64,000 nucleotides of DNA from Desulfovibrio sp. UCD-KL4C (GTDB taxonomy: Bacteria > Desulfobacterota > Desulfovibrionia > Desulfovibrionales > Desulfovibrionaceae). The number at the start of each line of letters is the position of its first letter. Positions within the stretch are counted from its first letter, which is position 1. Shown piece after piece: positions 1-64,000 of the stretch. Where the stretch lies: positions 558,001 through 622,000 of the forward strand of contig NZ_VCNC01000002.1 of the NCBI RefSeq assembly GCF_006210265.1, read 5' to 3'. Below the pieces are notes generated by a model, which saw only the letters and a program-made list of their open reading frames with translations, was not told the origin of the DNA and ran no database searches. The position numbers and the translations under genes were made by a program.

Positions 1-311
1 ACTTCAATCAAGTCTCGTCCATGGTCAGAATGCCCAGCGGAACCACCTGCGACAAAACGGCCGAAATTGCGGGCAACAATAACATCAGCATCCGCCCCGC
101 AAACTCCACGAGGAGCTTTAGGAGTAATTTTACATGGTCCCATGGTACAGTTACGACAACTGACCCCAAGTTCACAGAATTTACAATGAGGCGTTTGTTG
201 CTGTAGCCTTTCGTGAACAGTCTCTATCCCCTCAGCTCTAGCCTTGGTTATCATAGCCTGTGCATCATCCCAAATAGACAACTCTTCTACCGGAAGCGGT
301 TGCTTTGCCAT
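1..311 (-). CDS. cooS: Anaerobic Ni-Fe-S carbon monoxide dehydrogenase catalytic subunit, N-terminal part
   Basis: Partial gene: 103 codons are visible and the rest lies beyond the left edge. CooS oxidises CO to CO2 at a Ni-Fe-S C-cluster in a homodimer and passes electrons through B and D clusters. The N-terminal cysteines are visible: Cys43, 46, 52, 55, 60 and 71. Cys52/55/60/71 fit the B-cluster ligands. The interfacial D-cluster motif is CX2C (Cys43-Cys46), and the position for the distal Cys of the usual CX7C is Ser51. In D. vulgaris CODH a CX2C motif carries a [2Fe-2S] D-cluster, so the same is inferred here. The ATG is preceded by GGGAGAG. The gene follows a CooA-like regulator on the same strand, with a CooA-type palindrome between them, so CO induction is likely. 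Confidence 0.95.
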   Translation of the reverse strand, partial: MAKQPLPVEELSIWDDAQAMITKARAEGIETVHERLQQQTPHCKFCELGVSCRNCTMGPCKITPKAPRGVCGADADVIVARNFGRFVAGGSAGHSDHGRDLIE

Positions 312-417
312 ACTCGTACTCTCCCTGTTTTTAAAAGAACAAAAATAAACTGCTTGTCTTGAAAACACCCCTGTATTCAGGACCTCAACAACAAGATAAA
401 CAATTCATAATTATTTG

Positions 418-437
418 TTTGTCGGATATCCGACAAA
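418..437 (-). promoter_or_regulatory. CooA-type operator in front of cooS
   Basis: A perfect 20-bp palindrome with core TGTCGGATATCCGACA. Known CooA sites have the form TGTCR-N6-YGACA. The centre (427.5) is about 116 bp before the cooS start. A possible -10 (TTATCT, minus strand, 399-394) lies about 31 bp downstream of the centre, which fits a class II activator overlapping the -35. The CooA-like gene ends 65 bp upstream of the palindrome. Confidence 0.8.
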
Positions 438-502
438 ACAGGTATAAAATTCAAATAAAAATCAATAAGTAATAATTACAGAAGGGATATAGGAATTTAA
501 GG

Positions 503-1153
503 CTAGGGATTAACAGCAGCTTCAAGAGATTTTAAATCAGGAATAAACCACTTTGAACGGCCGCGTTTTACAACAAGACCTTCACGAACCATGTTATTGA
601 GTAATGTTGAGACAGTTTGACGAGTAGCACCGAGAATTTGGGAAAGTTGTTCAATCGTTAAATCAAGCTCAAGTTCAATTCCACCATCAACAGGAATACC
701 TGAGCTCAGTGCTTCCTTATAAAGGTATCCGGTCAGACGAGCGTAGATGTCTTTAAAAGCAAGCCCACCGATAACTGAAAATGAATTCTGAAGAATTTTT
801 CCAAGTACACGGACCATTGTCCGATTAAACAGAGGAACTTCAGTCATACAACGCTTCACAGACTGAACATCAGTTGTCAAAAGAGAACTTTCTTCAAGAG
901 CCTGCACAAAGCATCCTGCATGAGTTGAATAAAGATCTCCCGGTTGTAAAAGACCAAGAGTGAATTCTTTATCCTCATATCCAAGATAAATCCGGACCTT
1001 TCCACGTTCAACAATAAAAACTAAATCATCTTCCTGATCCGGACTGAAAACAATCGCCCCTTTCTTAACTTGGCGCGAATTAAACACATTTCTAAGCTCA
1101 GCAAATTCAGTACGCTGCAATTCATCAAGAAGATTAATACCGGAAAATTTCAT
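503..1153 (-). CDS. cooA: CooA-like CO-sensing Crp/Fnr-family transcription activator
   Basis: A 216-residue Crp/Fnr protein: cNMP-like sensor domain about 15-110, long dimer helix about 108-135, and a Crp-type helix-turn-helix about 165-195 (recognition helix around GATRQTVSTLLN). It matches R. rubrum CooA along its whole length, including the heme-loop pattern GD-x4-H-x-GC. His78 corresponds to the heme ligand His77 of R. rubrum CooA. The ferric-state ligand Cys75 is Ser76 here, so the redox ligand switch must differ. CooA proteins bind CO on ferrous heme and activate coo operons. The gene lies directly upstream of cooS on the same strand. A weak AGGG precedes the ATG. Confidence 0.85.
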   Translation of the reverse strand: MKFSGINLLDELQRTEFAELRNVFNSRQVKKGAIVFSPDQEDDLVFIVERGKVRIYLGYEDKEFTLGLLQPGDLYSTHAGCFVQALEESSLLTTDVQSVKRCMTEVPLFNRTMVRVLGKILQNSFSVIGGLAFKDIYARLTGYLYKEALSSGIPVDGGIELELDLTIEQLSQILGATRQTVSTLLNNMVREGLVVKRGRSKWFIPDLKSLEAAVNP

Positions 1154-1246
1154 AAAGACCCTATTGGATTACTAAAACAAATTAAAAACTTTTATGGCAA
1201 ATTAAAAAGATTGCGAATCTAAAAGACTAAGAACAATTTTATAAAA

Positions 1247-2641
1247 TTAAAATTTCTCAGTAGGATCTAGCAAATCAATTTTTTCATCCGAGCTTGAAGT
1301 TTCCCGCTCCATTTGACTGGCACACAAAGCAAGAGAAATATCTTTACCACTATCTACAAGAGCCTTACGCATATCATCAATAAGTTCTGAAACGTAAACC
1401 ATACATGAGTTGTTAACCCGCTCAGTAACGCAATCACCATGACCGGAAAGAATTGAGAGGATTCGTAGTAATGTAATTTTTTCAGGAGAAACTGCAAAAG
1501 TATAAATATCTTTTTCAGCGTCCTCGTCGCTTCCTTTGACCAAAAGACCACCAGCTACAAAATTATCAAGTAACGTGGTTAAAAAATTGACAGGAACGCC
1601 CATTTCCTCTGCAAGATCTTCAACATAATAGGCTTGCTCTGCACGATTAAATCTCACACTCATTAAGCTCAGAGCCAGCAAAGATATTTTTTGTAAATCT
1701 TCCATACTGGCATTGGGCATAAAACGTTGCTGACGATATAGCATTACATTTTGAACAGCATAACTAATCTCGGAACCCAGCAGGACAATAATCCAACTAA
1801 GATAGAGCCACAGCAAAAATATAGGTAACTGTGCAAAGCTTCCATAAATTGCGTTGTACTTACTAACGCCGATCTGCCAATTAATGTATGCCCACTGTGC
1901 TAGTTGCCAAACTGTTCCGGCAACAACTCCGCCAACACCGGCACTAAAAAGTCGAACACGCGTGTTCGGCATAAATGCATAAATAAATGTAAATGCAACC
2001 CAAATTAAAACAAGTGGAGCAAGTTTAATAAAGAAACTTTCCAGAGCCGAAACTCCATAAATATTCTGCAAGGAAGAAAATACGACCTGTTTCTGTATTG
2101 AAACACTGACACTCGTCGCTGCAATAACAGCTACTGGGCAGATAAAAATAACTGAAAAGAAATCTGTAAATTTTCGCCAGAACGTCCTGCCTTTTTTTAC
2201 TTTCCAAATTACATTAAAAGCTTTCTCAACAGTTCCGACTGTGGATAAAACAGTAAAAAGTAAGGTCGCAATACCGACTGTTCCTAATGTCTTCACATTT
2301 GTATTATCTACATATTCAAGCATCTTAACCACAACTTCTTCTCTTCCGGCAGAAACTTTAAGAAGCATTTCGTGGATATATGAAGAGTCCTGAAAGCCGA
2401 TTCCCTTTAAAATAGAAAAAGCTACAGCTATAAAGGGGACAATTGAAAGCATTGTTGTAAAAGTTAAAGCAGAAGCTCTAATCATGCATTGATCTTTCCA
2501 AAATCCATAGAAAACGAGATAAAGTACACGTGAACATGTGTAAAAAATTCTACGTAAAGAACCAACATTATTAGAATCCCAGTTCCAAATTTCATTCATA
2601 AAAAAATCTGAAACTCTGTCTCCAATTTTCCCTGCAGTCAT
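1247..2641 (-). CDS. YihY/BrkB (UPF0761) family inner-membrane protein
   Basis: A 464-residue membrane protein of the YihY/BrkB family, once mislabelled RNase BN. About six hydrophobic segments lie between residues 35 and 300, including the family-typical stretch with ALTFTTMLSIVPF (about 58-70). The C-terminal 130 residues are soluble and resemble a winged-helix extension (EDLAEEMGVPVNFLTTLLDNFVAGG region), which many proteobacterial members carry. Molecular function is not established for the family. AAGGAGG precedes the ATG. It sits alone between the cooA-like gene and the asmA-like gene on the same strand. Confidence 0.85.
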   Translation of the reverse strand: MTAGKIGDRVSDFFMNEIWNWDSNNVGSLRRIFYTCSRVLYLVFYGFWKDQCMIRASALTFTTMLSIVPFIAVAFSILKGIGFQDSSYIHEMLLKVSAGREEVVVKMLEYVDNTNVKTLGTVGIATLLFTVLSTVGTVEKAFNVIWKVKKGRTFWRKFTDFFSVIFICPVAVIAATSVSVSIQKQVVFSSLQNIYGVSALESFFIKLAPLVLIWVAFTFIYAFMPNTRVRLFSAGVGGVVAGTVWQLAQWAYINWQIGVSKYNAIYGSFAQLPIFLLWLYLSWIIVLLGSEISYAVQNVMLYRQQRFMPNASMEDLQKISLLALSLMSVRFNRAEQAYYVEDLAEEMGVPVNFLTTLLDNFVAGGLLVKGSDEDAEKDIYTFAVSPEKITLLRILSILSGHGDCVTERVNNSCMVYVSELIDDMRKALVDSGKDISLALCASQMERETSSSDEKIDLLDPTEKF

Positions 2642-2720
2642 TTAAAGCCTCCTTAAAAACCGGAAGTAGGAACAATGTGGACCTTCAGTACGATACTAAT
2701 ATAACGCATTTAAATCTATA

Positions 2721-5700
2721 TCAAAATAGAAGTTTACTGAAAAAGCTAAATGACTGTTCTGGCAAACCTAATATATCACTGAAAACTTCGTTCCAACGTT
2801 GAAGACCTAAAACATTAACCTGAGGATTGCTGAGCCGACCGGAAACATGGACATCCACCCCTGTAATAGCATCTAAAAATGCATTTACAATCTTAAGATA
2901 TAAATTCGGTAACTCAACAATATCAGCATTAACATGCACATTTATAGAATCTGCTGGAATATTAAAACCACCTTTAGCTGTAGCCCGCATATACGTAGTA
3001 TTCAGCAAGAAATCTTTAACAGTAAAAACACCTTTCTTTCCATCAATCACACCTTTTAAAATCGAAAAAGGTGTAGGATTAAGTTTTTTCTTGTCATTAT
3101 TTTCTTTATCAACTTTTTCAGCAAAAAGGTATGACCCGTTAACAACTTTAAAAGCATATCGGCCACTTAAAGTATCAATAAAATCTATATTAGCACTAGA
3201 ATGGCCACTGAGTTTAACTGAGGAGTCAGCAATTCCTTTAACATATTCTCTACCAGCATAATCAGCAAAAAACAGCCCTGCTTGAAATCCTCTGGCTTCC
3301 AGATCCGTGGTCAGGGCAACAGTACTGTTTTTAAAACCTATCGAAAGCTTGCCGGCAATATTACCTTGATGGAAAATACCTTTTATATTTCTAATATTGA
3401 TTACAGAGTGCTCCATGCCAACATCTGCGCTTAACCTGCTCCCCGCAAAATCATATATACGAAAAGATCCACAGTGAACTTTCCCTGTAGCATTAATTGA
3501 CTCCAAAAAAGTTTCAGGAAACTGCCATTCGGCAACTTTGTGAGTTACAACTATTTTAGCTCCATCAGATCTTTCTTTGGCGACAGGTTCATCAGGCGGC
3601 AAAAATCTATCTACATCAACATTATCAGCTTGCAAAACAAAATTAAGAACAGGCTTCTTAAAATTGCTAACCTCAAAAGTACCTTTTGCATTTGAATTAT
3701 CAAGATTACAACTATTAACACGCCAATTAAGGTTATCCCCATTAATATGAAACGAACTATCCAGAGCAACTTCCCTAAACGCTTCTGGGTCTTGAGTCGC
3801 AGGCTTTTCTACCCCCAAAACACTGAAAAGATCAGAACAATCTGTTTTCCTCAATAAAAGATGTCCAGCAACCGATGCAGTTTCATCGCCTAATCTTTCA
3901 GCGTTTAAATCCCCTTCAACCTTAACTTTGTCACTATTTATAATAAAATTGTTAAGCTTAACACTTCGATTTTTTAAAGATGCTTCCCCTTGGCAAGTGA
4001 GAGTGACTTTCTTCTTAATAACCGGGATTGCTTTACCATCCAGCGATAAAGACAATTTCCCACCCTTAACCGAAAAACCATTTGTACAATTTCGAGCGGT
4101 AAAAACGCTGCCTGAAAAAACGCCACTTATATTAGCCGAAGGGCTGAGTAAGCCGCATGAAAGGTTTAATTTTAAATCTCGCCCTGCCATTCCATCTATC
4201 GGAGTGACTGTAAGAGGAGCTACGTTAATCCCCACATGGACATTCTGACCATTTATTTGTCTAAACTGAGCAGGAATATCTCTAGAACTAAGAGAAGCTT
4301 TAACACTAGTTCCATCTACGGATACATCTGCTTTAAGATTCTTAATAATTTCTCCGAGAGTCTTTCCGTTAGAGCTCAAAGACCCGAGAGTAAATTGCCC
4401 TTTCCCTGAGGTAAATTTTAATCCGTCAATTTTAACAGGAAGCTTAGACAAAGAAATTGGCGTAACTGAACCAACACCGGAAAGAAACAAAGTGTCTTTA
4501 TCTTTTTCTTTGTCAAAAGCAAGATCTGCTTTTACAGTAAATTTACCATCTAGATAAGTACCATTTTGCACACTTATGCTGGTAATTTTAGGCCCGGGTG
4601 AAATTGACAAACTACAATTATCCATGCGTAACCCGTCATAGGCTAGTTTACCTATTTCTACTTTTCCATTGCATGGAATACGACGCACTAAATCAGCAAT
4701 TACAAGATTCTTAAATTTACTAACAGCTGAGGATTGTTTTGAGCTAACTGCCTTAGGTGATTTTTTAAGTGCAAAAAGTTTGGTATAGTCATCAAGAGTA
4801 AGACTATCTGCAGTAACATTGAACTCTGCCCACGGATTTGCATAATCTTTCACAGAAAATTCACCGCGAAAAATAGTATCATCAATTGCTAACACTAAAT
4901 TCTTAAGCTCTGTCTTTTTCAGAGTAGAATTAAACGCAACAGAAAATGATGCGGAATTGAGCACCTTATCCATTTCAGGCGGAATCTTTTCGGGAATGAA
5001 TTTAGAAAAAAGAGCCTTAGGTTCAAATTTGGTAGATTTTAATTCACCTGTAAAACTAGGGTCTCCATAAATATTATTACAGACAGCAGAACCTGTAAGG
5101 CGAACCCCCAGACTTTGCAAAACAAGATTCAGAACATCAACCTTCCCTTTGACTAGGTCAAAATCAAGTGAAGCTATCCCTTCAATAGAACCGCCTGAAC
5201 CTAAAAGTTTATCACTCACGACATGCAGTGAAAGAGATGTGTCCGTAAGATCTACGGTGTCATCTTTAAATGAAACATGGAGCAATCCTTTAACTTCAGC
5301 AGCAGCTTCAATATTTAGTAAATCTGTATTAAGATTTGCATTTACAGTAAAAGCAATAGGACTATCTTTTGCTAGAGGTCCAGTTCGTACATTTACGCCG
5401 GAAATATTAAATTCATTGCCTGTAACAGCGTCGTGGTACACACAACTAGCATTCTCTATACTTACCCCGCGAACAGATACTGATTTAAATAAAGAAGTAC
5501 CAGCGCCGCTTCCACCTTGCTGATCTTTAGATGAAATGTTTTCTATAGGTAAATTCAGTTTACCGTCTTCTCCTCTATCAATTCTAAGAACTGGAGAGTC
5601 AACTATTACGGTATCTAGCTCAATTTTTCCCATAAGAAGAGGTAAAAGATGGACCTTAAAATCTATGTCCTTAACAGTCACCATGGGGAATGAATCGTCT

Positions 5701-5948
5701 GTAGGAAGGCCACTTACAGAAACAGCTCCCGTATGAAATCCAAGCCATGGATAAAAGACAAAGTCTAAATTTTCTTCAAAAACTACCTTCCGCCCAGTTA
5801 TTTTTCCGAGATAAGTTTCAAGTTCATTTCGCGGACTTTCCGATTCAATATAATAAATACCACCCATGACCCCGACAAGGAGGCATAGATCAAGCAGTAG
5901 AAAAACAATCCAAAATATTTTTTTTACTCTGAGCAGCACACACAACAC
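2721..5948 (-). CDS. AsmA-like family protein, envelope-anchored
   Basis: A very long protein (up to 1075 residues) with one N-terminal membrane anchor (about 9-32) followed by repetitive beta-rich periplasmic sequence. This matches the AsmA/TamB-like superfamily, which is thought to bridge inner and outer membranes and move or organise lipids. The AsmA N-terminal pattern is visible around residues 30-90, and the AsmA-type C-terminal repeat (DAITGVDVHVSGRLSNP region) near the end. The start is uncertain: the longest frame begins with GTG, has no clear Shine-Dalgarno, and other GTG/TTG codons lie within the first residues. The flanking genes give no operon partner. Confidence 0.8.
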   Translation of the reverse strand: MLCVLLRVKKIFWIVFLLLDLCLLVGVMGGIYYIESESPRNELETYLGKITGRKVVFEENLDFVFYPWLGFHTGAVSVSGLPTDDSFPMVTVKDIDFKVHLLPLLMGKIELDTVIVDSPVLRIDRGEDGKLNLPIENISSKDQQGGSGAGTSLFKSVSVRGVSIENASCVYHDAVTGNEFNISGVNVRTGPLAKDSPIAFTVNANLNTDLLNIEAAAEVKGLLHVSFKDDTVDLTDTSLSLHVVSDKLLGSGGSIEGIASLDFDLVKGKVDVLNLVLQSLGVRLTGSAVCNNIYGDPSFTGELKSTKFEPKALFSKFIPEKIPPEMDKVLNSASFSVAFNSTLKKTELKNLVLAIDDTIFRGEFSVKDYANPWAEFNVTADSLTLDDYTKLFALKKSPKAVSSKQSSAVSKFKNLVIADLVRRIPCNGKVEIGKLAYDGLRMDNCSLSISPGPKITSISVQNGTYLDGKFTVKADLAFDKEKDKDTLFLSGVGSVTPISLSKLPVKIDGLKFTSGKGQFTLGSLSSNGKTLGEIIKNLKADVSVDGTSVKASLSSRDIPAQFRQINGQNVHVGINVAPLTVTPIDGMAGRDLKLNLSCGLLSPSANISGVFSGSVFTARNCTNGFSVKGGKLSLSLDGKAIPVIKKKVTLTCQGEASLKNRSVKLNNFIINSDKVKVEGDLNAERLGDETASVAGHLLLRKTDCSDLFSVLGVEKPATQDPEAFREVALDSSFHINGDNLNWRVNSCNLDNSNAKGTFEVSNFKKPVLNFVLQADNVDVDRFLPPDEPVAKERSDGAKIVVTHKVAEWQFPETFLESINATGKVHCGSFRIYDFAGSRLSADVGMEHSVINIRNIKGIFHQGNIAGKLSIGFKNSTVALTTDLEARGFQAGLFFADYAGREYVKGIADSSVKLSGHSSANIDFIDTLSGRYAFKVVNGSYLFAEKVDKENNDKKKLNPTPFSILKGVIDGKKGVFTVKDFLLNTTYMRATAKGGFNIPADSINVHVNADIVELPNLYLKIVNAFLDAITGVDVHVSGRLSNPQVNVLGLQRWNEVFSDILGLPEQSFSFFSKLLF

Positions 5949-6117
5949 TCTATTTATATTTAATAGTTAATAAATTTTCAAAATTCAAATAAAGCAAAAT
6001 CATATAAAATATAATGATCCCTAAAAAACTTAAGAACAACATACTCGACTAAAAAACATGGTTAAATATATCAGAATAGATACAAAAACATATATTTTTA
6101 TGAATTATAGACACAAA

Positions 6118-6969
6118 TTATTTTTCAATACAAAATAATGAGGTTTTCATGGGATGTCCAATAATCTGAGCTATAGCAGGGCACTTTACTTTAAAAGCGT
6201 AATAAACATCATCCATTACTCCCCAAAGAGATTCAAAATTGCCCTGCCCTTTGCTTAAAACAACAGGCGAATTTTCCAGCCTTTCCTTAAATTTATGGCT
6301 GCATCTATCGAGCACTGTTCCAGGTGTATCCACACCGGAAGTAATCACCTCGCAGATATCAGACATGCCGACAATCCTTGCATCTTCAAAGGTCGCATCA
6401 TTTAAAATATTAGCTCCTCTGACAGTATATGTCACTTTAATTCCCTCTGCCTGCAATAGCCCGACAAGAATTGTATCTAAACCTATTTCTCCGGCATTAT
6501 CACCAAGAATCAAGAGAGATTTATGCGCTCTGACCTTATCTATAAAAGAAGCAAATAAAGGTCTATCCAACCCTTTTTCGAGATGACCTAATTCAGCTTC
6601 CCAGTCAAACTGCTCTACTAACCCGCAATCCATATAATTACCAATAATTGATACTCCTATTGCAGCAAGCAGCGGGTCTGCGCTTTGATATACAGTCGCT
6701 GTTATACTTGGAAGCAACTCCAGCACTCGTTTATTAGATTCATCTTTTTGAGCTTTGAAAATATCCGCATTACCAATATGTTTTGAGGCCATCCTGAACA
6801 GTTTACCAGCAATTGAAGGAGGTGATTCATTAAAATCAGCTTCAGAAAATCCTTTAGCCCACTCACGTATAACGGCTTCATGAACATCTTCCTCTCCGGG
6901 AAAAGCCTTTCTAATTCCATTTAAAGCCATATTCAAAAAACATGGTAAACATTCAAGCTGAGTTTTCAT
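6118..6969 (-). CDS. DUF89/ARMT1-like metal-dependent phosphatase family protein
   Basis: A 283-residue protein of the DUF89 (ARMT1-like) family, whose members include metal-dependent damage-control phosphatases acting on phosphometabolites. Visible family features are an N-terminal Cys7-x2-Cys10 pair, the metal-site motif GDNAGEIGLD (Asp157, Asn158, Glu161, Asp165) and the later KGQGNFE motif. The CxxC pair is typical of the prokaryotic subgroup. The substrate cannot be read from sequence. It is divergent from the sigma-54-driven DUF5320/MinD-like set, from which it is separated by 189 bp, so a shared role in cofactor metabolism is possible but not shown. Confidence 0.85.
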   Translation of the reverse strand: MKTQLECLPCFLNMALNGIRKAFPGEEDVHEAVIREWAKGFSEADFNESPPSIAGKLFRMASKHIGNADIFKAQKDESNKRVLELLPSITATVYQSADPLLAAIGVSIIGNYMDCGLVEQFDWEAELGHLEKGLDRPLFASFIDKVRAHKSLLILGDNAGEIGLDTILVGLLQAEGIKVTYTVRGANILNDATFEDARIVGMSDICEVITSGVDTPGTVLDRCSHKFKERLENSPVVLSKGQGNFESLWGVMDDVYYAFKVKCPAIAQIIGHPMKTSLFCIEK

Positions 6970-7102
6970 TTATAAAGACCCTCTAATATAAAGACTATTT
7001 TTGATTCTTTTTTTTAAAAAAACGGGCTAAAAATAAGCCCACAAACTTTATCACATATTCATAAAATTTAATAAATAACTGTTTTTTAACTATTTTTTAC
7101 AA

Positions 7103-7118
7103 AGGCACAACAGTTGCT
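7103..7118 (+). promoter_or_regulatory. Sigma-54 (-24/-12) promoter of the DUF5320/MinD-like operon
   Basis: AGGCACAACAGTTGCT matches the sigma-54 consensus TGGCAC-N5-TTGCW, with only the first T changed and the GG/GC elements correctly spaced. Transcription would start near 7129, about 30 bp before the ATG at 7159. The homologous orp operons of D. vulgaris are known to be sigma-54 dependent. Confidence 0.8.
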
Positions 7119-7158
7119 ATACTCAAAGTATCAATAACCAAATTAAAGGAGCAAAACA

Positions 7159-7443
7159 ATGCCCGAAATAAACAGAAATCAAAATGGCTCCAATTCAAGT
7201 GGACAGGGTCGTGGACCATGTAAAGCCGGAAATAGACAAGGTCAATCCGGTGGACGAGGTTTAGGACAAGGTCAAGGAATGGGTCAAGGCCGCGGAATGG
7301 GACGTGGACTGCGAGACGGTTCATGCCGCAATATTAACCAGACTAATCAGGAAGCAGCACAGCAAACTGATACGAATCTGGAAAAACGTATTGCAGAACT
7401 TGAAGCCGAAAATGAAAGGCTGAAAGCAGCCCAAGAAAAGTAG
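7159..7443 (+). CDS. Small Gly/Gln-rich DUF5320-like protein with C-terminal coiled coil
   Basis: A 94-residue protein. Residues 1-55 are rich in Gly, Gln, Arg and Asn with repeated GQG/GRG units and two Cys. Residues 70-94 form a short coiled coil (EKRIAELEAENERLKAA). This layout matches the DUF5320 family found beside ferredoxin-inserted MinD ATPases and NifX-like cofactor proteins in anaerobes. The position before two MinD-like genes resembles the small gene of the D. vulgaris orp cluster. AAAGGAG precedes the ATG. It is the first gene after the sigma-54 promoter. Biochemical role unknown. Confidence 0.75.
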   Translation: MPEINRNQNGSNSSGQGRGPCKAGNRQGQSGGRGLGQGQGMGQGRGMGRGLRDGSCRNINQTNQEAAQQTDTNLEKRIAELEAENERLKAAQEK

Positions 7444-7460
7444 GTCAGGATTTAAGATAG

Positions 7461-7479
7461 GGCGCGAAAACCTCGCGCC
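7461..7479 (+). terminator. Hairpin between the DUF5320-like gene and the first ATPase gene
   Basis: A 7-bp GC stem (GGCGCGA/TCGCGCC) with a 5-nt loop followed by TTTAATTTAT. It lies within the 69-bp gap, so it may attenuate read-through into the ATPase genes or stabilise the upstream message. The T tract is broken, so full termination is doubtful. Confidence 0.55.
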
Positions 7480-7512
7480 TTTAATTTATCATAAGTAAAC
7501 AGGATAACATAT

Positions 7513-8373
7513 ATGCGGATAGCTATTGCAAGCGGAAAAGGCGGCACAGGGAAAACCACTGTTGCAGTAAATTTTGCCGCCTATCTAGACTCGATTGGAA
7601 CAAAAGTAAGTTTTGCAGATTGTGATGTTGAAGAACCAAATGCTCATTTTTTTCTAAAACCTGAACTTGGTCAGGAAAAAGAAGAATTTATACCAGTTCC
7701 AATAGTAGATGAAGATAAATGTATAGGTGAATCATGTCGAAAATGTATTCAGCTCTGCCGTTTCAAATCTCTTATTTGGATGGTGGATTCAGTCATGGTC
7801 TTCGCGGAACTTTGCCATGGCTGCGGCCTATGCGATCTGGCTTGTCCAGCTGATGCAATTGGAGAAGGACAAAGAACAATCGGAACCACCTCATCTGGAA
7901 AATCAGGAAATATTGATTTTACAAGCGGATTACTCCGTATAGGGGAAGCAATGTCTCCTCCGCTTATTAAAGCTGTAAAAAAGATATCGCCAGCAGCTGA
8001 AATAAATATTTACGACTGCCCTCCCGGAACGTCATGCCCTGTTGTGACTTCACTTGAAGACGCTGATTTTGTGGTACTTGTCACCGAACCGACGCCTTTC
8101 GGACTTCACGACCTTGACTTGGCTGTTCAGCTTCTAAACACTCTGAAACAACCATACGGTGTTATTATCAACCGCTCCGGCATGGGAGATGAAAGAGTTG
8201 AAAAGTATTTAGCTGAAAAAGAAATCCCACTACTTGGAACACTACCTCACAGCCGTGAAGCAGCATCAATATATTCAAGCGGAGGTCTCCTTTATGACTC
8301 CATACCGGGATTCAAGGATCAATTCGCTAAAATTTGGTCATCTATCCAAATTCATTCAAACGAGGCCAGATAA
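7513..8373 (+). CDS. MinD/Mrp-superfamily ATPase with inserted ferredoxin domain
   Basis: A 286-residue P-loop ATPase of the MinD/ParA/Mrp superfamily. The deviant Walker A KGGTGKTT lies at residues 9-16. An inserted 2[4Fe-4S] ferredoxin-like domain spans about 65-120: the first motif is C-x4-C-x2-C-x3-C (slightly expanded) and the second is canonical (CHGCGLCDLACP). The switch region DCPPGTSCPV follows. These proteins are linked to Fe-S or metal-cofactor handling and, in D. vulgaris, to the orange-protein complex with its division-site connection. The next gene begins directly after its stop (TAAATG), so the pair is cotranslated. Probable orthologue of one of DVU2103/DVU2104 (recalled, not searched). 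Confidence 0.88.
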   Translation: MRIAIASGKGGTGKTTVAVNFAAYLDSIGTKVSFADCDVEEPNAHFFLKPELGQEKEEFIPVPIVDEDKCIGESCRKCIQLCRFKSLIWMVDSVMVFAELCHGCGLCDLACPADAIGEGQRTIGTTSSGKSGNIDFTSGLLRIGEAMSPPLIKAVKKISPAAEINIYDCPPGTSCPVVTSLEDADFVVLVTEPTPFGLHDLDLAVQLLNTLKQPYGVIINRSGMGDERVEKYLAEKEIPLLGTLPHSREAASIYSSGGLLYDSIPGFKDQFAKIWSSIQIHSNEAR

Positions 8374-9231
8374 ATGAAACAATTAGTTGTAATAAGCGGC
8401 AAAGGTGGCACAGGTAAAACCAGCGTTGTTTCGGCCTTAGCAGCCGTTGGTCCCAAAAAAGTTTTGGCTGACTGTGACGTAGATGCGGCAGATCTTCACT
8501 TAATTCTGAGCCCGACAATTCTTGAGACACATCAATTTATAAGTGGAGAACGTCCTGCAATTACCCCTGAGTTATGCACTCAGTGCGGTATGTGTATCGA
8601 ACACTGCAAATTCGACGCTATCTCACAAAATTTTTCTATTATTCCCGAAAAATGCGAAGGTTGCGGAGTCTGCTCCTTTATCTGTCCTGCCGGAGCAGTT
8701 ACTGAAAGTCCTCGCAATTGTGGCGAATGGTTTAAATCAGACACAAGATTCGGCACTATGATTCATGCAGCTTTAGGAATTGGTGAAGAGAACTCAGGGA
8801 AACTGGTCACTACCGTGCGCAACGCTTCTACAGCTACGGCAGAAGAAAATGGAGCAGAATTAGTATTGGTTGACGGTTCGCCAGGAGTTGGCTGCCCTGT
8901 TATTGCATCACTGACAAATGCAGATTTGGCCGTTTTTGTAGCTGAACCTACAATATCGGCAGTTCATGATCTTAAAAGAGTACATCAGCTGACGGAACAT
9001 TTCAAAATCCCATCAATGACCATCATCAACAAATGTGGAATCAATGCTGATCAGGAAAACGAAATTAAAAAATTCTGCTCCGAGAAAGAAATTATTATCG
9101 TTGGTGAACTTGAGTATGATACAATTTTTACAAAAGCACAGTTGGCAGGTCAATCAGCTGTAGAATTTGATCCGAATGGATTAGGTAAAAAAATTAAAAA
9201 TATTTGGGAAAAAATGGAAAAAAACTTCTAA
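8374..9231 (+). CDS. Second MinD/Mrp-superfamily ATPase with inserted ferredoxin domain
   Basis: A 285-residue paralogue of the preceding ATPase, with Walker A KGGTGKTS at residues 8-15. The ferredoxin insert at about 60-110 has two canonical C-x2-C-x2-C-x3-C motifs (CTQCGMCIEHC and CEGCGVCSFICP). The switch segment DGSPGVGCPV matches the MinD-like family. The tandem arrangement suggests a heterodimer in which ATP binding and Fe-S redox state are coupled. It belongs to the operon with the sigma-54 promoter at 7103. The orange-protein gene itself and its sigma-54 activator, present in D. vulgaris, are not in this window. Confidence 0.88.
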   Translation: MKQLVVISGKGGTGKTSVVSALAAVGPKKVLADCDVDAADLHLILSPTILETHQFISGERPAITPELCTQCGMCIEHCKFDAISQNFSIIPEKCEGCGVCSFICPAGAVTESPRNCGEWFKSDTRFGTMIHAALGIGEENSGKLVTTVRNASTATAEENGAELVLVDGSPGVGCPVIASLTNADLAVFVAEPTISAVHDLKRVHQLTEHFKIPSMTIINKCGINADQENEIKKFCSEKEIIIVGELEYDTIFTKAQLAGQSAVEFDPNGLGKKIKNIWEKMEKNF

Positions 9232-9240
9232 GGCGGTATT

Positions 9241-9360
9241 ATGCCTAAGCAAAAAATTGTTATCATCGGCTGCATAAGTACAATGGGTAATATTTATAGT
9301 TGTGCTGCCATTGAAGGAACACATCCTTTCCTACCTAAAAATATTTTTGCGATTACCTGA
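9241..9360 (+). CDS. Possible 39-residue protein, unrecognised
   Basis: A short open frame starting at an ATG 9 bp after the ATPase stop, preceded by AAGGCGG, ending in TGA. The product begins MPKQKIVIIGCISTMGN and contains two Cys. The start resembles the first beta-strand of a nucleotide-binding or small metal-binding protein, so it could be the stump of a longer decayed gene. I do not recognise a family. It lies in the same transcription unit, between the ATPase and the zinc-ribbon gene. Confidence 0.35.
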   Translation: MPKQKIVIIGCISTMGNIYSCAAIEGTHPFLPKNIFAIT

Positions 9361-9387
9361 AAAAATCTTTATTAAAGGAGAATAATA

Positions 9388-9633
9388 ATGCCGATTTATG
9401 AATACATATGTCTCGAATGTGGAAAAATTTATGAAGAACTTTCAGCCAGTAGCAGCGCAGAGGGCGAATGCCCTTCATGCGGACAAAATAAACGAGAAAA
9501 GTTAATTTCTTCGCCTTCAAGTTTGACTGGAAAAGAAACACCGATAAGAAAACCTCATGGCGGAAGTGGTTGCTGCGGATCCAACCCTTCAGCCAAAGGT
9601 TGCGTTCCTGGCTCATGCTGCGGAAAAGCTTAA
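9388..9633 (+). CDS. FmdB-family zinc-ribbon protein
   Basis: An 81-residue protein starting with the FmdB pattern MPIYEYICLECG. It has a zinc ribbon made of CLECG (Cys13/16) and CPSCG (Cys33/36), followed by a Gly/Cys-rich tail with CC pairs (CCG, CC). FmdB-type proteins are small presumed regulatory or metal-binding factors, first seen beside formamidase genes; the function of most is unknown. AAAGGAG precedes the ATG. It closes the plus-strand set and is followed by a strong convergent terminator. The Cys-rich tail suggests an additional metal site beyond the ribbon. Confidence 0.8.
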   Translation: MPIYEYICLECGKIYEELSASSSAEGECPSCGQNKREKLISSPSSLTGKETPIRKPHGGSGCCGSNPSAKGCVPGSCCGKA

Positions 9634-9653
9634 TAGCAAAGAAATAATAAAAA

Positions 9654-9692
9654 AACTCTGGCAAAATGAATCAATACCATTTTGCCAGAGTT
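9654..9692. terminator. Bidirectional intrinsic terminator between the zinc-ribbon gene and lpxI
   Basis: A perfect 15-bp stem (AACTCTGGCAAAATG with its complement) and a 9-nt loop. T-rich sequence follows on the plus strand and an A-rich flank gives Ts on the minus strand. It serves two converging transcription units. Confidence 0.85.
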
Positions 9693-9717
9693 AAATTTTT
9701 TAAAGACCCAAAAAATA

Positions 9718-10548
9718 TTAATTAGATATCAAATCTGAATTTAAGCCAACAATACATATCTTATTTTTATCAGCAAATTCTAATGACTTATCCAAATCAA
9801 AAAAAAGACTTTTCCCAGCTTCAACCCCTAAGCATGTCGCTCCAAGCTCTTTCATCTCTTGAACTGTTTTTAAACCGATTGAAGGCATATCAACACGATC
9901 TTCCTGTCCCGGTTTAAAAACTTTAATAATAGAGCAACCTTTTCCGCCTAATGTACAGCCACGCTTGATAGCTGCATCAGTCCCTTCAATAGCTTCTACA
10001 GCGGTAATAATGCCTTCACGAACAACAACACATTGCCCAATATCCATACGCCCTAACTCACGAGCAATTTTCCATCCGAAAGCTAAATCTTTTTCCTCAA
10101 TTTCAGAGGGAGCTCGTTTTGTCAGTAAACCAGATGGGGTAAGAAGTTGCGGAGCATACACATGTGGACCGACAACCTTAAACCCTGCGGACTCAAACTC
10201 GTCAGTAACGGCTCTGAGAACAGCATCGTCACCCTTCGTAGCAAGCTTAAAAAGCAACTTTGCAGCACGAAAGTCAGGACGAATATCAAAAGCTTTAGGC
10301 TTATTGATTGTCCCAGCCATGACAACTTTGGTAACACCGTTTTTGTGAAAAAAATCAATCAGTTTAGAAAGCTGCCCAAGTTTAAGTTCCTTCCAAGCAT
10401 CTACAATACTATGAACGTCATCGTTAGAATGCCCTTTAAAAGAAACAACCACAACACGGTTTCCCTGTGCTGCGGCTCCTTTAGCAACCAAGAGGGGGAA
10501 CTGTCCCCCTCCTGCTATAAGTCCAATTGTTTCAATTTCGCTATCCAT
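9718..10548 (-). CDS. lpxI: UDP-2,3-diacylglucosamine pyrophosphatase LpxI
   Basis: Last gene of the envelope operon. LpxI (formerly DUF1009) hydrolyses UDP-2,3-diacylglucosamine to lipid X in lipid A synthesis, replacing LpxH. The family N-terminus GLIAGGGQFPLL is present, as is the C-terminal domain with GCTLGGKGCSIIK and D-M-P-S-I-G. I start at the ATG at 10548, which gives 276 residues and begins 5 bp after the lpxA stop. A GTG at 10593 would add 15 residues and overlap lpxA by 41 bp. Its Shine-Dalgarno (AGAGAAA) is somewhat better, so the choice is not final. Confidence 0.88.
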   Translation of the reverse strand: MDSEIETIGLIAGGGQFPLLVAKGAAAQGNRVVVVSFKGHSNDDVHSIVDAWKELKLGQLSKLIDFFHKNGVTKVVMAGTINKPKAFDIRPDFRAAKLLFKLATKGDDAVLRAVTDEFESAGFKVVGPHVYAPQLLTPSGLLTKRAPSEIEEKDLAFGWKIARELGRMDIGQCVVVREGIITAVEAIEGTDAAIKRGCTLGGKGCSIIKVFKPGQEDRVDMPSIGLKTVQEMKELGATCLGVEAGKSLFFDLDKSLEFADKNKICIVGLNSDLISN

Positions 10549-10552
10549 AAAT

Positions 10553-11350
10553 TTATTCTGGTCCGCGGTCCGCAGGACAAACTCCGCGCTCACTTTCTCT
10601 TACAAAAGTTATAAGCTTCATGACCTCAGGAAAACTTGACAATTCCTTCTCAGCCATTTCCAAAGATTCATCCTTGGTAAGTCCTGATCTGAAAATAATT
10701 CTATATGCTTTCTTGATAGCCATACAGGTTTTGGAATCAAATCCATGTCTTCTTAGTCCAATTGAGTTAGGACCATGTAAAACGCCGCGAATACCAGTCG
10801 CCAACATATAAGGAGGTAAATCCTTTGTAAAACCGGCCATACCACCAATAAAAGCATATTCACCGATTCGGACAAACTGGTGAATTCCAGACATACCGCT
10901 TATTGTTACATGATCGCCAACGTGAACATGACCAGCTAAGTTAGATGAATTGGCAACAATTACATTATTTCCAAGCAGACAGTCGTGCGCAACATGAACA
11001 TATGCCATTAGCATGCAATCATTTCCAATACAGGTACGTCCGCCTGCTTCAACAGTACCTCTGTTAACAGTAACGAATTCACGGAAAATATTATTATCAC
11101 CGATCTCTAAAGTGGTCTCATCACCTTTGAATCCAAGGTACTGAGGCGCATCACCAAGAACGGCATTAGAATGAATTGAGTTACCATTACCCATGCGAGT
11201 AAAGGACTTAATTTGAACAAATGAGTCAAGCGAGCAATTATCGCCGATAATAGTATTACCCTCAACCACACAAAATGGTCCGATAGTAACATTGGCACCG
11301 AGAACAGCACCAGGATCAACAATTGCAGTAGGATGAATGCCTGTCGACAT
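10553..11350 (-). CDS. lpxA: UDP-N-acetylglucosamine O-acyltransferase LpxA
   Basis: 265 residues, the usual length for LpxA, which transfers an R-3-hydroxyacyl chain from ACP to UDP-GlcNAc as the first step of lipid A synthesis. The N-terminal two thirds is a left-handed parallel beta helix made of hexapeptide repeats (for example IHPTAIVDPGAVLGANVTIG). The catalytic His lies in the MAYVHVAHDC segment. The C-terminal helical domain is present. Its ATG overlaps the fabZ stop by one base (TAATG), so translation is coupled in the order lpxD, fabZ, lpxA, lpxI. Confidence 0.95.
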   Translation of the reverse strand: MSTGIHPTAIVDPGAVLGANVTIGPFCVVEGNTIIGDNCSLDSFVQIKSFTRMGNGNSIHSNAVLGDAPQYLGFKGDETTLEIGDNNIFREFVTVNRGTVEAGGRTCIGNDCMLMAYVHVAHDCLLGNNVIVANSSNLAGHVHVGDHVTISGMSGIHQFVRIGEYAFIGGMAGFTKDLPPYMLATGIRGVLHGPNSIGLRRHGFDSKTCMAIKKAYRIIFRSGLTKDESLEMAEKELSSFPEVMKLITFVRESERGVCPADRGPE

Positions 11351-11814
11351 TATAAAGACTCCTTGTCTACAATAGCGGCTGAGACTTCGCCTTGCGCAGC
11401 TATTTCACCGTCAACGGTGGCTACGCATTTCATTTTCCAAATATTCATTTTACTACGTATTTTAGTAACATTTAGTTCTAACTTATCACCAGGAACAACA
11501 GGTCTACGGAATTTAACCTTATCAATACCCGTGAATAAAAAGACCTTATCTGCAACATCAATTCCATCGACACTCAATACTATCAACCCGCCAGCCTGAG
11601 CAAGAGATTCAATAATCAGAACTCCCGGCATTACAGGTAGATTTGGAAAGTGCCCCTGAAAAAAAGGCTCATTAATAGTCACGTTTTTATATGCTTTGAC
11701 ATGCTCACCTGGAATCAATTCTTCGACTCTATCAACAAGAAGAAAAGGATAACGGTGAGGAAGCATAGACATGATTTTTTGTATATTGAGATTACTAATT
11801 TCGGTATTACTCAT
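11350..11814 (-). CDS. fabZ: 3-hydroxyacyl-ACP dehydratase FabZ
   Basis: Dehydrates 3-hydroxyacyl-ACP in fatty acid elongation and competes with LpxA and LpxD for the same substrate, which explains its place in the lpx operon. The hot-dog fold motif MLPHRYPFLLVDRV contains the catalytic His, and MPGVLIIESLAQ contains the catalytic Glu. I start at the ATG at 11814 (154 residues), which follows the lpxD stop by one base (TAAGATG). An upstream in-frame start at 11865 would place 17 atypical residues inside lpxD. Confidence 0.94.
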   Translation of the reverse strand: MSNTEISNLNIQKIMSMLPHRYPFLLVDRVEELIPGEHVKAYKNVTINEPFFQGHFPNLPVMPGVLIIESLAQAGGLIVLSVDGIDVADKVFLFTGIDKVKFRRPVVPGDKLELNVTKIRSKMNIWKMKCVATVDGEIAAQGEVSAAIVDKESL

Positions 11815-11815
11815 C

Positions 11816-12844
11816 TTATTTTCCTTTTGCCAACTCAGCCTCAAGGGCTTCAATACGCTTTTCAAGAGTGGAAAGTTTTCTTCCCATATCCGGCAACTTC
11901 TTAAGTGATATTGAACTTCTTAAATATTTGCTTTTTTCAAGAAGCGGCGACCCAGCACCAACAAAACCCTCAGGAACATCGTTTGTAACTCCGGATTGAG
12001 CCCCGATAATTGCACCGTTTCCGATTTTAATATTATCTACCAATCCAGCCTGAGCGGCTAAAATAACACTATTACCAAGTTTAGTGCTTCCAGCTATGCC
12101 GGACTGTGAAATAATTAAACAATCATCCCCGGTTACAACATTATGAGCAATCTGTACAAGGTTATCGACCTTAGTACCAGAGCCGATTTTTGTTACATCA
12201 AGAGCGGCTCTATCAATTGTTGTATTAGACCCAATTTCTACATGATCACAAATTTTGACAGTACCGATTTGAGGAATTTTCATATGCTTTCCTGAAACCT
12301 GTGCGTAACCGAATCCATCACCGCCAATAACTGCTCCGGGCTGAATTATAACACCGGAGCCGATAATTATGCCGCCCATGATAGAGCAATTAGGATAAAG
12401 ACAACATCCTGAACCGATTTCACAATCTTCGCCGATATAAACACCGGCAAAGATCTTTGAGTTCGGACCGATTTTCGCACCTTTGCCTACAAAAGCAAAA
12501 GGGTAAATCGTAGCTGTTTCATCAACGTCAGCTTCAGGATGAACAAAGGCAAGTTCATGAATACCTTCAAGACATCCCTGTGGCTTTGAAAAAACATGCA
12601 TAGCTTTAGCTAAATCCATATAAGGATTTTCACTGATAATGGCTGATTCAACTTGGTCAGCATATTTAGCATCAAGTACTACGGCTGCTGCTTTTGTTGT
12701 CGCAAGCTGAACTTCATATTTAGGGTTAGCTAAAAACGAAAGTTCTGTTGGTCCGGCATGTTCTAGAGTATTAACCCCAGTAATATCAACATCTTTACCG
12801 GATATAGTTAGCCCGAGTGATACTGCAAGTTTTGATAAAAGCAT
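11816..12844 (-). CDS. lpxD: UDP-3-O-(3-hydroxyacyl)glucosamine N-acyltransferase LpxD
   Basis: 342 residues, normal for LpxD, which adds the N-linked hydroxyacyl chain to UDP-3-O-acylglucosamine. An N-terminal uridine-binding domain (about 1-100, with the [10 protein letters not shown] motif) is followed by a hexapeptide-repeat beta helix (about 100-310). The catalytic His is in [15 protein letters not shown]-terminal helix ([16 protein letters not shown]) forms the trimer coiled coil. It is separated from the ompH gene by 6 bp. Confidence 0.95.
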
Positions 12845-12850
12845 AAATCC

Positions 12851-13378
12851 CTACTTTTTACCTGCTCTGTAAGCATGGTTCATTTCAAGAAGAACTTCAT
12901 TTGTTACATCAACAGTGTCATCTACATAAAGGAATCCAGAGGATCTCTTGTCATATACAGCAGTCAATGTATTTTTCTTAGCGTATGCGTCAACAGCAAC
13001 TTTAACTGCTTCCATTACAGGAGTACCAAGTTTCTGCTGTTCAGCTTGCATTTTTCTCTGAGTAGCCTGTGCAAGATCCTGATAATCGCGAACTTTACGT
13101 TTGAATTCTAACTCTTTATCTTGCTTAGCTTCTAAAGAAAGAACAAGACTCTGCTTCTGCAAAGATTTTTTTAAACTTTCAAGTTCTTTTTGCTGACCTT
13201 CCATTTTTGCTTTAGCAGATTTGAATTTCTTTTCTAACTGCTTATAAGCAGCCTGGCCTATTTCAGATTTCTTAAGCAATTTATCGAGAGAAACAACTGC
13301 AATCTTCTGAGTTCCAGCAAAAGCCTGTGCCTGAAAAGCCAACACCAAAATCAAAACTAAAAATAGAATTTTACGCAT
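12851..13378 (-). CDS. OmpH/Skp-family periplasmic chaperone
   Basis: 175 residues from the ATG chosen here. The signal peptide is clear (MRKILFLVLILVLAFQAQAFAG). The mature part starts with the Skp/OmpH pattern KIAVVSLDKLLKKSEIG, then a long Lys/Gln-rich coiled coil (about 50-130) forming the chaperone tentacles, and ends with the family-typical VDVTNEVLLEMN. Skp holds unfolded outer-membrane proteins on the way to BamA, encoded just upstream. A longer frame starting at 13447 would put 23 residues before the signal peptide and run across the intergenic hairpin, so it is not preferred. Confidence 0.92.
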   Translation of the reverse strand: MRKILFLVLILVLAFQAQAFAGTQKIAVVSLDKLLKKSEIGQAAYKQLEKKFKSAKAKMEGQQKELESLKKSLQKQSLVLSLEAKQDKELEFKRKVRDYQDLAQATQRKMQAEQQKLGTPVMEAVKVAVDAYAKKNTLTAVYDKRSSGFLYVDDTVDVTNEVLLEMNHAYRAGKK

Positions 13379-13422
13379 TACTAAAGACTCCTTTATTGTC
13401 TTACAACTAACATTCAGTGGAA

Positions 13423-13452
13423 AAGGCATGTCAGGTATTCCAGACATGCCTT
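13423..13452 (-). terminator. Intercistronic terminator-like hairpin between bamA and the skp-like gene
   Basis: A perfect 10-bp stem (AAGGCATGTC/GACATGCCTT) with a 10-nt loop, followed on the minus strand by TTTT. It lies after the bamA stop and before the skp-like start. It probably attenuates the operon or protects the bamA message. Confidence 0.6.
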
Positions 13453-13479
13453 AGTTCATCAATTTTTAATTAAACTATT

Positions 13480-16194
13480 TTAAAAAAACTGTCCCATTGA
13501 GAATTCGATCTTGTGGCGAGGGCTGTCTTCAAGTTTATCAAGCCCATAGCCGTATTCAACTCTGATCGGTCCCATTGGGGAGAACCATCTTATACCAGCA
13601 CCGATACTTTTGTACAGCCCGAGAGTAAGCTCTTTTCCATCAGCCTGCTTAGTATCAGAAAAGAAGTCTTCCCCGTCTCCCCATGCGTTACCAACATCAA
13701 AGAATGCAACCCCGACGAGTCCGAATTCCTCATTAATTGGGAATAAAAGCTCAAAGTTCATAAACAGCATTTTGTTACCACCGATACGGTCACCGGAAAC
13801 ACTGTCGCGAGGCGAGATTTCTCTTGAAGAATAACCACGAACATCATTAATTCCACCTAGGTAGAATCTTTCAAAAACGGGAATATCTCCGCTACCAAAG
13901 TTATCATGAATAAATCCAGCTTTACCTCTCCAATGGAAGATCAAGTCCCAAAATACGGGAGTAAAGTAGTTGGAATCAAGTGTATATTTAACGTATGAGT
14001 CATCACCCATCAATATACCACCGCCCATCTCAACCTTTGCAGTATTCAAAGTACCAGTGGAGGGATTAAAGGCTTTATTGGTTGTATCTCTTTTAAAACC
14101 AGCAGTTACAACACTGGACCAGTTAGTTCCCTCAATATCTTTAATCTCTTGGGCAGCATCTTCAGAGATATCGTCAATATAATAGTTATCTAATCGATAG
14201 TTAGTGAAGAAGTTTGTATACTCGCCAAGCGGATAGCTAGCTTCAACAGCTCCACCGATTGTCTGCTTATCATAATCATCATAATCTTCATTACGCCAAT
14301 AGGTCTGAGCTCCAGCGCCCCACATGGTATCACCGACACGAGGATTATAGAAATTGAGCCCATAACTGATGGTCTTTGAACTCCATCCGCCATTAAGACC
14401 GAAATCCCAACCGCGACCAAACAAATTTCGTTCAGTAATTTTGGCTGAAACAAAGACACTGTCCGATGTTGAGTACCCAATACCACCACTAACCATACCA
14501 GTATTTTTATCTTTAACTTTAACCTTTAAGTCCATTTCACTGGGGTCACCAGTAGGAACTGGCTCAATATCAACTTCACTAAAAAAGTCTAACTTATTTA
14601 ACCTGACAATTGAACGCTGCAACTTTGATCCACTGAACAAATCACCATCTGCAAGACGCATTTCACGTAATATTACATTATTACGAGTTTTTGCGTTCCC
14701 CTCAATAATAACTCTGCGAATATGAACTTTCTGACGCTTAGTAATCATGAAAGTAATACCAACAGTTTTATCTTCAGAATTCTGATCAAATTGAATGTTT
14801 GCTTCTGCGTAAGCGTAGCCAAAGTTTGCATAAAAATCTGAAATAGCTTTCATATCCTCACGCAGAACAGATCTATCGAGATATTCACCACCATCAGACA
14901 TGTCATCAGAAGCAATCAGTTCTTTCAGTTTTGCCTTGCTAACAATCAGGTCTCCTCTAAGCTCAACACGACCTACTTTATAGCGATCACCTTCAGAAAC
15001 TTGAAAAGTTACATAAATTCCGTCATCTTTTATCTCAACTTCCGGCTCACCAACTTTAGCATCAACAAATCCGCGATTACCGTAATATGCTAAAATAGCT
15101 GAAGCATCGCGTTCAAGAAGCTCCTCCTTAAGTACCCCGGTTTTAGTAAACCAAGAAAGCCACCCTCGCTCAGTTAAAGCTAACTGAGCTTTAACTTCAT
15201 CAGGATCAAGCTGTTTTGCACCCTGAATAGTAATACCTTCAATGTAAAGTTTTTTGCCTTCATCTATATTAAGGTTAAGGCGGGCTTGGGCTCCTTCGCC
15301 GTCCACACTATAATCGACTTTGGCTTTATAATAACCTTCCTTACGATACATTTCACGTACGGTATTAAGATCATCGGAAAGGACTTTAGGATTAAGAACT
15401 GCACCAGTTTTAGTATTAACGGCTGCAAGAATATCATCTGAACTGATTTCGTCAGCACCCTGAACAGAAATAGCTTGAATTCTAGGTTTTTCAACAACCT
15501 CAAAAACAACTTTCTTTCCACCTGGAATATCACTTACTTTAACTTTTACGTCTTCAAAATAACCGAGAGCGTATATATTTTTAAGATCTGAATTGACTTT
15601 GTAAGGGGTGTAAATGTCACCAGTTTTAATATTGGTACGCATCATTACAACGTCTTTATCAAGAACTTTAGTTCCGACGACTTCGACGTCTGCAATTTTA
15701 TCCTGACTAAGCAATTCAAGCTTAACCTTTGATACAAGCTCATCGACGGCCGGTAAAAGATTAATCAGCCCTTTTTTACTTACAAATAATGGAATAGATG
15801 GTTTCTTACCGAAGGCTTCTACTAACCGGACATCAAGACTGAGGTCCTCGCCTATCTGGCTAAAACTACCATATATAGAATAGCCAGCCCCTGAAAGAAG
15901 AGCCATATCTTTTGCCGACTGCAAATTCAAAAATTCATAGCCCTGCTCATCAACAAGCTGCATCACTTTCTTTTGATCAACGACTCTAAAGCCAGCAGCA
16001 CGCAATCTATCTGAAATAAGCGTCGGAAGGCTATCTTTTAGATATTGAGTATCTGCGTTGGCATTTACTTCAAAAGGGAGCACTGAAAGCACAATGCTGG
16101 AGGCTTCGTCGGCGTGCGCATTTTCTGCTCCTGAATTGAGCAAAAAGGCTAGAGCTGCCGCGATCAGCAAAAACATGATTTTAATTCTGGACAT
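13480..16194 (-). CDS. bamA: Outer-membrane assembly factor BamA with an extra N-terminal TolB/FlgO-like domain
   Basis: 904 residues from the ATG at 16194, which has CGGAGA upstream; about 100 residues longer than usual BamA. After a signal sequence (about 1-28), residues about 30-165 form a domain like the TolB N-terminal/FlgO fold (VLPFEVNAN...LISDRLRAAGFRVVDQ...GYSIYGSFSQIG). Then come about five POTRA domains (about 165-560) and a 16-strand beta-barrel ending in a terminal Phe, the Omp85 signature. BamA inserts beta-barrel proteins into the outer membrane. The start overlaps the lolD end by 14 bp, so translation may be coupled. The added domain may bind another periplasmic partner. Confidence 0.93.
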   Translation of the reverse strand: MSRIKIMFLLIAAALAFLLNSGAENAHADEASSIVLSVLPFEVNANADTQYLKDSLPTLISDRLRAAGFRVVDQKKVMQLVDEQGYEFLNLQSAKDMALLSGAGYSIYGSFSQIGEDLSLDVRLVEAFGKKPSIPLFVSKKGLINLLPAVDELVSKVKLELLSQDKIADVEVVGTKVLDKDVVMMRTNIKTGDIYTPYKVNSDLKNIYALGYFEDVKVKVSDIPGGKKVVFEVVEKPRIQAISVQGADEISSDDILAAVNTKTGAVLNPKVLSDDLNTVREMYRKEGYYKAKVDYSVDGEGAQARLNLNIDEGKKLYIEGITIQGAKQLDPDEVKAQLALTERGWLSWFTKTGVLKEELLERDASAILAYYGNRGFVDAKVGEPEVEIKDDGIYVTFQVSEGDRYKVGRVELRGDLIVSKAKLKELIASDDMSDGGEYLDRSVLREDMKAISDFYANFGYAYAEANIQFDQNSEDKTVGITFMITKRQKVHIRRVIIEGNAKTRNNVILREMRLADGDLFSGSKLQRSIVRLNKLDFFSEVDIEPVPTGDPSEMDLKVKVKDKNTGMVSGGIGYSTSDSVFVSAKITERNLFGRGWDFGLNGGWSSKTISYGLNFYNPRVGDTMWGAGAQTYWRNEDYDDYDKQTIGGAVEASYPLGEYTNFFTNYRLDNYYIDDISEDAAQEIKDIEGTNWSSVVTAGFKRDTTNKAFNPSTGTLNTAKVEMGGGILMGDDSYVKYTLDSNYFTPVFWDLIFHWRGKAGFIHDNFGSGDIPVFERFYLGGINDVRGYSSREISPRDSVSGDRIGGNKMLFMNFELLFPINEEFGLVGVAFFDVGNAWGDGEDFFSDTKQADGKELTLGLYKSIGAGIRWFSPMGPIRVEYGYGLDKLEDSPRHKIEFSMGQFF

Positions 16195-16864
16195 AAAGTT
16201 CTCCGGAACGCAACTCAAGCCGGCGTTTCATAATACCGGCCAATTCTATATTATGGGTCACGACTATAAGAGTCATTCCTAGTTCTTCATTTAGAGAAAC
16301 CAGCATCTCACCAACCATCTTCCCTGTTTTCTCGTCTAAATTACCGGTAGGTTCATCTGCAAGCAAAACTTTCGGCTTAAGCAGAACAGCTCGGGCAATT
16401 GCGGCCCGTTGTCTCTCACCACCGGAAAGTGTGGTCACTCTATGATCCAGCCTGTTTTCCAATCCTACAAGTATCAGAGCCTCGCGGGCCATAGAAGAAG
16501 CCTCTTTCCTACCTATACCCGCTATCATCGCAGGTAATGCGACGTTTTCCAAAGTAGTAAATTCTGGTAGCAGGTGATGGAACTGGAAAATAAAACCTAT
16601 CTCCCGATTCCTAACCTGCGCTCTCTTCTCAGCAGGCATATCATTAAAATTCATTCCTGCAAAATCAATATTACCCCGTGAAGCGGTATCAAGTGTCCCT
16701 AAAATATGAAGAAGAGTTGTTTTACCCGAACCTGATGACCCCATGATAGCAAGAGACTCACCGGATTCAACATGCAAATTAACATCGTTTAGAACCTGAA
16801 CAATTTCAGTTGGTCCTTCAAACTCTTTCCCGACACCAGTAAGTTTATAAAGTAAATTACTCAT
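16181..16864 (-). CDS. lolD: Lipoprotein-releasing ABC transporter ATP-binding protein LolD
   Basis: 227 residues, the usual length. Walker A GSSGSGKTT, signature LSGGERQR and Walker B VLLADEPTGNLD are visible. The H-loop His (VTHN) is near the end. LolD powers the extraction of outer-membrane lipoproteins from the inner membrane by the LolC/E permease, encoded just upstream with an 8-bp overlap. The family is related to MacB-type ATPases, but the neighbouring FtsX-type permease with lolC-like N-terminus makes the Lol assignment the better one. Confidence 0.9.
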   Translation of the reverse strand: MSNLLYKLTGVGKEFEGPTEIVQVLNDVNLHVESGESLAIMGSSGSGKTTLLHILGTLDTASRGNIDFAGMNFNDMPAEKRAQVRNREIGFIFQFHHLLPEFTTLENVALPAMIAGIGRKEASSMAREALILVGLENRLDHRVTTLSGGERQRAAIARAVLLKPKVLLADEPTGNLDEKTGKMVGEMLVSLNEELGMTLIVVTHNIELAGIMKRRLELRSGELYVQN

Positions 16865-18086
16865 ATCTTAGAGCCTTAGCAGGTTCAAGAGCTGCAGCTT
16901 TTTTTGCCGGATACAGGGTAGCAAGAAAACAAAGCAAAAAAGCAGAAACACCTATTATTGTCAAATCCATCATATCCATTTTTATAGGTAAATAATCAAC
17001 AGGATAAACATTACTTGGCAATTTAATAAACTGATATTTTTTAAGAAGCAAAGCAATCGGTACACCTATAAGATACCCCATACTTGTCCCGATCAACCCT
17101 ATCAATGTTCCCTGCCACATAAAAATACGCCGGACACTGCCAGATGTTGTCCCCATGGACATAAGCACAGCAATATCTCTGGTTTTCTGCATAACTAGCA
17201 TTACTAGAGTAGTTATGATGCTAAATGATCCGACAAGAATAATCATTGCCAAAATGATAAACATTGCCGTTTTCTCAAGTTTCAACGCAGCAAACAAGTT
17301 AGCATTCATCTGCTTCCAGTTTCTTATCTGCACCGGATATCCTTCGAGCAACTTTTCTAAACGCTGACCGATTTGATCTACGGCATAAACATCATCGACA
17401 TGAATTTCAAGGCCGGATACAAAATCTCTTTTAAAACCGAGTAAATTCTGTGCAGCTTTGTTACTGATATAGGCTAATGAAGAATCGTATTCAAACATTC
17501 CGGTTCTAAAAACACCGCCTACCTTAAATATACGAACCTTCGGAGTAAATCCGGCTGCACTCTTCTGCCCTGTAGGAGACAACAAGTTGACTGAATCACC
17601 TATTACAAGCCCCAGTCTTTTAGCTAGTTGCGTACCTATAATTATTTCCGGGATTGTACTATTTACAGATAGCGAATCAACACTGCCTGAAATAATATCT
17701 CCGGGTAAACTCAAAACTCCTTTGGCAGAGGAAGCGTCTAGACCTCGTAAGACGACGCCCTTAACTCCGCCGCGGCTGGAAAGCATAACTTCTGAATAGA
17801 TAAAAGGCGTTACACCTGTAACGCCTTTTAATTTTTCAATTTTATCCACGATGTGATGGTAATTTTCTAGAGTTCCATCATACGCAGATACTACGATATG
17901 CGCATTTACTCCAAGAATTTTATCTCTCAAGTCAGTCGAGAAACCGTTCATAACACCCATGACAACAATCAATGCCGCAACACCGATCGCTACACCGCAA
18001 ACTGCAAAAAGAGATATCACTGAGATGAACGAATTTCTCCTCAGAGTAAATAAATATCTTAATGCAACGAACAATTCAAATTTCAT
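16857..18086 (-). CDS. lolC: Lipoprotein-releasing ABC transporter permease LolC/LolE
   Basis: 409 residues. One N-terminal membrane segment (about 20-45, in the LolC/E pattern ALRYL..RR..FISVIS...GVAIGVAALIVVMGVMNGF) is followed by a periplasmic MacB-like domain (about 50-265) and an FtsX domain with three membrane segments (about 270-400). Only one such permease gene is present, so the complex is likely a homodimer, as in single-permease LolF-type systems. Its ATG overlaps the lysS stop (ATGA). It works with LolD in lipoprotein sorting. Confidence 0.9.
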   Translation of the reverse strand: MKFELFVALRYLFTLRRNSFISVISLFAVCGVAIGVAALIVVMGVMNGFSTDLRDKILGVNAHIVVSAYDGTLENYHHIVDKIEKLKGVTGVTPFIYSEVMLSSRGGVKGVVLRGLDASSAKGVLSLPGDIISGSVDSLSVNSTIPEIIIGTQLAKRLGLVIGDSVNLLSPTGQKSAAGFTPKVRIFKVGGVFRTGMFEYDSSLAYISNKAAQNLLGFKRDFVSGLEIHVDDVYAVDQIGQRLEKLLEGYPVQIRNWKQMNANLFAALKLEKTAMFIILAMIILVGSFSIITTLVMLVMQKTRDIAVLMSMGTTSGSVRRIFMWQGTLIGLIGTSMGYLIGVPIALLLKKYQFIKLPSNVYPVDYLPIKMDMMDLTIIGVSAFLLCFLATLYPAKKAAALEPAKALRYE

Positions 18087-19678
18087 GCGCCACCAGTGCC
18101 GGAAGAAGCTTCACTTTTCAGAAGCGGGAACAAAATAACTTCACGGATAGATGCACTGTCAGTAAGCAACATAACCAATCTATCGATCCCTATCCCCTGG
18201 CCTGCGGCTGGAGGCATTCCGTACTCAAGGGCACGAACATAATCCTCATCCATATTATGAGCTTCATCGTCACCGGCTTCTTTTTCTTCAACCTGTTCCA
18301 TGAATCTACAACGCTGATCAACAGGGTCATTTAATTCAGAAAATGCATTGGAAAGTTCACGCCCGCAAACAAAAAGTTCAAATCGGTCAGTAAGGTTTGG
18401 ATTTTCTTCATTTCTTCTTGAAAGAGGAGAAATTTCCGTAGGATAATGATAAATAAAATGAGGCTGAATCAGCTTAGGTTCAACAAGTAAGTCAAAGAGT
18501 TTCGCTTGAAGCTTACCTAGTTTTTCACCCTCAGTGGCTTTTTCGCCTAGATTCTTAACCAATTCCGTACATTTATCATAGTCAGAATAGATTTCAGGAG
18601 AAACATCACCTATTTTTTCAAGAGAATCATGGAACGATACCCGCTTCCATTCACCAGGGGTCAAATCAATAACTTCTCCCTGATAGGTAACTTTAGTATC
18701 ACCGTTAACGGCTTTACATATCTTAGAAATCATATCTTCAGTAAGATCCATGAGGTCCACATAATTTGCATATGCCCAGTAGAATTCAAGCATTGTGAAT
18801 TCTGGGTTATGGCGAGTGGAAATTCCCTCATTTCTAAAACTGCGATTAATTTCATAAACTCTTTCAAAACCACCAACAAGCAAACGTTTAAGATAAAGCT
18901 CAGGAGCAATACGCAAGTAAAGCTTCATATCGAGTGCATTGTGATGTGTTTCAAATGGTTTTGCCGCAGCTCCTCCAGGAATTGACTGCATCATAGGAGT
19001 TTCCACTTCCATGAAGCCCATATTATCAAGGTAATTCCTTATAGAGCGGACAATCAGCGTCCTCTTCTGGAAAATCTCACGTGCTTTAGGCGTAACGATC
19101 AGGTCAACATAACGTTGACGATATCTGGTCTCTACATCCTTAAGTCCGTGATACTTTTCAGGAAGCGGACGCATGGATTTAGTGATAAGAGTAACAGCAG
19201 TAGCTTTCAGGGTTAACTCATCAGTTTTTGTTCTGAATAGTTCTCCTTCAACTCCGACGATGTCACCGATATCGAATTTTTTAAAAATTTTATACAGATC
19301 AGCACCAAGGTCGTCCTTTGCAGCATAAACCTGAATCCTACCGCTAGGATCCTGAAGGTGAAAAAATGCGACTTTACCGAAGGAACGCAGAGTTAAAACC
19401 CTACCTGCCATCTTAAACTTCTTGCCAAGAGTTTCAAGCTCTTCGGCAGGAGTTTTGTCGTAATTGTCCCAAATGAATGAAACATCTGTATCTTTACTGA
19501 AGTCGTTAGGATAAAGCTTCACACCCTCATCAAGAAGGGTACAAGCCTTTTCTACACGATTCTTCAGAACCTGATTAAGTTCGTTCTGAGCTTGCAGAGC
19601 CTCAAGCAGAGGCATAAATGATGCCACATGCTCTGATTTGGTTGCCAGCTTTATTTGCTTCTTTTTGTTGCCGCTCAA
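18083..19678 (-). CDS. lysS: Lysyl-tRNA synthetase, class II
   Basis: First gene of the envelope operon. The N-terminal OB fold for tRNA anticodon binding (about 85-190) is followed by the class II catalytic core: motif 2 (FRNEGISTRHNPEFTMLEFYWAY) and motif 3 (GQGIGIDRLVML) are clear. The start is ambiguous. The TTG at 19678 (531 residues) has GGAG at suitable distance and gives a Lys-rich N-terminus. An ATG at 19615 gives 510 residues, closer to the family norm, but has no clear Shine-Dalgarno. lysS at the head of lol/bam/lpx genes ties envelope synthesis to growth-related expression. Confidence 0.95.
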   Translation of the reverse strand: MSGNKKKQIKLATKSEHVASFMPLLEALQAQNELNQVLKNRVEKACTLLDEGVKLYPNDFSKDTDVSFIWDNYDKTPAEELETLGKKFKMAGRVLTLRSFGKVAFFHLQDPSGRIQVYAAKDDLGADLYKIFKKFDIGDIVGVEGELFRTKTDELTLKATAVTLITKSMRPLPEKYHGLKDVETRYRQRYVDLIVTPKAREIFQKRTLIVRSIRNYLDNMGFMEVETPMMQSIPGGAAAKPFETHHNALDMKLYLRIAPELYLKRLLVGGFERVYEINRSFRNEGISTRHNPEFTMLEFYWAYANYVDLMDLTEDMISKICKAVNGDTKVTYQGEVIDLTPGEWKRVSFHDSLEKIGDVSPEIYSDYDKCTELVKNLGEKATEGEKLGKLQAKLFDLLVEPKLIQPHFIYHYPTEISPLSRRNEENPNLTDRFELFVCGRELSNAFSELNDPVDQRCRFMEQVEEKEAGDDEAHNMDEDYVRALEYGMPPAAGQGIGIDRLVMLLTDSASIREVILFPLLKSEASSGTGGA

Positions 19679-19817
19679 CTTATTAATTCTCCATAACCGA
19701 ATAAAGTCTAGAAAAATACGAGATCCGTTGTCTGCCTAAGCTAATTACCCTTTGTCGTCAAGAAAGTACATGTTTTATACACCTATACCCCTGACAAATT
19801 TTTTTTTAAAAAAAGGT

Positions 19818-19846
19818 TTGACAAGTCTCAATCGAATGCGTAGAAC
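19818..19846 (+). promoter_or_regulatory. Sigma-70 promoter of the first tRNA-Asn gene
   Basis: TTGACA, a 17-bp spacer and TAGAAC. The predicted start is about 33 bp before the mature tRNA. Confidence 0.7.
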
Positions 19847-19885
19847 CCATTCTCGTTGCTGCAGAGAACTGCACAGCATTTTTAT

Positions 19886-19961
19886 TCCTCGGTGGCTCAA
19901 TCGGCAGAGCGGGTGACTGTTAATCACTAGGTTGGGGGTTCAAGTCCCTCCCGGGGAGCCA
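19886..19961 (+). tRNA. tRNA-Asn (anticodon GTT), first copy
   Basis: A 76-nt cloverleaf. The acceptor stem TCCTCGG pairs with CCGGGGA (one T-G pair), and the CCA end is encoded. The anticodon loop CTGTTAA holds GTT, reading Asn codons AAC/AAU. The T arm GGGGGTTCAAGTCCCTC is normal. Identical in sequence to the copy at 20182. Confidence 0.97.
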
Positions 19962-19970
19962 GATTTCAAT

Positions 19971-19998
19971 AAGGCTGTTTTCGAAAGAAAACAGCCTT
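19971..19998 (+). terminator. Terminator of the first tRNA-Asn gene
   Basis: A 12-bp stem closed by a GAAA tetraloop (AAGGCTGTTTTC-GAAA-GAAAACAGCCTT), followed by TT. The same hairpin follows the second copy. Confidence 0.85.
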
Positions 19999-20115
19999 TT
20001 CTGTTAGTGCTAACGTTCAATATTTTTTTGCTCTTTCTCTTTTTTAATTAGTATCATTATATATAGATGTACTAAATTTAATTTAACTTTTTTTTAAATT
20101 AACTACAAAAAATGT

Positions 20116-20144
20116 TTGACATCTTCGGGCCAAGTCCGTAGATA
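20116..20144 (+). promoter_or_regulatory. Sigma-70 promoter of the second tRNA-Asn gene
   Basis: TTGACA, a 17-bp spacer and TAGATA. The predicted start is about 30 bp before the mature tRNA. The spacer sequence differs from that of the first copy although the elements match. Confidence 0.7.
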
Positions 20145-20181
20145 TCTTTTCGTCGCGACGGGAAACGGTCGCAGTTAATAT

Positions 20182-20257
20182 TCCTCGGTGGCTCAATCGG
20201 CAGAGCGGGTGACTGTTAATCACTAGGTTGGGGGTTCAAGTCCCTCCCGGGGAGCCA
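20182..20257 (+). tRNA. tRNA-Asn (anticodon GTT), second identical copy
   Basis: 76 nt, identical to the tRNA at 19886, CCA encoded. The identity continues through the downstream hairpin with only a few changes, whereas the sequence between the two units differs. This is a tandem duplication with individually kept promoters. Confidence 0.97.
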
Positions 20258-20266
20258 GATTACAAC

Positions 20267-20294
20267 AAGGCTGTTTTCGAAAGAAAACAGCCTT
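20267..20294 (+). terminator. Terminator of the second tRNA-Asn gene
   Basis: Same 12-bp, GAAA-looped hairpin as after the first copy, followed by TTCTGTTTTTT. Confidence 0.87.
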
Positions 20295-20371
20295 TTCTGT
20301 TTTTTAATCCAACACTTACAAGATAAACTTCATTTCTTTTAAAATCCATATCCATACGCTATAATAAAGCT

Positions 20372-20785
20372 ATGAACACCCTATCCTCACGATTAACTGC
20401 ATTAAAAACATCTACAACCGCTACCGCCCCCATTATCGAGGATTTAAATGATGAATCTAAGCTTAATGAGGTACAATATGAAAAATTTATTATCTGCAGA
20501 CAATACTCTCACCAACTTACCAAGCCAACTTTGGCAATAAGCATAAACAACTCTCACGAGCATGCTTTCTTAAACCCGTATGGTCATATTTTTCAGCTTA
20601 AATGTTTTTCACATGTTTTTGGATGCTTGATAAATGGAACTCCTTCATTCGAATTCACATGGTTTTCAGGATACTCGTGGCAAATTGCTATCTGTAAAAA
20701 ATGTTTTTCTCATTTAGGCTGGAAATTCACTTCCGATTCTAATTCATTTTTCGGACTTATAAAAAATAAAATTACAATTCAATAA
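20372..20785 (+). CDS. Small CULT-domain protein (cereblon thalidomide-binding-domain fold)
   Basis: 137 residues, no signal peptide, cytoplasmic. Residues about 38-135 match the CULT domain known from cereblon and from bacterial single-domain proteins. The three cage tryptophans are present with exactly the human spacing (Trp97, Trp103, Trp117 for human W380, W386, W400) in FTWFSGYSW and HLGWKF. The zinc pair Cys108/Cys111 (CKKC) and the LNPYG loop (Asn68 for human N351) are kept. The first zinc knuckle is degenerate: Cys42 is present but the partner three residues on is Tyr45. Human H378 is Phe95. Bacterial CULT proteins bind cyclic imides and uridine-like ligands in vitro; the natural ligand is unknown. 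It lies alone between the tRNA pair and pyk. Only a weak Shine-Dalgarno is visible. Confidence 0.85.
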   Translation: MNTLSSRLTALKTSTTATAPIIEDLNDESKLNEVQYEKFIICRQYSHQLTKPTLAISINNSHEHAFLNPYGHIFQLKCFSHVFGCLINGTPSFEFTWFSGYSWQIAICKKCFSHLGWKFTSDSNSFFGLIKNKITIQ

Positions 20786-20795
20786 TAACCAAAAA

Positions 20796-20832
20796 AAAGC
20801 CACCCCGAACAAAATATGATCGGAGTGGCTTT
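20796..20832. terminator. Convergent terminator between the CULT gene and pyk
   Basis: A 14-bp stem with one mismatch (AAAAGCCACCCCGA opposite TCGGAGTGGCTTT) and an 11-nt loop. The A tract on the left gives Ts for minus-strand transcripts. Confidence 0.75.
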
Positions 20833-20866
20833 GATTTCAATTTGTAATTACTTATTTTAATAAAAT

Positions 20867-22288
20867 CTATTTGTAGTACAACTTAATTTCGTTGGTTTTA
20901 GATACAGTCTGTCCAGGGGTTGGCTGACCTGAAACAAGAATGTACCCTGCTCCTCTAGGAAAATCTTTGTTTTCTTCAAGGTAATTTTCAAGGCGAGCTC
21001 TATGCCCTAGAATTGTTGTATCGGTTAAAACTGGAGTTGTCCCCCAGAAGAAGTTCAAATATGCGAGAACCCTTTTATCTAGTGTCAGACAATGAATAGG
21101 CTGTCCTGGCCTACGACTACAAAGCACTTTTGCAGACGCTCCGCTACTGGAGTGGCAAAGAATAGCCGGACTATCAATATTATCTGCAAGCAAACAAGCA
21201 GAATAACTTAAATATTTAATTGGATTGGTTTCTTTTGCAGGCAGATAAGGACCATCAGCTCTTTCAAGATAATACGGTTCAGTGGCTTCTGCAATCTCAC
21301 GAATAAAACCTACAGCCTCAGCAGGATAATCCCCTACAGCTGTTTCTTCGGAAAGCATACAACAATCAGCTCCATCCATAATAGCGTTTGCTACGTCATT
21401 AGCTTCCGCACGAGTAGGAATCGGATTCTTAACCATTGAAAGTAACATCTGAGTTGCAACAATAACAGGCTTCTGCGCATGACGGCATGCTCTGATCAGT
21501 TTTTTCTGAATAACAGGAACAGAAGATAGCTTGCATTCAAGGCCTAAATCTCCACGCGCGACCATGATAACATCGGCGACCTCTAAAATTTCTTCTATAT
21601 TATCGACAGCATTCTGCCGTTCAATTTTAGCAACAACAGGGAGCATTGCTCCATGCTTCTGCATTTCAGCTTTAACATCTTCGACATCCTTAGGAGTCTG
21701 AACAAATGACATCGCTATTGAATCAAGACCTATCTCAATTGCACCGATAAGGTCGACCCTGTCTTTTTCCGTAAAGGCAGCTAAAGCCAGGTTCTTACCG
21801 GGAAATGCAATCCCTTTGCGCGAAGATAAGATTCCAGCATTTTGGGCCTGAAGTTTATAAAGCTTATCTTTAATAATTGTTTCTGTAACTACAAACTGCA
21901 AAACGCCATCGCTTAACGAAACAAGCATTCCGTCTTCAAGGCCTTCAAGTAAAACAGGTTGATCAAGGGGAATAAACGGGCAGTCAGTATACTTTTCACT
22001 CTCCTCAGACAGCCCAAGGTAGACACCTGCATCCTGTCCGATTTCAAGAGGCGCACCTGCAATTACACCAACTCTGATTTTAGGCCCGCATAAATCGCCC
22101 ATGATAGTAAGAGGTATTCCAAGCTCTACTTCCACTTCCCGGATCATTTTAACAACAGGCCGGAAACTTTCAGAGTCAGAATGAGAAAAATTTAAACGTA
22201 AAATTCTTACTCCATTAAGAACCATTTTACGTATAGTCTCAATACTTCCAGAGGCTGGGCCTAATGTAGCGATAACTTTTGTTCTCAT
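20867..22288 (-). CDS. pyk: Pyruvate kinase
   Basis: 473 residues, normal length. Converts phosphoenolpyruvate and ADP to pyruvate and ATP. The N-terminal RTKVIATLGPAS motif, the catalytic-barrel segment VDNIEEILEVADVIMVARGDLGLE, the K+ and PEP-binding region LRLNFSHS, and the active-site helix PVIVATQMLLSMVKNPIPTRAEANDVANA are visible. The C-terminal domain is normal. GAGGATAG precedes the ATG. It is a single-gene unit, convergent with the CULT gene. Confidence 0.96.
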   Translation of the reverse strand: MRTKVIATLGPASGSIETIRKMVLNGVRILRLNFSHSDSESFRPVVKMIREVEVELGIPLTIMGDLCGPKIRVGVIAGAPLEIGQDAGVYLGLSEESEKYTDCPFIPLDQPVLLEGLEDGMLVSLSDGVLQFVVTETIIKDKLYKLQAQNAGILSSRKGIAFPGKNLALAAFTEKDRVDLIGAIEIGLDSIAMSFVQTPKDVEDVKAEMQKHGAMLPVVAKIERQNAVDNIEEILEVADVIMVARGDLGLECKLSSVPVIQKKLIRACRHAQKPVIVATQMLLSMVKNPIPTRAEANDVANAIMDGADCCMLSEETAVGDYPAEAVGFIREIAEATEPYYLERADGPYLPAKETNPIKYLSYSACLLADNIDSPAILCHSSSGASAKVLCSRRPGQPIHCLTLDKRVLAYLNFFWGTTPVLTDTTILGHRARLENYLEENKDFPRGAGYILVSGQPTPGQTVSKTNEIKLYYK

Positions 22289-22542
22289 ATTACTATCCTC
22301 ACTGGTTTATATATTTCAAAGAAAAGACTTCTTTCAGACTGATATATTTTATTTTAAAAAACAGACAATAAGACATTGATTTAGTCAACACGAATACTTA
22401 GTATCATAGACCATAATAAAAAAATGTCTACTATGTTAATTTATTGCTTCGATTTCTTGCCAAGGTCACTTTCTTTAGTTTAAAGAAGCTTTTGCCTGTT
22501 CATGCAGAGCATAAAAATTAAAATCTAACAGTGGAGAATTTG

Positions 22543-23019
22543 ATGTTTAAGAAAACACTAACATTTGTTGCACTTATTGCTATCTCAGCTTTTCTAGTTG
22601 GCTGTCAACAGCAGGACTCAAAAGGAGCTAAAGTCGGCTTCGTAGATACTGGCAAAGTATTCAAAGAATGCAAAGCAGGTGTTGAGGGAATGGCTTACCT
22701 CAAAAAAGAAAGCGAAGACTTCCAGTCCACTTTCAAAGATATGCAGAAAGAACTTGCAGGAAACCAGACTAAAGCTAATTCTGCAAAATTCCAGGCAGCT
22801 CTTAGCGAATATCAGACCAAAATGGGCGCTGAACAGAACCGCATTGTAGGCGCACTTAACGACGGATTCACTAAAGCCGTTGACGAATATCGCAAGGAGA
22901 ATGGACTGGACGCAGTGTTCTCCGTAGAATCAGCTGTAAGCTTTGATGAAAAATCTGACATCAGCGCTGCAATCATTGAATCAATGAATAAAATGGACAT
23001 TAAAATCAAAGCTGAGTAG
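22543..23019 (+). CDS. OmpH/Skp-like lipoprotein
   Basis: 158 residues from the ATG at 22543, with GTGGAG upstream. A GTG at 22531 is also in frame but is the likely ribosome-binding site itself. The N-terminal lipoprotein signal ends in the lipobox LVGC (Cys21). The mature part follows the OmpH/Skp pattern (KVGFVDTGKVFKECKAG, then a coiled coil about 55-120, then DISAAIIESMNKM). It is a second Skp-like protein besides the one in the bam/lpx operon, but membrane-anchored. Asp-Ser after Cys is not a plain inner-membrane retention signal. Probably a periplasmic chaperone or envelope factor. Confidence 0.8.
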   Translation: MFKKTLTFVALIAISAFLVGCQQQDSKGAKVGFVDTGKVFKECKAGVEGMAYLKKESEDFQSTFKDMQKELAGNQTKANSAKFQAALSEYQTKMGAEQNRIVGALNDGFTKAVDEYRKENGLDAVFSVESAVSFDEKSDISAAIIESMNKMDIKIKAE

Positions 23020-23047
23020 TTAAACAGACTACCACCTTTATTCGATC

Positions 23048-23091
23048 AAAAAGAATCTCCTTTGCTTTTTAGGGTAAAGGAGATTCTTTTT
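23048..23091 (+). terminator. Strong intrinsic terminator of the Skp-like lipoprotein gene
   Basis: A perfect 16-bp stem (AAAAAGAATCTCCTTT with its complement), a 12-nt loop and a long T tract to 23095. Confidence 0.9.
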
Positions 23092-23272
23092 TTTTAAACT
23101 ATTCTGTTACATTTCAAGTCTACTACTTGCTTTTTAAACAGTCTCGGACAATTATTCTTTTAGAATAAATTTACTTGAATTCAACTTAATACAGACGCAA
23201 CCCTCTCAGCATCTCTTGCAAAGAGTGAAGAAAGATATTCAGATTCACAGGTAAAAGACCGGAGAACTACTA

Positions 23273-24415
23273 ATGAAAAATTTAAAACTTCCTATTATCA
23301 TCTTCGTAATTGTGTTTGTCATTTCTACCGCAGCATTCATTTTTTTTATAAACCGTGATTCAGAAAAAAATATAACTGACAAAGTCGATGCCCCGTCATG
23401 GATTCATGAAAACGGATCAAGCGGCAGACTGCCAATTTCAGCAAAAGTTGTAAACCAACCTGTCACGACTCAGCAAAATGCAACGGCAAACAATACCAGC
23501 ACGACTTCTAATGCCAACAATAATGCCCTTTCCAAATCACTAAACATCAAAAAGAATAAAACATCTAACCTTGCTGCAAAAGTGACTAAAATTAAAGACA
23601 GCATCATCACAAATCTTTTTCTTGAAAATCTCGCAGGATATGTAGCAGACAATTACCAGCCAACGAATTCCCTGCCCTATAATCCAGCACATGGATATAG
23701 TTCCGCATCTTTCAAAGGAATTAATACCTATTTCGGTTTAAATTTAATGGGGCTAATGCCTGAAGCTGATAATATTATTTCTGCCAGAAAATCCATATGG
23801 AAAAATATTCTTTCTCAAGGAATGCTTTCAAAGGAATACGAGAAATACCACGAATCATTTATGGATTTGATTGAAGAAAAAGGAATTACTGCTGAAAAAA
23901 AATTCGCTTTAGGTGAAGGCAGATCTGAAGTACGCTCATTCACAGCAAAAGAACGGGCTGAAATGTTCAGTGTCAGCGCCGCTCCTTTGCGCCACGTTGC
24001 AGCTGTCCTCACCTCGATTGCCGAAAATCCTGATATTATTCAGGCTATGGATGGATATATTAAAGCAGAAAAAAGGGTCGAAAGCGCAAACGCGGTATTT
24101 CAAAGTGAACTGGCAAAGTCTAATTATTCGCAATCTGTTGTAGCAAAGAACAAAGCATCCCACGCTGGTAAAATTTTGAAGGATGCGATTACTGTCAGAG
24201 AAAAAATTAAAGCCGGTATTTCGAACAAAATAAAAAGCTTCTGCACAGGTCCATGTGACACGCCTGAGGACTCTTTCTATATTGCCAAGTGGGTTTTTAG
24301 AAGGGCAAAAGGGAATCAAAGCAGGATTGAATCAATTCTATCTGGAAGCAAACTGTTATCTAAACTTGCAAATCAAATGGAAATCAGAGCCGAAGCAATC
24401 AGAAATAACATGTAG
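23273..24415 (+). CDS. Unknown membrane-anchored protein with Asn/Thr-rich linker
   Basis: 380 residues, not recognised. A single N-terminal membrane segment (about 6-27) is followed by a low-complexity Asn/Thr/Ser/Gln linker (about 60-98). The rest (about 105-380) is a mostly helical soluble domain with an aromatic stretch around 125-160 (Tyr/Asn/Pro) and a CTGPC motif near residue 325 that could be a disulfide. The topology suggests a periplasmic domain anchored in the inner membrane. CGGAGA precedes the ATG. It converges with the PAS kinase gene, ending 4 bp from its stop, without a terminator between them. Confidence 0.65.
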   Translation: MKNLKLPIIIFVIVFVISTAAFIFFINRDSEKNITDKVDAPSWIHENGSSGRLPISAKVVNQPVTTQQNATANNTSTTSNANNNALSKSLNIKKNKTSNLAAKVTKIKDSIITNLFLENLAGYVADNYQPTNSLPYNPAHGYSSASFKGINTYFGLNLMGLMPEADNIISARKSIWKNILSQGMLSKEYEKYHESFMDLIEEKGITAEKKFALGEGRSEVRSFTAKERAEMFSVSAAPLRHVAAVLTSIAENPDIIQAMDGYIKAEKRVESANAVFQSELAKSNYSQSVVAKNKASHAGKILKDAITVREKIKAGISNKIKSFCTGPCDTPEDSFYIAKWVFRRAKGNQSRIESILSGSKLLSKLANQMEIRAEAIRNNM

Positions 24416-24419
24416 TAAA

Positions 24420-26087
24420 TTATTCCAGCCCGAAGCACTGACTGGCAACAGGAAATTTAATTATAATTTTTGTTCCTAGCATCGGGCTGGTTTCGATAAC
24501 AAAGCTGCCTTTATGTTTTTGGGTAATAATAAAGTAAGAAACAAAAAGACCAAGCCCCGTACCTTCTCCGATTGCTTTTGTTGTAAAAAATGGCTCCAGA
24601 GCTTTCTTTTTTGTCTCAGCATCCATACCAGGACCATTATCTTCAATCTCAAGTCTTACATAATTTCCTACTCTTCTGATTCTTACATAAATTTTACCTA
24701 CTTTATTATCGCCTTCTTTTATTGCAGAAGTTATTGCCTGCGCTGAATTTTTAACCAGATTAATTAAAACTTGCTCAATCTCGGACGGTGCACAGTAGAT
24801 ATCAGGAACAGAGTCATCAAATTCACGGATTATCTGCACTCCCTTGTTCCCTTTTGTTTGATATAAATCATAACCGCTGGATGAAAGCTCAATCGCTGTA
24901 TTAACGATATCTGTAAGACTGGTGCAGTCCTGTTTACCACCGGTCTGTCTGCTGAACTGAAGCATATTAGCAACTATTTTAGCTGAACGCTCTCCTAGCT
25001 GCTGAATAGATTCAATTTTAGAGATAATTCCACGCTTAGTACAATATGCATAAATAGTATCAAAAGTTGTGCCGCATTCAAGCGCAACCTTCTGATTTAT
25101 TTCTAAATCTGATGAGAGCCTGCGTAACACATTCTGACTCCCCTGTAGAATTCCTCCCAGCGGGTTATTAATTTCATGAGCCATACCGGCTGCCAGCCCG
25201 CCAACAGTCATCATCTTCTCAGTTTGAACCATAACTTCTTCCATTCTGGTTCTATCTGTAATATTATCAATACGGATAACAGCTCCAGCCTCCCCTTCAC
25301 CTTTAAATGGAAAAACTACTATCTCAAAAAAGACTGTCCCCCCAGACTGTTCAACACAAAAAACTTCTGTTTTACCAGTTTCCTCATTTCGAATTGTACG
25401 CGATATAAGCTGTTTAAATTTCCTAATTTCAGGCATCACATCAAAAACATAGCATCCTAAAGCCTCTTTCTCCGCAACTCCTGTCCCCATTACCGCAGAG
25501 GCATTCCATAGAACAACCTTTGATTCTTCGTTAATTCCAACAAGAATAGACTGCATAGAATCAATCACATTCCCAAGATAATTACGAGTTTTCTGCAACT
25601 CCCTCTGATCTGCAAGCTTACGCGTTACATCACGAGCAACCATTACAAGATAGGGAGTACCACCAACCAAATGTACTCGCACTGTTATCTCAATAGGAAC
25701 ACGGACATCGTTTTTACCTAAAAGTTCAGTTAGAGAAATATCTTCATTTCGATGAAAAGTTGATGATGAACTTTCAGAACTGACGGCTCGCATAAGTTCG
25801 CATGTCTCTTTTGGAAATATAGAATCTGGAGAACTCGCTATCAGTTCTTCACGGGAATAATTGGTCTTTTTCAAAGCTGTTGCATTTACATCTGCAAAAC
25901 ACCATGAAGAAACATCCAAAACAAAGAAAGCATCGTTAGCATGCTCAACCAAAGCTCTAAATCGCTCAAGTTCATAGATCCGGTCACGCAGCTCCGGATA
26001 ATAACTTTTACGCATTGAGTTCTCGCCAAGCCCGATAAGCTTGTTACGAACTATTTCAGCCCCCTCTGGATTAGAACGCCGCTTCAT
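24420..26087 (-). CDS. PAS-domain histidine kinase coupled to the ErcA-like gene
   Basis: 555 residues, no membrane segments, so a cytoplasmic sensor. Two PAS domains (about 45-160 and 170-280) are followed by a HisKA domain with His304 (GMAHEINNPLGG) and a HATPase_c domain (about 420-545, with DNGPGMD and GTGLGL). No receiver or output domain is attached, and no response regulator gene is adjacent. The start overlaps the stop of the upstream iron-type dehydrogenase by 17 bp, so the two are translationally coupled. In Pseudomonas, ErcA and sensor kinases such as ErcS act together in control of alcohol oxidation; a similar sensor pair is inferred here. Confidence 0.85.
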   Translation of the reverse strand: MKRRSNPEGAEIVRNKLIGLGENSMRKSYYPELRDRIYELERFRALVEHANDAFFVLDVSSWCFADVNATALKKTNYSREELIASSPDSIFPKETCELMRAVSSESSSSTFHRNEDISLTELLGKNDVRVPIEITVRVHLVGGTPYLVMVARDVTRKLADQRELQKTRNYLGNVIDSMQSILVGINEESKVVLWNASAVMGTGVAEKEALGCYVFDVMPEIRKFKQLISRTIRNEETGKTEVFCVEQSGGTVFFEIVVFPFKGEGEAGAVIRIDNITDRTRMEEVMVQTEKMMTVGGLAAGMAHEINNPLGGILQGSQNVLRRLSSDLEINQKVALECGTTFDTIYAYCTKRGIISKIESIQQLGERSAKIVANMLQFSRQTGGKQDCTSLTDIVNTAIELSSSGYDLYQTKGNKGVQIIREFDDSVPDIYCAPSEIEQVLINLVKNSAQAITSAIKEGDNKVGKIYVRIRRVGNYVRLEIEDNGPGMDAETKKKALEPFFTTKAIGEGTGLGLFVSYFIITQKHKGSFVIETSPMLGTKIIIKFPVASQCFGLE

Positions 26088-27231
26088 AAATCTTCTCGAT
26101 ATCTTCTTTTAGTAATGCAACAGGATTAGTGATCATGCACGCATCTTTTAATGCTAAACTAGCCAGTTTCGGTATATCTTCTTTTCGTAAATCAAAATCC
26201 TTAAGGCTACGTGTTATCCCAGCACTCTTTCTAAGTTTAACTATTTTTTCTACAAGAGCATCACATATCTGTTCGGAAGTTTTGCCTTCAACATCAACAG
26301 ACATGGCTTTTGCAATGTTAGTGTATCTCTCTACAGCAAAAGGGAAATTAACCTTGATCACATGAGGTAAGAGTATTGCATTACATTCACCATGAGGAAG
26401 ATCTAAATGACCGCCAAGGCTATGAGCCATGGCATGCACAGCTCCGAGTATAGCATTTGAAAAAGCAAGACCGGCTTCCATACTCCCAAGCATAACAGCA
26501 CCGCGCAGTTCAATATTTTTAGGATCCTTAATAACAGGTACAAGATTTTCACTAACTAATTTTATTGCATCAAGAGCAAAAAGGTCAGTCAGCGCAGAAT
26601 TTGCATTTGATACATATGCCTCAACAGCATGAGTCAAAGCATCCAAACCAGTTGCAGCGGTTAGCTGCAAATCCATTGTAGTAGTGAGTGTCGGATCAAC
26701 AAGAGCGGCATCCGGAACCATCGCTTTGCTGACAATACTGATCTTCACGTGGCGGACGGTATCGGTTATTATAGCAAACTGAGAAACATCGGCAGAACTG
26801 CCTGCGGTTGTAGGAATACAGATTAATGGAGGACCGGGTGAATGAACCATATCAACCCCTTCAAACGAAAGGATATGAGCATTATTAGTTGTTACTATAC
26901 CGATACCTTTGGCGCAATCCATTGAGCTTCCTCCTCCAACGGCAACAATGCAATCGCAATTGTTTTCTTTGTAGAACTCTGCCCCCTTCATAACTTCAAC
27001 ATCTTGCGGATTTTCAGAAACTTCACTGAAAATAAAGGTTTCAATATCAGATTTGTTTAGACTATTTTTTACTGCAGTAGTCCAACTACACTCCAACACA
27101 CCTGGGTCACTAACGATTAAAACTCTTCTGGCGCCAAAATTTTCAGCATATTGTCCGGCAAGTAATGCAGAGCCTGCACCATAAACCAGTTCGGGAGCCA
27201 CAAATTTACGCATTTCCAGAACTTCTTTCAT
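26071..27231 (-). CDS. Iron-type alcohol dehydrogenase, ErcA-like
   Basis: 386 residues, group III iron-dependent alcohol dehydrogenase fold. The NAD-binding GGGSSMD (about 99-105) and presumed metal ligands Asp197, His201, His266 and His280 are present with spacing like FucO, so catalysis is possible. The N-terminus RKFVAPELVYGAG and the motifs SADVSQFAIITD and LDLPHGECNA match the ErcA group, described as alcohol-dehydrogenase-like regulatory proteins next to PAS kinases. GGAGG precedes the ATG. It is coupled to the downstream kinase gene. Whether it is an enzyme, a sensor partner or both is open. Confidence 0.82.
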   Translation of the reverse strand: MKEVLEMRKFVAPELVYGAGSALLAGQYAENFGARRVLIVSDPGVLECSWTTAVKNSLNKSDIETFIFSEVSENPQDVEVMKGAEFYKENNCDCIVAVGGGSSMDCAKGIGIVTTNNAHILSFEGVDMVHSPGPPLICIPTTAGSSADVSQFAIITDTVRHVKISIVSKAMVPDAALVDPTLTTTMDLQLTAATGLDALTHAVEAYVSNANSALTDLFALDAIKLVSENLVPVIKDPKNIELRGAVMLGSMEAGLAFSNAILGAVHAMAHSLGGHLDLPHGECNAILLPHVIKVNFPFAVERYTNIAKAMSVDVEGKTSEQICDALVEKIVKLRKSAGITRSLKDFDLRKEDIPKLASLALKDACMITNPVALLKEDIEKIYEAAF

Positions 27232-27355
27232 TACTGCCTCCGTATGAGGTAAAACGAATTACATAATAATTATGCAACTCCGATATTTTAAAATATAACC
27301 CAATACTATCCACATTCTTCAACCATGAAAACAATTTTATTCTTTTATCAAAACG

Positions 27356-27385
27356 AAAAGCCCGTCAGGGACCTGACAGGCTTTT
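27356..27385 (-). terminator. Terminator of the DUF4301 gene
   Basis: A 14-bp inverted repeat with one mismatch (AAAAGCCCGTCAGG opposite CCTGACAGGCTTTT). On the minus strand GTTTT-type sequence follows. It separates the DUF4301 gene from the ercA-like gene. Confidence 0.7.
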
Positions 27386-27506
27386 CTCTTATAGATAGTA
27401 CAAATGTTTTCTTGGCTAAAATATCTACGAAACAGATATTGGCAATCGCAAGATCGGTCGTAGCCATAAACATTCGTACATAGGCCTTTCTGAAACAGAC
27501 TACTAA

Positions 27507-29066
27507 CTAAACTTGATGCTCATCCTTTAAAAGGTCGTTAACAGATTTTACAGGTGAAAAAGTACTAAGCGGAACCTCAACAAAAACAGTTAACCAATCT
27601 GCCATTGCTCCATTCCAAAGACCTGGCAATTCAAGCGCCTTAAGCGCACGGCCCTGCTCTGATTTATGAGAAATAAATCCTGTTTCAGGGTCAGTATAAT
27701 TCATTAGATCAAACTGTTTTCCGCGGTAATCACGCAAACCGCATACGATGTCTACAGGGTTAAAATGGGTAGAAGAGTTAAGGATATCAGACTGCTTAGG
27801 GTTATCCATATCAACTTGACTTTTTTCAACAATTTGCGGTGATATTATTCCGTCTGAACCAACCACCCAAAATGGACCTCCACCAGGTTCGCCCTGATTT
27901 TTCACCATACCGCAAATACGAATCGGTTTATTCAACATAGTTATCAACGTATCAGCTTTCGCGGCCAGATCCATTATGAAAAAAGTTTTCGGCAAGGTCA
28001 TATGCAAACGCGTTACAACAAAAAGAGAAGTTACGGCTAATTCAAATTCTGTGAGAGATTGTTTTTTGAGCATTTTAATACAATCAAAGACCTGACTCTG
28101 AAGCAGAATTAAAAGCCCGCCAAGCAGCTTTTTGTATTCAATAGTCTCAGTTTTAAGGCTGTCTGGAACTACATTGTCTATATTTTTTAAGAAAACAATA
28201 TCACCATTTAATTCATTCAAATTTACAAGCAACGCGCCATGACCAGCCGGCCTGAATAAAACCTTATTATCATCAGTCCTAAAAATTTCATTATTTAAAT
28301 CAACAGCAATGGTATCTGTCTTACGACTCTGCTCAGAATAAGAGACATCAAAGTCAAGTTCCGGAAATTTCTTCAAAAACGTGGCTACTTGTTTTTTAAC
28401 AGACTCATCTTTATCAGGAGCTATAGTGAAATGCAGGCGGACCTTCCCTTCTTCATCTTTTGCATACTCAATGGCTTCAATAATATGCTCTTCAAAGGGA
28501 GTGCGAGAGCCATCAGCATGAACATGAAACGGAATCAACCCTTTTGGAAACTGCGAATAGTTAAGCCCTTTTTCGGTAAGCAAATATTCTACAATTGTGC
28601 GAAAATCTTTTTGGGCAAAGCATTCATCTAAATCCTCACTGCCAAGTTTCATTGCTTTTTTAAGTTCACTATAAAAAGCAAATTTCGGGAGCGACTCCAT
28701 AAATGTACGAGCCATATTAAGTGAAGAGTCATCGCTCTCTATATCACCATCAAAATTCTTATGACCTGTTTTAAGAAAATCCAACAAGAACTTAAACATG
28801 CGTGTGGCTGCTCCGGATGCAGGAACAAATTTTGTTATGCGTCCAATATCAAGAGCATCATTAAATATACTAAGCAAACCGTTCCTATCTTCTTGAGGAA
28901 TAACTGAAATCCCATCTGCTATGGTGCAGGAGCGATGCAGTTTTGTTGGTTCAAATCCTTTTTTAAGGCGCATAAACTGATCAGCCAGCACCTTAGCCGA
29001 AACACTGTCACCAATAATATTCTGCAATTTGCTCTCCACTTCGCGGAAATCTTTTTCAGTTGACAT
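27507..29066 (-). CDS. DUF4301 family protein
   Basis: 519 residues. It matches the DUF4301 family seen in Bacteroidetes and Deltaproteobacteria, with the family stretch FVPASGAATRMFKFLL (about 79-94), a sugar-nucleotidyltransferase-like N-terminal signature, and the C-terminal GEPGGGPFWV motif. The SGAATRM segment resembles the phosphate-binding loop of nucleotidyltransferases, but activity is not known. GAGGAGA precedes the ATG. It stands alone, with a 331-bp spacer upstream and a terminator downstream. Confidence 0.75.
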   Translation of the reverse strand: MSTEKDFREVESKLQNIIGDSVSAKVLADQFMRLKKGFEPTKLHRSCTIADGISVIPQEDRNGLLSIFNDALDIGRITKFVPASGAATRMFKFLLDFLKTGHKNFDGDIESDDSSLNMARTFMESLPKFAFYSELKKAMKLGSEDLDECFAQKDFRTIVEYLLTEKGLNYSQFPKGLIPFHVHADGSRTPFEEHIIEAIEYAKDEEGKVRLHFTIAPDKDESVKKQVATFLKKFPELDFDVSYSEQSRKTDTIAVDLNNEIFRTDDNKVLFRPAGHGALLVNLNELNGDIVFLKNIDNVVPDSLKTETIEYKKLLGGLLILLQSQVFDCIKMLKKQSLTEFELAVTSLFVVTRLHMTLPKTFFIMDLAAKADTLITMLNKPIRICGMVKNQGEPGGGPFWVVGSDGIISPQIVEKSQVDMDNPKQSDILNSSTHFNPVDIVCGLRDYRGKQFDLMNYTDPETGFISHKSEQGRALKALELPGLWNGAMADWLTVFVEVPLSTFSPVKSVNDLLKDEHQV

Positions 29067-29397
29067 ATCCAGCTCTCCTCAATTTTTAAAAAGAAAAAGC
29101 ACTGTGCTTATGCAGGTTGACCGACCACTTAATAATTCAAATCATGTGATAAAGACGACTCTATCTTCCCATAACACACATTTTTGTTTGTGTTTAGATA
29201 AAAATGATAAATATGCAAAAAATAATAACTGGAATAAAAAAGCAGATACTAACTTTTAAATTTTATTACCTAATAACAACTCTATTTTTTTATTCGGAGG
29301 TTCATGTGTGGCAATTAGAAAAGCTATAACAGAAAGTTAATTTAGCAACAAAAATCAAAGATAACTTGGTAAAACTGAGCAATAAATTTATTTCCAC
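29067..29397. other. Intergenic spacer, AT-rich, no gene seen
   Basis: The 331 bp between the DUF4301 start and the LysR-type gene stop (both minus). It must hold the DUF4301 promoter. A short inverted repeat (AACACA...TGTGTT, about 29173-29194) is the only structure I see. A GGAGG-ATG near 29297 opens a frame of only four codons. Confidence 0.5.
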
Positions 29398-30291
29398 TCA
29401 GAAATTTAACTTGACCAAATTGAAAGTAGCCTGAACTGCATCACTAAAACTTTGAAGTAAGGGAGTAATAGAACACTCACGATGAGTAACCAACTTAAAT
29501 GTTCTTGAAAACTCCACATCATACACTGGTACGATAAAAAATTCTTTACGCCTAAGTTCGGAAGCAACCACCAAAGGTGAAAGACACGCTAAAGTTCCTT
29601 TATTATACAGCACAGATTTTATAGCATCATTATTACTGAATTCAAGAAAAATTTTAGGCGAAAGCCCCATACACATTAAGCTAGCCAAAAAAGTGTTCCG
29701 AGTTCCAGATCCTTCCTGACGAATAAGCCAGTTACCATCAGTTAGACTTGCGATTGGATATGGACCAGCTTCGGCAAAATCTCGATCAGAAGTTACAATC
29801 ACGAGACGTTCATCACTCAGAGGCATAACCTTTGTTTTAAGACTATGCACATCTCCCTCCACAAATCCCATATCCAGAGTTCCATCTTCAACGCGCTGCA
29901 CAATCTCTTTAGTACTTGCAGAATCAAAAGAAATACTCACAAGGCTATGTTTTTTTTTGAAATCGTACAAAATTTGAGGAAGAACATAGTCTGCCAATGT
30001 AGTGGAAGCTCCTAAACGTAAATCGCCTACCATAACATCCGAGACAACTATGGCGAGACTATCATTTAATTGCCTATACAAGGGGGACAAATTACTGGAC
30101 AGTAACCGCCCTTTTTCATTGAGCCTGACTCCTCTCCCCACACGATCAAAGAGAGAAACACCAAGTTCAGATTCAAATTCACGGATAGCACTAGAAACAC
30201 CCGCTTGCGAAATATACAACCGCGAAGCGACTTCCCGCATGTTTGGAGTGCGTGCCAATGCCAAAAATATTTCAATATATCTTAGAGTCAT
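29398..30291 (-). CDS. LysR-type transcription regulator of the yeiH-like gene
   Basis: 297 residues. N-terminal winged helix-turn-helix (about 1-60, with AREVASRLYISQAGVSSAIREFESELGVSLF-type pattern) and a LysR substrate-binding domain (about 90-290). It is divergent from the YeiH-type exporter gene across 112 bp, as yeiE is from yeiH in enterobacteria, where YeiE responds to sulfite. It probably controls the exporter from the shared intergenic region. The ligand is inferred only. Confidence 0.85.
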   Translation of the reverse strand: MTLRYIEIFLALARTPNMREVASRLYISQAGVSSAIREFESELGVSLFDRVGRGVRLNEKGRLLSSNLSPLYRQLNDSLAIVVSDVMVGDLRLGASTTLADYVLPQILYDFKKKHSLVSISFDSASTKEIVQRVEDGTLDMGFVEGDVHSLKTKVMPLSDERLVIVTSDRDFAEAGPYPIASLTDGNWLIRQEGSGTRNTFLASLMCMGLSPKIFLEFSNNDAIKSVLYNKGTLACLSPLVVASELRRKEFFIVPVYDVEFSRTFKLVTHRECSITPLLQSFSDAVQATFNLVKLNF

Positions 30292-30403
30292 GAGTTGATT
30301 GATAAATTTTACTTATTAAAACCACAAGACATTTCCGTTTGTATGAAAAATCACCAGTGCTTATAGGCTTCTTCATCACACTTAAACATGACAGGAGAAG
30401 TCA

Positions 30404-31465
30404 ATGACTATAAAAACTATTCAATTAAATGATGATGCATTTAAACTTGCCAGCGGGATTCTTTTTGTTTCACTCTTTGCCTCTGCCGCATTACAAGTCT
30501 CAAACTGGAGCATGTTTGCAACACTTAGGGTAAGTCCTCTCATAATCGGGATTATGATGGGGATAGGATATGGAAATACCCTACGGCATCATCTACCACA
30601 ACAATGGGTACCAGGAATTATATTTTCTTCCAGCAACTTGCTACGCCTAGCCGTCATTATGTACGGCTTCAGGCTGACAATTCAAGATATTGCGTCAGTA
30701 GGTATGACCGGCATTCTGACAGACGTGATCATAGTCAGCATAACTTTTGTGGGTGGAACAATAATCGGTATAAAAGTATTAGGTTTACCAAGAAGACTAG
30801 CTATATTAACCGCAGTAGGTAGTTCTATATGCGGTGCAGCTGCAATACTTGGAACCGAACCAGTAGTTCGCGCAAAACCATATGAAAGCAGTATTGCTGT
30901 AGGCACAGTAGTTATATTCGGCACCATCTCAATGTTTTTATATCCCCTATTATTCAAAAGTGGTTTTTTGAATCTATCACAGCAAACTTATGGTTTATGG
31001 GTTGGCTCTACTATGCATGAAGTAGCACATGCAGTTGCAGCGGGGAATGCAGTTTCACCAGAAGCTGGTAACATTGCTGTTATCGTTAAAATGCTGCGTG
31101 TAATACTTATAGCCCCACTTTTAGTTGGCGTAGGCCTTTGGATAACCAAATTCCCAGATCCCAAAGAAACTGAAACTGAAGACAATAATTGCCATAAAAA
31201 AACTTTTCCTTGGTTTGCTATATTATTCATAGTCTGCGTAGGCATCAATTCATTAAAAATAATCCCAAGTAACATTGTCAGTATCATAAATTCACTGGAT
31301 ATTTTCTTCCTGACTATGGCCATGTGCGCTCTAGGCATGGAAACCAGTATAGAAAAAGCAAAAGTTGTTGGCCCAAAACCATTTATTCTAGCTGGAATTC
31401 TCGCCATATGGCTTATGACTGGAGGATATTGGATAGCGAAGGTTATGACTGCTATCAATCTTTAA
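30404..31465 (+). CDS. YeiH/UPF0324 family membrane protein, putative sulfur-oxyanion exporter
   Basis: 353 residues with about ten membrane segments. The family signatures GSSICGAAAILGTEPVVRA (split site around 145-165) and STMHEVAHAVAAG are clear. YeiH-family proteins are annotated as putative sulfate exporters, on thin evidence; the YeiE link points to sulfite. In a sulfate reducer, export of sulfite or a related anion would be plausible. AGGAGAAG precedes the ATG. A strong terminator follows. Confidence 0.85.
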   Translation: MTIKTIQLNDDAFKLASGILFVSLFASAALQVSNWSMFATLRVSPLIIGIMMGIGYGNTLRHHLPQQWVPGIIFSSSNLLRLAVIMYGFRLTIQDIASVGMTGILTDVIIVSITFVGGTIIGIKVLGLPRRLAILTAVGSSICGAAAILGTEPVVRAKPYESSIAVGTVVIFGTISMFLYPLLFKSGFLNLSQQTYGLWVGSTMHEVAHAVAAGNAVSPEAGNIAVIVKMLRVILIAPLLVGVGLWITKFPDPKETETEDNNCHKKTFPWFAILFIVCVGINSLKIIPSNIVSIINSLDIFFLTMAMCALGMETSIEKAKVVGPKPFILAGILAIWLMTGGYWIAKVMTAINL

Positions 31466-31500
31466 CTCTTACTTAACTCAGATTAAAGTTACCACAGCAA

Positions 31501-31534
31501 AAAAGGCTTACATCTAAGAAGATGTAAGCCTTTT
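31501..31534. terminator. Bidirectional terminator between the yeiH-like gene and the hybrid kinase
   Basis: A perfect 14-bp stem (AAAAGGCTTACATC with its complement), a 6-nt loop and T-rich flanks on both strands. It separates converging genes. Confidence 0.9.
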
Positions 31535-31568
31535 AATTTTTAATAAGATATTTAATAATCACGAAAGC

Positions 31569-33929
31569 TCAACAAACCTGAGACAATTTCCTTCCGGCTT
31601 TACTCAGACCTGCTTTCAGCTCAACGATTTCCACAGGCTTTGACAAATAATCATCCATACTGGATCCTAAAAAAATATCTTTGTCTCCTGCCATAGCATA
31701 AGCAGTCATGGCGATAATATAGACATCTCTGTTTTCTTCTCCGGCCTGTCCCTGACGAATAGCCTTAGTTGCTTCTATGCCGTCCATTACCGGCATCTGA
31801 ATATCCATAAAGACTACATCGAAACTTTCAGCCTGTAAGGCCTCAATGGCTTGTAAACCGTTCTCCACAGAAACAACATCACAACCAAGATTCTCCATCT
31901 GCTTTTGCGCAGCGAGGCGACTTATAAATTCATCTTCTACCAATAGGATGCGCATTAGATCTTGTTTAATACCATCATTCTGCGGCTCTACTTGAGAAAA
32001 AGTGAACTCCTGATTTACCACACCAAACTGAATAGTAAAATATACAGTTGTTCCCTTCCCTTCCTCACTAGATAGGGAAATTCCCCCTCCCATCATATTA
32101 ACAAGACGCTTGCAAATCGAAAGCCCTAGCCCAGCTCCCTGATGTTTGCGAGTATATCCTTCGCAAGCCTGCGAAAAAGGCACAAAAAGATCCTTTATTT
32201 TATCTTCCGGTATTCCAATACCTGTATCGCGTACAGAAAACAAAACCTTAAGCATATTTTCTTTTGAAATAGGAAGCTTGTATGCATCTATGGTTATTTT
32301 TCCTTGCGTGGTAAATTTAAGAGAATTTCCCAACAAATTAGTAAATACCTGTTGCAGACGAACAGCATCACCCATGACATAAGGCGGAACATTCGGGGCA
32401 ATGTTTAAAATCAGTTCTACTCCGCTCTGACTGGCTACAGCGCAATACATATCCTTTAGCTGATGTAAAACACTAATGAGTTCAAATGGTTCATAGCTAA
32501 TGTTCATTTTACCTGCTTCAACCCTGGAGAGATCCAGTATATCAGAAAGAAGGCTTGTGAGTCGTCTGGACGATTGAATAGCCATTTTTACGAATCTAAT
32601 CTGCTCATCCTGCAGATCACTGCTTTGCAGCAATTGCATCATCCCCATAATGCCATTCAGAGGAGTTCTGATTTCATGGCTCATATTGGCCAGAAACTCA
32701 GATTTACTGCGATTCGCCTTCTCTGCAGCCTCTTTGGCTTTAATTATGGCTTTTTCCGACTCACGCACTTTAGTTATATCATGAAAAACACAATGAACCT
32801 CCTGAAAAGTTCTGGAGGTTGAAGCGGACACACGAGCATTAAAAGATACCAGAATTTCTTCCGAGTTCTTTTTTCTCATTCGCAGTTCAATACCTTTCAA
32901 CTCGCCTACGGTATTGACCTTGGAAAATTGTTTTGTAAAATCATCTCGGCAATCAGGATGTAAAATATTCGCAAAAGGTTTGCCTATAACATCTTTAGCC
33001 GTATATCCGAGGGTTTCTGTGAAACGCGCATTCACATCAAGAAATTCACCAAAACCGTTTAAAGATTGATATGCAACAGGAGCATCAGTATAGAGAAGAC
33101 GGAAACGCTTTTCACTTTCTTTGATGACATGCTCAGCCATTTTTTGTTGTGTTATATCGCGAATGATAACCAAAATAACCTTGCTTTCACTTAGCTCCAC
33201 CAAACGGCTACGAATTTCAATTGGAATAATGGTTCGATCGAAAACAACAAACTCGGATGAGATATTCACCTCGCCAGTGGTGGCAATACTGCTAAGAAGC
33301 AATTCTGCATCAGATTTATTCAATATCTCTCGCAAGTTTCTGCCTAAAAGCACATTAGGACTATATCCAAGAATAATGTGAGCCTCAGGATTGGCTTCTA
33401 AGATATCTCCATCCGTATCAAGAATAAAAATTGCGTCATTAGCACTATCAAAAAGCGTCTTATGTTGTAGGTCTATGGCCTTAAGTTTTTGCCCTGTCAC
33501 TTCTACTTTAGTGGATAACTCGTCTCGCTCACTACGCAACCCGTATTCTTTATAATGAACCTTTAAGGCCACTTTAACCTTGGCGACTAGTTCACTGGAG
33601 TCAATAGGACGGGATATAAAGTCCAACGCACCGGCTTTTAACCCCTGCACACGCATAGAGGGAGTAGATTGGTGGGCTGTAATAAGCAGCACTGGAATAT
33701 CCTTGTATTCCGGCTTCTCCTTAATATTTCTGCATAACTCAATTCCATTTTTACTCGGCATCTGAACATCGCAGAGAACAACCCCAACATCCTGACTAAT
33801 CTTCTGCATTCCCTCCTGTGCTCCCAATGCAGTGATAACCGGAATAGTTGGAAGAAATTCATTAAGCATTTCCTCCATGACAAATAAATTCTCTCTCTGG
33901 TCGTCGATAACAAGAATTGATTTCTGCAT
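31569..33929 (-). CDS. Hybrid histidine kinase REC-PAS-PAS-HisKA-HATPase-REC
   Basis: 786 residues, no membrane segment. Domain order: receiver 1 (about 3-125, Asp54; the usual KP lysine is Arg107 in SRPID), PAS (about 155-268), PAS (about 272-390), HisKA with His418 (MSHEIRTPLNG), HATPase_c (about 520-635, with DTGIGIP and GAGLGLSICK), and receiver 2 (about 658-775, Asp709). The N-terminal receiver marks it as a kinase fed by another kinase. The gene begins 17 bp after the stop of the larger hybrid kinase, so the pair is likely one phosphorelay unit. No DNA-binding output gene is adjacent. Confidence 0.88.
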   Translation of the reverse strand: MQKSILVIDDQRENLFVMEEMLNEFLPTIPVITALGAQEGMQKISQDVGVVLCDVQMPSKNGIELCRNIKEKPEYKDIPVLLITAHQSTPSMRVQGLKAGALDFISRPIDSSELVAKVKVALKVHYKEYGLRSERDELSTKVEVTGQKLKAIDLQHKTLFDSANDAIFILDTDGDILEANPEAHIILGYSPNVLLGRNLREILNKSDAELLLSSIATTGEVNISSEFVVFDRTIIPIEIRSRLVELSESKVILVIIRDITQQKMAEHVIKESEKRFRLLYTDAPVAYQSLNGFGEFLDVNARFTETLGYTAKDVIGKPFANILHPDCRDDFTKQFSKVNTVGELKGIELRMRKKNSEEILVSFNARVSASTSRTFQEVHCVFHDITKVRESEKAIIKAKEAAEKANRSKSEFLANMSHEIRTPLNGIMGMMQLLQSSDLQDEQIRFVKMAIQSSRRLTSLLSDILDLSRVEAGKMNISYEPFELISVLHQLKDMYCAVASQSGVELILNIAPNVPPYVMGDAVRLQQVFTNLLGNSLKFTTQGKITIDAYKLPISKENMLKVLFSVRDTGIGIPEDKIKDLFVPFSQACEGYTRKHQGAGLGLSICKRLVNMMGGGISLSSEEGKGTTVYFTIQFGVVNQEFTFSQVEPQNDGIKQDLMRILLVEDEFISRLAAQKQMENLGCDVVSVENGLQAIEALQAESFDVVFMDIQMPVMDGIEATKAIRQGQAGEENRDVYIIAMTAYAMAGDKDIFLGSSMDDYLSKPVEIVELKAGLSKAGRKLSQVC

Positions 33930-33946
33930 TATTTATTCCCTCAAAA

Positions 33947-36900
33947 CTATGACATTAACCACTTAAAAAGAACTCCCCGCAAGATTTTGACATCATAAGG
34001 CTTGGTTAACAATCCGTTACAACCTGCATTCATAATCTCTTCCCTATCCCCCTTCATGGCTCTAGCTGTAACAGCGACAACAGGTATATGTGCCAATTCT
34101 GGAGTTTCTCTAATAACAGCAGTCACTTCCAAACCAGTCATACCAGGCAGTTGAATATCCATCAGCACAAGATCCGGGATGAGTTTTCGAATTTTTTCCA
34201 ATCCGCTCTCACCGTCATAAGCAATATGCAGTTCCCCCTGAAAATCATCTAAAATAGCTTTAAGGGTCACAACATTATCCTTATTATCCTCAACAACTAC
34301 TACAACCTTATCTTTTCCAAACGGTTCCTCGAACCCAGCTTTAATAACTTCTGCTTCCTGAATATTTTGATCAGTCAAGCTTATGCAAGTATACTGATTT
34401 CCATCTTTAACGGATTGAAGGATAAGTTCTTTAAGCAATTCTCTGTTCAAAGGTTCTTTACGTGTGAATTGCAGAACATTTTTCATATTAAGAATAGCCC
34501 GTTCTTTGTCTGACAACTCATTGCCTGTGAGAATTATGAATGGGATCTTTTCCGTTTCAGGTTTAGACCGAATAGCATCAAAGACATAAAATACATTGAA
34601 GCTGGAAATCATGAAATCCAGTATGATAAGATCAGGTCCAGACTGCCGCGCCAACTGTACAGCCTCTTCAGCACCCGAGGCATGGCTTGTGCTAAATCCT
34701 AATTCCTTTAAAAGAAGTTCCATTTGAATAGTTGCAATATCATTATCCTCAACAATCAGTACATGAGCGTCACCATTGCTTTGCCGCTCCGGCAGTTCTG
34801 CTTTATGCAAAATGATATTTTTTAGCCCTTCCTCAAGTTTTTGGAGCAAAGTTTTGACATCAAGATCACCTTTTTGCACGACATTCCTGCTTCGTTCCAA
34901 AAGTTTTTGGTGTTCATCACGGCTAAGGTCTTTAGCTGTAACAACAATCACAGGCAGATAATTAAGCTGGGGAAGCTTGTTAATTTCTTCCAACACCTGA
35001 AAACCGTCCATTTCCGGCATCATCAAATCTAAAGTCATTGCATCCGGAAGCATACTTATAGCTTTGTCCAAACCAACTTGTCCGCTGTCCGCCTCTATCG
35101 TTTCATAACCGGAATCCTGCAAAATATCAGAAACTACCATTCGATCACTTTCACTGTCATCAACAATCAGAATACGTTGCAATGACTTCTGTTTCTTAAG
35201 TTTATTAAACTCTCCCAAAAGTTGTTCCCTATCGATAGGTTTAGTCAAATGGCTGCTGGCTCCAAGAACATATCCAGTCGTTGAATCATCACTTATCGAA
35301 ACAATAACAACTGGGATATGCATTGTAGACGGATTGCTTTTAAGTTGATTCAATGTTTCCCATCCGTCCATCCCGGGCATAAAAATATCCATAGTGATAC
35401 CTACCAGTGAATGACTAGTGGCAATCTCCACTGCAAGCTCACCGTTATCTGCTTCAAGTACGCCGTACCCGGCTTTTACAAGATGCCCCATGATGATTTC
35501 CCGTGATTTGGGATCGTCATCAACTACCAAGACAGTATCCGAAGTAGGTTCAGAAATTTTGCCGAAATCTTTTGCAGAGTAATCTTTCTTTTGATCATAA
35601 TGGATCAGCTTAAGGGGTAGGCGCAGGGTAAAAGAACTACCACTGCCAAGTATAGAAACTACTTCCAGATCTCCCTCAAGCAAGTTGGCTAATTTTTTAC
35701 ATATAGCCAGCCCAAGACCAGTTCCATCATGTTTGCGAGAGGTTGACCCGTCCACCTGCCTGAATTCGTCAAAAATATCTTCAATATCGTCTGCGGCTAT
35801 ACCAATTCCTGCATCCTTAACACTCAGGACAAGCTCTCCATGCTCACTGATCAGCTCAACTTCTATCGTACCTCTATCTGAAAACTTGACTGCGTTGGAT
35901 AAAAGGTTCAGCAAAATTTGCCGTATCTTGTCTCTGTCCGAGAACATATCATCGTAATAGTCGACTTTAGAGACAAACGATAAAGATTTATCCTCCAGTA
36001 GAGGCCGTATTGTTGTAGCAACCTCTTCCAACAACTCAGCCGGAATAAAGCTGACTGGGAAAATATCCATACGTCCAGCTTCAATCTTTGATAGATCCAG
36101 AATATCATTAATCAATGAGAGCAAATGTTTTCCATTTCTCTCAATAACATTTAAATATTCAGCTTCTTTTTTTTCATCCTTGCCAGTCCCCTTAATCTGC
36201 ATAAGTTGCGAAAGAGCCAAAATACTATTCAGCGGAGTACGCAGCTCATGACTCATATTGGAAAGAAATTCTGATTTAAGGCGGTCAGCTTCTTCTATCT
36301 GAATTTGTTTCACTTCCAGTTCATTTTTCTGGGAATTTAAAAGATTAGTCTGTAACCTCAATTCTTCTGAACGGATGCGAAGCTCCTCATTGCGTAATTC
36401 TATTTCTTCCTTGGCCTTGCGTGCAACCTCACTGGTCTTGGCAAGCTCGGCATTCTGAGCACTAGTTTCAGCATAAAGAGCGTCGATTTGATCACGCTGA
36501 AGTATGCTTTTCAAAGAGGTGGCAATGCTATGACAAGCAGTTTTCATAAAGACCTGTTCAATTTGCCCTAATTCATGAAATAAGGTGATCTCGATAAGGC
36601 CAAGAAGTTTCTCTCCAACAAGCAATGGAGAAACAAAAATTGTATTGGGAACTATAGAGAGTGTTCCAGACTGAATCAGCGCTTCATCCTTGCTAACAAC
36701 TGTTAATATTTTAGGAATACGCTCTTTGGCTACTTGTCCGATAATCCCCTCGCCATTCGCAAATTTATTAGTAAAAGACTCGCCTTCTACCATAGCATAA
36801 GAAGCCAACAAAGAACTGCTTTTTTCTTTTTCATCATGAATAAAGAAAGCTCCTGTTGTGGCCTGCATATGGCTGGCAAGAAATTTTAAAACAGATTCTG

Positions 36901-37759
36901 CAAACAACTCAGGTGAAGAGGCTACCGTAAGTTCATCATTAAGCTTGTTAAGGCCCTCCCGAAGCCATAATTGGCGAGAAAGAGACCGGACCAACTCATT
37001 AAAACTCGCAGCCAGTTTAGACAACTCATTATCTCCGACTACTGATATTTCTTTTAAATCCCCTGATTCTGTTATGTCGGAAACAGTTAACTGAAGATCC
37101 TCTATCTTGCATACAAGATGTTTAATCAATGCTGAGCCAATGAAATAAAAAAATATGACCAATAAAGCTAGCATAATTAAAGTATTAGTAGTTATACTAC
37201 TTTGAACATTATTAGCATCTTCCATAAAACCATCAGCTTTATTACGGGCATAAGCTGTCAAATCATGCATATTGAATTCAAGAGCATTGACCTTATCAGA
37301 ATTTTCCAGCTGAAATATTTTCAAAGCTTCTTTACGCTTCCCTTCATGGATTAAAGTAACTATTCGAGTTCTGACAACTTTCCACTGAAGTAATGTCCTA
37401 CGCGTGTCATCCTCCAACTTCTTTCCACGCTCCCCGAGAATATAATTTCGTACGATATCAAGCTGATCAAAAACTTTTTTTTCAACTTGCTGAATACTCA
37501 CCATCTGTTTATGGATCTCTGCCTCGTTCTTTGACGCAACAATGTCTTTCATCAAAGCTTGTATACGGATTACACCTTTGTGAGCTGATTGGGCTGCATT
37601 AGAAACCCTAAGAGGATGTTCGTACAAAGTTGTTGTAAGGTTTCCGAGGGTATCCATCTCTATAAGGATAAAAGAGCCAAAAAAAATCAGGGCAATTGTA
37701 ATAATTACAAACGTGGCAATCAGCTTTACCTTAATTGTCATCTCATCTAATAAAACCAT
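33947..37759 (-). CDS. Membrane hybrid histidine kinase with HAMP, GAF and four receiver domains
   Basis: 1270 residues from the ATG at 37759, chosen because GGAG lies 5 bp before it; the frame extends 10 codons further to 37789 without such a site. Two membrane segments (about 12-36 and 192-213) flank a four-helix-type periplasmic sensor. Then HAMP (about 213-265), GAF (about 280-420), coiled coil (about 425-495), HisKA with His504 (MSHELRTPLNS), HATPase_c (about 610-725), and four receivers with Asp791, Asp911, Asp1048 and Asp1201. All four keep the acidic pocket. In the third, the KP motif is altered to RKEP. Signals are likely passed to the downstream REC-PAS kinase. Confidence 0.87.
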   Translation of the reverse strand: MVLLDEMTIKVKLIATFVIITIALIFFGSFILIEMDTLGNLTTTLYEHPLRVSNAAQSAHKGVIRIQALMKDIVASKNEAEIHKQMVSIQQVEKKVFDQLDIVRNYILGERGKKLEDDTRRTLLQWKVVRTRIVTLIHEGKRKEALKIFQLENSDKVNALEFNMHDLTAYARNKADGFMEDANNVQSSITTNTLIMLALLVIFFYFIGSALIKHLVCKIEDLQLTVSDITESGDLKEISVVGDNELSKLAASFNELVRSLSRQLWLREGLNKLNDELTVASSPELFAESVLKFLASHMQATTGAFFIHDEKEKSSSLLASYAMVEGESFTNKFANGEGIIGQVAKERIPKILTVVSKDEALIQSGTLSIVPNTIFVSPLLVGEKLLGLIEITLFHELGQIEQVFMKTACHSIATSLKSILQRDQIDALYAETSAQNAELAKTSEVARKAKEEIELRNEELRIRSEELRLQTNLLNSQKNELEVKQIQIEEADRLKSEFLSNMSHELRTPLNSILALSQLMQIKGTGKDEKKEAEYLNVIERNGKHLLSLINDILDLSKIEAGRMDIFPVSFIPAELLEEVATTIRPLLEDKSLSFVSKVDYYDDMFSDRDKIRQILLNLLSNAVKFSDRGTIEVELISEHGELVLSVKDAGIGIAADDIEDIFDEFRQVDGSTSRKHDGTGLGLAICKKLANLLEGDLEVVSILGSGSSFTLRLPLKLIHYDQKKDYSAKDFGKISEPTSDTVLVVDDDPKSREIIMGHLVKAGYGVLEADNGELAVEIATSHSLVGITMDIFMPGMDGWETLNQLKSNPSTMHIPVVIVSISDDSTTGYVLGASSHLTKPIDREQLLGEFNKLKKQKSLQRILIVDDSESDRMVVSDILQDSGYETIEADSGQVGLDKAISMLPDAMTLDLMMPEMDGFQVLEEINKLPQLNYLPVIVVTAKDLSRDEHQKLLERSRNVVQKGDLDVKTLLQKLEEGLKNIILHKAELPERQSNGDAHVLIVEDNDIATIQMELLLKELGFSTSHASGAEEAVQLARQSGPDLIILDFMISSFNVFYVFDAIRSKPETEKIPFIILTGNELSDKERAILNMKNVLQFTRKEPLNRELLKELILQSVKDGNQYTCISLTDQNIQEAEVIKAGFEEPFGKDKVVVVVEDNKDNVVTLKAILDDFQGELHIAYDGESGLEKIRKLIPDLVLMDIQLPGMTGLEVTAVIRETPELAHIPVVAVTARAMKGDREEIMNAGCNGLLTKPYDVKILRGVLFKWLMS

Positions 37760-38132
37760 AAATTCTCCATGGTTATTACAAGAAAACATATTTTTAAAAA
37801 TTTATACAAACAATAACAATATTAATAATTATTAAGACAATAACTATAATAAATATTAAAACAATAATTTAACTATAAACTATAAGAATAATTTTTGAAA
37901 GGGTATAATTATTTTATCAGTCATCAAGCATCTTTTTTTGCTCAAACTCAAAAAATAACTGCATCAAAGCTGCTATTTTCTAAATCCTTATCATAGATAA
38001 TTGACCATGGTGAGCATGTCTGGTAGGCGCAATCCTTTGAAGCGCAAGTCTTTAATCATAAATATAATATCATCCGTATAGCACTTGGATGCTTTGCGGT
38101 ATGTCTTTCAGCTCATAATTTGGAGAATGCTC
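37760..38132. other. Intergenic spacer between the divergent kinase and FAD-dehydrogenase units
   Basis: 373 bp. The first part (about 37790-37895) is very AT-rich and made of repeated TAATAA/ATTAAT-like units, as in a bent or easily melted promoter region. A TATAAT at 37904-37909 could serve the plus-strand gene, but its -35 is poor. A weak half match (GGTATGTC, 38098-38105) to the FadR-type operator found further on is noted. No ORF or RNA is supported. Confidence 0.5.
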
Positions 38133-40949
38133 ATGCCGAGCCAGAAATTTATCGATTCCGTTATAGAAACTTTCCCTAAGAACCAAGTCTATTTGGACGA
38201 AGTCCTCGTTCACACGTTGTCCTTGGATGCCAGCCCCTTTGAACCCCGTGCTAAAATGCTCGTAGATGTACGTAACAAAGAGGAATTGCAAACCTTATTG
38301 TCCCTAGCTCGCAACCACAATGCAGCCCTGACTTTCAAAGGAGCGAGCACTGCCATAAACGGTCAAGCTGTAGGCGAAGACGTCATGGTCCGGTTCAGTG
38401 GTCCAGCGTGGACCGAGACTAAAGTACTAGATGACGGCAACGTTGTTTGGGCCAAAAGTATGACACCGGGTGGAGCAATCAACAAAGCTTTAGCGCCTTT
38501 TGGACGTATAATTGGTCCTGACCCTGGGTCCATATCTGTAGCAACTTTGGGAGGGATGGCCGCCAACAATTCCACAGGCATGTGCTGCACCATTGAACAA
38601 AATATTTTCCATACTATGAAGTCCATACGCGTCATCCTTGCCGACGGGACTCTTCTGGATACAGCTGATGAAAATTCTTGCACAGCGTTCCGTAAGAGCC
38701 ACGGCGAACTTCTGAACGGCTTGGCAGATATCCGTAAACGCATCATGGCCGACAATAAACTTTCTGAAAAAATCAAACGTAAATATTCTATTCGTAACAC
38801 GTCCGGCTATAGCATGAACGCTTTTACAGAGTTCGAGGATCCTTTAGATATCCTTGAGCATCTGATGATCGGATCTGAAGGAACTCTAGGATGTATACTT
38901 GATGTAACTCTTAATACAGTGGTTCTGGAACCTTACAGAGCGACCTCCCTTATGCTGTTCCCCACTTTGGAAGATGCGGTTAAAGCCATCTCCATACTGA
39001 GTCAGGAAGACAACCTTGCCAGAGCCGCCGAGCTCATGGACAGAATAACTCTTAAGGCCGTGGAACCTTTTCCTTCAACACCGGAAATTATTAGCACTTT
39101 GGATAGCAATGCCTGTGGAGTACTTCTGGAAACTCAGGCTACAGACGAGAAAATATTACAGGAACGCATTAACAAGATTCTGGAACGTTTAAAGGACATT
39201 CCTCAACTTACGGATCATGAATTTGTTACTGATCCAGAGGCTTATGATCGTTTGTGGGACATGCGCAGAAATACCTACCCAGCCTTTGCCGGAGTCAGCG
39301 GGCCATACGATTTTACAGTCACTGAAGATTGGTGTGTACCGCCGAAGATGCTGGGCGAGGCTGCGGAAGTCTTGCAAAACCTTCTTGAAAAGCACGGCTT
39401 CAGTGGCGGTATAATGGGACACGCATTTCATGGCAATATGCATTTCATCCTGCCTGTTCCGTTGGGAGATCAAGCTGCTGTAGACAAATTAAAAGGTCTT
39501 ACAAACGACATTGTAGATGTCATGATCAACCACTTTGAGGGTTCACTTAAAGCTGAACACGGAACCGGACGTTCAATTGCTCCCTATGTTGCCCGCGAAT
39601 GGGGCCCTGAGCTTTATGCTATGATGAAAGAACTGAAAAATATTCTGGACCCTCAAGGAATCCTTAATCCCGGAGTTATCCTGAGCGATGACCCCAACTG
39701 TCATTTCAAAGGGCTGAAACAACCTTGGGGGTTGCATAAGTTCGTTGACAACTGTAACGGATGCGGCTTTTGCGACTCAGTATGCCCTTCTGGGAAAATT
39801 GGTTTTGTTCCGCGCCAGCGCATCTACGCCAAACGCACTATTGATAGAATGCGTAAACAAGGCGAAGTTGAAAGAGCTAACCACTGGGAACAAGTATTCA
39901 AGCAATACGGTCAAGATATCTGTGCCACAGACGGGCTTTGCCAGTTACGTTGTCCTTTAGCTGTAGATACGGCTTCGTACATGCGATACTTGCGCCATGA
40001 AAACTTGAGCGATTTCGCCAAGAAAACAGCGCACCGAATAGGCAAGAATTTTTCCACTGTAGCCGGTATAGCATCCATGGCCCTGAACACAGGACGCGGT
40101 GTCGAAGGTTTTGTAGGCCACAGCGGAACGGCTGTCATGGATAGTTTGGCTAATAAAACAGTTGGACAACATGTGCCGGATCTGGTTGATATGAAACTCA
40201 GAGGCGGATCTCCTGCACCCTCGAATAATACTAAAAACTCGAAACAGAAAGTAGTATACTTCCCGTCCTGCGCAGTGCGCACCATGGGCTACGAAAAGGA
40301 GAGTGGGCCGAGCCGAAGTCCACTTATGGATATTACAGTGGAGCTTTTGAATCGCGCGGGATACGAAGTTGTTTTCCCTGAGAAGATGAAAAGCTTGTGC
40401 TGTGGCAAGGCCTTTGAATCAAAGGGATTATCCGAAGAAGCCGACCGCAAGTCTGACGAACTGAGCACAGCTCTGCTCAAAGCTACAGACAATGGCTACT
40501 GGCCTGTACTATGTGATACCAGCCCGTGCCTAGCCCGCATGAAAAAGCAACTGGACAAGCGTTTAGACCTTTATGAACCTATCGAATTTGCCCAACAATT
40601 CCTTGCGGAGAAACTTAACTTCATTCAACTTCCCAAAACTGTAGCTGTGCATCCCACTTGTTCTACCCGTACCATGGGTAAAGCCAACAATCTGGTGGAA
40701 GTTGCATCCATGTGTGCCGAGAATGTAGTCCTACCTGAAGGTATCAACTGTTGCGGATTTGCCGGAGATAAGGGTTTTACCCATCCTGAAGTCAACGCTT
40801 CAGCCTTGGAAGCACTGCCAGCTCAAGTAGCCTCCTGCACGGAAGGCTACAGCACCTCCAGAACTTGTGAGTCCGGTCTAACCCTACATAGCGGCAAGCC
40901 ATACTTCAACCTTCTGTATCTACTGGAAGAAAGCAGCCGAAACAACTAG
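38133..40949 (+). CDS. FAD-linked D-2-hydroxyacid dehydrogenase fused to an Fe-S/CCG domain
   Basis: 938 residues from the ATG at 38133, with GGAG 7 bp before it. The N-terminal half is a GlcD/D-lactate-dehydrogenase type FAD protein: PCMH-type FAD binding about 45-230 (PDPGSISVATLGGMAANNSTG) and an FAD-oxidase C domain to about 530. A ferredoxin-like segment follows, with CNGCGFCDSVCPSG (about 540-555) and a second Cys set CATDGLCQLRCP (about 610). Two CCG domains of heterodisulfide-reductase type end it (SLCCGKAF, INCCGFAGD). Such proteins oxidise D-lactate, D-2-hydroxyglutarate or other 2-hydroxyacids and pass electrons to the membrane or to an Hdr-like partner. The substrate is not fixed by sequence. 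A strong terminator follows. Confidence 0.88.
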   Translation: MPSQKFIDSVIETFPKNQVYLDEVLVHTLSLDASPFEPRAKMLVDVRNKEELQTLLSLARNHNAALTFKGASTAINGQAVGEDVMVRFSGPAWTETKVLDDGNVVWAKSMTPGGAINKALAPFGRIIGPDPGSISVATLGGMAANNSTGMCCTIEQNIFHTMKSIRVILADGTLLDTADENSCTAFRKSHGELLNGLADIRKRIMADNKLSEKIKRKYSIRNTSGYSMNAFTEFEDPLDILEHLMIGSEGTLGCILDVTLNTVVLEPYRATSLMLFPTLEDAVKAISILSQEDNLARAAELMDRITLKAVEPFPSTPEIISTLDSNACGVLLETQATDEKILQERINKILERLKDIPQLTDHEFVTDPEAYDRLWDMRRNTYPAFAGVSGPYDFTVTEDWCVPPKMLGEAAEVLQNLLEKHGFSGGIMGHAFHGNMHFILPVPLGDQAAVDKLKGLTNDIVDVMINHFEGSLKAEHGTGRSIAPYVAREWGPELYAMMKELKNILDPQGILNPGVILSDDPNCHFKGLKQPWGLHKFVDNCNGCGFCDSVCPSGKIGFVPRQRIYAKRTIDRMRKQGEVERANHWEQVFKQYGQDICATDGLCQLRCPLAVDTASYMRYLRHENLSDFAKKTAHRIGKNFSTVAGIASMALNTGRGVEGFVGHSGTAVMDSLANKTVGQHVPDLVDMKLRGGSPAPSNNTKNSKQKVVYFPSCAVRTMGYEKESGPSRSPLMDITVELLNRAGYEVVFPEKMKSLCCGKAFESKGLSEEADRKSDELSTALLKATDNGYWPVLCDTSPCLARMKKQLDKRLDLYEPIEFAQQFLAEKLNFIQLPKTVAVHPTCSTRTMGKANNLVEVASMCAENVVLPEGINCCGFAGDKGFTHPEVNASALEALPAQVASCTEGYSTSRTCESGLTLHSGKPYFNLLYLLEESSRNN

Positions 40950-40986
40950 AAATACATCCCGTTATATCAGTACCATATAAGAAAAT

Positions 40987-41018
40987 AAAAGGCGGGGTCA
41001 TTGAAGACTCCGCCTTTT
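40987..41018 (+). terminator. Intrinsic terminator of the FAD dehydrogenase gene
   Basis: A 13-bp stem with one G-T pair (AAAAGGCGGGGTC opposite GACTCCGCCTTTT), a 6-nt loop, followed by ATTTT. Confidence 0.9.
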
Positions 41019-41289
41019 ATTTTAGTGAGAAATAGAAATAAATGCCTTTTTTTTCGTGCTATTAGTATGACATAATATCACTAAAAATAGGCTTTTTTTC
41101 ATTATAAAATAGACACGCAACTTATCAAATTCTATACATCTTTACATTATTTTACCAAAAAACACATTTATTACAAATCGTTACGGCATAAAAATATTAA
41201 ATACACCGCATTGACAAAAGGTATGACTTTTAATAAGTATTAAAAAGTATCATTCTACTACCGAATTAACCCCAAAAGGACAGAACCAT
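41019..41289. other. Promoter spacer of the first ADP-forming ligase gene
   Basis: AT-rich, with no ORF. It holds a TTGACA at 41211-41216 and the operator-like repeat at 41216. A further GTATGAC occurs at 41065-41071 without good symmetry. Together with the terminator, the non-coding stretch from 40950 is 340 bp. Confidence 0.5.
41216..41232. promoter_or_regulatory. Candidate FadR-type operator before the first ADP-forming ligase gene
   Basis: AAAAGGTATGACTTTTA: an imperfect inverted repeat around GGT-ATG-AC, directly after the TTGACA at 41211-41216, so it lies between -35 and a presumed -10. It shares the core GGTwTGAC with sites at 49203 and 49620. GntR/FadR operators commonly have the form TNGT-N3-ACNA. 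Confidence 0.5.
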
Positions 41290-43701
41290 ATGATATCATC
41301 AGCCAGCACTCACATTGATTACGAAGCAATTTCTGATATATTTAGATCCGCCCAAAACGAAGGTCGTGGGTATCTCTTCGAATATGAAGTCTACAATTTG
41401 CTTGGCAACTCCGGTGCTGAAACCCCGCCTAAGTGTATTCTACTGCCACGCGGGGCTCGTTCGTCTGATGCTGAACTTAATGCCCTGCCCGGTGAAAAGG
41501 TAGTGCTAAAGATAGTCTCCCCAACCATCATCCACAAGACCGAGGTTGGAGGTGTACGCTGTGTGCCCAAAGACCCTGACAAAATCAGATCAGCCGTGCG
41601 ACGCATGTTATACGAAGTGCCAGAAAATTATGCCACCATGATTAACCTTGACCCAACTCATGCCCCGGATGAATATCGAGGACTAACTGGTAACGCTCTT
41701 GAGGAAGCTATTCGGCGCGATATCAAGGGAGTGCTAATGGTCCAGTTCATGCCACCTGATTCTTCGGCATTCGGCAACGAACTTATCGTAGGACTACGCA
41801 ACACCAGAGAATTCGGAATGATAATATCCGCTGGCTTAGGCGGTACGGACACCGAGCTCTACGCGGAACGATTCCGCAAAGGGCAAGCAATAATTGCAGC
41901 CTCCTGCGATCTAATCGACGGCGACGATTTTTTTGAACTTTTCCGCAAAACAATTTCCTATAAAAAACTGGCAGGACTCACCAGAGGCCAGCGCCGCGTG
42001 GTCACCGACGAACAACTAATCGAGTGTTTCTCCTCCTTCATAGACATGGGCCGCAACTATTCTTCCATGAACCAAAACGCTGAATTTGTTATCACTGAAA
42101 TGGAAATAAACCCATACGCATTTACCGATTTTCTTATGGTTCCTTTAGACGGTATGTGCAAGTTCGGCCTCCCAAAACCACAAACTGGCCATCGCCCCAT
42201 CTCAAAAATCGAGAACCTATTACACCCCCAAAGCATTGGCATTATCGGAGTTTCTACTAAGCGCAAAAACTTCGGCCGTATCATCATGGACAATATTTTG
42301 GGTGAAGGGTTTAGCAAAGATAATCTATGCCTACTCAAAGGCGGAATTGGTGAAATAGATGGAGTGAAATGTTATCCGGACCTTAATGCTCTACCTAAAA
42401 AACTGGACCTGCTAGTGGTAGCTATCGGTGCATCTCAAGTTCCTGATTTGGTGGATGAAGTGGTACGTCTGGACGCAGCCAATGCGGTGATGCTAATTCC
42501 TGGAGGAATGGGCGAAACCGAAGAAAGTCAGGAACGTGCGGCAAAAGTAATTTCCGCCATAAACGAAGCACACGCTACCGAGGATGGTGGCCCTGTATTC
42601 CTAGGAGCCAACTGCATGGGCGTGGTTTCACATCCCGGAAACTACGACACATGGTTTATCCCAGAAGAAAAACTACCCAAAAACCGCACCAACTCACAGC
42701 ATAGGGCGGCTCTTATCAGCCAGTCCGGAGCTTTCATGCTCCACCGCTCCAGCCAGTGTCCGGAAATGAATCCGGCCTATATGGTATCACTGGGTAATCA
42801 AACCGACCTAACCCTTGGCGACATGGTTAAATATTTCAAAAATTCCGACAAAGTAGATGTAATTGCAGTCTACGCTGAAGGGTTCAACGACCTAGACGGT
42901 CTGGAATTCTGTACAGCTGTACGTGAAGCAGTAGTAGCAGGTAAGGAAGTTATTTTCTACAAAGCGGGCAGAACTCCTGAAGGTAAAAATGCCACCAGCG
43001 GCCACACCGCCTCTCTAGCCGGAGATTACATGGTCTGTGAATCATGTGCACGACAGGCCGGAGCTATCGTGGCCCGTAACTTCACAGAATTCCAAGATCT
43101 GTTCCTACTAGCCGAAAACATGGCAGATAAAAAAATTCTCGGCAACCGTTTGGCAGCTGTCAGCGGCGCAGGATTCGAAGCGGTAGGCATGGCAGACTCC
43201 ATCCATTCTGACGACTATCAGATCAGGTTAGCCGACTTCGCCCCCGAATCGACAAAACGGATCACAGAGATTATAGAAACTAAAAAACTTACAGGACTGG
43301 TAACTGTACACAATCCACTGGATATAAACCCATCTTCCGACGATGAGACTCATGCTTTTGTAGCTGAAGTTCTATCAGGTGATACTGGCGTGGATGCAAT
43401 TGTTATCGGCTTAGATCCACTCTCACCGTCCATGCACACCTTGCTTGAAACTGACAACCCGTCATTTGATATGAAAGCGGAAAACGGCATTGTGCAACAA
43501 CTTACCAAAGTGGCTCAACAAAGCGAAAAACCTATTGTCTGCGTTATTGACGGTGGCAAACTCTACGACCCTATGAGAGACACTCTTAACAGCAACGGTA
43601 TTCCTGTTTTCCCAGTCTGTGACCGCGCAGTGGCAGCTCTGTCACTCTATATTGAAGCAAGGCTATATGCGGAACGCATCCGAGCCGAATCTGCCATTTA
43701 A
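41290..43701 (+). CDS. Fused ADP-forming acyl-CoA synthetase, beta-alpha order
   Basis: 803 residues. Acyl-CoA plus ADP and phosphate gives acid, CoA and ATP in the ACD family. The N-terminal part (about 20-290) is the ATP-grasp beta part (KIVSPTIIHKTEVGGV). The C-terminal part (about 305-790) is the alpha part with a CoA-binding Rossmann domain (LLHPQSIGIIGVS) and the phospho-His loop, His572 in SGHTASLAG. This beta-first order is opposite to the second ACD-type gene at 53271. A Shine-Dalgarno AAAGGA precedes the ATG. Acetyl-, aryl- or other acyl-CoA specificity cannot be read. Pimeloyl-CoA-synthetase-like annotation is possible, but the His loop favours ACD. Confidence 0.85.
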   Translation: MISSASTHIDYEAISDIFRSAQNEGRGYLFEYEVYNLLGNSGAETPPKCILLPRGARSSDAELNALPGEKVVLKIVSPTIIHKTEVGGVRCVPKDPDKIRSAVRRMLYEVPENYATMINLDPTHAPDEYRGLTGNALEEAIRRDIKGVLMVQFMPPDSSAFGNELIVGLRNTREFGMIISAGLGGTDTELYAERFRKGQAIIAASCDLIDGDDFFELFRKTISYKKLAGLTRGQRRVVTDEQLIECFSSFIDMGRNYSSMNQNAEFVITEMEINPYAFTDFLMVPLDGMCKFGLPKPQTGHRPISKIENLLHPQSIGIIGVSTKRKNFGRIIMDNILGEGFSKDNLCLLKGGIGEIDGVKCYPDLNALPKKLDLLVVAIGASQVPDLVDEVVRLDAANAVMLIPGGMGETEESQERAAKVISAINEAHATEDGGPVFLGANCMGVVSHPGNYDTWFIPEEKLPKNRTNSQHRAALISQSGAFMLHRSSQCPEMNPAYMVSLGNQTDLTLGDMVKYFKNSDKVDVIAVYAEGFNDLDGLEFCTAVREAVVAGKEVIFYKAGRTPEGKNATSGHTASLAGDYMVCESCARQAGAIVARNFTEFQDLFLLAENMADKKILGNRLAAVSGAGFEAVGMADSIHSDDYQIRLADFAPESTKRITEIIETKKLTGLVTVHNPLDINPSSDDETHAFVAEVLSGDTGVDAIVIGLDPLSPSMHTLLETDNPSFDMKAENGIVQQLTKVAQQSEKPIVCVIDGGKLYDPMRDTLNSNGIPVFPVCDRAVAALSLYIEARLYAERIRAESAI

Positions 43702-43738
43702 TTTAAAGTTACCGCCATATCTAAAAAGAATAAAAAAA

Positions 43739-43774
43739 CCGCTTCCTGATACTCAAATAAGTGTCAGGAAGCGG
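43739..43774 (-). terminator. Terminator of the YczE-cytidylate kinase fusion gene
   Basis: A 15-bp stem with one T-G pair (CCGCTTCCTGATACT opposite AGTGTCAGGAAGCGG) and a 6-nt loop. On the minus strand a run of seven Ts follows. On the plus strand there is no T tract, so it serves the minus-strand gene best. Confidence 0.85.
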
Positions 43775-43805
43775 CATAGCATATCAAGTAAAAAACAAAC
43801 TACGA

Positions 43806-45095
43806 TTATAACTCTGTACTTTTAAGAACATCAACAATCTTTTGAGCCATGCCTTCATCGTCATCAATAGAGCTATCTATTGTAATGTGATAATTTCTAG
43901 AATCTGCCCAATCTTTACCTGTATATTTTAAACAATAATTGGAACGTTCATCATCCGATCGTTTCAGTTTCTTCTTGGAAAATGCAGCTTCAACACCATA
44001 TTCATCTACAATTTTTGACAACCTATAATCCATATCAGCATGGATAAAAACGTTAAAACATCTGTGATTATCTTTTAATATAAAATTACCACACCTACCA
44101 ACTATAACACACGATTCTTTACTGCAAATTTCTCTAATTATTTTACTCTGCACCAGAAACAAAATATCGGTTGGCGGAAGATGATCATTTACATATGCAT
44201 AATTCTGAACATAAAGTTCATCTAACAACGTATTGACTATTTTTTGTTCATTCTGAGCAATATATTCTTTTGTAAAACCACTTTTATTTGCGGTTATATC
44301 AATCAATTCATCATCATAAAATGATATTCCAAGCTTATCAGCAATTTTCTGTCCTATTCCATGCCCACCACTGCCATACTCTCTGGCAATAGTAATAACA
44401 AAAAAATTACCCTCAACACCGCTGACTTTTTTACTTTCTTCTTCCAAGGATTTATTGCCAAGCCATTTATCAAACATAGGCAATTGGGCATTGAAAAACT
44501 TGACCATCATACCGACAAACAAGGCCGCCGCAATTGTTCCTTCACGGATCCCTTCAAGCTTGTGCAGCAACAAAAAAGAACTAACGATGCCTAAAATGGC
44601 TAATGAGCAATCGACGCCAACTTTAACCTTCCCGAATTCCTTTTTAAAAACATCTGAAATTGCGACAGAAAGACCGTCAACGGGAAGATACGTGAGATTG
44701 GCTTTCACCAATAAAAAGACTCCGAAAGCAAGGGCAACACAGCCGAGAAAACACCACCCAGCCTGGGCCACATAAGAATAAGCCTCAATCCCTCTTAGAA
44801 GATACATCGTAAAATCAATACAATAACCAAATGCTATTATGGCTACAAACTGGGAAAGTTGCACAAGAGAGTAATTTTTACGCAGCAGTACAATCTGTAA
44901 CAAAACGCAAAAAACATTCATAAAGATGGTGAATTCACCAATAGTGAAATTGTACTTTAGACTGTAAATATATGGTACACATGAAATAGCGGAAACTCCA
45001 AGATTGGCCTTGACCGACAAAGTCACCCCAATCGCCATAATAAAAACACCAATAATAAAAACAACAGCACGTTTAGTAAAATTACGAACTCTCAT
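43806..45095 (-). CDS. YczE-like membrane protein fused to a cytidylate-kinase-like domain
   Basis: 429 residues. The N-terminal half (about 8-205) has five to six membrane segments in the YczE/YyaS (DUF6198-like) pattern (FIIGVFIMAIGVTLSVKANLGVSAIS). The C-terminal half (about 225-425) is a cytidylate-kinase-2-type P-loop domain with ITIAREYGSGGHGIGQKIADKLG, the CMP/Asp region YDDELIDI, and CVIVGRCGNFIL. Both halves are recognised families. Fusion of a presumed transporter or sensor with a kinase-like domain suggests nucleotide-dependent control or substrate phosphorylation at the membrane. No partner gene is adjacent. AGGTAGAG precedes the ATG. Confidence 0.8.
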   Translation of the reverse strand: MRVRNFTKRAVVFIIGVFIMAIGVTLSVKANLGVSAISCVPYIYSLKYNFTIGEFTIFMNVFCVLLQIVLLRKNYSLVQLSQFVAIIAFGYCIDFTMYLLRGIEAYSYVAQAGWCFLGCVALAFGVFLLVKANLTYLPVDGLSVAISDVFKKEFGKVKVGVDCSLAILGIVSSFLLLHKLEGIREGTIAAALFVGMMVKFFNAQLPMFDKWLGNKSLEEESKKVSGVEGNFFVITIAREYGSGGHGIGQKIADKLGISFYDDELIDITANKSGFTKEYIAQNEQKIVNTLLDELYVQNYAYVNDHLPPTDILFLVQSKIIREICSKESCVIVGRCGNFILKDNHRCFNVFIHADMDYRLSKIVDEYGVEAAFSKKKLKRSDDERSNYCLKYTGKDWADSRNYHITIDSSIDDDEGMAQKIVDVLKSTEL

Positions 45096-45248
45096 AATTG
45101 CTCTACCTTTAAGTTGTACAGAGCCCTGTCGACCGGATGGGATTCTGTATACTTAGCGAAATATTTTTTTGCTTCATCACTGGAGGGTCTTGAAAGGGCT
45201 AACGAAAGGCTGTGTACCACTAGGCATTAATCACCCTTAAGTCTCATT

Positions 45249-45992
45249 TCAATATCTCAAGTTATTATTGGTGACTTCTCTAAAACGATCTTCCAGTTCG
45301 CACATAGACTTTTTCAGCCCCACAATATGGACAAACATCTGTTCGTAAGCTTCTTGCGGCTTATGAGATACGATTGCATCAAATATAACCTCGTGAGATT
45401 TGTCATCATGGATGTCATCATTAAGGTCTACCAATGTTTCAATGAATAGACGGGTAAACCCCATCATGCCGCGAAGGGTCATGGCGAAATAAACATTCTT
45501 GCTGCACAGGGCCACATAAGTATGAAATTCTGATGTAAATCCAACAGCTTCCATACGAGTCTGTACATTTGAGGTATTATCTAAAATTTTAGCTAGCGTC
45601 CGGATTTCTTCCGGCGAGGCATGCAAGGCAGCCGAACGTGCGCACTCAGGCTCTAGCAGAAGACGCGCGTTACAAAGATCAGCAATAGACATCTGATCCA
45701 TGACGATCAAATCCGAAATAAGTTCGCCCATTTGCCCACTTTGAAGGATATCCTTAACAAATGTCCCACCGCCGACTCCGCGCTTGGCTTCTAAGTAACC
45801 CTCTGTTTTCAATACCGCGAGAGCTTCGCGAACCATAGGCCTGCTAATACCGAGCTGCGTTGCAAGTTCCTCCTCACGTGGGAGCATATCTCCTACCTTG
45901 TAAGTCTTCAGCAAAATTTCGCGTTTAATCAACGAAACAACATCTTCAAAACTACCAGCCTTTTGCTTCTTAGCGAAAATAGGTTTTTTCAT
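45249..45992 (-). CDS. FadR-subfamily GntR transcription regulator
   Basis: 247 residues. GntR winged helix-turn-helix (about 13-78, LPREEELATQLGISRPMVREALAVLKTEGYLEAKRGVGGG) and an FCD ligand domain (about 95-230). FCD regulators such as LldR, PdhR or GlcC bind hydroxy- or oxo-acids. It lies 91 bp downstream of the TRAP operon on the same strand, after a hairpin, so it is probably transcribed separately. Three GGTwTGAC-centred repeats in the neighbourhood are candidate sites. FCD metal-ligand residues (Asp and His in the second half) appear present. Confidence 0.88.
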   Translation of the reverse strand: MKKPIFAKKQKAGSFEDVVSLIKREILLKTYKVGDMLPREEELATQLGISRPMVREALAVLKTEGYLEAKRGVGGGTFVKDILQSGQMGELISDLIVMDQMSIADLCNARLLLEPECARSAALHASPEEIRTLAKILDNTSNVQTRMEAVGFTSEFHTYVALCSKNVYFAMTLRGMMGFTRLFIETLVDLNDDIHDDKSHEVIFDAIVSHKPQEAYEQMFVHIVGLKKSMCELEDRFREVTNNNLRY

Positions 45993-46049
45993 TATATAAT
46001 AGCCTCTTATCTATTCTAAAAATTCGCTAAAATAGCGTTCTTTATGGCA

Positions 46050-46077
46050 AAGGGGCGGAAAAACATCCCCACCCCTT
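46050..46077 (-). terminator. Hairpin terminator after the TRAP operon
   Basis: A 9-bp GC-rich stem (AAGGGGTGG opposite CCGCCCCTT on the minus strand, with one T-G pair), followed by TTT. It lies between dctM and the FadR-type gene. The T tract is short. Confidence 0.6.
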
Positions 46078-46083
46078 ACCTGT

Positions 46084-47358
46084 TTATTTCAGGAAGTTTG
46101 GAAGCCACAGGGACAACCAAGGGATATATGTAACTAAAAGAAGACAAATGCCACACATGCCTAAGAATGGCAAAACCGCTGCGGCAATATAAGTTAGTGG
46201 TTTCTTGGTTAATCCCATGGAAACAAATAGGTTCAAACCAAACGGGAAGGTCAGAAATCCTAGTTCTACGTTACAGATCATGATTATACCAAACATTACT
46301 GGGTCAATTCCAAACATGACAAGCATAGGTTTGAATATAGGTGTAAGAACTAGAATAGCTGCCACGATATCCATAACACAGCCGATAAACAGCAAGAGAA
46401 CGTTTACCAGCAGTAAGAAAACATACTTGTTAGAAACAATACTTCCAATAAACTGTGCAGCCTGCATAGGCAACTGTTCACGGGTCAACAGCCAGATGAA
46501 TGGCATAGCACAGGCGATGATAAACAAAAGCGCAGAGGAAAGTATCGCAGACTGAACAAGAACCTTTTTGAACTTGGCTAAATTCATAGATTTGTAAATG
46601 ACCATTTCTACGAAAAGGGCATATATTACGGACACCCCCGCTGCTTCGGTGGGGGTAAAAATACCGCTGTAAATTCCACCCAGAACGATTATCGGCATAA
46701 GCAGGCCCCAGGTAGCCTGGCCAAAAACACGCATGGTATCACGGAACGAATATATGGTTCTTGCAGACCAACCGAAACGCTTCGCAAGAATCATAGCGTA
46801 TACCCCAAAACAAACAACACGCAGAACACCCGGCACGATACCGGCCATAAACATGTCGCTTACCGAGGTGTCACCGACCATGGCATACAGTACCATAGGA
46901 ATAGACGGAGGAATGAGGATGCCTAGTGTTCCAGCACTAGTCATAAGACCAATGCTAAATTTTTCATCATAGCCAGCCTTAACCATAGCGGGAATCATAA
47001 TACCGCCAATGGCGATAACCGTAGCCGGACTGGAACCGGAAATAGCTGCAAAGAACATACAGGTTAACAGGCCGGAAATAGCCAAACCGCCTGGTATTCT
47101 ACCGGTGAGAGCCTTCATAGCTTCAACCAGCACCGTGGCGATCCGCCCCTCTGCCATAATATTACCGGCAAGTATGAAAAATGGAATAGCTAAAAGAAGG
47201 AAATTATCCAGCCCGTTGAACAGCTGTTGTACCAAAGTCGTCAGCGGCATTCCGAGAAAAAAGTAAACCGCTCCGGCGGTAGTGGCGAGAACAACGATTC
47301 CGATCGGGACAGAAAGCGCCAGTAGTAAAAGAAAGGAGAGAATAAGAAAAAGTTCCAT
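46084..47358 (-). CDS. dctM: TRAP transporter large permease DctM
   Basis: 424 residues, about 12 membrane segments, usual length. Typical DctM features are FFILAGNIMAEGRIA, the GSSPATVIAIGGIMIP segment and PPSIPMVLYAMVGDTSVSDMFMAGIVPG. It forms the Na+-coupled channel part of a tripartite transporter with DctQ and DctP. AGGAGA precedes the ATG, 8 bp after the dctQ stop. Confidence 0.94.
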   Translation of the reverse strand: MELFLILSFLLLLALSVPIGIVVLATTAGAVYFFLGMPLTTLVQQLFNGLDNFLLLAIPFFILAGNIMAEGRIATVLVEAMKALTGRIPGGLAISGLLTCMFFAAISGSSPATVIAIGGIMIPAMVKAGYDEKFSIGLMTSAGTLGILIPPSIPMVLYAMVGDTSVSDMFMAGIVPGVLRVVCFGVYAMILAKRFGWSARTIYSFRDTMRVFGQATWGLLMPIIVLGGIYSGIFTPTEAAGVSVIYALFVEMVIYKSMNLAKFKKVLVQSAILSSALLFIIACAMPFIWLLTREQLPMQAAQFIGSIVSNKYVFLLLVNVLLLFIGCVMDIVAAILVLTPIFKPMLVMFGIDPVMFGIIMICNVELGFLTFPFGLNLFVSMGLTKKPLTYIAAAVLPFLGMCGICLLLVTYIPWLSLWLPNFLK

Positions 47359-47366
47359 GGTATCTC

Positions 47367-47852
47367 CTAGACCGACGCCGGGTTAATAAAGGCACGCAAA
47401 GACTTGATGCCCTCATGAAAGAAACGCCAACCTATAACCACGCTGAATAACAAGATGGGTAAGTAAGCAACCCACATTGGAAGCCCCAGAGAGGCCGTAC
47501 TCATACCATACTTGGCGAGTTTCTGAACCAATACGTAAGCTTGGTAGCCCACAATAAACATAATAAATGAACTAAAAAAATGAGCTATTGACTTGACAAG
47601 CAGCGTAGGACGCTCAGGTAGAAAATGAATGACCGCATCCATAGTAAAGTGGGCACCGGACTTTACTGCCAAACCAGCCCCTGCAAAGGTCGCTAAAATA
47701 GTTAAATAACGGGAGCCTTCAGCCATCCAGTCAAAGGTTATACCAAAACAATACCTTGTAATAACTTGAAAAGTTGTTGCCATTGCAAGCAGGAGCAAAA
47801 GACCTCCGACGGACAACTCTTCGAATGAATTAAAAATATCTTTAAATTTCAC
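47367..47852 (-). CDS. dctQ: TRAP transporter small permease DctQ
   Basis: 161 residues from a GTG start at 47852, which has AGGAG 7 bp before it. A frame reaching to 47936 would add 28 residues without membrane or family character. Four membrane segments are visible (about 18-40, 50-70, 90-110, 130-150) with the RYCFGITFDWMAEGSRYL segment typical of DctQ. Partner of DctM. Confidence 0.9.
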   Translation of the reverse strand: MKFKDIFNSFEELSVGGLLLLLAMATTFQVITRYCFGITFDWMAEGSRYLTILATFAGAGLAVKSGAHFTMDAVIHFLPERPTLLVKSIAHFFSSFIMFIVGYQAYVLVQKLAKYGMSTASLGLPMWVAYLPILLFSVVIGWRFFHEGIKSLRAFINPASV

Positions 47853-48062
47853 CGCACATCTCCTTGCAAGGGCGACGAAGCCCAAGAACTCGGACAATCG
47901 CCGCCCTGTCGTTTTACTACAATGAATTACTCTCAAAACCGTAGAAAAACCCTCATTTCCCGATCCTTACGTAATGCTCTCAAAATTAGGATATTCAAAT
48001 CCTCAGAACTTTATATGAGATGTCACCACGCGAGAGAGCAAACATTCACTACACAATAGAGA

Positions 48063-49115
48063 TTAGTTACTATACTGCTTGATTTTGTCCTGAATCATAT
48101 CGAAATAGGCTACCCCTGCGTATTTTCCGTATTTTGGATCTTTAGGAATATTGCCACACTTCTTGGCATATTTTGCCCAAACATCTTTTTGAGTGTTCCG
48201 GAAGGCTTCACGCTCTTCGGGCGTGAGATCCTTGATAATACAGCCTTCTTGTAATGCCTTCTTTTCCATTTCCTTACGAATCTTAACATTGACCGCCCAG
48301 TTTAGTTCCATTCCAGATTTGGCGCTGGCCCGGATGGCCTCTTTTCCCTTATCACTCAGTCCCTCATAAAGGTCCCGACTCATAAGCTTGAAAAGGCAGG
48401 TGTAAGCATGTCCACTACGGGTGAAATACTTAGCGACTTCGGAGAATTTCATGGCTACTGAAGTAGGGTTAGGGTTGTCTTGCATATCAATGACACCTTG
48501 CTGCAGTGCTGTGTACACTTCTCCAAACGGCATGCCGACGGGGTTGGCTCCCATAGCGCGAAAGCTATCTAAAAAGACCGGAGATTCAATAACACGGACG
48601 CGGATGCCTTTCATCTCGGCAGGAGACACAACGGCAAACTTAGTACAGTCGAAATCACGCATCTCATTTTCACTGTACCCAATATGAACAAGCCCTTTTT
48701 CAAGAAGAAGATCATCGTAAACTGCCAAAAATTCCGGGTCAGTAATTACCTTATGTGCGACTTCCTTACTTGGCCACATGAAGAAGAGGTCCAACAACCC
48801 AATTTGCGGAACAAGATTCCCCAATGTGCCGGTCGTACAGTCCATCATATCCAGCAGGCCAAACTGTGTTTGTTCCAGCATGCTGCGCTCTGGACCCAAC
48901 TGGCTGAGAGGAAAAACGGCGATATTAATATCTCCGCCTGTTTTCTCCTTGACATTCTTGGCCATACACAAACACCCCTGCTGGTGACCTTGAATGAATT
49001 TACCAACTTGAATTGGAGCAACATGACCGTACTTCCACTGCTTTGTAGCTAATGCCGTACCTGCAACCATTAAGCCCAGTACAACAATCAGCACGAAAAA
49101 TAACCGCTTCTGCAT
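48063..49115 (-). CDS. dctP: TRAP transporter solute-binding protein DctP
   Basis: 350 residues. Signal peptide about 1-23 (LFFVLIVVLGLMVAGTALA). The DctP fold has the carboxylate-binding Arg region IRVRVIESPVFLDSFRAMGANPVGMPFGEVYTALQQGVIDMQDNP. It catches an organic acid in the periplasm for DctQM. The set of hydroxyacid and oxoacid enzymes nearby suggests a 2-hydroxy- or 2-oxo-acid as ligand. The dctP-dctQ gap is 210 bp, so dctP may be made in excess. The promoter region carries a strong inverted repeat. Confidence 0.92.
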   Translation of the reverse strand: MQKRLFFVLIVVLGLMVAGTALATKQWKYGHVAPIQVGKFIQGHQQGCLCMAKNVKEKTGGDINIAVFPLSQLGPERSMLEQTQFGLLDMMDCTTGTLGNLVPQIGLLDLFFMWPSKEVAHKVITDPEFLAVYDDLLLEKGLVHIGYSENEMRDFDCTKFAVVSPAEMKGIRVRVIESPVFLDSFRAMGANPVGMPFGEVYTALQQGVIDMQDNPNPTSVAMKFSEVAKYFTRSGHAYTCLFKLMSRDLYEGLSDKGKEAIRASAKSGMELNWAVNVKIRKEMEKKALQEGCIIKDLTPEEREAFRNTQKDVWAKYAKKCGNIPKDPKYGKYAGVAYFDMIQDKIKQYSN

Positions 49116-49202
49116 TGCGAATCTCCGACTATCTAAAAGTTTAACTTATAGAAATCATCAGCCACCCAAAATATAGCGAAGGCCTTATTTATAAAGGCTT
49201 AT

Positions 49203-49217
49203 TAAGGTCAAACCTTA
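49203..49217. promoter_or_regulatory. Candidate FadR-type operator overlapping the dctP promoter
   Basis: TAAGGT-CAA-ACCTTA on the plus strand: a perfect 6-bp inverted repeat with a 3-bp spacer. On the minus strand it reads with the core GGTTTGAC and overlaps a TATAAG -10 (49219-49214), placing a repressor on the dctP promoter. Confidence 0.6.
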
Positions 49218-49619
49218 TAGCAAAAAATACTTTCAATCAAGACCATTTTTACAAAAATGTGCTTTCTATGCACAGTTATAATCTCTATACACTGTTTTTA
49301 TTGAACTTTATTATTAAAAAACAACATATAAACACAATTTTATGTAAGATACTTGACACAAATATTTTCTAAGCTTAAAAGTCTTACCTATTAGGTCAAG
49401 CTTTAAAAAAATGGAGAACAACTGCAATTTTAAACGGTAACAGTGCTGAACAAAACATTTAATGTATCCATACCTATCACCTATAAAAAAGAAGGAGGCA
49501 TTATAATAAAACAATATAAAAAGTGTAAATCACGACTTAAATCAAGAAACATTAAGCATATTTTTTCTATTCATGGGCAAAACATAAGGCCAATCATATA
49601 TCTCATTCTGTTTTCACTT

Positions 49620-49636
49620 AATTGGTATGACAAATT
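49620..49636. promoter_or_regulatory. Candidate FadR-type operator before the 2-hydroxyacid dehydrogenase operon
   Basis: AATTGGTATGACAAATT: 7-bp arms with one mismatch around ATG. The octamer GGTATGAC is identical to that at 41220-41227. It resembles the LldR-type operator AATTGGT-N3-ACCAATT. Confidence 0.5.
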
Positions 49637-49746
49637 TCAAAAACTTTAAAATTTCAAAATTTTCTTGAGTAGCGAAGAACGAACAACAAATGTCCCAAAA
49701 TAACCTTGTAACACTTTTAATTAATCCAAAAGCTAGAGGAGAACGT

Positions 49747-50727
49747 ATGTCAAAAACAGTGGTTTTCATTCAAGCACCACCATATTGTGCAGGTAGTGAT
49801 GAGGCTCTGAACAAGCTACGCGAAGCAGGCCTAGAGATTATTGATCGCCGGGCACAAAGTGTTGATGCTCCTGGTTATATGGAAGATCTCCAAAGGGCGG
49901 ATGTCCTGCTTAACGGCAATGACCTACAAATCAATGCTGAGCTACTGGACCAGTTAAAAAATCTAAAAATGATCGGCAAATACGGTGTCGGCCTTGATAT
50001 GATTGATATTCCATCAGCAACAGAACACAATGTTGCCGTCTGCAACTCCCCCGGTTGTAATTGTCAGGCAGTGGCGGATCAGACTCTCGGAATGATCCTT
50101 GGTCTGTTACGGAAGATCCCACAAGGGGATACTCATATGCGTGAAGGAAAATATGACCACACCAGCTTTAAAGGGACAGAGCTCTGGGAAAAAACTATGG
50201 GGCTTGTTGGAGTCGGTGCCATTGGAAGAGCTGTTGCCATGCGCGCCAACGGATTCAAAATGCGTATTCTTGGGTATGACCCTTACTGGCCTGCTGAATT
50301 GGCAGATGAATTAAACATAGAGCGTGTAAAAAAATGGGAAGATCTGTTACCGGAAGTTGACGTTCTTTCTCTGCACTGCAACCTGACCAATGACAACGCT
50401 CAAATGCTCAGCACTGAGCAATTCAAGAAGATGAAAAAGTCAGCTATAGTGATCAATGCAGCACGAGGCGAATTAATTGATGAAGATGCCCTTTATGAAG
50501 CACTAAAGGATGGCGAAATTGCAGGAGCAGGCATTGATGCATGGACCAATGAGCCACCTACAGGATCTCCTCTGCTGACTCTTAACAATGTTCTCGCTAT
50601 GCCACACTCCGCGGCATTCACTACAGAGTCGTTCTCTAATATGGACATGCAGGTAACTAATCAGATTATCGACTTTTCGCGTGGAATCCAGCCACAACCG
50701 ACAGTTAACAAAGTCAGCATAAACTAA
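49747..50727 (+). CDS. NAD-dependent D-isomer-specific 2-hydroxyacid dehydrogenase
   Basis: 326 residues from the ATG at 49747, preceded by AGAGGAG. In-frame codons upstream to 49690 lack a site. The Rossmann domain has the GVGAIGRAVAMRANG motif (about 153-167). The catalytic triad region shows INAARGELIDEDAL (Arg), an acidic stretch and HSAAF (His) near residue 290. It is close to the 3-phosphoglycerate dehydrogenase/glyoxylate reductase group and probably interconverts a 2-oxoacid and a D-2-hydroxyacid. It heads the operon with the ferredoxin oxidoreductase 30 bp downstream, so its product or substrate likely feeds that enzyme. Confidence 0.87.
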   Translation: MSKTVVFIQAPPYCAGSDEALNKLREAGLEIIDRRAQSVDAPGYMEDLQRADVLLNGNDLQINAELLDQLKNLKMIGKYGVGLDMIDIPSATEHNVAVCNSPGCNCQAVADQTLGMILGLLRKIPQGDTHMREGKYDHTSFKGTELWEKTMGLVGVGAIGRAVAMRANGFKMRILGYDPYWPAELADELNIERVKKWEDLLPEVDVLSLHCNLTNDNAQMLSTEQFKKMKKSAIVINAARGELIDEDALYEALKDGEIAGAGIDAWTNEPPTGSPLLTLNNVLAMPHSAAFTTESFSNMDMQVTNQIIDFSRGIQPQPTVNKVSIN

Positions 50728-50757
50728 GCTTACTCATAAAAAACAGGAGAATCATTA

Positions 50758-53271
50758 ATGAATACCACAAGACAAATGAATCCCATAAAACAAATGTGTA
50801 CTGCTCCAAGTGGTCAGCCAGAAGTTCTACAAGGTAATATTGCTTTTGCCGTCGGCTGTATCCGTGCTGGCATTCATTGCGCCGATGGTTATCCAGGAAC
50901 ACCAAGCTCCGAAGTAATCGACAAAGGTTTGTCACAAGTGCAGGATATGATAAAAGTAGGCTGGTCAGTCAGCGAAGCTGTTTCCGTAGGAGTCGGATTC
51001 GGCCACACCCTAGCCGGTGAAGATTGTGTTGTTACCATGAAAATTCCCGGCCTGATGCAGGCGGGTGATGTCGTTACCAGTGCGTCCTTTTTCACTCAGG
51101 ATCGCGGAGCTCTCATCTATTACGTTGCAACAGATTTCACTCCAAGTTCCACGCAGCATGTACTGGACCCGCGTTACCTTTTCAAAAGCTGTTTTCTACC
51201 GGTATTCGAACCGCGTGACCATCAGGAAATGCACGAGGCATCCTCCATTGCCGTTGAAATAGGCCGAAAATACAATACAAGCGTAGTAATTATGCCTAGC
51301 GGAATGCTCTGTCACAGTGAAGGCCTTGTTCGCCTTATGGCCGAACAGTCCCGTGAACCTGTGCCCATGCCGGAAAGCCTGCATGCCTATAACTGCCTGC
51401 CAGGTTTGACCCGCAAAAACTATAATACGATGATGGACGAACGCATGCCAGCGTTAGTCAAAATGGTCGAGGAAAGCCCTCTAAACCACTGGATCAAGGG
51501 TTCCGGCAAGCGCGGCGTTGTCGTATATGGCCCAAATGCCATGTACATGAAGGAAGTTAAGGCCCTCTACGAGCCAGACATTGACATCCTCTCTTTAGGA
51601 TTCACCAATCCTCTGCCTACCAACCTCATTAAGCAATTCTGTGAATCCATCGAAGGCGAAATATTTGTGCTGGATGACGGTTTCCATTACGTGAAGGAAG
51701 AAATAGAACGTAATGGCATCAAGGTTACAGCCAAACCGGAATTCGCTCATACTACCGAATGGGATCCGGCACTAATCGCTGAATTCCTCGGACATACTAT
51801 AGAAAAACGCGGTAGCAAAACTCAGCCGTTGATGCGTCCACCTATGATCTGTGCTGGTTGCCCCTACCGCCTGTTCGGTGAAGTCGCCAGCTCCATGTTA
51901 AAGAAAAAAGACATTGAAGCTATCTTCGGAGACATCGGCTGTAACTCCTTGCTTTACTTTATGAACGCTTTGGATACCGGTGTTGCAATGGGAGCCAGCG
52001 AAAACCAACGCTGCGGCTATGTTCTCTCCAAACCTGAAAAAGCTTCTAAGTGTATCAGTGTTATCGGTGACGGATGCGAATGCCACAGCGGCATGGACGG
52101 CACCAGAAACAGCGCCTTCCGCAATGCCGCAGGTGTAAAAATCATTCTGGATAATGAATGGACTGCTATGACCGGAGGTCAGCCCTCCCCATCCTCCCCT
52201 GTCAATCTTGCCGGCGAGCCTAACGTGTTCAACCTTGTCGATGCTGTTCGCACACAAGGAACCGATGTAGTTGAAGTAAGCGGGTACGATTACAAAGGAA
52301 TCCGTAAAGCCATGAAAAATGCCTTAAAGGCCGCGGAAGATGGGAAATTCACTACCGTAATCGTCCAAGGCACCTGTATTCGCATGGTTCCTAAAAATAA
52401 ATACGGACAAAAACTTACCGTTGATGCCGACAAATGTAAGAAATGCGGTATGTGCAACATATGTCCAGGCATCAAGCTTGGTGAAGATGAAATCCCTGAA
52501 TTTACTAATCTTTGCACAGGTTGTGTTTCCGAAAAACCAGCCTGTATGCAGCGTTGTGCTGTCGGTGCTATATCGATAGACAACAAACCTGTAGAAAAAG
52601 TAAAAAGTTCGGTATCAATAGCCACAGCCCCAGAAACTATTGAAACTCCTACCTACGACAAGAATATACTACCTAAACGTCTTTCCGTAGCAATTCGTGG
52701 AGTTGGCGGACAGGGTAACCTATTTTTTGGACGCGTCCTGACCAAACTCGCCTTCCTGAGCGGGTACAGCGATTCCAACGTTGTAAAGGGTGAAACCCAC
52801 GGCATGGCCCAAATGGGCGGCCCGGTTATCTCTACTTTTGCCTGCGGTGAAAGCCTTAGCCCAGTTCTGGTCCCTGGATCAGTTGACTGCTTGATCTCAA
52901 TGGAAATGAGCGAAGTATTCCGCCCTGGGTTCGTAGAACTCTTGAAGCCGAACGGAACTGTAGTCCTTGCCAAAACAGCAATTCTAGCCCCCGGCATGAG
53001 TGCCAGCGATTATCCTTCTGAAGAACTCATCAAAAAAGAATTGGCTGATTATAACGTTGTAATAGTAGATGTGCTACAGCAGGCATTGAATCTGGGAGAC
53101 GCTACCGGACGTTGCGCCAACGTAGTCATGATGGGTGCCATGAGCAAAATAGCACCATTCAATGTATTCCCTGACGAGTTCTGGTTCATGGCCCTAAAAG
53201 GAGTCAGCCCTAAACCAGTCATCTGGGATACTAACTACGCAGCCTTCATGGCCGGTACAACCCTGCTTTAA
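50758..53271 (+). CDS. Fused indolepyruvate-type 2-oxoacid:ferredoxin oxidoreductase (IorA-IorB)
   Basis: 837 residues combining both IOR subunits. IorA: N-terminal pyrimidine domain (about 15-180); CxxCP motif ICAGCPYR; TPP-binding domain about 360-540 with GDG and the N-containing ILDNEWTAMTGGQ; then a two-cluster Fe-S segment (CKKCGMCNICPGIKL, LCTGCVSEKPACMQRCAVG, about 555-600). IorB gamma domain: about 640-837 with RGVGGQGNLFFGRVL and GETHGMAQMGGPV. IOR oxidatively decarboxylates aryl-pyruvates to aryl-acetyl-CoA, reducing ferredoxin. Most bacteria encode A and B separately. AGGAGA precedes the ATG, and its stop overlaps the next gene by one base (TAATG). Confidence 0.88.
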   Translation: MNTTRQMNPIKQMCTAPSGQPEVLQGNIAFAVGCIRAGIHCADGYPGTPSSEVIDKGLSQVQDMIKVGWSVSEAVSVGVGFGHTLAGEDCVVTMKIPGLMQAGDVVTSASFFTQDRGALIYYVATDFTPSSTQHVLDPRYLFKSCFLPVFEPRDHQEMHEASSIAVEIGRKYNTSVVIMPSGMLCHSEGLVRLMAEQSREPVPMPESLHAYNCLPGLTRKNYNTMMDERMPALVKMVEESPLNHWIKGSGKRGVVVYGPNAMYMKEVKALYEPDIDILSLGFTNPLPTNLIKQFCESIEGEIFVLDDGFHYVKEEIERNGIKVTAKPEFAHTTEWDPALIAEFLGHTIEKRGSKTQPLMRPPMICAGCPYRLFGEVASSMLKKKDIEAIFGDIGCNSLLYFMNALDTGVAMGASENQRCGYVLSKPEKASKCISVIGDGCECHSGMDGTRNSAFRNAAGVKIILDNEWTAMTGGQPSPSSPVNLAGEPNVFNLVDAVRTQGTDVVEVSGYDYKGIRKAMKNALKAAEDGKFTTVIVQGTCIRMVPKNKYGQKLTVDADKCKKCGMCNICPGIKLGEDEIPEFTNLCTGCVSEKPACMQRCAVGAISIDNKPVEKVKSSVSIATAPETIETPTYDKNILPKRLSVAIRGVGGQGNLFFGRVLTKLAFLSGYSDSNVVKGETHGMAQMGGPVISTFACGESLSPVLVPGSVDCLISMEMSEVFRPGFVELLKPNGTVVLAKTAILAPGMSASDYPSEELIKKELADYNVVIVDVLQQALNLGDATGRCANVVMMGAMSKIAPFNVFPDEFWFMALKGVSPKPVIWDTNYAAFMAGTTLL

Positions 53272-55337
53272 TGGACATGAATATGCTTAAACATTTATTA
53301 GATCCACAAAGCGTTGCCGTCATTGGCGGCAGTGATGATATAGGAAAACCCGGAGGACGGCTCCTCTCCAATATTTTGGAAAGGGGCTATAAAGGACGGG
53401 TCATGGTTGTAAATCCCAAAAGCGACACAGTCCAAGGTGTTCCGGCATCCAAAAACATTGCAGCTATGCAAGAGATTCCAGACCTAGCCTATCTTGCAAT
53501 TCCGGCCAGATTTGTCCGCACAACTCTTGAAGAGCTGTGCACCAAAGGAGTTAAAGCAGCTGTAATTCTGTCCGCTGGGTTCGGTGAACTAAATGAGGAA
53601 GGCAAGGCCGAGGAACGAAGATTCAAAGAAATAGCCGACGCTAATGACATGCTTTTACTCGGCCCCAACTGCTTAGGTGTCATGAGCACCGAAGTTGCAG
53701 GAAAATTCGCGGGAATACTTCCGCTTATGTCTCTGGAAGGTATTGACTTCCTAAGCGGTTCCGGAGCCACAATTGATTATCTCGCGGAACAGGCAACGAA
53801 ACGAGGATTACCATTCAATTCTTTTATGACAGTTGGTAACTCAGCCCAAACGGAAGTAACGGACCTTCTGGATCTATTCGACAAAGCCTATGATGAAAAA
53901 TCATCTACAGTGAAAATTCTGTACATGGAAACCATCAATGACCCTAAAAAATTGATCGCTAGTGCCAAAAGCTTAGCTGCTAAAGGCTGTCACGTGGCCG
54001 GAATAAAAGCTGGAGCGACAGAAGCAGGAAACAGAGCTGCCGCCAGTCACACAGGCGCGCTTGTCTCCAGTGATACCGCAGTACAGGCAATGTTCGACAA
54101 AGCCGGTATCATTCGGGTGCAATCCCGCATTGAGCTGATAGACATCGCCTGTATCATGCGACTTGCCAAAGATAAACTTGACGGTAAACGGGTCTGCATT
54201 GTCACTGATGCAGGCGGTCCCGGCGTATTACTTGCCGACGAACTCAACCGTCAAGAAATCGAAGCTCCGGTACTAAAAACAAAAACCCAAAAACGTTTGG
54301 AAGAGGCTCTGATGCCCAGCTCCAGCGTGGTAAATCCAATTGACTGTCTACCTGCGCGCACAGCCCAGCATTTTGCAGATATCTTCCAGATCCTTTCTGA
54401 AGAAGAAGCAGACAGCATCGATTACATAATGGTAGTGCTCGGGGATTCCGGACTCTCGGATATCAGTGCCATCTACGACGTGATAATCAAAGCAATGAAC
54501 ACGTTACCCATGCCGATATTCCCTTCCTTCTGCACAGCTGTAACATCGGTCAACGCTTTAAAGGCATTTACCAAAGCCGGTAAGAGCTACTTTGAAGACG
54601 AGGTAGCCATGGGCAAAGCTTTAGGACGCGTGGTCAATCGTCCGCGCATTGCCGACTCCGCCGCAAATCCTAAAGATTACGACTTGGATCGTCTCAAGAA
54701 GATCATGAACGGTAAATCCAATATCCTTGATGCGGATACGGTAGCAGAAGTTCTAACCGCCGCTGGTATCAACCTGCCGGGGCAGCAAAGCATCACATCA
54801 AGAGAAACACTACATGACCTCACAGAAAAATTCCCATTTCCATGGGTTATGAAGGTCGAAGGACCTCTGCACAAGACAGATGTGGGTGGTGTCAAACTGA
54901 GCATTGGAGATCTTACGGAAGCGCAAGCTGCTTATGATGCGCTGATGAACATCCCCGATGCAGTTGGAGTACTGATCCAGCAGATGATTCAAGGAACTGA
55001 AGTAATAATCGGAATCAAACGTGAAGAGCCATTTGGCTCACTTACTGCCTTCGGTTTAGGCGGAATTTACGCCGAAGCCATGAAGGACATTCAATTCCGT
55101 CTGGCTCCGCTTGCGCCTGAAGAAGCCTTAGACATGATTAATTCCATCGCGGCTGCCCCAATCATCAAGGGTGTTCGCGGAGAACAGGGGATGGACTTAG
55201 ATATCCTGTCCGATCAAATTGTCCGTGTCAGCCGCTTGGCTGCGGATTTCCCGCAAATTGTGGAAATGGACATCAACCCTTTGAAAGGGTTCGGTGCAAA
55301 TATCTACGCTGTAGACGCAAGAATTATCTGCGAATAA
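53271..55337 (+). CDS. Fused ADP-forming acyl-CoA synthetase, alpha-beta order
   Basis: 688 residues. Alpha part about 1-455: CoA-binding Rossmann (LLDPQSVAVIGGSDDIGKPGG), then the phospho-His loop with His260 in ASHTGAL, close to the position of the catalytic His of Pyrococcus ACD. Beta ATP-grasp part about 465-688 (VMKVEGPLHKTDVGGVKL, VEMDINPLKGFG). It converts acyl-CoA, ADP and Pi to acid, CoA and ATP. Coupling to the IOR gene by TAATG strongly suggests that it uses the acyl-CoA made there, so the oxidation yields ATP directly. A convergent terminator follows. Confidence 0.9.
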   Translation: MDMNMLKHLLDPQSVAVIGGSDDIGKPGGRLLSNILERGYKGRVMVVNPKSDTVQGVPASKNIAAMQEIPDLAYLAIPARFVRTTLEELCTKGVKAAVILSAGFGELNEEGKAEERRFKEIADANDMLLLGPNCLGVMSTEVAGKFAGILPLMSLEGIDFLSGSGATIDYLAEQATKRGLPFNSFMTVGNSAQTEVTDLLDLFDKAYDEKSSTVKILYMETINDPKKLIASAKSLAAKGCHVAGIKAGATEAGNRAAASHTGALVSSDTAVQAMFDKAGIIRVQSRIELIDIACIMRLAKDKLDGKRVCIVTDAGGPGVLLADELNRQEIEAPVLKTKTQKRLEEALMPSSSVVNPIDCLPARTAQHFADIFQILSEEEADSIDYIMVVLGDSGLSDISAIYDVIIKAMNTLPMPIFPSFCTAVTSVNALKAFTKAGKSYFEDEVAMGKALGRVVNRPRIADSAANPKDYDLDRLKKIMNGKSNILDADTVAEVLTAAGINLPGQQSITSRETLHDLTEKFPFPWVMKVEGPLHKTDVGGVKLSIGDLTEAQAAYDALMNIPDAVGVLIQQMIQGTEVIIGIKREEPFGSLTAFGLGGIYAEAMKDIQFRLAPLAPEEALDMINSIAAAPIIKGVRGEQGMDLDILSDQIVRVSRLAADFPQIVEMDINPLKGFGANIYAVDARIICE

Positions 55338-55353
55338 TTCCAGCATATCAAAA

Positions 55354-55386
55354 AGGCTTCACTGAGCATCCAGCCCAGTGAAGCCT
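55354..55386. terminator. Convergent terminator between the ACD and aldehyde dehydrogenase genes
   Basis: A perfect 11-bp stem (AGGCTTCACTG/CAGTGAAGCCT) with an 11-nt loop. The A run on the left gives Ts for the minus-strand transcript. Confidence 0.85.
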
Positions 55387-55426
55387 ATTCAAGCACTTTA
55401 ATCATCTAGAAAAAACTTATCTATAA

Positions 55427-56791
55427 TCAGCCGATGCAAATCGATTTTACATTAACAAATTCACGGATTCCGTAGCTTCCAAGCTCGCGCCCGTAACCGG
55501 AAATACCGATCCCGCCGAATGGTAAATGAACATCACTGCGAACAAGACTGTTGATGAAAACACAACCTGTTTTGATACGGGCCGCGACCTTTGCCGCTTC
55601 CTCTTCATCCTTGGACCAGACCGATCCACCAAGACCAAACGGAGTATCGTTTGCCACAGTGATGGCTTCATCTACAGAAGACACACGAAAAACCATTGCC
55701 ACAGGGCCGAACAATTCCTCTTTGCAAACATCTTCACTTGAAGGGATATCAGTAACTATCGTTGGCGGGTAGTAATAGCCTTTGCCTTCTGGGATGCAAC
55801 CACCTATTAAGATATTTCCGCCAGCCTTTACGCAACGATCGACCTGCTCCTGCAACTCTGCGCGCAAAGGACCGGAAGACATTGGCCCCATGTCCGTTTT
55901 GGGATCAAGAGGGTCACCGACAACCAGACTAGACATATTTTCTTTAAGACTGGATAAAAATTCATCGTAAACTTCATCCATTACAATAAACCGCTTTGCG
56001 GCAATACATGTTTGCCCTGTATTACCGCATCTCGACATGGTTGCAACTTTTACAGCTTCTTCAAGATCAGCATCAGCAAGTACCAGCAGAGGATCACTTC
56101 CACCCAATTCCATGACTGACTTTTTAAGCCGTGAGCCAGCAGCTGAAGCCACTTTCTGCCCAGCGTATTCACTTCCGGTGAGGCTTACTGCAAACACGGA
56201 TTTATGATCCAAAACAGTTTCAACCTGACGAGCACCGATAAGTAATGTTCTGAATACATCAGCAGGAAAACCCGCATCCACAAATATTTTTTCTATAGCC
56301 AAAGCGCACTGAGGAACGTTGGAAGCATGTTTAAGAACCACTGTATTACCGGCCATAAGCGAAGGTGCAGCTATGCGAAACACCTGCCAAAGCGGGAAAT
56401 TCCAAGGCATAACTGTCAGCACGGTGCCAAGCGGTTCATAAGTAATGTAAGCCTTACGTCCCACACCTTCCACAGGAACAGGTGCAAGCATACCCTCACC
56501 TTCATCTGCGTAATAATCGCATACAGCAGCACATTTTAGAGCTTCACCTTCACCCATGCGGACAGGCTTACCCATTTCTATGGCCATAATTTCAGCTAGT
56601 TTTTTACTCTGAGCCCGTAATTGTTCTGCGGCTTTTTTCAGGAGTCCTCCGCGTTCGCTGTAACTCTTTGACTTCCATTCAGTCCAAGATTCAGCTGTGT
56701 AATCAAGAATATCCTGCAAATCGCCTTCTGATAGCGGATCAAAAGAGGCGACGACTTCTTCTGTAGCCGGATTAAGACTCTGAATACTCAT
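55427..56791 (-). CDS. NAD(P)-dependent succinate-semialdehyde dehydrogenase (short YneI/Sad type)
   Basis: 454 residues, which fits the short SSADH group (YneI/Sad-like) better than GabD. Catalytic residues are visible: Cys262 (GQTCIAAKR), Glu228 (ELGGSDP) and Asn131 (PWNFPLW). It is the last gene of the gabT-liv transcription direction, so it most likely oxidises the semialdehyde made by the aminotransferase (succinate semialdehyde, or glutarate semialdehyde if the substrate is 5-aminovalerate). AAGGAGA precedes the ATG, 50 bp after livF. Confidence 0.88.
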   Translation of the reverse strand: MSIQSLNPATEEVVASFDPLSEGDLQDILDYTAESWTEWKSKSYSERGGLLKKAAEQLRAQSKKLAEIMAIEMGKPVRMGEGEALKCAAVCDYYADEGEGMLAPVPVEGVGRKAYITYEPLGTVLTVMPWNFPLWQVFRIAAPSLMAGNTVVLKHASNVPQCALAIEKIFVDAGFPADVFRTLLIGARQVETVLDHKSVFAVSLTGSEYAGQKVASAAGSRLKKSVMELGGSDPLLVLADADLEEAVKVATMSRCGNTGQTCIAAKRFIVMDEVYDEFLSSLKENMSSLVVGDPLDPKTDMGPMSSGPLRAELQEQVDRCVKAGGNILIGGCIPEGKGYYYPPTIVTDIPSSEDVCKEELFGPVAMVFRVSSVDEAITVANDTPFGLGGSVWSKDEEEAAKVAARIKTGCVFINSLVRSDVHLPFGGIGISGYGRELGSYGIREFVNVKSICIG

Positions 56792-56840
56792 AAAAAGTCT
56801 CCTTATATTTTAATATATATAATGTTATTTACTACTAAGT

Positions 56841-57551
56841 TTAAATTCCCAGATAGGCGGTCTTAATATGAGGATTATTAAGAAGATCCTTTGCATTTCC
56901 TTCCATAGAAACACGCCCATGTTCCAGAACGTAACCTCTGTCAGAAAGAGAAAGTGAATGCTGAACATCCTGCTCTACCAGAAGTACTGTTGTTCCTTTA
57001 TCAGCAATTGCACGTACATTGGCAAAAATTTCGTTAATCAAAATCGGAGCCAACCCGAGTGAAGGTTCATCAAGCATCATAAGCTTGGGACAAGCCATAA
57101 TCCCTCTACCGATAGCAACCATTTGCTGCTCACCACCGGAAAGAGTCATTGCAAGCTGATCTTTGCGCTCCTCAAGCCGAGGAAACATTTCATAAACAGT
57201 TGCAAGTGATTTTTCCACATGATCTTTGGCTCTTTTGCTATATGCACCAACAATAAGGTTATCGTAAACCGACATCAGTGAAAACAATCGTCTCCCTTCC
57301 GGCACATGAATCAATCCGGCATCGACGATATTCTCAGGAGTACTTCCCTGAATATCATCCGATGCAAATTTAATTTCACCGCCAGAAGGATTAAGTAAGC
57401 CTGAAATGGTCCGCAGCAAGGTAGACTTCCCTGCTCCATTACCACCGATGATGGAAACAACCTCACCTTCATTAACATGCAAAGATAAATCATAGATGAC
57501 CTGAACATCACCGTAGCTGACATCAATATTATTTATGCTAAGCAGCGACAT
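56841..57551 (-). CDS. livF: Branched-chain-type amino acid ABC transporter ATPase LivF
   Basis: 236 residues from the ATG at 57551; a GTG two codons earlier is also in frame. The gene overlaps the livG end by 14 bp, and GGGGG in livG acts as Shine-Dalgarno. Walker A GGNGAGKST, signature LSGGEQQM and Walker B LMMLDEPSLGLAP are canonical for LivF. With LivG it energises the LivHM permease. Confidence 0.92.
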   Translation of the reverse strand: MSLLSINNIDVSYGDVQVIYDLSLHVNEGEVVSIIGGNGAGKSTLLRTISGLLNPSGGEIKFASDDIQGSTPENIVDAGLIHVPEGRRLFSLMSVYDNLIVGAYSKRAKDHVEKSLATVYEMFPRLEERKDQLAMTLSGGEQQMVAIGRGIMACPKLMMLDEPSLGLAPILINEIFANVRAIADKGTTVLLVEQDVQHSLSLSDRGYVLEHGRVSMEGNAKDLLNNPHIKTAYLGI

Positions 57552-58263
57552 AGTCACCCCCGAGATAAGCTTTAATTACATTCTCATCCTGAGCAACTTC
57601 TTCAGGCTTACCTTCAGATATTTTGGTGCCGAAATGAATTACAACCAGCTCATCTGATAGAGCCATAATCGCGCGCATAATATGTTCTATAACAAAGATG
57701 GTGACCCCGTTTTCACGAATTTCCCTGAACACATCTATCATTTCATCAACTTCGGTAGGTCTGAGTCCTGCCATGACTTCATCAAGAAGTAACAGCTTCG
57801 GTTTAGTTGCCATGGCCTTTGCAATTTCAAGACGCTTACGATCAGCAATGGTCAAAGCCCCGGAAATGTCATCCTTGCGATGATCAAGATGCATACTTTT
57901 AAGCACATCAAGAGCTATAGACTCAGCTTCTTCACGGCTGTTAGTAGTTGCAAAAGCTGCAACAGTGGTATTGTAAAGAACTGTTTTGGTGGCAAAAGGT
58001 TTAACAATCTGAAATGTGCGAGCAAGCCCCTTGCTACACAAATCCCATGGTTTATATCCGGTAATATCTTCACCATCAAAAAAAACCTTACCGGAACTGG
58101 GAGTGTAAACACCAGATGCACAGTTAAAAGCGGTTGATTTTCCGGCTCCGTTCGGCCCTATAAGTCCAAGTATCTGTCCTTTTTCTATTTCAAGGCTGAG
58201 CGAATTGACTGCGGTCAGTCCACCAAATTTCATGGTAACTTCTTCGAATTTAAGCATACTCAT
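57538..58263 (-). CDS. livG: Branched-chain-type amino acid ABC transporter ATPase LivG
   Basis: 241 residues from the ATG at 58263, with AAGGA upstream; the frame runs on to 58299 inside livM. Walker A GPNGAGKST, the signature region replaced by ALTIADRKRLEIAKAMA as is usual in LivG, and Walker B LLLLDEVMAGLRPTE are visible. It overlaps livM by 14 bp. Confidence 0.92.
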   Translation of the reverse strand: MSMLKFEEVTMKFGGLTAVNSLSLEIEKGQILGLIGPNGAGKSTAFNCASGVYTPSSGKVFFDGEDITGYKPWDLCSKGLARTFQIVKPFATKTVLYNTTVAAFATTNSREEAESIALDVLKSMHLDHRKDDISGALTIADRKRLEIAKAMATKPKLLLLDEVMAGLRPTEVDEMIDVFREIRENGVTIFVIEHIMRAIMALSDELVVIHFGTKISEGKPEEVAQDENVIKAYLGGDYVAA

Positions 58264-59287
58264 CGTTGAAGTCCTTTTTTTTATTTGTTTTTTTGGCAAT
58301 AAATTTCACTATGGCATTAAACTTTTTAGTAAGTGGATCTGTCAGTCCGCTAGGCTGTAGCAACATAACTACGATAAGAATTACACCATAAAGAATAAGA
58401 TGCATTCCAGGCAATGAATCACTTAAGTAGATACGGCTGAATTCACTCACCGGACGCAAAAGCAGTGCCCCGATTACCGGTCCTGCGATTGAACCGCGTC
58501 CACCGATAAGAGCAATAAAGGCAAGTTCAAAGGAAAGATCCAGCGTGAGCACTGATTTTGGGTAAATGAACAAAGTAAGTTGTGCCATGAATGTCCCCGC
58601 AAGCGAGGTCAAAAATGCACTCATAACCATAGCCCATACTTTACACTTGGCAACATTAACTCCAAGAGCCTCTGCTGCTTCAGGCTCCTCACCACCAGCA
58701 ATAAGAGAATAACCAAGCTTTGAGCGTGAAACATACCAAGTAAGAGCTAGCACAGCTACAAGCATAGTCAGGATGATGTAGTAATAAGGCTCCTTGCCTG
58801 CGAACTGAAATGCAAAGAAATCATTATGCCCAGCTTCAATAGGCGGGATATTAAGTCCTCTTGGGCCGTTAAGTTTGAAAGGACCGAGGTAGGGAAGATT
58901 TTCTACCACAACCCTTACGCCCTCAACAAAGGCCATTGTGGAAAGAGCAAAATATGCCCCGCGCATTTTAAGGGTAGGTTTACCGATAAGAAAACCGACT
59001 ATCCCAGAAAGCACACCACCGACAAGCATACCTATCCAAGGTGAGATAGAATACTGCAACCATAGTATTGTAGATGTATAAGCACCGATTCCCACGAAAA
59101 CAGAATGTCCAAGAGGCAAAACCCCTGCAAATCCGCCTACAAGATTCCATGAGGTGGTCATATAGGCAAAAAGAAGAAGCATTATTGAAATATGAAGGTA
59201 AGTCGGACTATGAACTACAAGCGGCATTCCGAAAGCGAAAAGAACGCATGCCGCTAAACAACATTTCTTAATAAATTTTTCAGTCAT
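58250..59287 (-). CDS. livM: Branched-chain-type amino acid ABC transporter permease LivM
   Basis: 345 residues with about nine membrane segments. LivM family motif GHSVFVGIGAYTS near residue 56 and the EAA-like loop GEEPEAAEALGVNVAKCKVWAMVMSAFLTSLAGTFMA are present. A Lys-rich tail ends it. AGGAAC precedes the ATG, 9 bp after the livH stop. Forms the channel with LivH. Confidence 0.92.
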   Translation of the reverse strand: MTEKFIKKCCLAACVLFAFGMPLVVHSPTYLHISIMLLLFAYMTTSWNLVGGFAGVLPLGHSVFVGIGAYTSTILWLQYSISPWIGMLVGGVLSGIVGFLIGKPTLKMRGAYFALSTMAFVEGVRVVVENLPYLGPFKLNGPRGLNIPPIEAGHNDFFAFQFAGKEPYYYIILTMLVAVLALTWYVSRSKLGYSLIAGGEEPEAAEALGVNVAKCKVWAMVMSAFLTSLAGTFMAQLTLFIYPKSVLTLDLSFELAFIALIGGRGSIAGPVIGALLLRPVSEFSRIYLSDSLPGMHLILYGVILIVVMLLQPSGLTDPLTKKFNAIVKFIAKKTNKKKDFNDEYA

Positions 59288-59296
59288 AATATGTTC

Positions 59297-60190
59297 CTAC
59301 CAATCGTATTTCTGGCCGAAAAGACCAGATGGTTTTACAAAGAGAACCAGCAGAAACAACACATAAACAATGGCTTCTGTCCAAGTAGATGTCATAAATG
59401 TCGGCCCGATGGATTCAATCAGTCCAATGATAACTCCGCCGATAATTGCTCCGGGAATTGATCCAAGCCCTCCAAGAACAACAATTACAAAAGATTTTAC
59501 ATCAAACGGAACACCGACTGTAGGGTAAACATTGTAAAATGTGGTAAGCACTACTCCTGATATTCCGGCTACGGCTGTACCTATTCCAAACGCGACATTA
59601 AAAATTTTCCATTGGTTGATGCCCATGAGTGAGGCTGCGTCGCGGTCAAGACTGGTAGCCCTGATTGCACGTCCTGTGCGTGTTTTCTGTAAAAAGAGGT
59701 AAAGCAGTAAAGCGGTGCCTATGGCGATCAGAAAACCGTAAAACTTCGGAATTGAGATGAAAATATCGCCGAATTCCATCATCTTTCCCTTAAGGGGATT
59801 AGGAGTGAGAGCTCTGTAGTCTGGGCCGAAAAAAAGCAGAGTAATGTTATCAAGGATATACCAAATACCCGTGGTAACAATAATTACTGTAGTAGGTTCC
59901 CTGACGTCTTTTTCAGCCACAAAGATAGGCTTGATGAGAAAATTCTGCAAATAATAGCCGAAGAAAAACATTACAGGAACCACGATTACAAGAGCTACAT
60001 AGGGATGAAGACCAGTAATAGAAACAGCCCAATATGCGGCGTACATGCCCACCATCAGAAACGACCCGTGGGCGAAGTTGATAACCTTCAACACCCCGAA
60101 AACCAGAGTCAGACCCAGCGCAATCAAGCCATAGATAGACCCCATAAGAATTCCGCTGATGATGTCCTGTATAAGATATGAAAAATCCAT
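59297..60190 (-). CDS. livH: Branched-chain-type amino acid ABC transporter permease LivH
   Basis: 297 residues from the ATG at 60190, chosen over a TTG at 60202 because GGCGG lies 5 bp before it. About eight membrane segments. The family motifs GLIALGLTLVFGVLKVINFAHGSFLMVGMY and RAIRATSLDRDAASLMGIN are clear. Permease partner of LivM. Confidence 0.92.
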   Translation of the reverse strand: MDFSYLIQDIISGILMGSIYGLIALGLTLVFGVLKVINFAHGSFLMVGMYAAYWAVSITGLHPYVALVIVVPVMFFFGYYLQNFLIKPIFVAEKDVREPTTVIIVTTGIWYILDNITLLFFGPDYRALTPNPLKGKMMEFGDIFISIPKFYGFLIAIGTALLLYLFLQKTRTGRAIRATSLDRDAASLMGINQWKIFNVAFGIGTAVAGISGVVLTTFYNVYPTVGVPFDVKSFVIVVLGGLGSIPGAIIGGVIIGLIESIGPTFMTSTWTEAIVYVLFLLVLFVKPSGLFGQKYDW

Positions 60191-60242
60191 AGAAACCGCC
60201 AAAGATAAGAAGTTAGTTTTAACAAAAGAATATTTTTTAAAA

Positions 60243-60269
60243 GGGGCGGCTCAATTATGCAGCCGCCCC
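60243..60269 (-). terminator. Attenuator hairpin between livK and livH
   Basis: A perfect 9-bp GC-rich stem (GGGGCGGCT/AGCCGCCCC) with a 9-nt loop, followed by TTTT on the minus strand. It fits partial termination or mRNA protection, giving more binding protein than permease. Confidence 0.75.
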
Positions 60270-60276
60270 GGCTAGC

Positions 60277-61515
60277 TTACTTTTTAGGGATAGGGAACAC
60301 AGGAGTGTAGCCGGCGCGACGTGCAGACTTAGGCCAGATTGTGATACGCTCAAGTCCTTTGCCTATATCATTGATCTGCACAACTACTGGAGATGCATGC
60401 ATGTTCTGTCCGGTTTTATCAAATTCGATAGAATCGTATGAAACTATTGCTGCAGGACCTGTTTTCAGGTTTGTTGCAGCTAAAGCAGTACGCAATTTGT
60501 CAGGGGAAGCGGAGCCGGCTCTTTCAAGAGCATCAGCAAGAACATACATAGATACGTAAGCATCAACAGCTTCGCCAGTTAAGTTGTTGCCGTATTTAGC
60601 TTTGTATTTAGCGTTAACTTCCTTAACACCAGGTTTGTTAACGTCAGTTTCCCATTCTACGATATCAAAAATATACTGAGCATTGTCTTCGGTTCCGCTA
60701 AGAAAAGTAGGATCAGCATGACCACCGCCTGTTCCGAGAATAACTTTAGGACGAACTCTGTAATCAGCCATAGTGTTTGTCAGCAAAACAGCATCTGCTG
60801 CGTTGGAAACCAGAAGTAAAACATCAGGTCTTGCACGGCGGATCTTGTTTACAACAGGAGTCAGGTCAGTTGCACTGGAAGGATATGGCTCATCAAGAAC
60901 GACTTTATATCCGCTCTTTTCAATAAGTTTCTTCCACTGCGCGGCAAGTCCTGTTCCCCAGTCTCCGTTTTCGTAAACCATCGCGATAGTTTTAAGTTCA
61001 GTTCCAAATTCCTTGGACATATCTTTAAGGAACGCAAACTGATCTCTTGCCCACCATGAATCTTTAGCGGCAATACGGAAAACATTTTTAAATCCGCGTT
61101 CAGTGATGGTATCTCGTACTGAAACAGGAACTATGAAAGGAACTCCATACCGTTCAGCAACTGCAGTGGAAGGATAAGTCACACCTGAATTCCAACAACC
61201 ACTGAGAACATTTACCTTTTCGGTGTTGATTAATCTTTCAGCAGCTGTAACACCTACATTCGGATCGCTTTTGGAATCAGCGTAAAACATTTCCAATTTT
61301 GCACCTCCAAGAGACTTGATACCCCCGGCAGCATTGATTTCTTCAACAGCCATTTCTCTAGCCTGCTTGCCCTGCTGTCCAACGGCTGCAGAAGGACCGG
61401 AAAGAGGAAGGATATTACCGACTTTGACAGTATCTACCGCCAAAGCAAGTGAACTGAAACCAAGTACTAAGGCACAGAGAAGTCCTGTACCCACAAGCGA
61501 TTTAAAAGTTTTCAT
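60277..61515 (-). CDS. livK: Periplasmic amino-acid binding protein of the Liv-type transporter
   Basis: 412 residues from the ATG at 61515, with AAGGAGA 6 bp before it; in-frame codons to 61566 are upstream of the signal peptide. Signal peptide about 1-25 (LLCALVLGFSSLALAVD). Type I periplasmic fold with KVGNILPLSGPSAAVGQQGKQAREMAVEEINAAGGI. The product is larger than LivJ/K (about 345) and in the size range of amide/urea/GABA-type binders, so the ligand need not be a branched-chain amino acid. The gabT neighbour suggests an omega-amino acid. Confidence 0.88.
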   Translation of the reverse strand: MKTFKSLVGTGLLCALVLGFSSLALAVDTVKVGNILPLSGPSAAVGQQGKQAREMAVEEINAAGGIKSLGGAKLEMFYADSKSDPNVGVTAAERLINTEKVNVLSGCWNSGVTYPSTAVAERYGVPFIVPVSVRDTITERGFKNVFRIAAKDSWWARDQFAFLKDMSKEFGTELKTIAMVYENGDWGTGLAAQWKKLIEKSGYKVVLDEPYPSSATDLTPVVNKIRRARPDVLLLVSNAADAVLLTNTMADYRVRPKVILGTGGGHADPTFLSGTEDNAQYIFDIVEWETDVNKPGVKEVNAKYKAKYGNNLTGEAVDAYVSMYVLADALERAGSASPDKLRTALAATNLKTGPAAIVSYDSIEFDKTGQNMHASPVVVQINDIGKGLERITIWPKSARRAGYTPVFPIPKK

Positions 61516-61551
61516 CTTTAATCTCCTTTTAAATGTGGTGTTTATAAAAAT

Positions 61552-61581
61552 AAAAAGGCCCATCAAATGACAGACCTCTTT
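61552..61581 (-). terminator. Weak hairpin between gabT and livK
   Basis: A 9-bp AT-rich stem with wobble pairs, then TTTTTATTTTTAT on the minus strand, in the 71-bp gap. It may reduce read-through from gabT to livK. The stem is weak. Confidence 0.4.
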
Positions 61582-61586
61582 AATTA

Positions 61587-62885
61587 TTAGCTATATTTTG
61601 CAATTGCCTCTTCAAGGATAGAAAGACCTTTATTCAAAGTTTCCTCATCTACCGAAAGCGGCACAAGTACTCTAAGTACATTGCCGAAGTTTCCGCAGGA
61701 GAGAAGAAGCAATTTCTTTTTAACAACGTCAGCTACAATTTTTTTGGTCACGACAGCATCAGGAGTTTTGCTCTCACGGTCAGCCACGATTTCAAGTGCG
61801 ATCATTGCACCAAGTCCGCGCACTTCGCCTATAATGGAATACTTGTCCTGCCATGCAAGGAAAGTTTTCTTAAGCTTATCACCAAGCTCCTGTCCTTTTT
61901 CAAGGATACCGCCCTCTTCAAGGGATTCAATAGATGCTAAGGCTGCAGCACATGATACAGGGTTTCCGCCATAGGTTCCGCCGAGTCCTCCGGGATGCAC
62001 TGCGTCCATAATTTCTTTTTTACCTACAACAGCAGAGATAGGCATTCCGCCGCCAATACTCTTAGCCATAGTTACGAGGTCAGGTTCAACACCACAGTGC
62101 TCCATGGCACACATCTTACCTGTACGGCCGCCGCCGCTTTGAATTTCATCGGCAACAAAGTAAATGCCGTTGTCAGCACAGATCTCTTTTATTCTAGGGA
62201 AATATTCTGGAGGAGGAACAAGGAATCCGCCTTCTCCGGCTATAGGTTCGGCCACAAGTGCCGCAATATTTTCCGGTGCGGCATTGCCGATAAACCAATT
62301 TTTGAACTGTTCGGCGCAGTAAACATCACAGGAAGGATAATCTTTACCGTAAGGACAACGGTAACAATAAGGATAAGGAATTCTGTAAATTTCAGGAGCG
62401 TAAGGACCAAAACCTAGTTTATATGGCTTAACTTTGCTGGTCATACTCATAGTGAGTAATGTTCTACCGTGGAAACCACCTTCATAAACGACAATTCCAC
62501 TTTTGCCACTGGCAAGCCTTGCAATTTTAACTGCATTCTCAACAGCTTCAGCTCCACTGTTAAGAAGAACTGCCTTCTTCTCAAAGTCACCTGGAGTCAT
62601 TTCGATAAGCTTTTCAGCTAGGGCAACATATGGCTCATACATGGCAATGTGAAAACAGGAATGGACAAGTTTCTCAGCCTGCGCCTTGATTGCGGCGACG
62701 ACTTTTTCATTGCAATGGCCGACATTGTTGACTCCGATTCCGCCAACAAAATCAATGAACTCTTCCCCGTCCACATCAGTAATGGTGGAATTTGAGGCAT
62801 GATCTGCGAAAATTGGACCCAAGTTGCCGACTCCCAGAGCGACTGCCTTGTTTCTTCTTTCCAAGAGCTTTTCTGTCTTACTCAT
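61587..62885 (-). CDS. gabT: 4-aminobutyrate (omega-amino acid) aminotransferase
   Basis: 432 residues, class III PLP aminotransferase. PLP Lys275 (MAKSIGGGMP), Asp246 (FVADEIQSGGGRTG) and the phosphate-binding GAEAVENAVK segment match GabT. It moves the amino group of GABA or a related omega-amino acid to 2-oxoglutarate. A four-Cys set (Cys174, 177, 186, 190) lies in a loop before the catalytic domain and could bind metal. A sigma-54 promoter lies 37 bp upstream. The liv genes and a semialdehyde dehydrogenase follow, giving import, transamination and oxidation in one unit. 5-aminovalerate is an alternative substrate. Confidence 0.9.
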   Translation of the reverse strand: MSKTEKLLERRNKAVALGVGNLGPIFADHASNSTITDVDGEEFIDFVGGIGVNNVGHCNEKVVAAIKAQAEKLVHSCFHIAMYEPYVALAEKLIEMTPGDFEKKAVLLNSGAEAVENAVKIARLASGKSGIVVYEGGFHGRTLLTMSMTSKVKPYKLGFGPYAPEIYRIPYPYCYRCPYGKDYPSCDVYCAEQFKNWFIGNAAPENIAALVAEPIAGEGGFLVPPPEYFPRIKEICADNGIYFVADEIQSGGGRTGKMCAMEHCGVEPDLVTMAKSIGGGMPISAVVGKKEIMDAVHPGGLGGTYGGNPVSCAAALASIESLEEGGILEKGQELGDKLKKTFLAWQDKYSIIGEVRGLGAMIALEIVADRESKTPDAVVTKKIVADVVKKKLLLLSCGNFGNVLRVLVPLSVDEETLNKGLSILEEAIAKYS

Positions 62886-62921
62886 CTGTTTAACCGTCCT
62901 TTTTTATGTTTGGTCACATAA

Positions 62922-62937
62922 TGCATCTCCTGTGCCA
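62922..62937 (-). promoter_or_regulatory. Sigma-54 promoter of the gabT-liv operon
   Basis: Minus-strand TGGCACAGGAGATGCA: a perfect -24 element, a 5-bp spacer and ATGCA for TTGCA (GC intact). The predicted start is near 62911, 26 bp before the gabT ATG. Confidence 0.85.
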
Positions 62938-62996
62938 CATAATATTATACAATAAAAACAATCACATCAGACAAATTAAATTTTTAATTCAAGCTG

Positions 62997-63022
62997 CTTT
63001 TGATTCAATATTGAATCAAAAG
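62997..63022. promoter_or_regulatory. 26-bp perfect palindrome, enhancer site for the sigma-54 activator
   Basis: A perfect 26-bp palindrome with half-site TTTTGATTCAAT, centred at 63009.5, about 98 bp upstream of the predicted start. The same GATTCAAA-type half-site recurs at 63053 and once as a single copy near 63183. Confidence 0.75.
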
Positions 63023-63052
63023 TCTGTATTAACGAGTATCAAGAGCTTTTTT

Positions 63053-63068
63053 GATTCAAATTTGAATC
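63053..63068. promoter_or_regulatory. Second enhancer-like palindrome upstream of gabT
   Basis: GATTCAAATTTGAATC, a perfect 16-bp palindrome. Its centre is 51 bp from that of the first, about five helical turns, so both would face the same side. The whole 62886-63195 spacer (310 bp) holds these sites, the promoter and no gene. Confidence 0.75.
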
Positions 63069-63195
63069 TTAAATTAATTTAAATATGATCAAATATTTTT
63101 TTTAAGCGGTGTATTTAGTGAGTAAAGAGATAAATACAGAAGTGTTATGGCAAAAAAAGAACAACACAAATGTCGATCCACTTTTGAATCAGAAA

Positions 63196-64000
63196 TCACT
63201 TAGAATGGTTAAGCCCATGTTTTTTCAGCTTTCGCACAACTGAAGGCTGACTTATATTTAAATATTCAGCCATCTCTCGTGTAGTTCCGCATGTTTTCTT
63301 AGCTTCAATAAGAATATCGCGCTCCAATCTATCAAGCGCTTCCTGAAGGGATGCTCCGCGTTCAAAGCTAACTTCGCTATCCTCAGCACCATTCAAACTC
63401 TGCTCAAGATAGTTATCCAGCAACTGCTCTTCAGCAACTGCAACACCTTTTTTGATGAGACTGTCCAGCTCACGAATATTACCGGGAAATGAATAATTTT
63501 GGAGAGTTCTTAAACTTTTAGGAGAAAAGGTTTTAAATTTACCGTATCTATCATTGTATTTTTTTAGAAACGCAGTTGCCAAAGCAAAAATATCTTCCAC
63601 TCTTTCGCGCAGTGGAGGCATGGTCAGGGTAAATACATTTAATCGATAAAAAAGATCCTTACGGAATTTCTTCTTAGCCACCTGCTCTTCAAGATTTTTA
63701 TTGGTAGCAGCAATGATGACACAATTAATTTTTTTTGGAATAGATCCACCTAGCGGAGTAAATTCTTTCTCATCTATACACTTAAGCAATTTAGCTTGAA
63801 CCGATGGAGGCATTTCGCCAACTTCATCAAGAAAAAAAGTTCCCCCGTCAGCAAGAGCCATAAGTCCAGCTTTTCCAGTCTCTCTAGCTCCTGTAAAAGC
63901 TCCTTTCTCATAGCCGAAAAGTTCAGCTTCAAAGAGCTGTTCTGGAACGGCAGCACAGTTGATGGCCAAAAAAGGGCCAGAAGATCTAGGACTCTGCTGA
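63196..64000 (-). CDS. Sigma-54-dependent transcription activator, C-terminal part
   Basis: Partial: the frame is open to the right edge, and the Walker A motif and sensor domain lie outside. The AAA+ core shows [11 protein letters not shown], the sigma-54-contacting loop GAFTGA, Walker [14 protein letters not shown], and an arginine region [12 protein letters not shown] Fis/TyrR-type helix-turn-helix ends the protein ([24 protein letters not shown]), more like TyrR than NtrC. It is the gene before the gabT-liv set, reading the same way, and the palindromes at 62997 and 63053 lie just after its stop. It most likely activates gabT. Confidence 0.9.

Follow-up and report, generated by a model that had tools for sequence, protein, structure and literature searches.

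A stand-alone CULT protein of Desulfovibrio sp. UCD-KL4C keeps the tri-tryptophan cage and lacks one zinc cysteine

An open reading frame (ORF) in the window analyzed here, a 64,000-nucleotide stretch of the Desulfovibrio sp. UCD-KL4C genome, codes for a 137-amino-acid stand-alone CULT protein (20372–20785, forward strand), with the domain at approximately residues 38–134. Judged by sequence, the protein belongs to the known CULT family and lacks a zinc cysteine in a way that is unique among 194 distinct CULT sequences. The missing cysteine is more likely private wear than an invention. Bacterial CULT proteins are used as stand-ins for cereblon in drug work. The gene occurs as a single copy in its own genome.

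Homology and a predicted fold identify the ORF as a genuine bacterial CULT protein, which bears out the initial annotation. A phmmer search of PDB sequences matched MsCI4 (MGR_0879) of Magnetospirillum gryphiswaldense with an E value of 1.5e-24 over residues 40–134, and "Protein cereblon" chains matched from 1.4e-14, with many near 4e-13. An AlphaFold2 model of the protein was built from its alignment with 56 relatives, the relatives being trimmed to the domain. Block pLDDT of the UCD-KL4C model is 90–98 from residue 41 on and below 50 for residues 1–29. Superposition, which had been proposed as a check, supported the predicted beta-tent fold: with Foldseek the model fit MsCI4 (e.g., 4v32_B) at 0.9 Å over 99 columns and also matched cereblon. 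MsCI4 bound to thalidomide-type drugs was among the matched structure entries. The Pfam search returned only Yippee-Mis18, below threshold (E value 0.0013; 19.3 bits, cut-off 26.6), and there were no matches to NCBIfam or to PADLOC defense models at an E value of 0.01. Cereblon carries a LON domain before CULT; this ORF is 137 amino acids long with no LON domain in Pfam and is not placed in cereblon. A canonical zinc-bound CULT domain has two CxxC motifs on one zinc. Because the UCD-KL4C protein pairs CxxY with CxxC, against four cysteines in 193 of the 194 sequences, we file it by sequence as a CULT homolog and not as a canonical zinc-bound CULT.

The tri-tryptophan cage is intact, and residues, family alignment, and predicted fold agree on this point. 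Its members, located by alignment to MsCI4 and by family counts, are Trp97 (20654–20662 on the forward strand, together with Phe95), Trp103 (20678–20680, forward), and Trp117 (20720–20722, forward). As first reported, they are spaced by 6 and 14 residues, as are human residues 380, 386, and 400 (PMC8900816, in part). Leu67-Asn-Pro-Tyr-Gly71 is also present as described, and Asn68 to Gly71 make up the NPxG hairpin motif (20573–20584, forward), assigned by residue counts in the family. For these counts, CULT rows of loci L031–L226 were pooled by profile into 218 aligned rows; after L197, a duplicate of the UCD-KL4C row, and all rows shorter than 75 amino acids had been taken out, merging of identical rows gave the 194 distinct sequences. 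His64, Gly71, Trp103, Gly116, and Trp117 are found in all 194 and Trp97 in 175, with the caution that 80 loci were picked by cage pattern, so that cage counts lean high and zinc counts should not. Phe95 had been listed as a deviation from human His378. It is none, because Phe occupies this place in 181 of the 194 sequences and corresponds to MsCI4 Phe77, which, like human His378, binds glutarimide through its backbone (PMC8900816, in part).

The 19 distinct sequences without the first cage tryptophan all come from one genus (label g39). Fourteen loci with this label (L049, L057, L065, L070, L072, L073, L083, L088, L093, L106, L109, L113, L114, and L115) are CULT paralogs that keep the four cysteines and the second and third tryptophans and are without the first tryptophan and the Asn of NPxG. 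Most are in tandem with a caged copy, and several share a different leader. These paralogs form a natural half-cage series.

The first zinc knuckle is degenerate. Cys42-Arg-Gln-Tyr45 (20495–20506, forward) replaces the first CxxC and is real in this assembly, and the second knuckle, Cys108-Lys-Lys-Cys111 (20693–20704, forward), is intact by sequence and family counts; on both points the initial annotation was correct. Cys42, Cys108, and Cys111 are invariant in the 194 sequences, and Cys occurs at position 45 in 193, with Tyr45 of UCD-KL4C as the sole exception. Tyr45 is private to this genome, and its conservation among Desulfovibrio homologs, which had been raised for checking, was rejected. 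The Tyr45 codon, TAC, is one G-to-A step from the Cys codon TGC. His47 (20510–20512, forward) is found in 41 of the 194 sequences, and the other 40 all have four cysteines. They include the nearest relatives with the gene, G002 and G003 (62% and 59–62% identical), which have CKEC plus His47; the knuckle segment reads CRQYSHQ in UCD-KL4C versus CKECEHK in these two. His47 thus accompanies intact zinc sites and did not arise to replace a lost cysteine; as an evolved replacement ligand it was rejected. Of the earlier proposal, the broken first CxxC is supported, and an altered metal site with His47 as substitute is not supported as an evolved design. According to Lupas et al. (PMC4287342, in part), domains such as CULT have the zinc site in essentially every case, and MsrB homologs have occasionally lost it. 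A change of a zinc cysteine in human cereblon, C391R, is reported to result in loss of function with no protein produced (PMC6156078, in part); by tryptophan spacing, human 391 corresponds to Cys108 and thus to the second knuckle, not the first.

MsCI4 is likewise stand-alone and agrees with the UCD-KL4C protein in predicted fold, cage, NPxG, and second CxxC and in having Phe where human cereblon has His378, but it keeps the first CxxC where UCD-KL4C has CxxY. At the cage base, wild-type MsCI4 has Tyr101 and UCD-KL4C has Phe119, as in the MsCI4 mutant Y101F (4v32). Human cereblon CULT shares the tryptophan spacing, NPxG, the second CxxC, and the Phe at the cage base, and differs in being part of a LON-containing E3 ligase adaptor, in having His378 instead of Phe95, and in its four zinc cysteines. 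The CULT genes of G002 and G003, both Desulfovibrionaceae, are at the same locus and keep His47 (the G002 domain is 70% identical), but have a complete zinc site with CKEC and a stronger leader (SLLKTARDT in L031).

The core of the protein is under purifying selection as estimated from sequence. By a simple counting method, core dN/dS is 0.14 against G002 and 0.12 against G003 (dS 1.4 and 1.7). Other pairs gave 0.10 (G007/G010), 0.067 (G004/G011), and 0.275 (G002/G003), with saturation in three pairs. Constraint was also scored at 22 core positions at which 90% or more of the 175 Trp97-bearing sequences agree. At one of these, Tyr45, the UCD-KL4C protein departs. Among the 175, 118 have no departure, 41 have one, and 16 have more; at least one departure thus occurs in 57, and the burden in UCD-KL4C is not unusual. 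CULT is fast-evolving throughout the genus, and the UCD-KL4C copy shows ordinary divergence and is no outlier.

CULT was found in 86 of 288 genomes of the family, covering 20 of 44 genera, and in 39 of a phylum-level sample of 395 genomes. Pattern matching in a collection of 84,980 species gave 333 stretches with 280 relatives among them, and the best 80 of the 280 carry mostly Desulfo- or deltaproteobacterial names. In the contig collection, a single-protein scan gave no match and an alignment scan did. No match to CULT was found in phage or plasmid records.

Within the genus, the gene is syntenic and present in 15 of 17 genomes, its own included. The locus is anchored by a convergent neighbor on the reverse strand (20867–22288; ORF list and locus comparison), presumably a pyruvate kinase, and by this neighbor G005 is the closest of the 16 other genomes (95%). 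The flanks in G005 are collinear, with BLAST nucleotide identities of 91.3% over 7961 columns and 87.3% over 6734 columns. The BLAST pieces leave a gap corresponding to 20331–20783, which takes in a promoter-like site and all of the CULT gene except the final two stop-codon bases, and no CULT match was found elsewhere in the G005 genome at an E value of 0.001. The gene is kept in the more distant G002 and G003 (82% nucleotide identity over the long piece), and G005 has therefore most likely lost it. G001 is also without the gene; its neighbor gene shows 77% identity, and a search of the 12 kb fetched gave no tRNA-Asn. In a separate locus (L080, genome G244), the CULT gene is broken by an in-frame TAG and was seen as two pieces, which may likewise indicate that loss of the gene is possible.

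A pattern scan placed the promoter-like site, TTTAAA-16-TATAAT, at 20338–20365 (forward), ending 6 bases before the ATG. Four such sites were found versus 2.7 ± 1.6 in shuffles, so the site alone is not above chance. A TATAAT-like hexamer stands 5–7 bases before the CULT ATG in 13 of 15 genus loci (L031–L044 and the UCD-KL4C locus, counted by eye), which suggests that the mRNA is possibly leaderless. Two tRNA-Asn genes lie upstream (19886–19961 and 20182–20257), the second identified by tRNA detection as tRNA-Asn (gtt) on the forward strand, and genus members have from 1 to 4 copies at this locus. Asparagine can give aspartimide. A functional link between CULT and tRNA-Asn was rejected: the adjacency is read as local synteny because tRNA-Asn is near CULT in all 15 genus loci and in 1 of the 15 loci scanned among 71 from other genera. 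Neighbors were clustered for 86 loci over about 8 kb on each side, some of them cut by contig ends, and no operon partner emerged across genera. The widest non-CULT cluster reaches 7 of 20 genera, its offsets being scattered, and the few clusters that hold a steady place do so in one or two genera each.

Bacterial proteins have been described as consisting wholly of the CULT domain (PMC4287342, in part). An expectation-maximization (EM) search of 136 leaders less than 40% identical (ungapped comparison), with the last 10 residues left off, recovered a 9-residue motif, approximately hydrophobic-hydrophobic-[L/F/C]-[R/K]-x-x-P-[D/E], with a log-likelihood ratio (LLR) of 351 versus 142–156 in 15 shuffled sets. 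On training-set scores, a segment reaching at least 5 is present in 117 of the 136 leaders versus 11.6% of shuffled leaders; leaders may extend upstream of the true start codon, and the UCD-KL4C entry among the 117 is spurious, lying upstream of its own ATG. The motif starts at a median of 33 residues before the first cysteine (10–90%: 29–37). When training was limited to 73 leaders judged to be outside Desulfovibrionaceae, 27 of 62 leaders inside reached a score of 6, compared with 6.4% of shuffles; in 24 of these 27 leaders the motif lay at 31–38 residues. At least eight short proteins can start within a few residues of the motif, with the Met chosen by the analyst. The UCD-KL4C copy, TALKTSTTA (residues 9–17; 20396–20422, forward), stands 33 residues before Cys42 and is weak, with a score of 2.4, and two family features, the zinc cysteine and the leader motif, are thus weak together in this protein. 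A model of L121 with 44 relatives has pLDDT below 50 in segments 1–4 and 18–35, and 10-residue block means of 34–49 over the first 40 residues.

The motif suggests a docking peptide or a lid over the cage, the lid being one reading of the leader because the N-terminal extension of human cereblon folds along the drug site (PMC4449219, in part). No report of the motif was found in the literature, for which the cited papers were covered in part and subscription papers were little reached. Likeness to the SspB tail was also considered and is weak. The UCD-KL4C genome has no match to PF04386, the test for an SspB-type ClpX adaptor, with E. coli and Caulobacter controls positive, and the motif presumably lacks the valines of the SspB XB tail.

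MsCI4 binds uracil and uridine (PMC4287342, in part), and the ligand induces folding of the MsCI4 site (PMC4449219, in part). C-terminal cyclic imides mark eukaryotic proteins for cereblon (PMC13001092, in part). By homology, the cage of Trp97, Trp103, and Trp117 would hold a small imide-like ring, with backbone hydrogen bonds to the ligand at Phe95 and Trp97. Candidate ligands are uracil or uridine, or a cyclic imide at the C terminus of a damaged protein, and bacterial CULT may read the same cyclic-imide mark as cereblon.

We hold with about even confidence that the UCD-KL4C protein is, by homology, an ordinary binder of imide or uracil rings, and that C45Y arose fairly recently as a private, weakly tolerated, and probably destabilizing change in a lineage able to lose the gene, not as a designed metal site. 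C45Y would loosen the zinc apex of a protein that may be dispensable in this lineage; folding is expected to be marginal or ligand-dependent, with the cage still binding once folded. This account is favored over an evolved site because Tyr45 is confined to this genome and the other three cysteines are still in place. Against it, the core is under purifying selection and C45Y is the sole departure at the 22 positions, the C391R evidence concerns the other knuckle, and a deletion in one close genome is no proof of relaxed selection in UCD-KL4C. The same selection, the retention of the other three cysteines and of all else that is highly conserved, and a histidine two residues past Tyr45 would fit a functional altered site, with zinc on Cys42, Cys108, and Cys111 plus Tyr45, His47, or water, and a more labile or redox-responsive CULT. 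We consider such a site possible but unlikely, given a tyrosine confined to one sequence in 194, a histidine frequent among sequences with all four cysteines, and the loss of the gene from the closest genome.

An error of sequencing or assembly, or a mutation of the laboratory stock, in a species that truly has Cys45 is improbable. The single G-to-A step, the restriction of Tyr45 to one genome in an otherwise invariant column, and the constraint on the rest of the core speak for it, but completeness is 99.91% for this 11-contig assembly, and the residues beside Tyr45 also differ from those of G002 and G003, so the segment has truly diverged. Somewhat more doubtful still is a family-level adaptor role, the cage recognizing imide marks and the leader docking onto a protease or chaperone, with UCD-KL4C as a weakened example. 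The motif scores far above shuffles, recurs in held-out leaders, and can begin some short proteins, and the leader is predicted to be flexible; yet the CULT neighborhoods showed no partner gene, the UCD-KL4C genome has no SspB and the motif presumably none of the SspB-tail valines, and a cage lid of the human cereblon kind (PMC4449219, in part) explains the motif equally well.

The finding would be ordinary if Tyr45 reflected no more than a read error or private decay. A natural CULT protein missing one zinc ligand offers a test of whether the cage needs its zinc apex. On a broader and rather speculative reading, bacterial CULT proteins might be two-part devices, an imide-reading cage with a conserved leader that either lids the cage or, by docking to a protease or chaperone, turns the protein into a damaged-protein adaptor parallel to cereblon; in UCD-KL4C, leader and zinc apex would both have relaxed, and its closest relative would have dropped the gene. 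Were this true, UCD-KL4C and G005 would form a natural loss series from which the function might be worked out. A close species pair with and without the gene, together with a conserved leader motif, provides handles on the native role of CULT.
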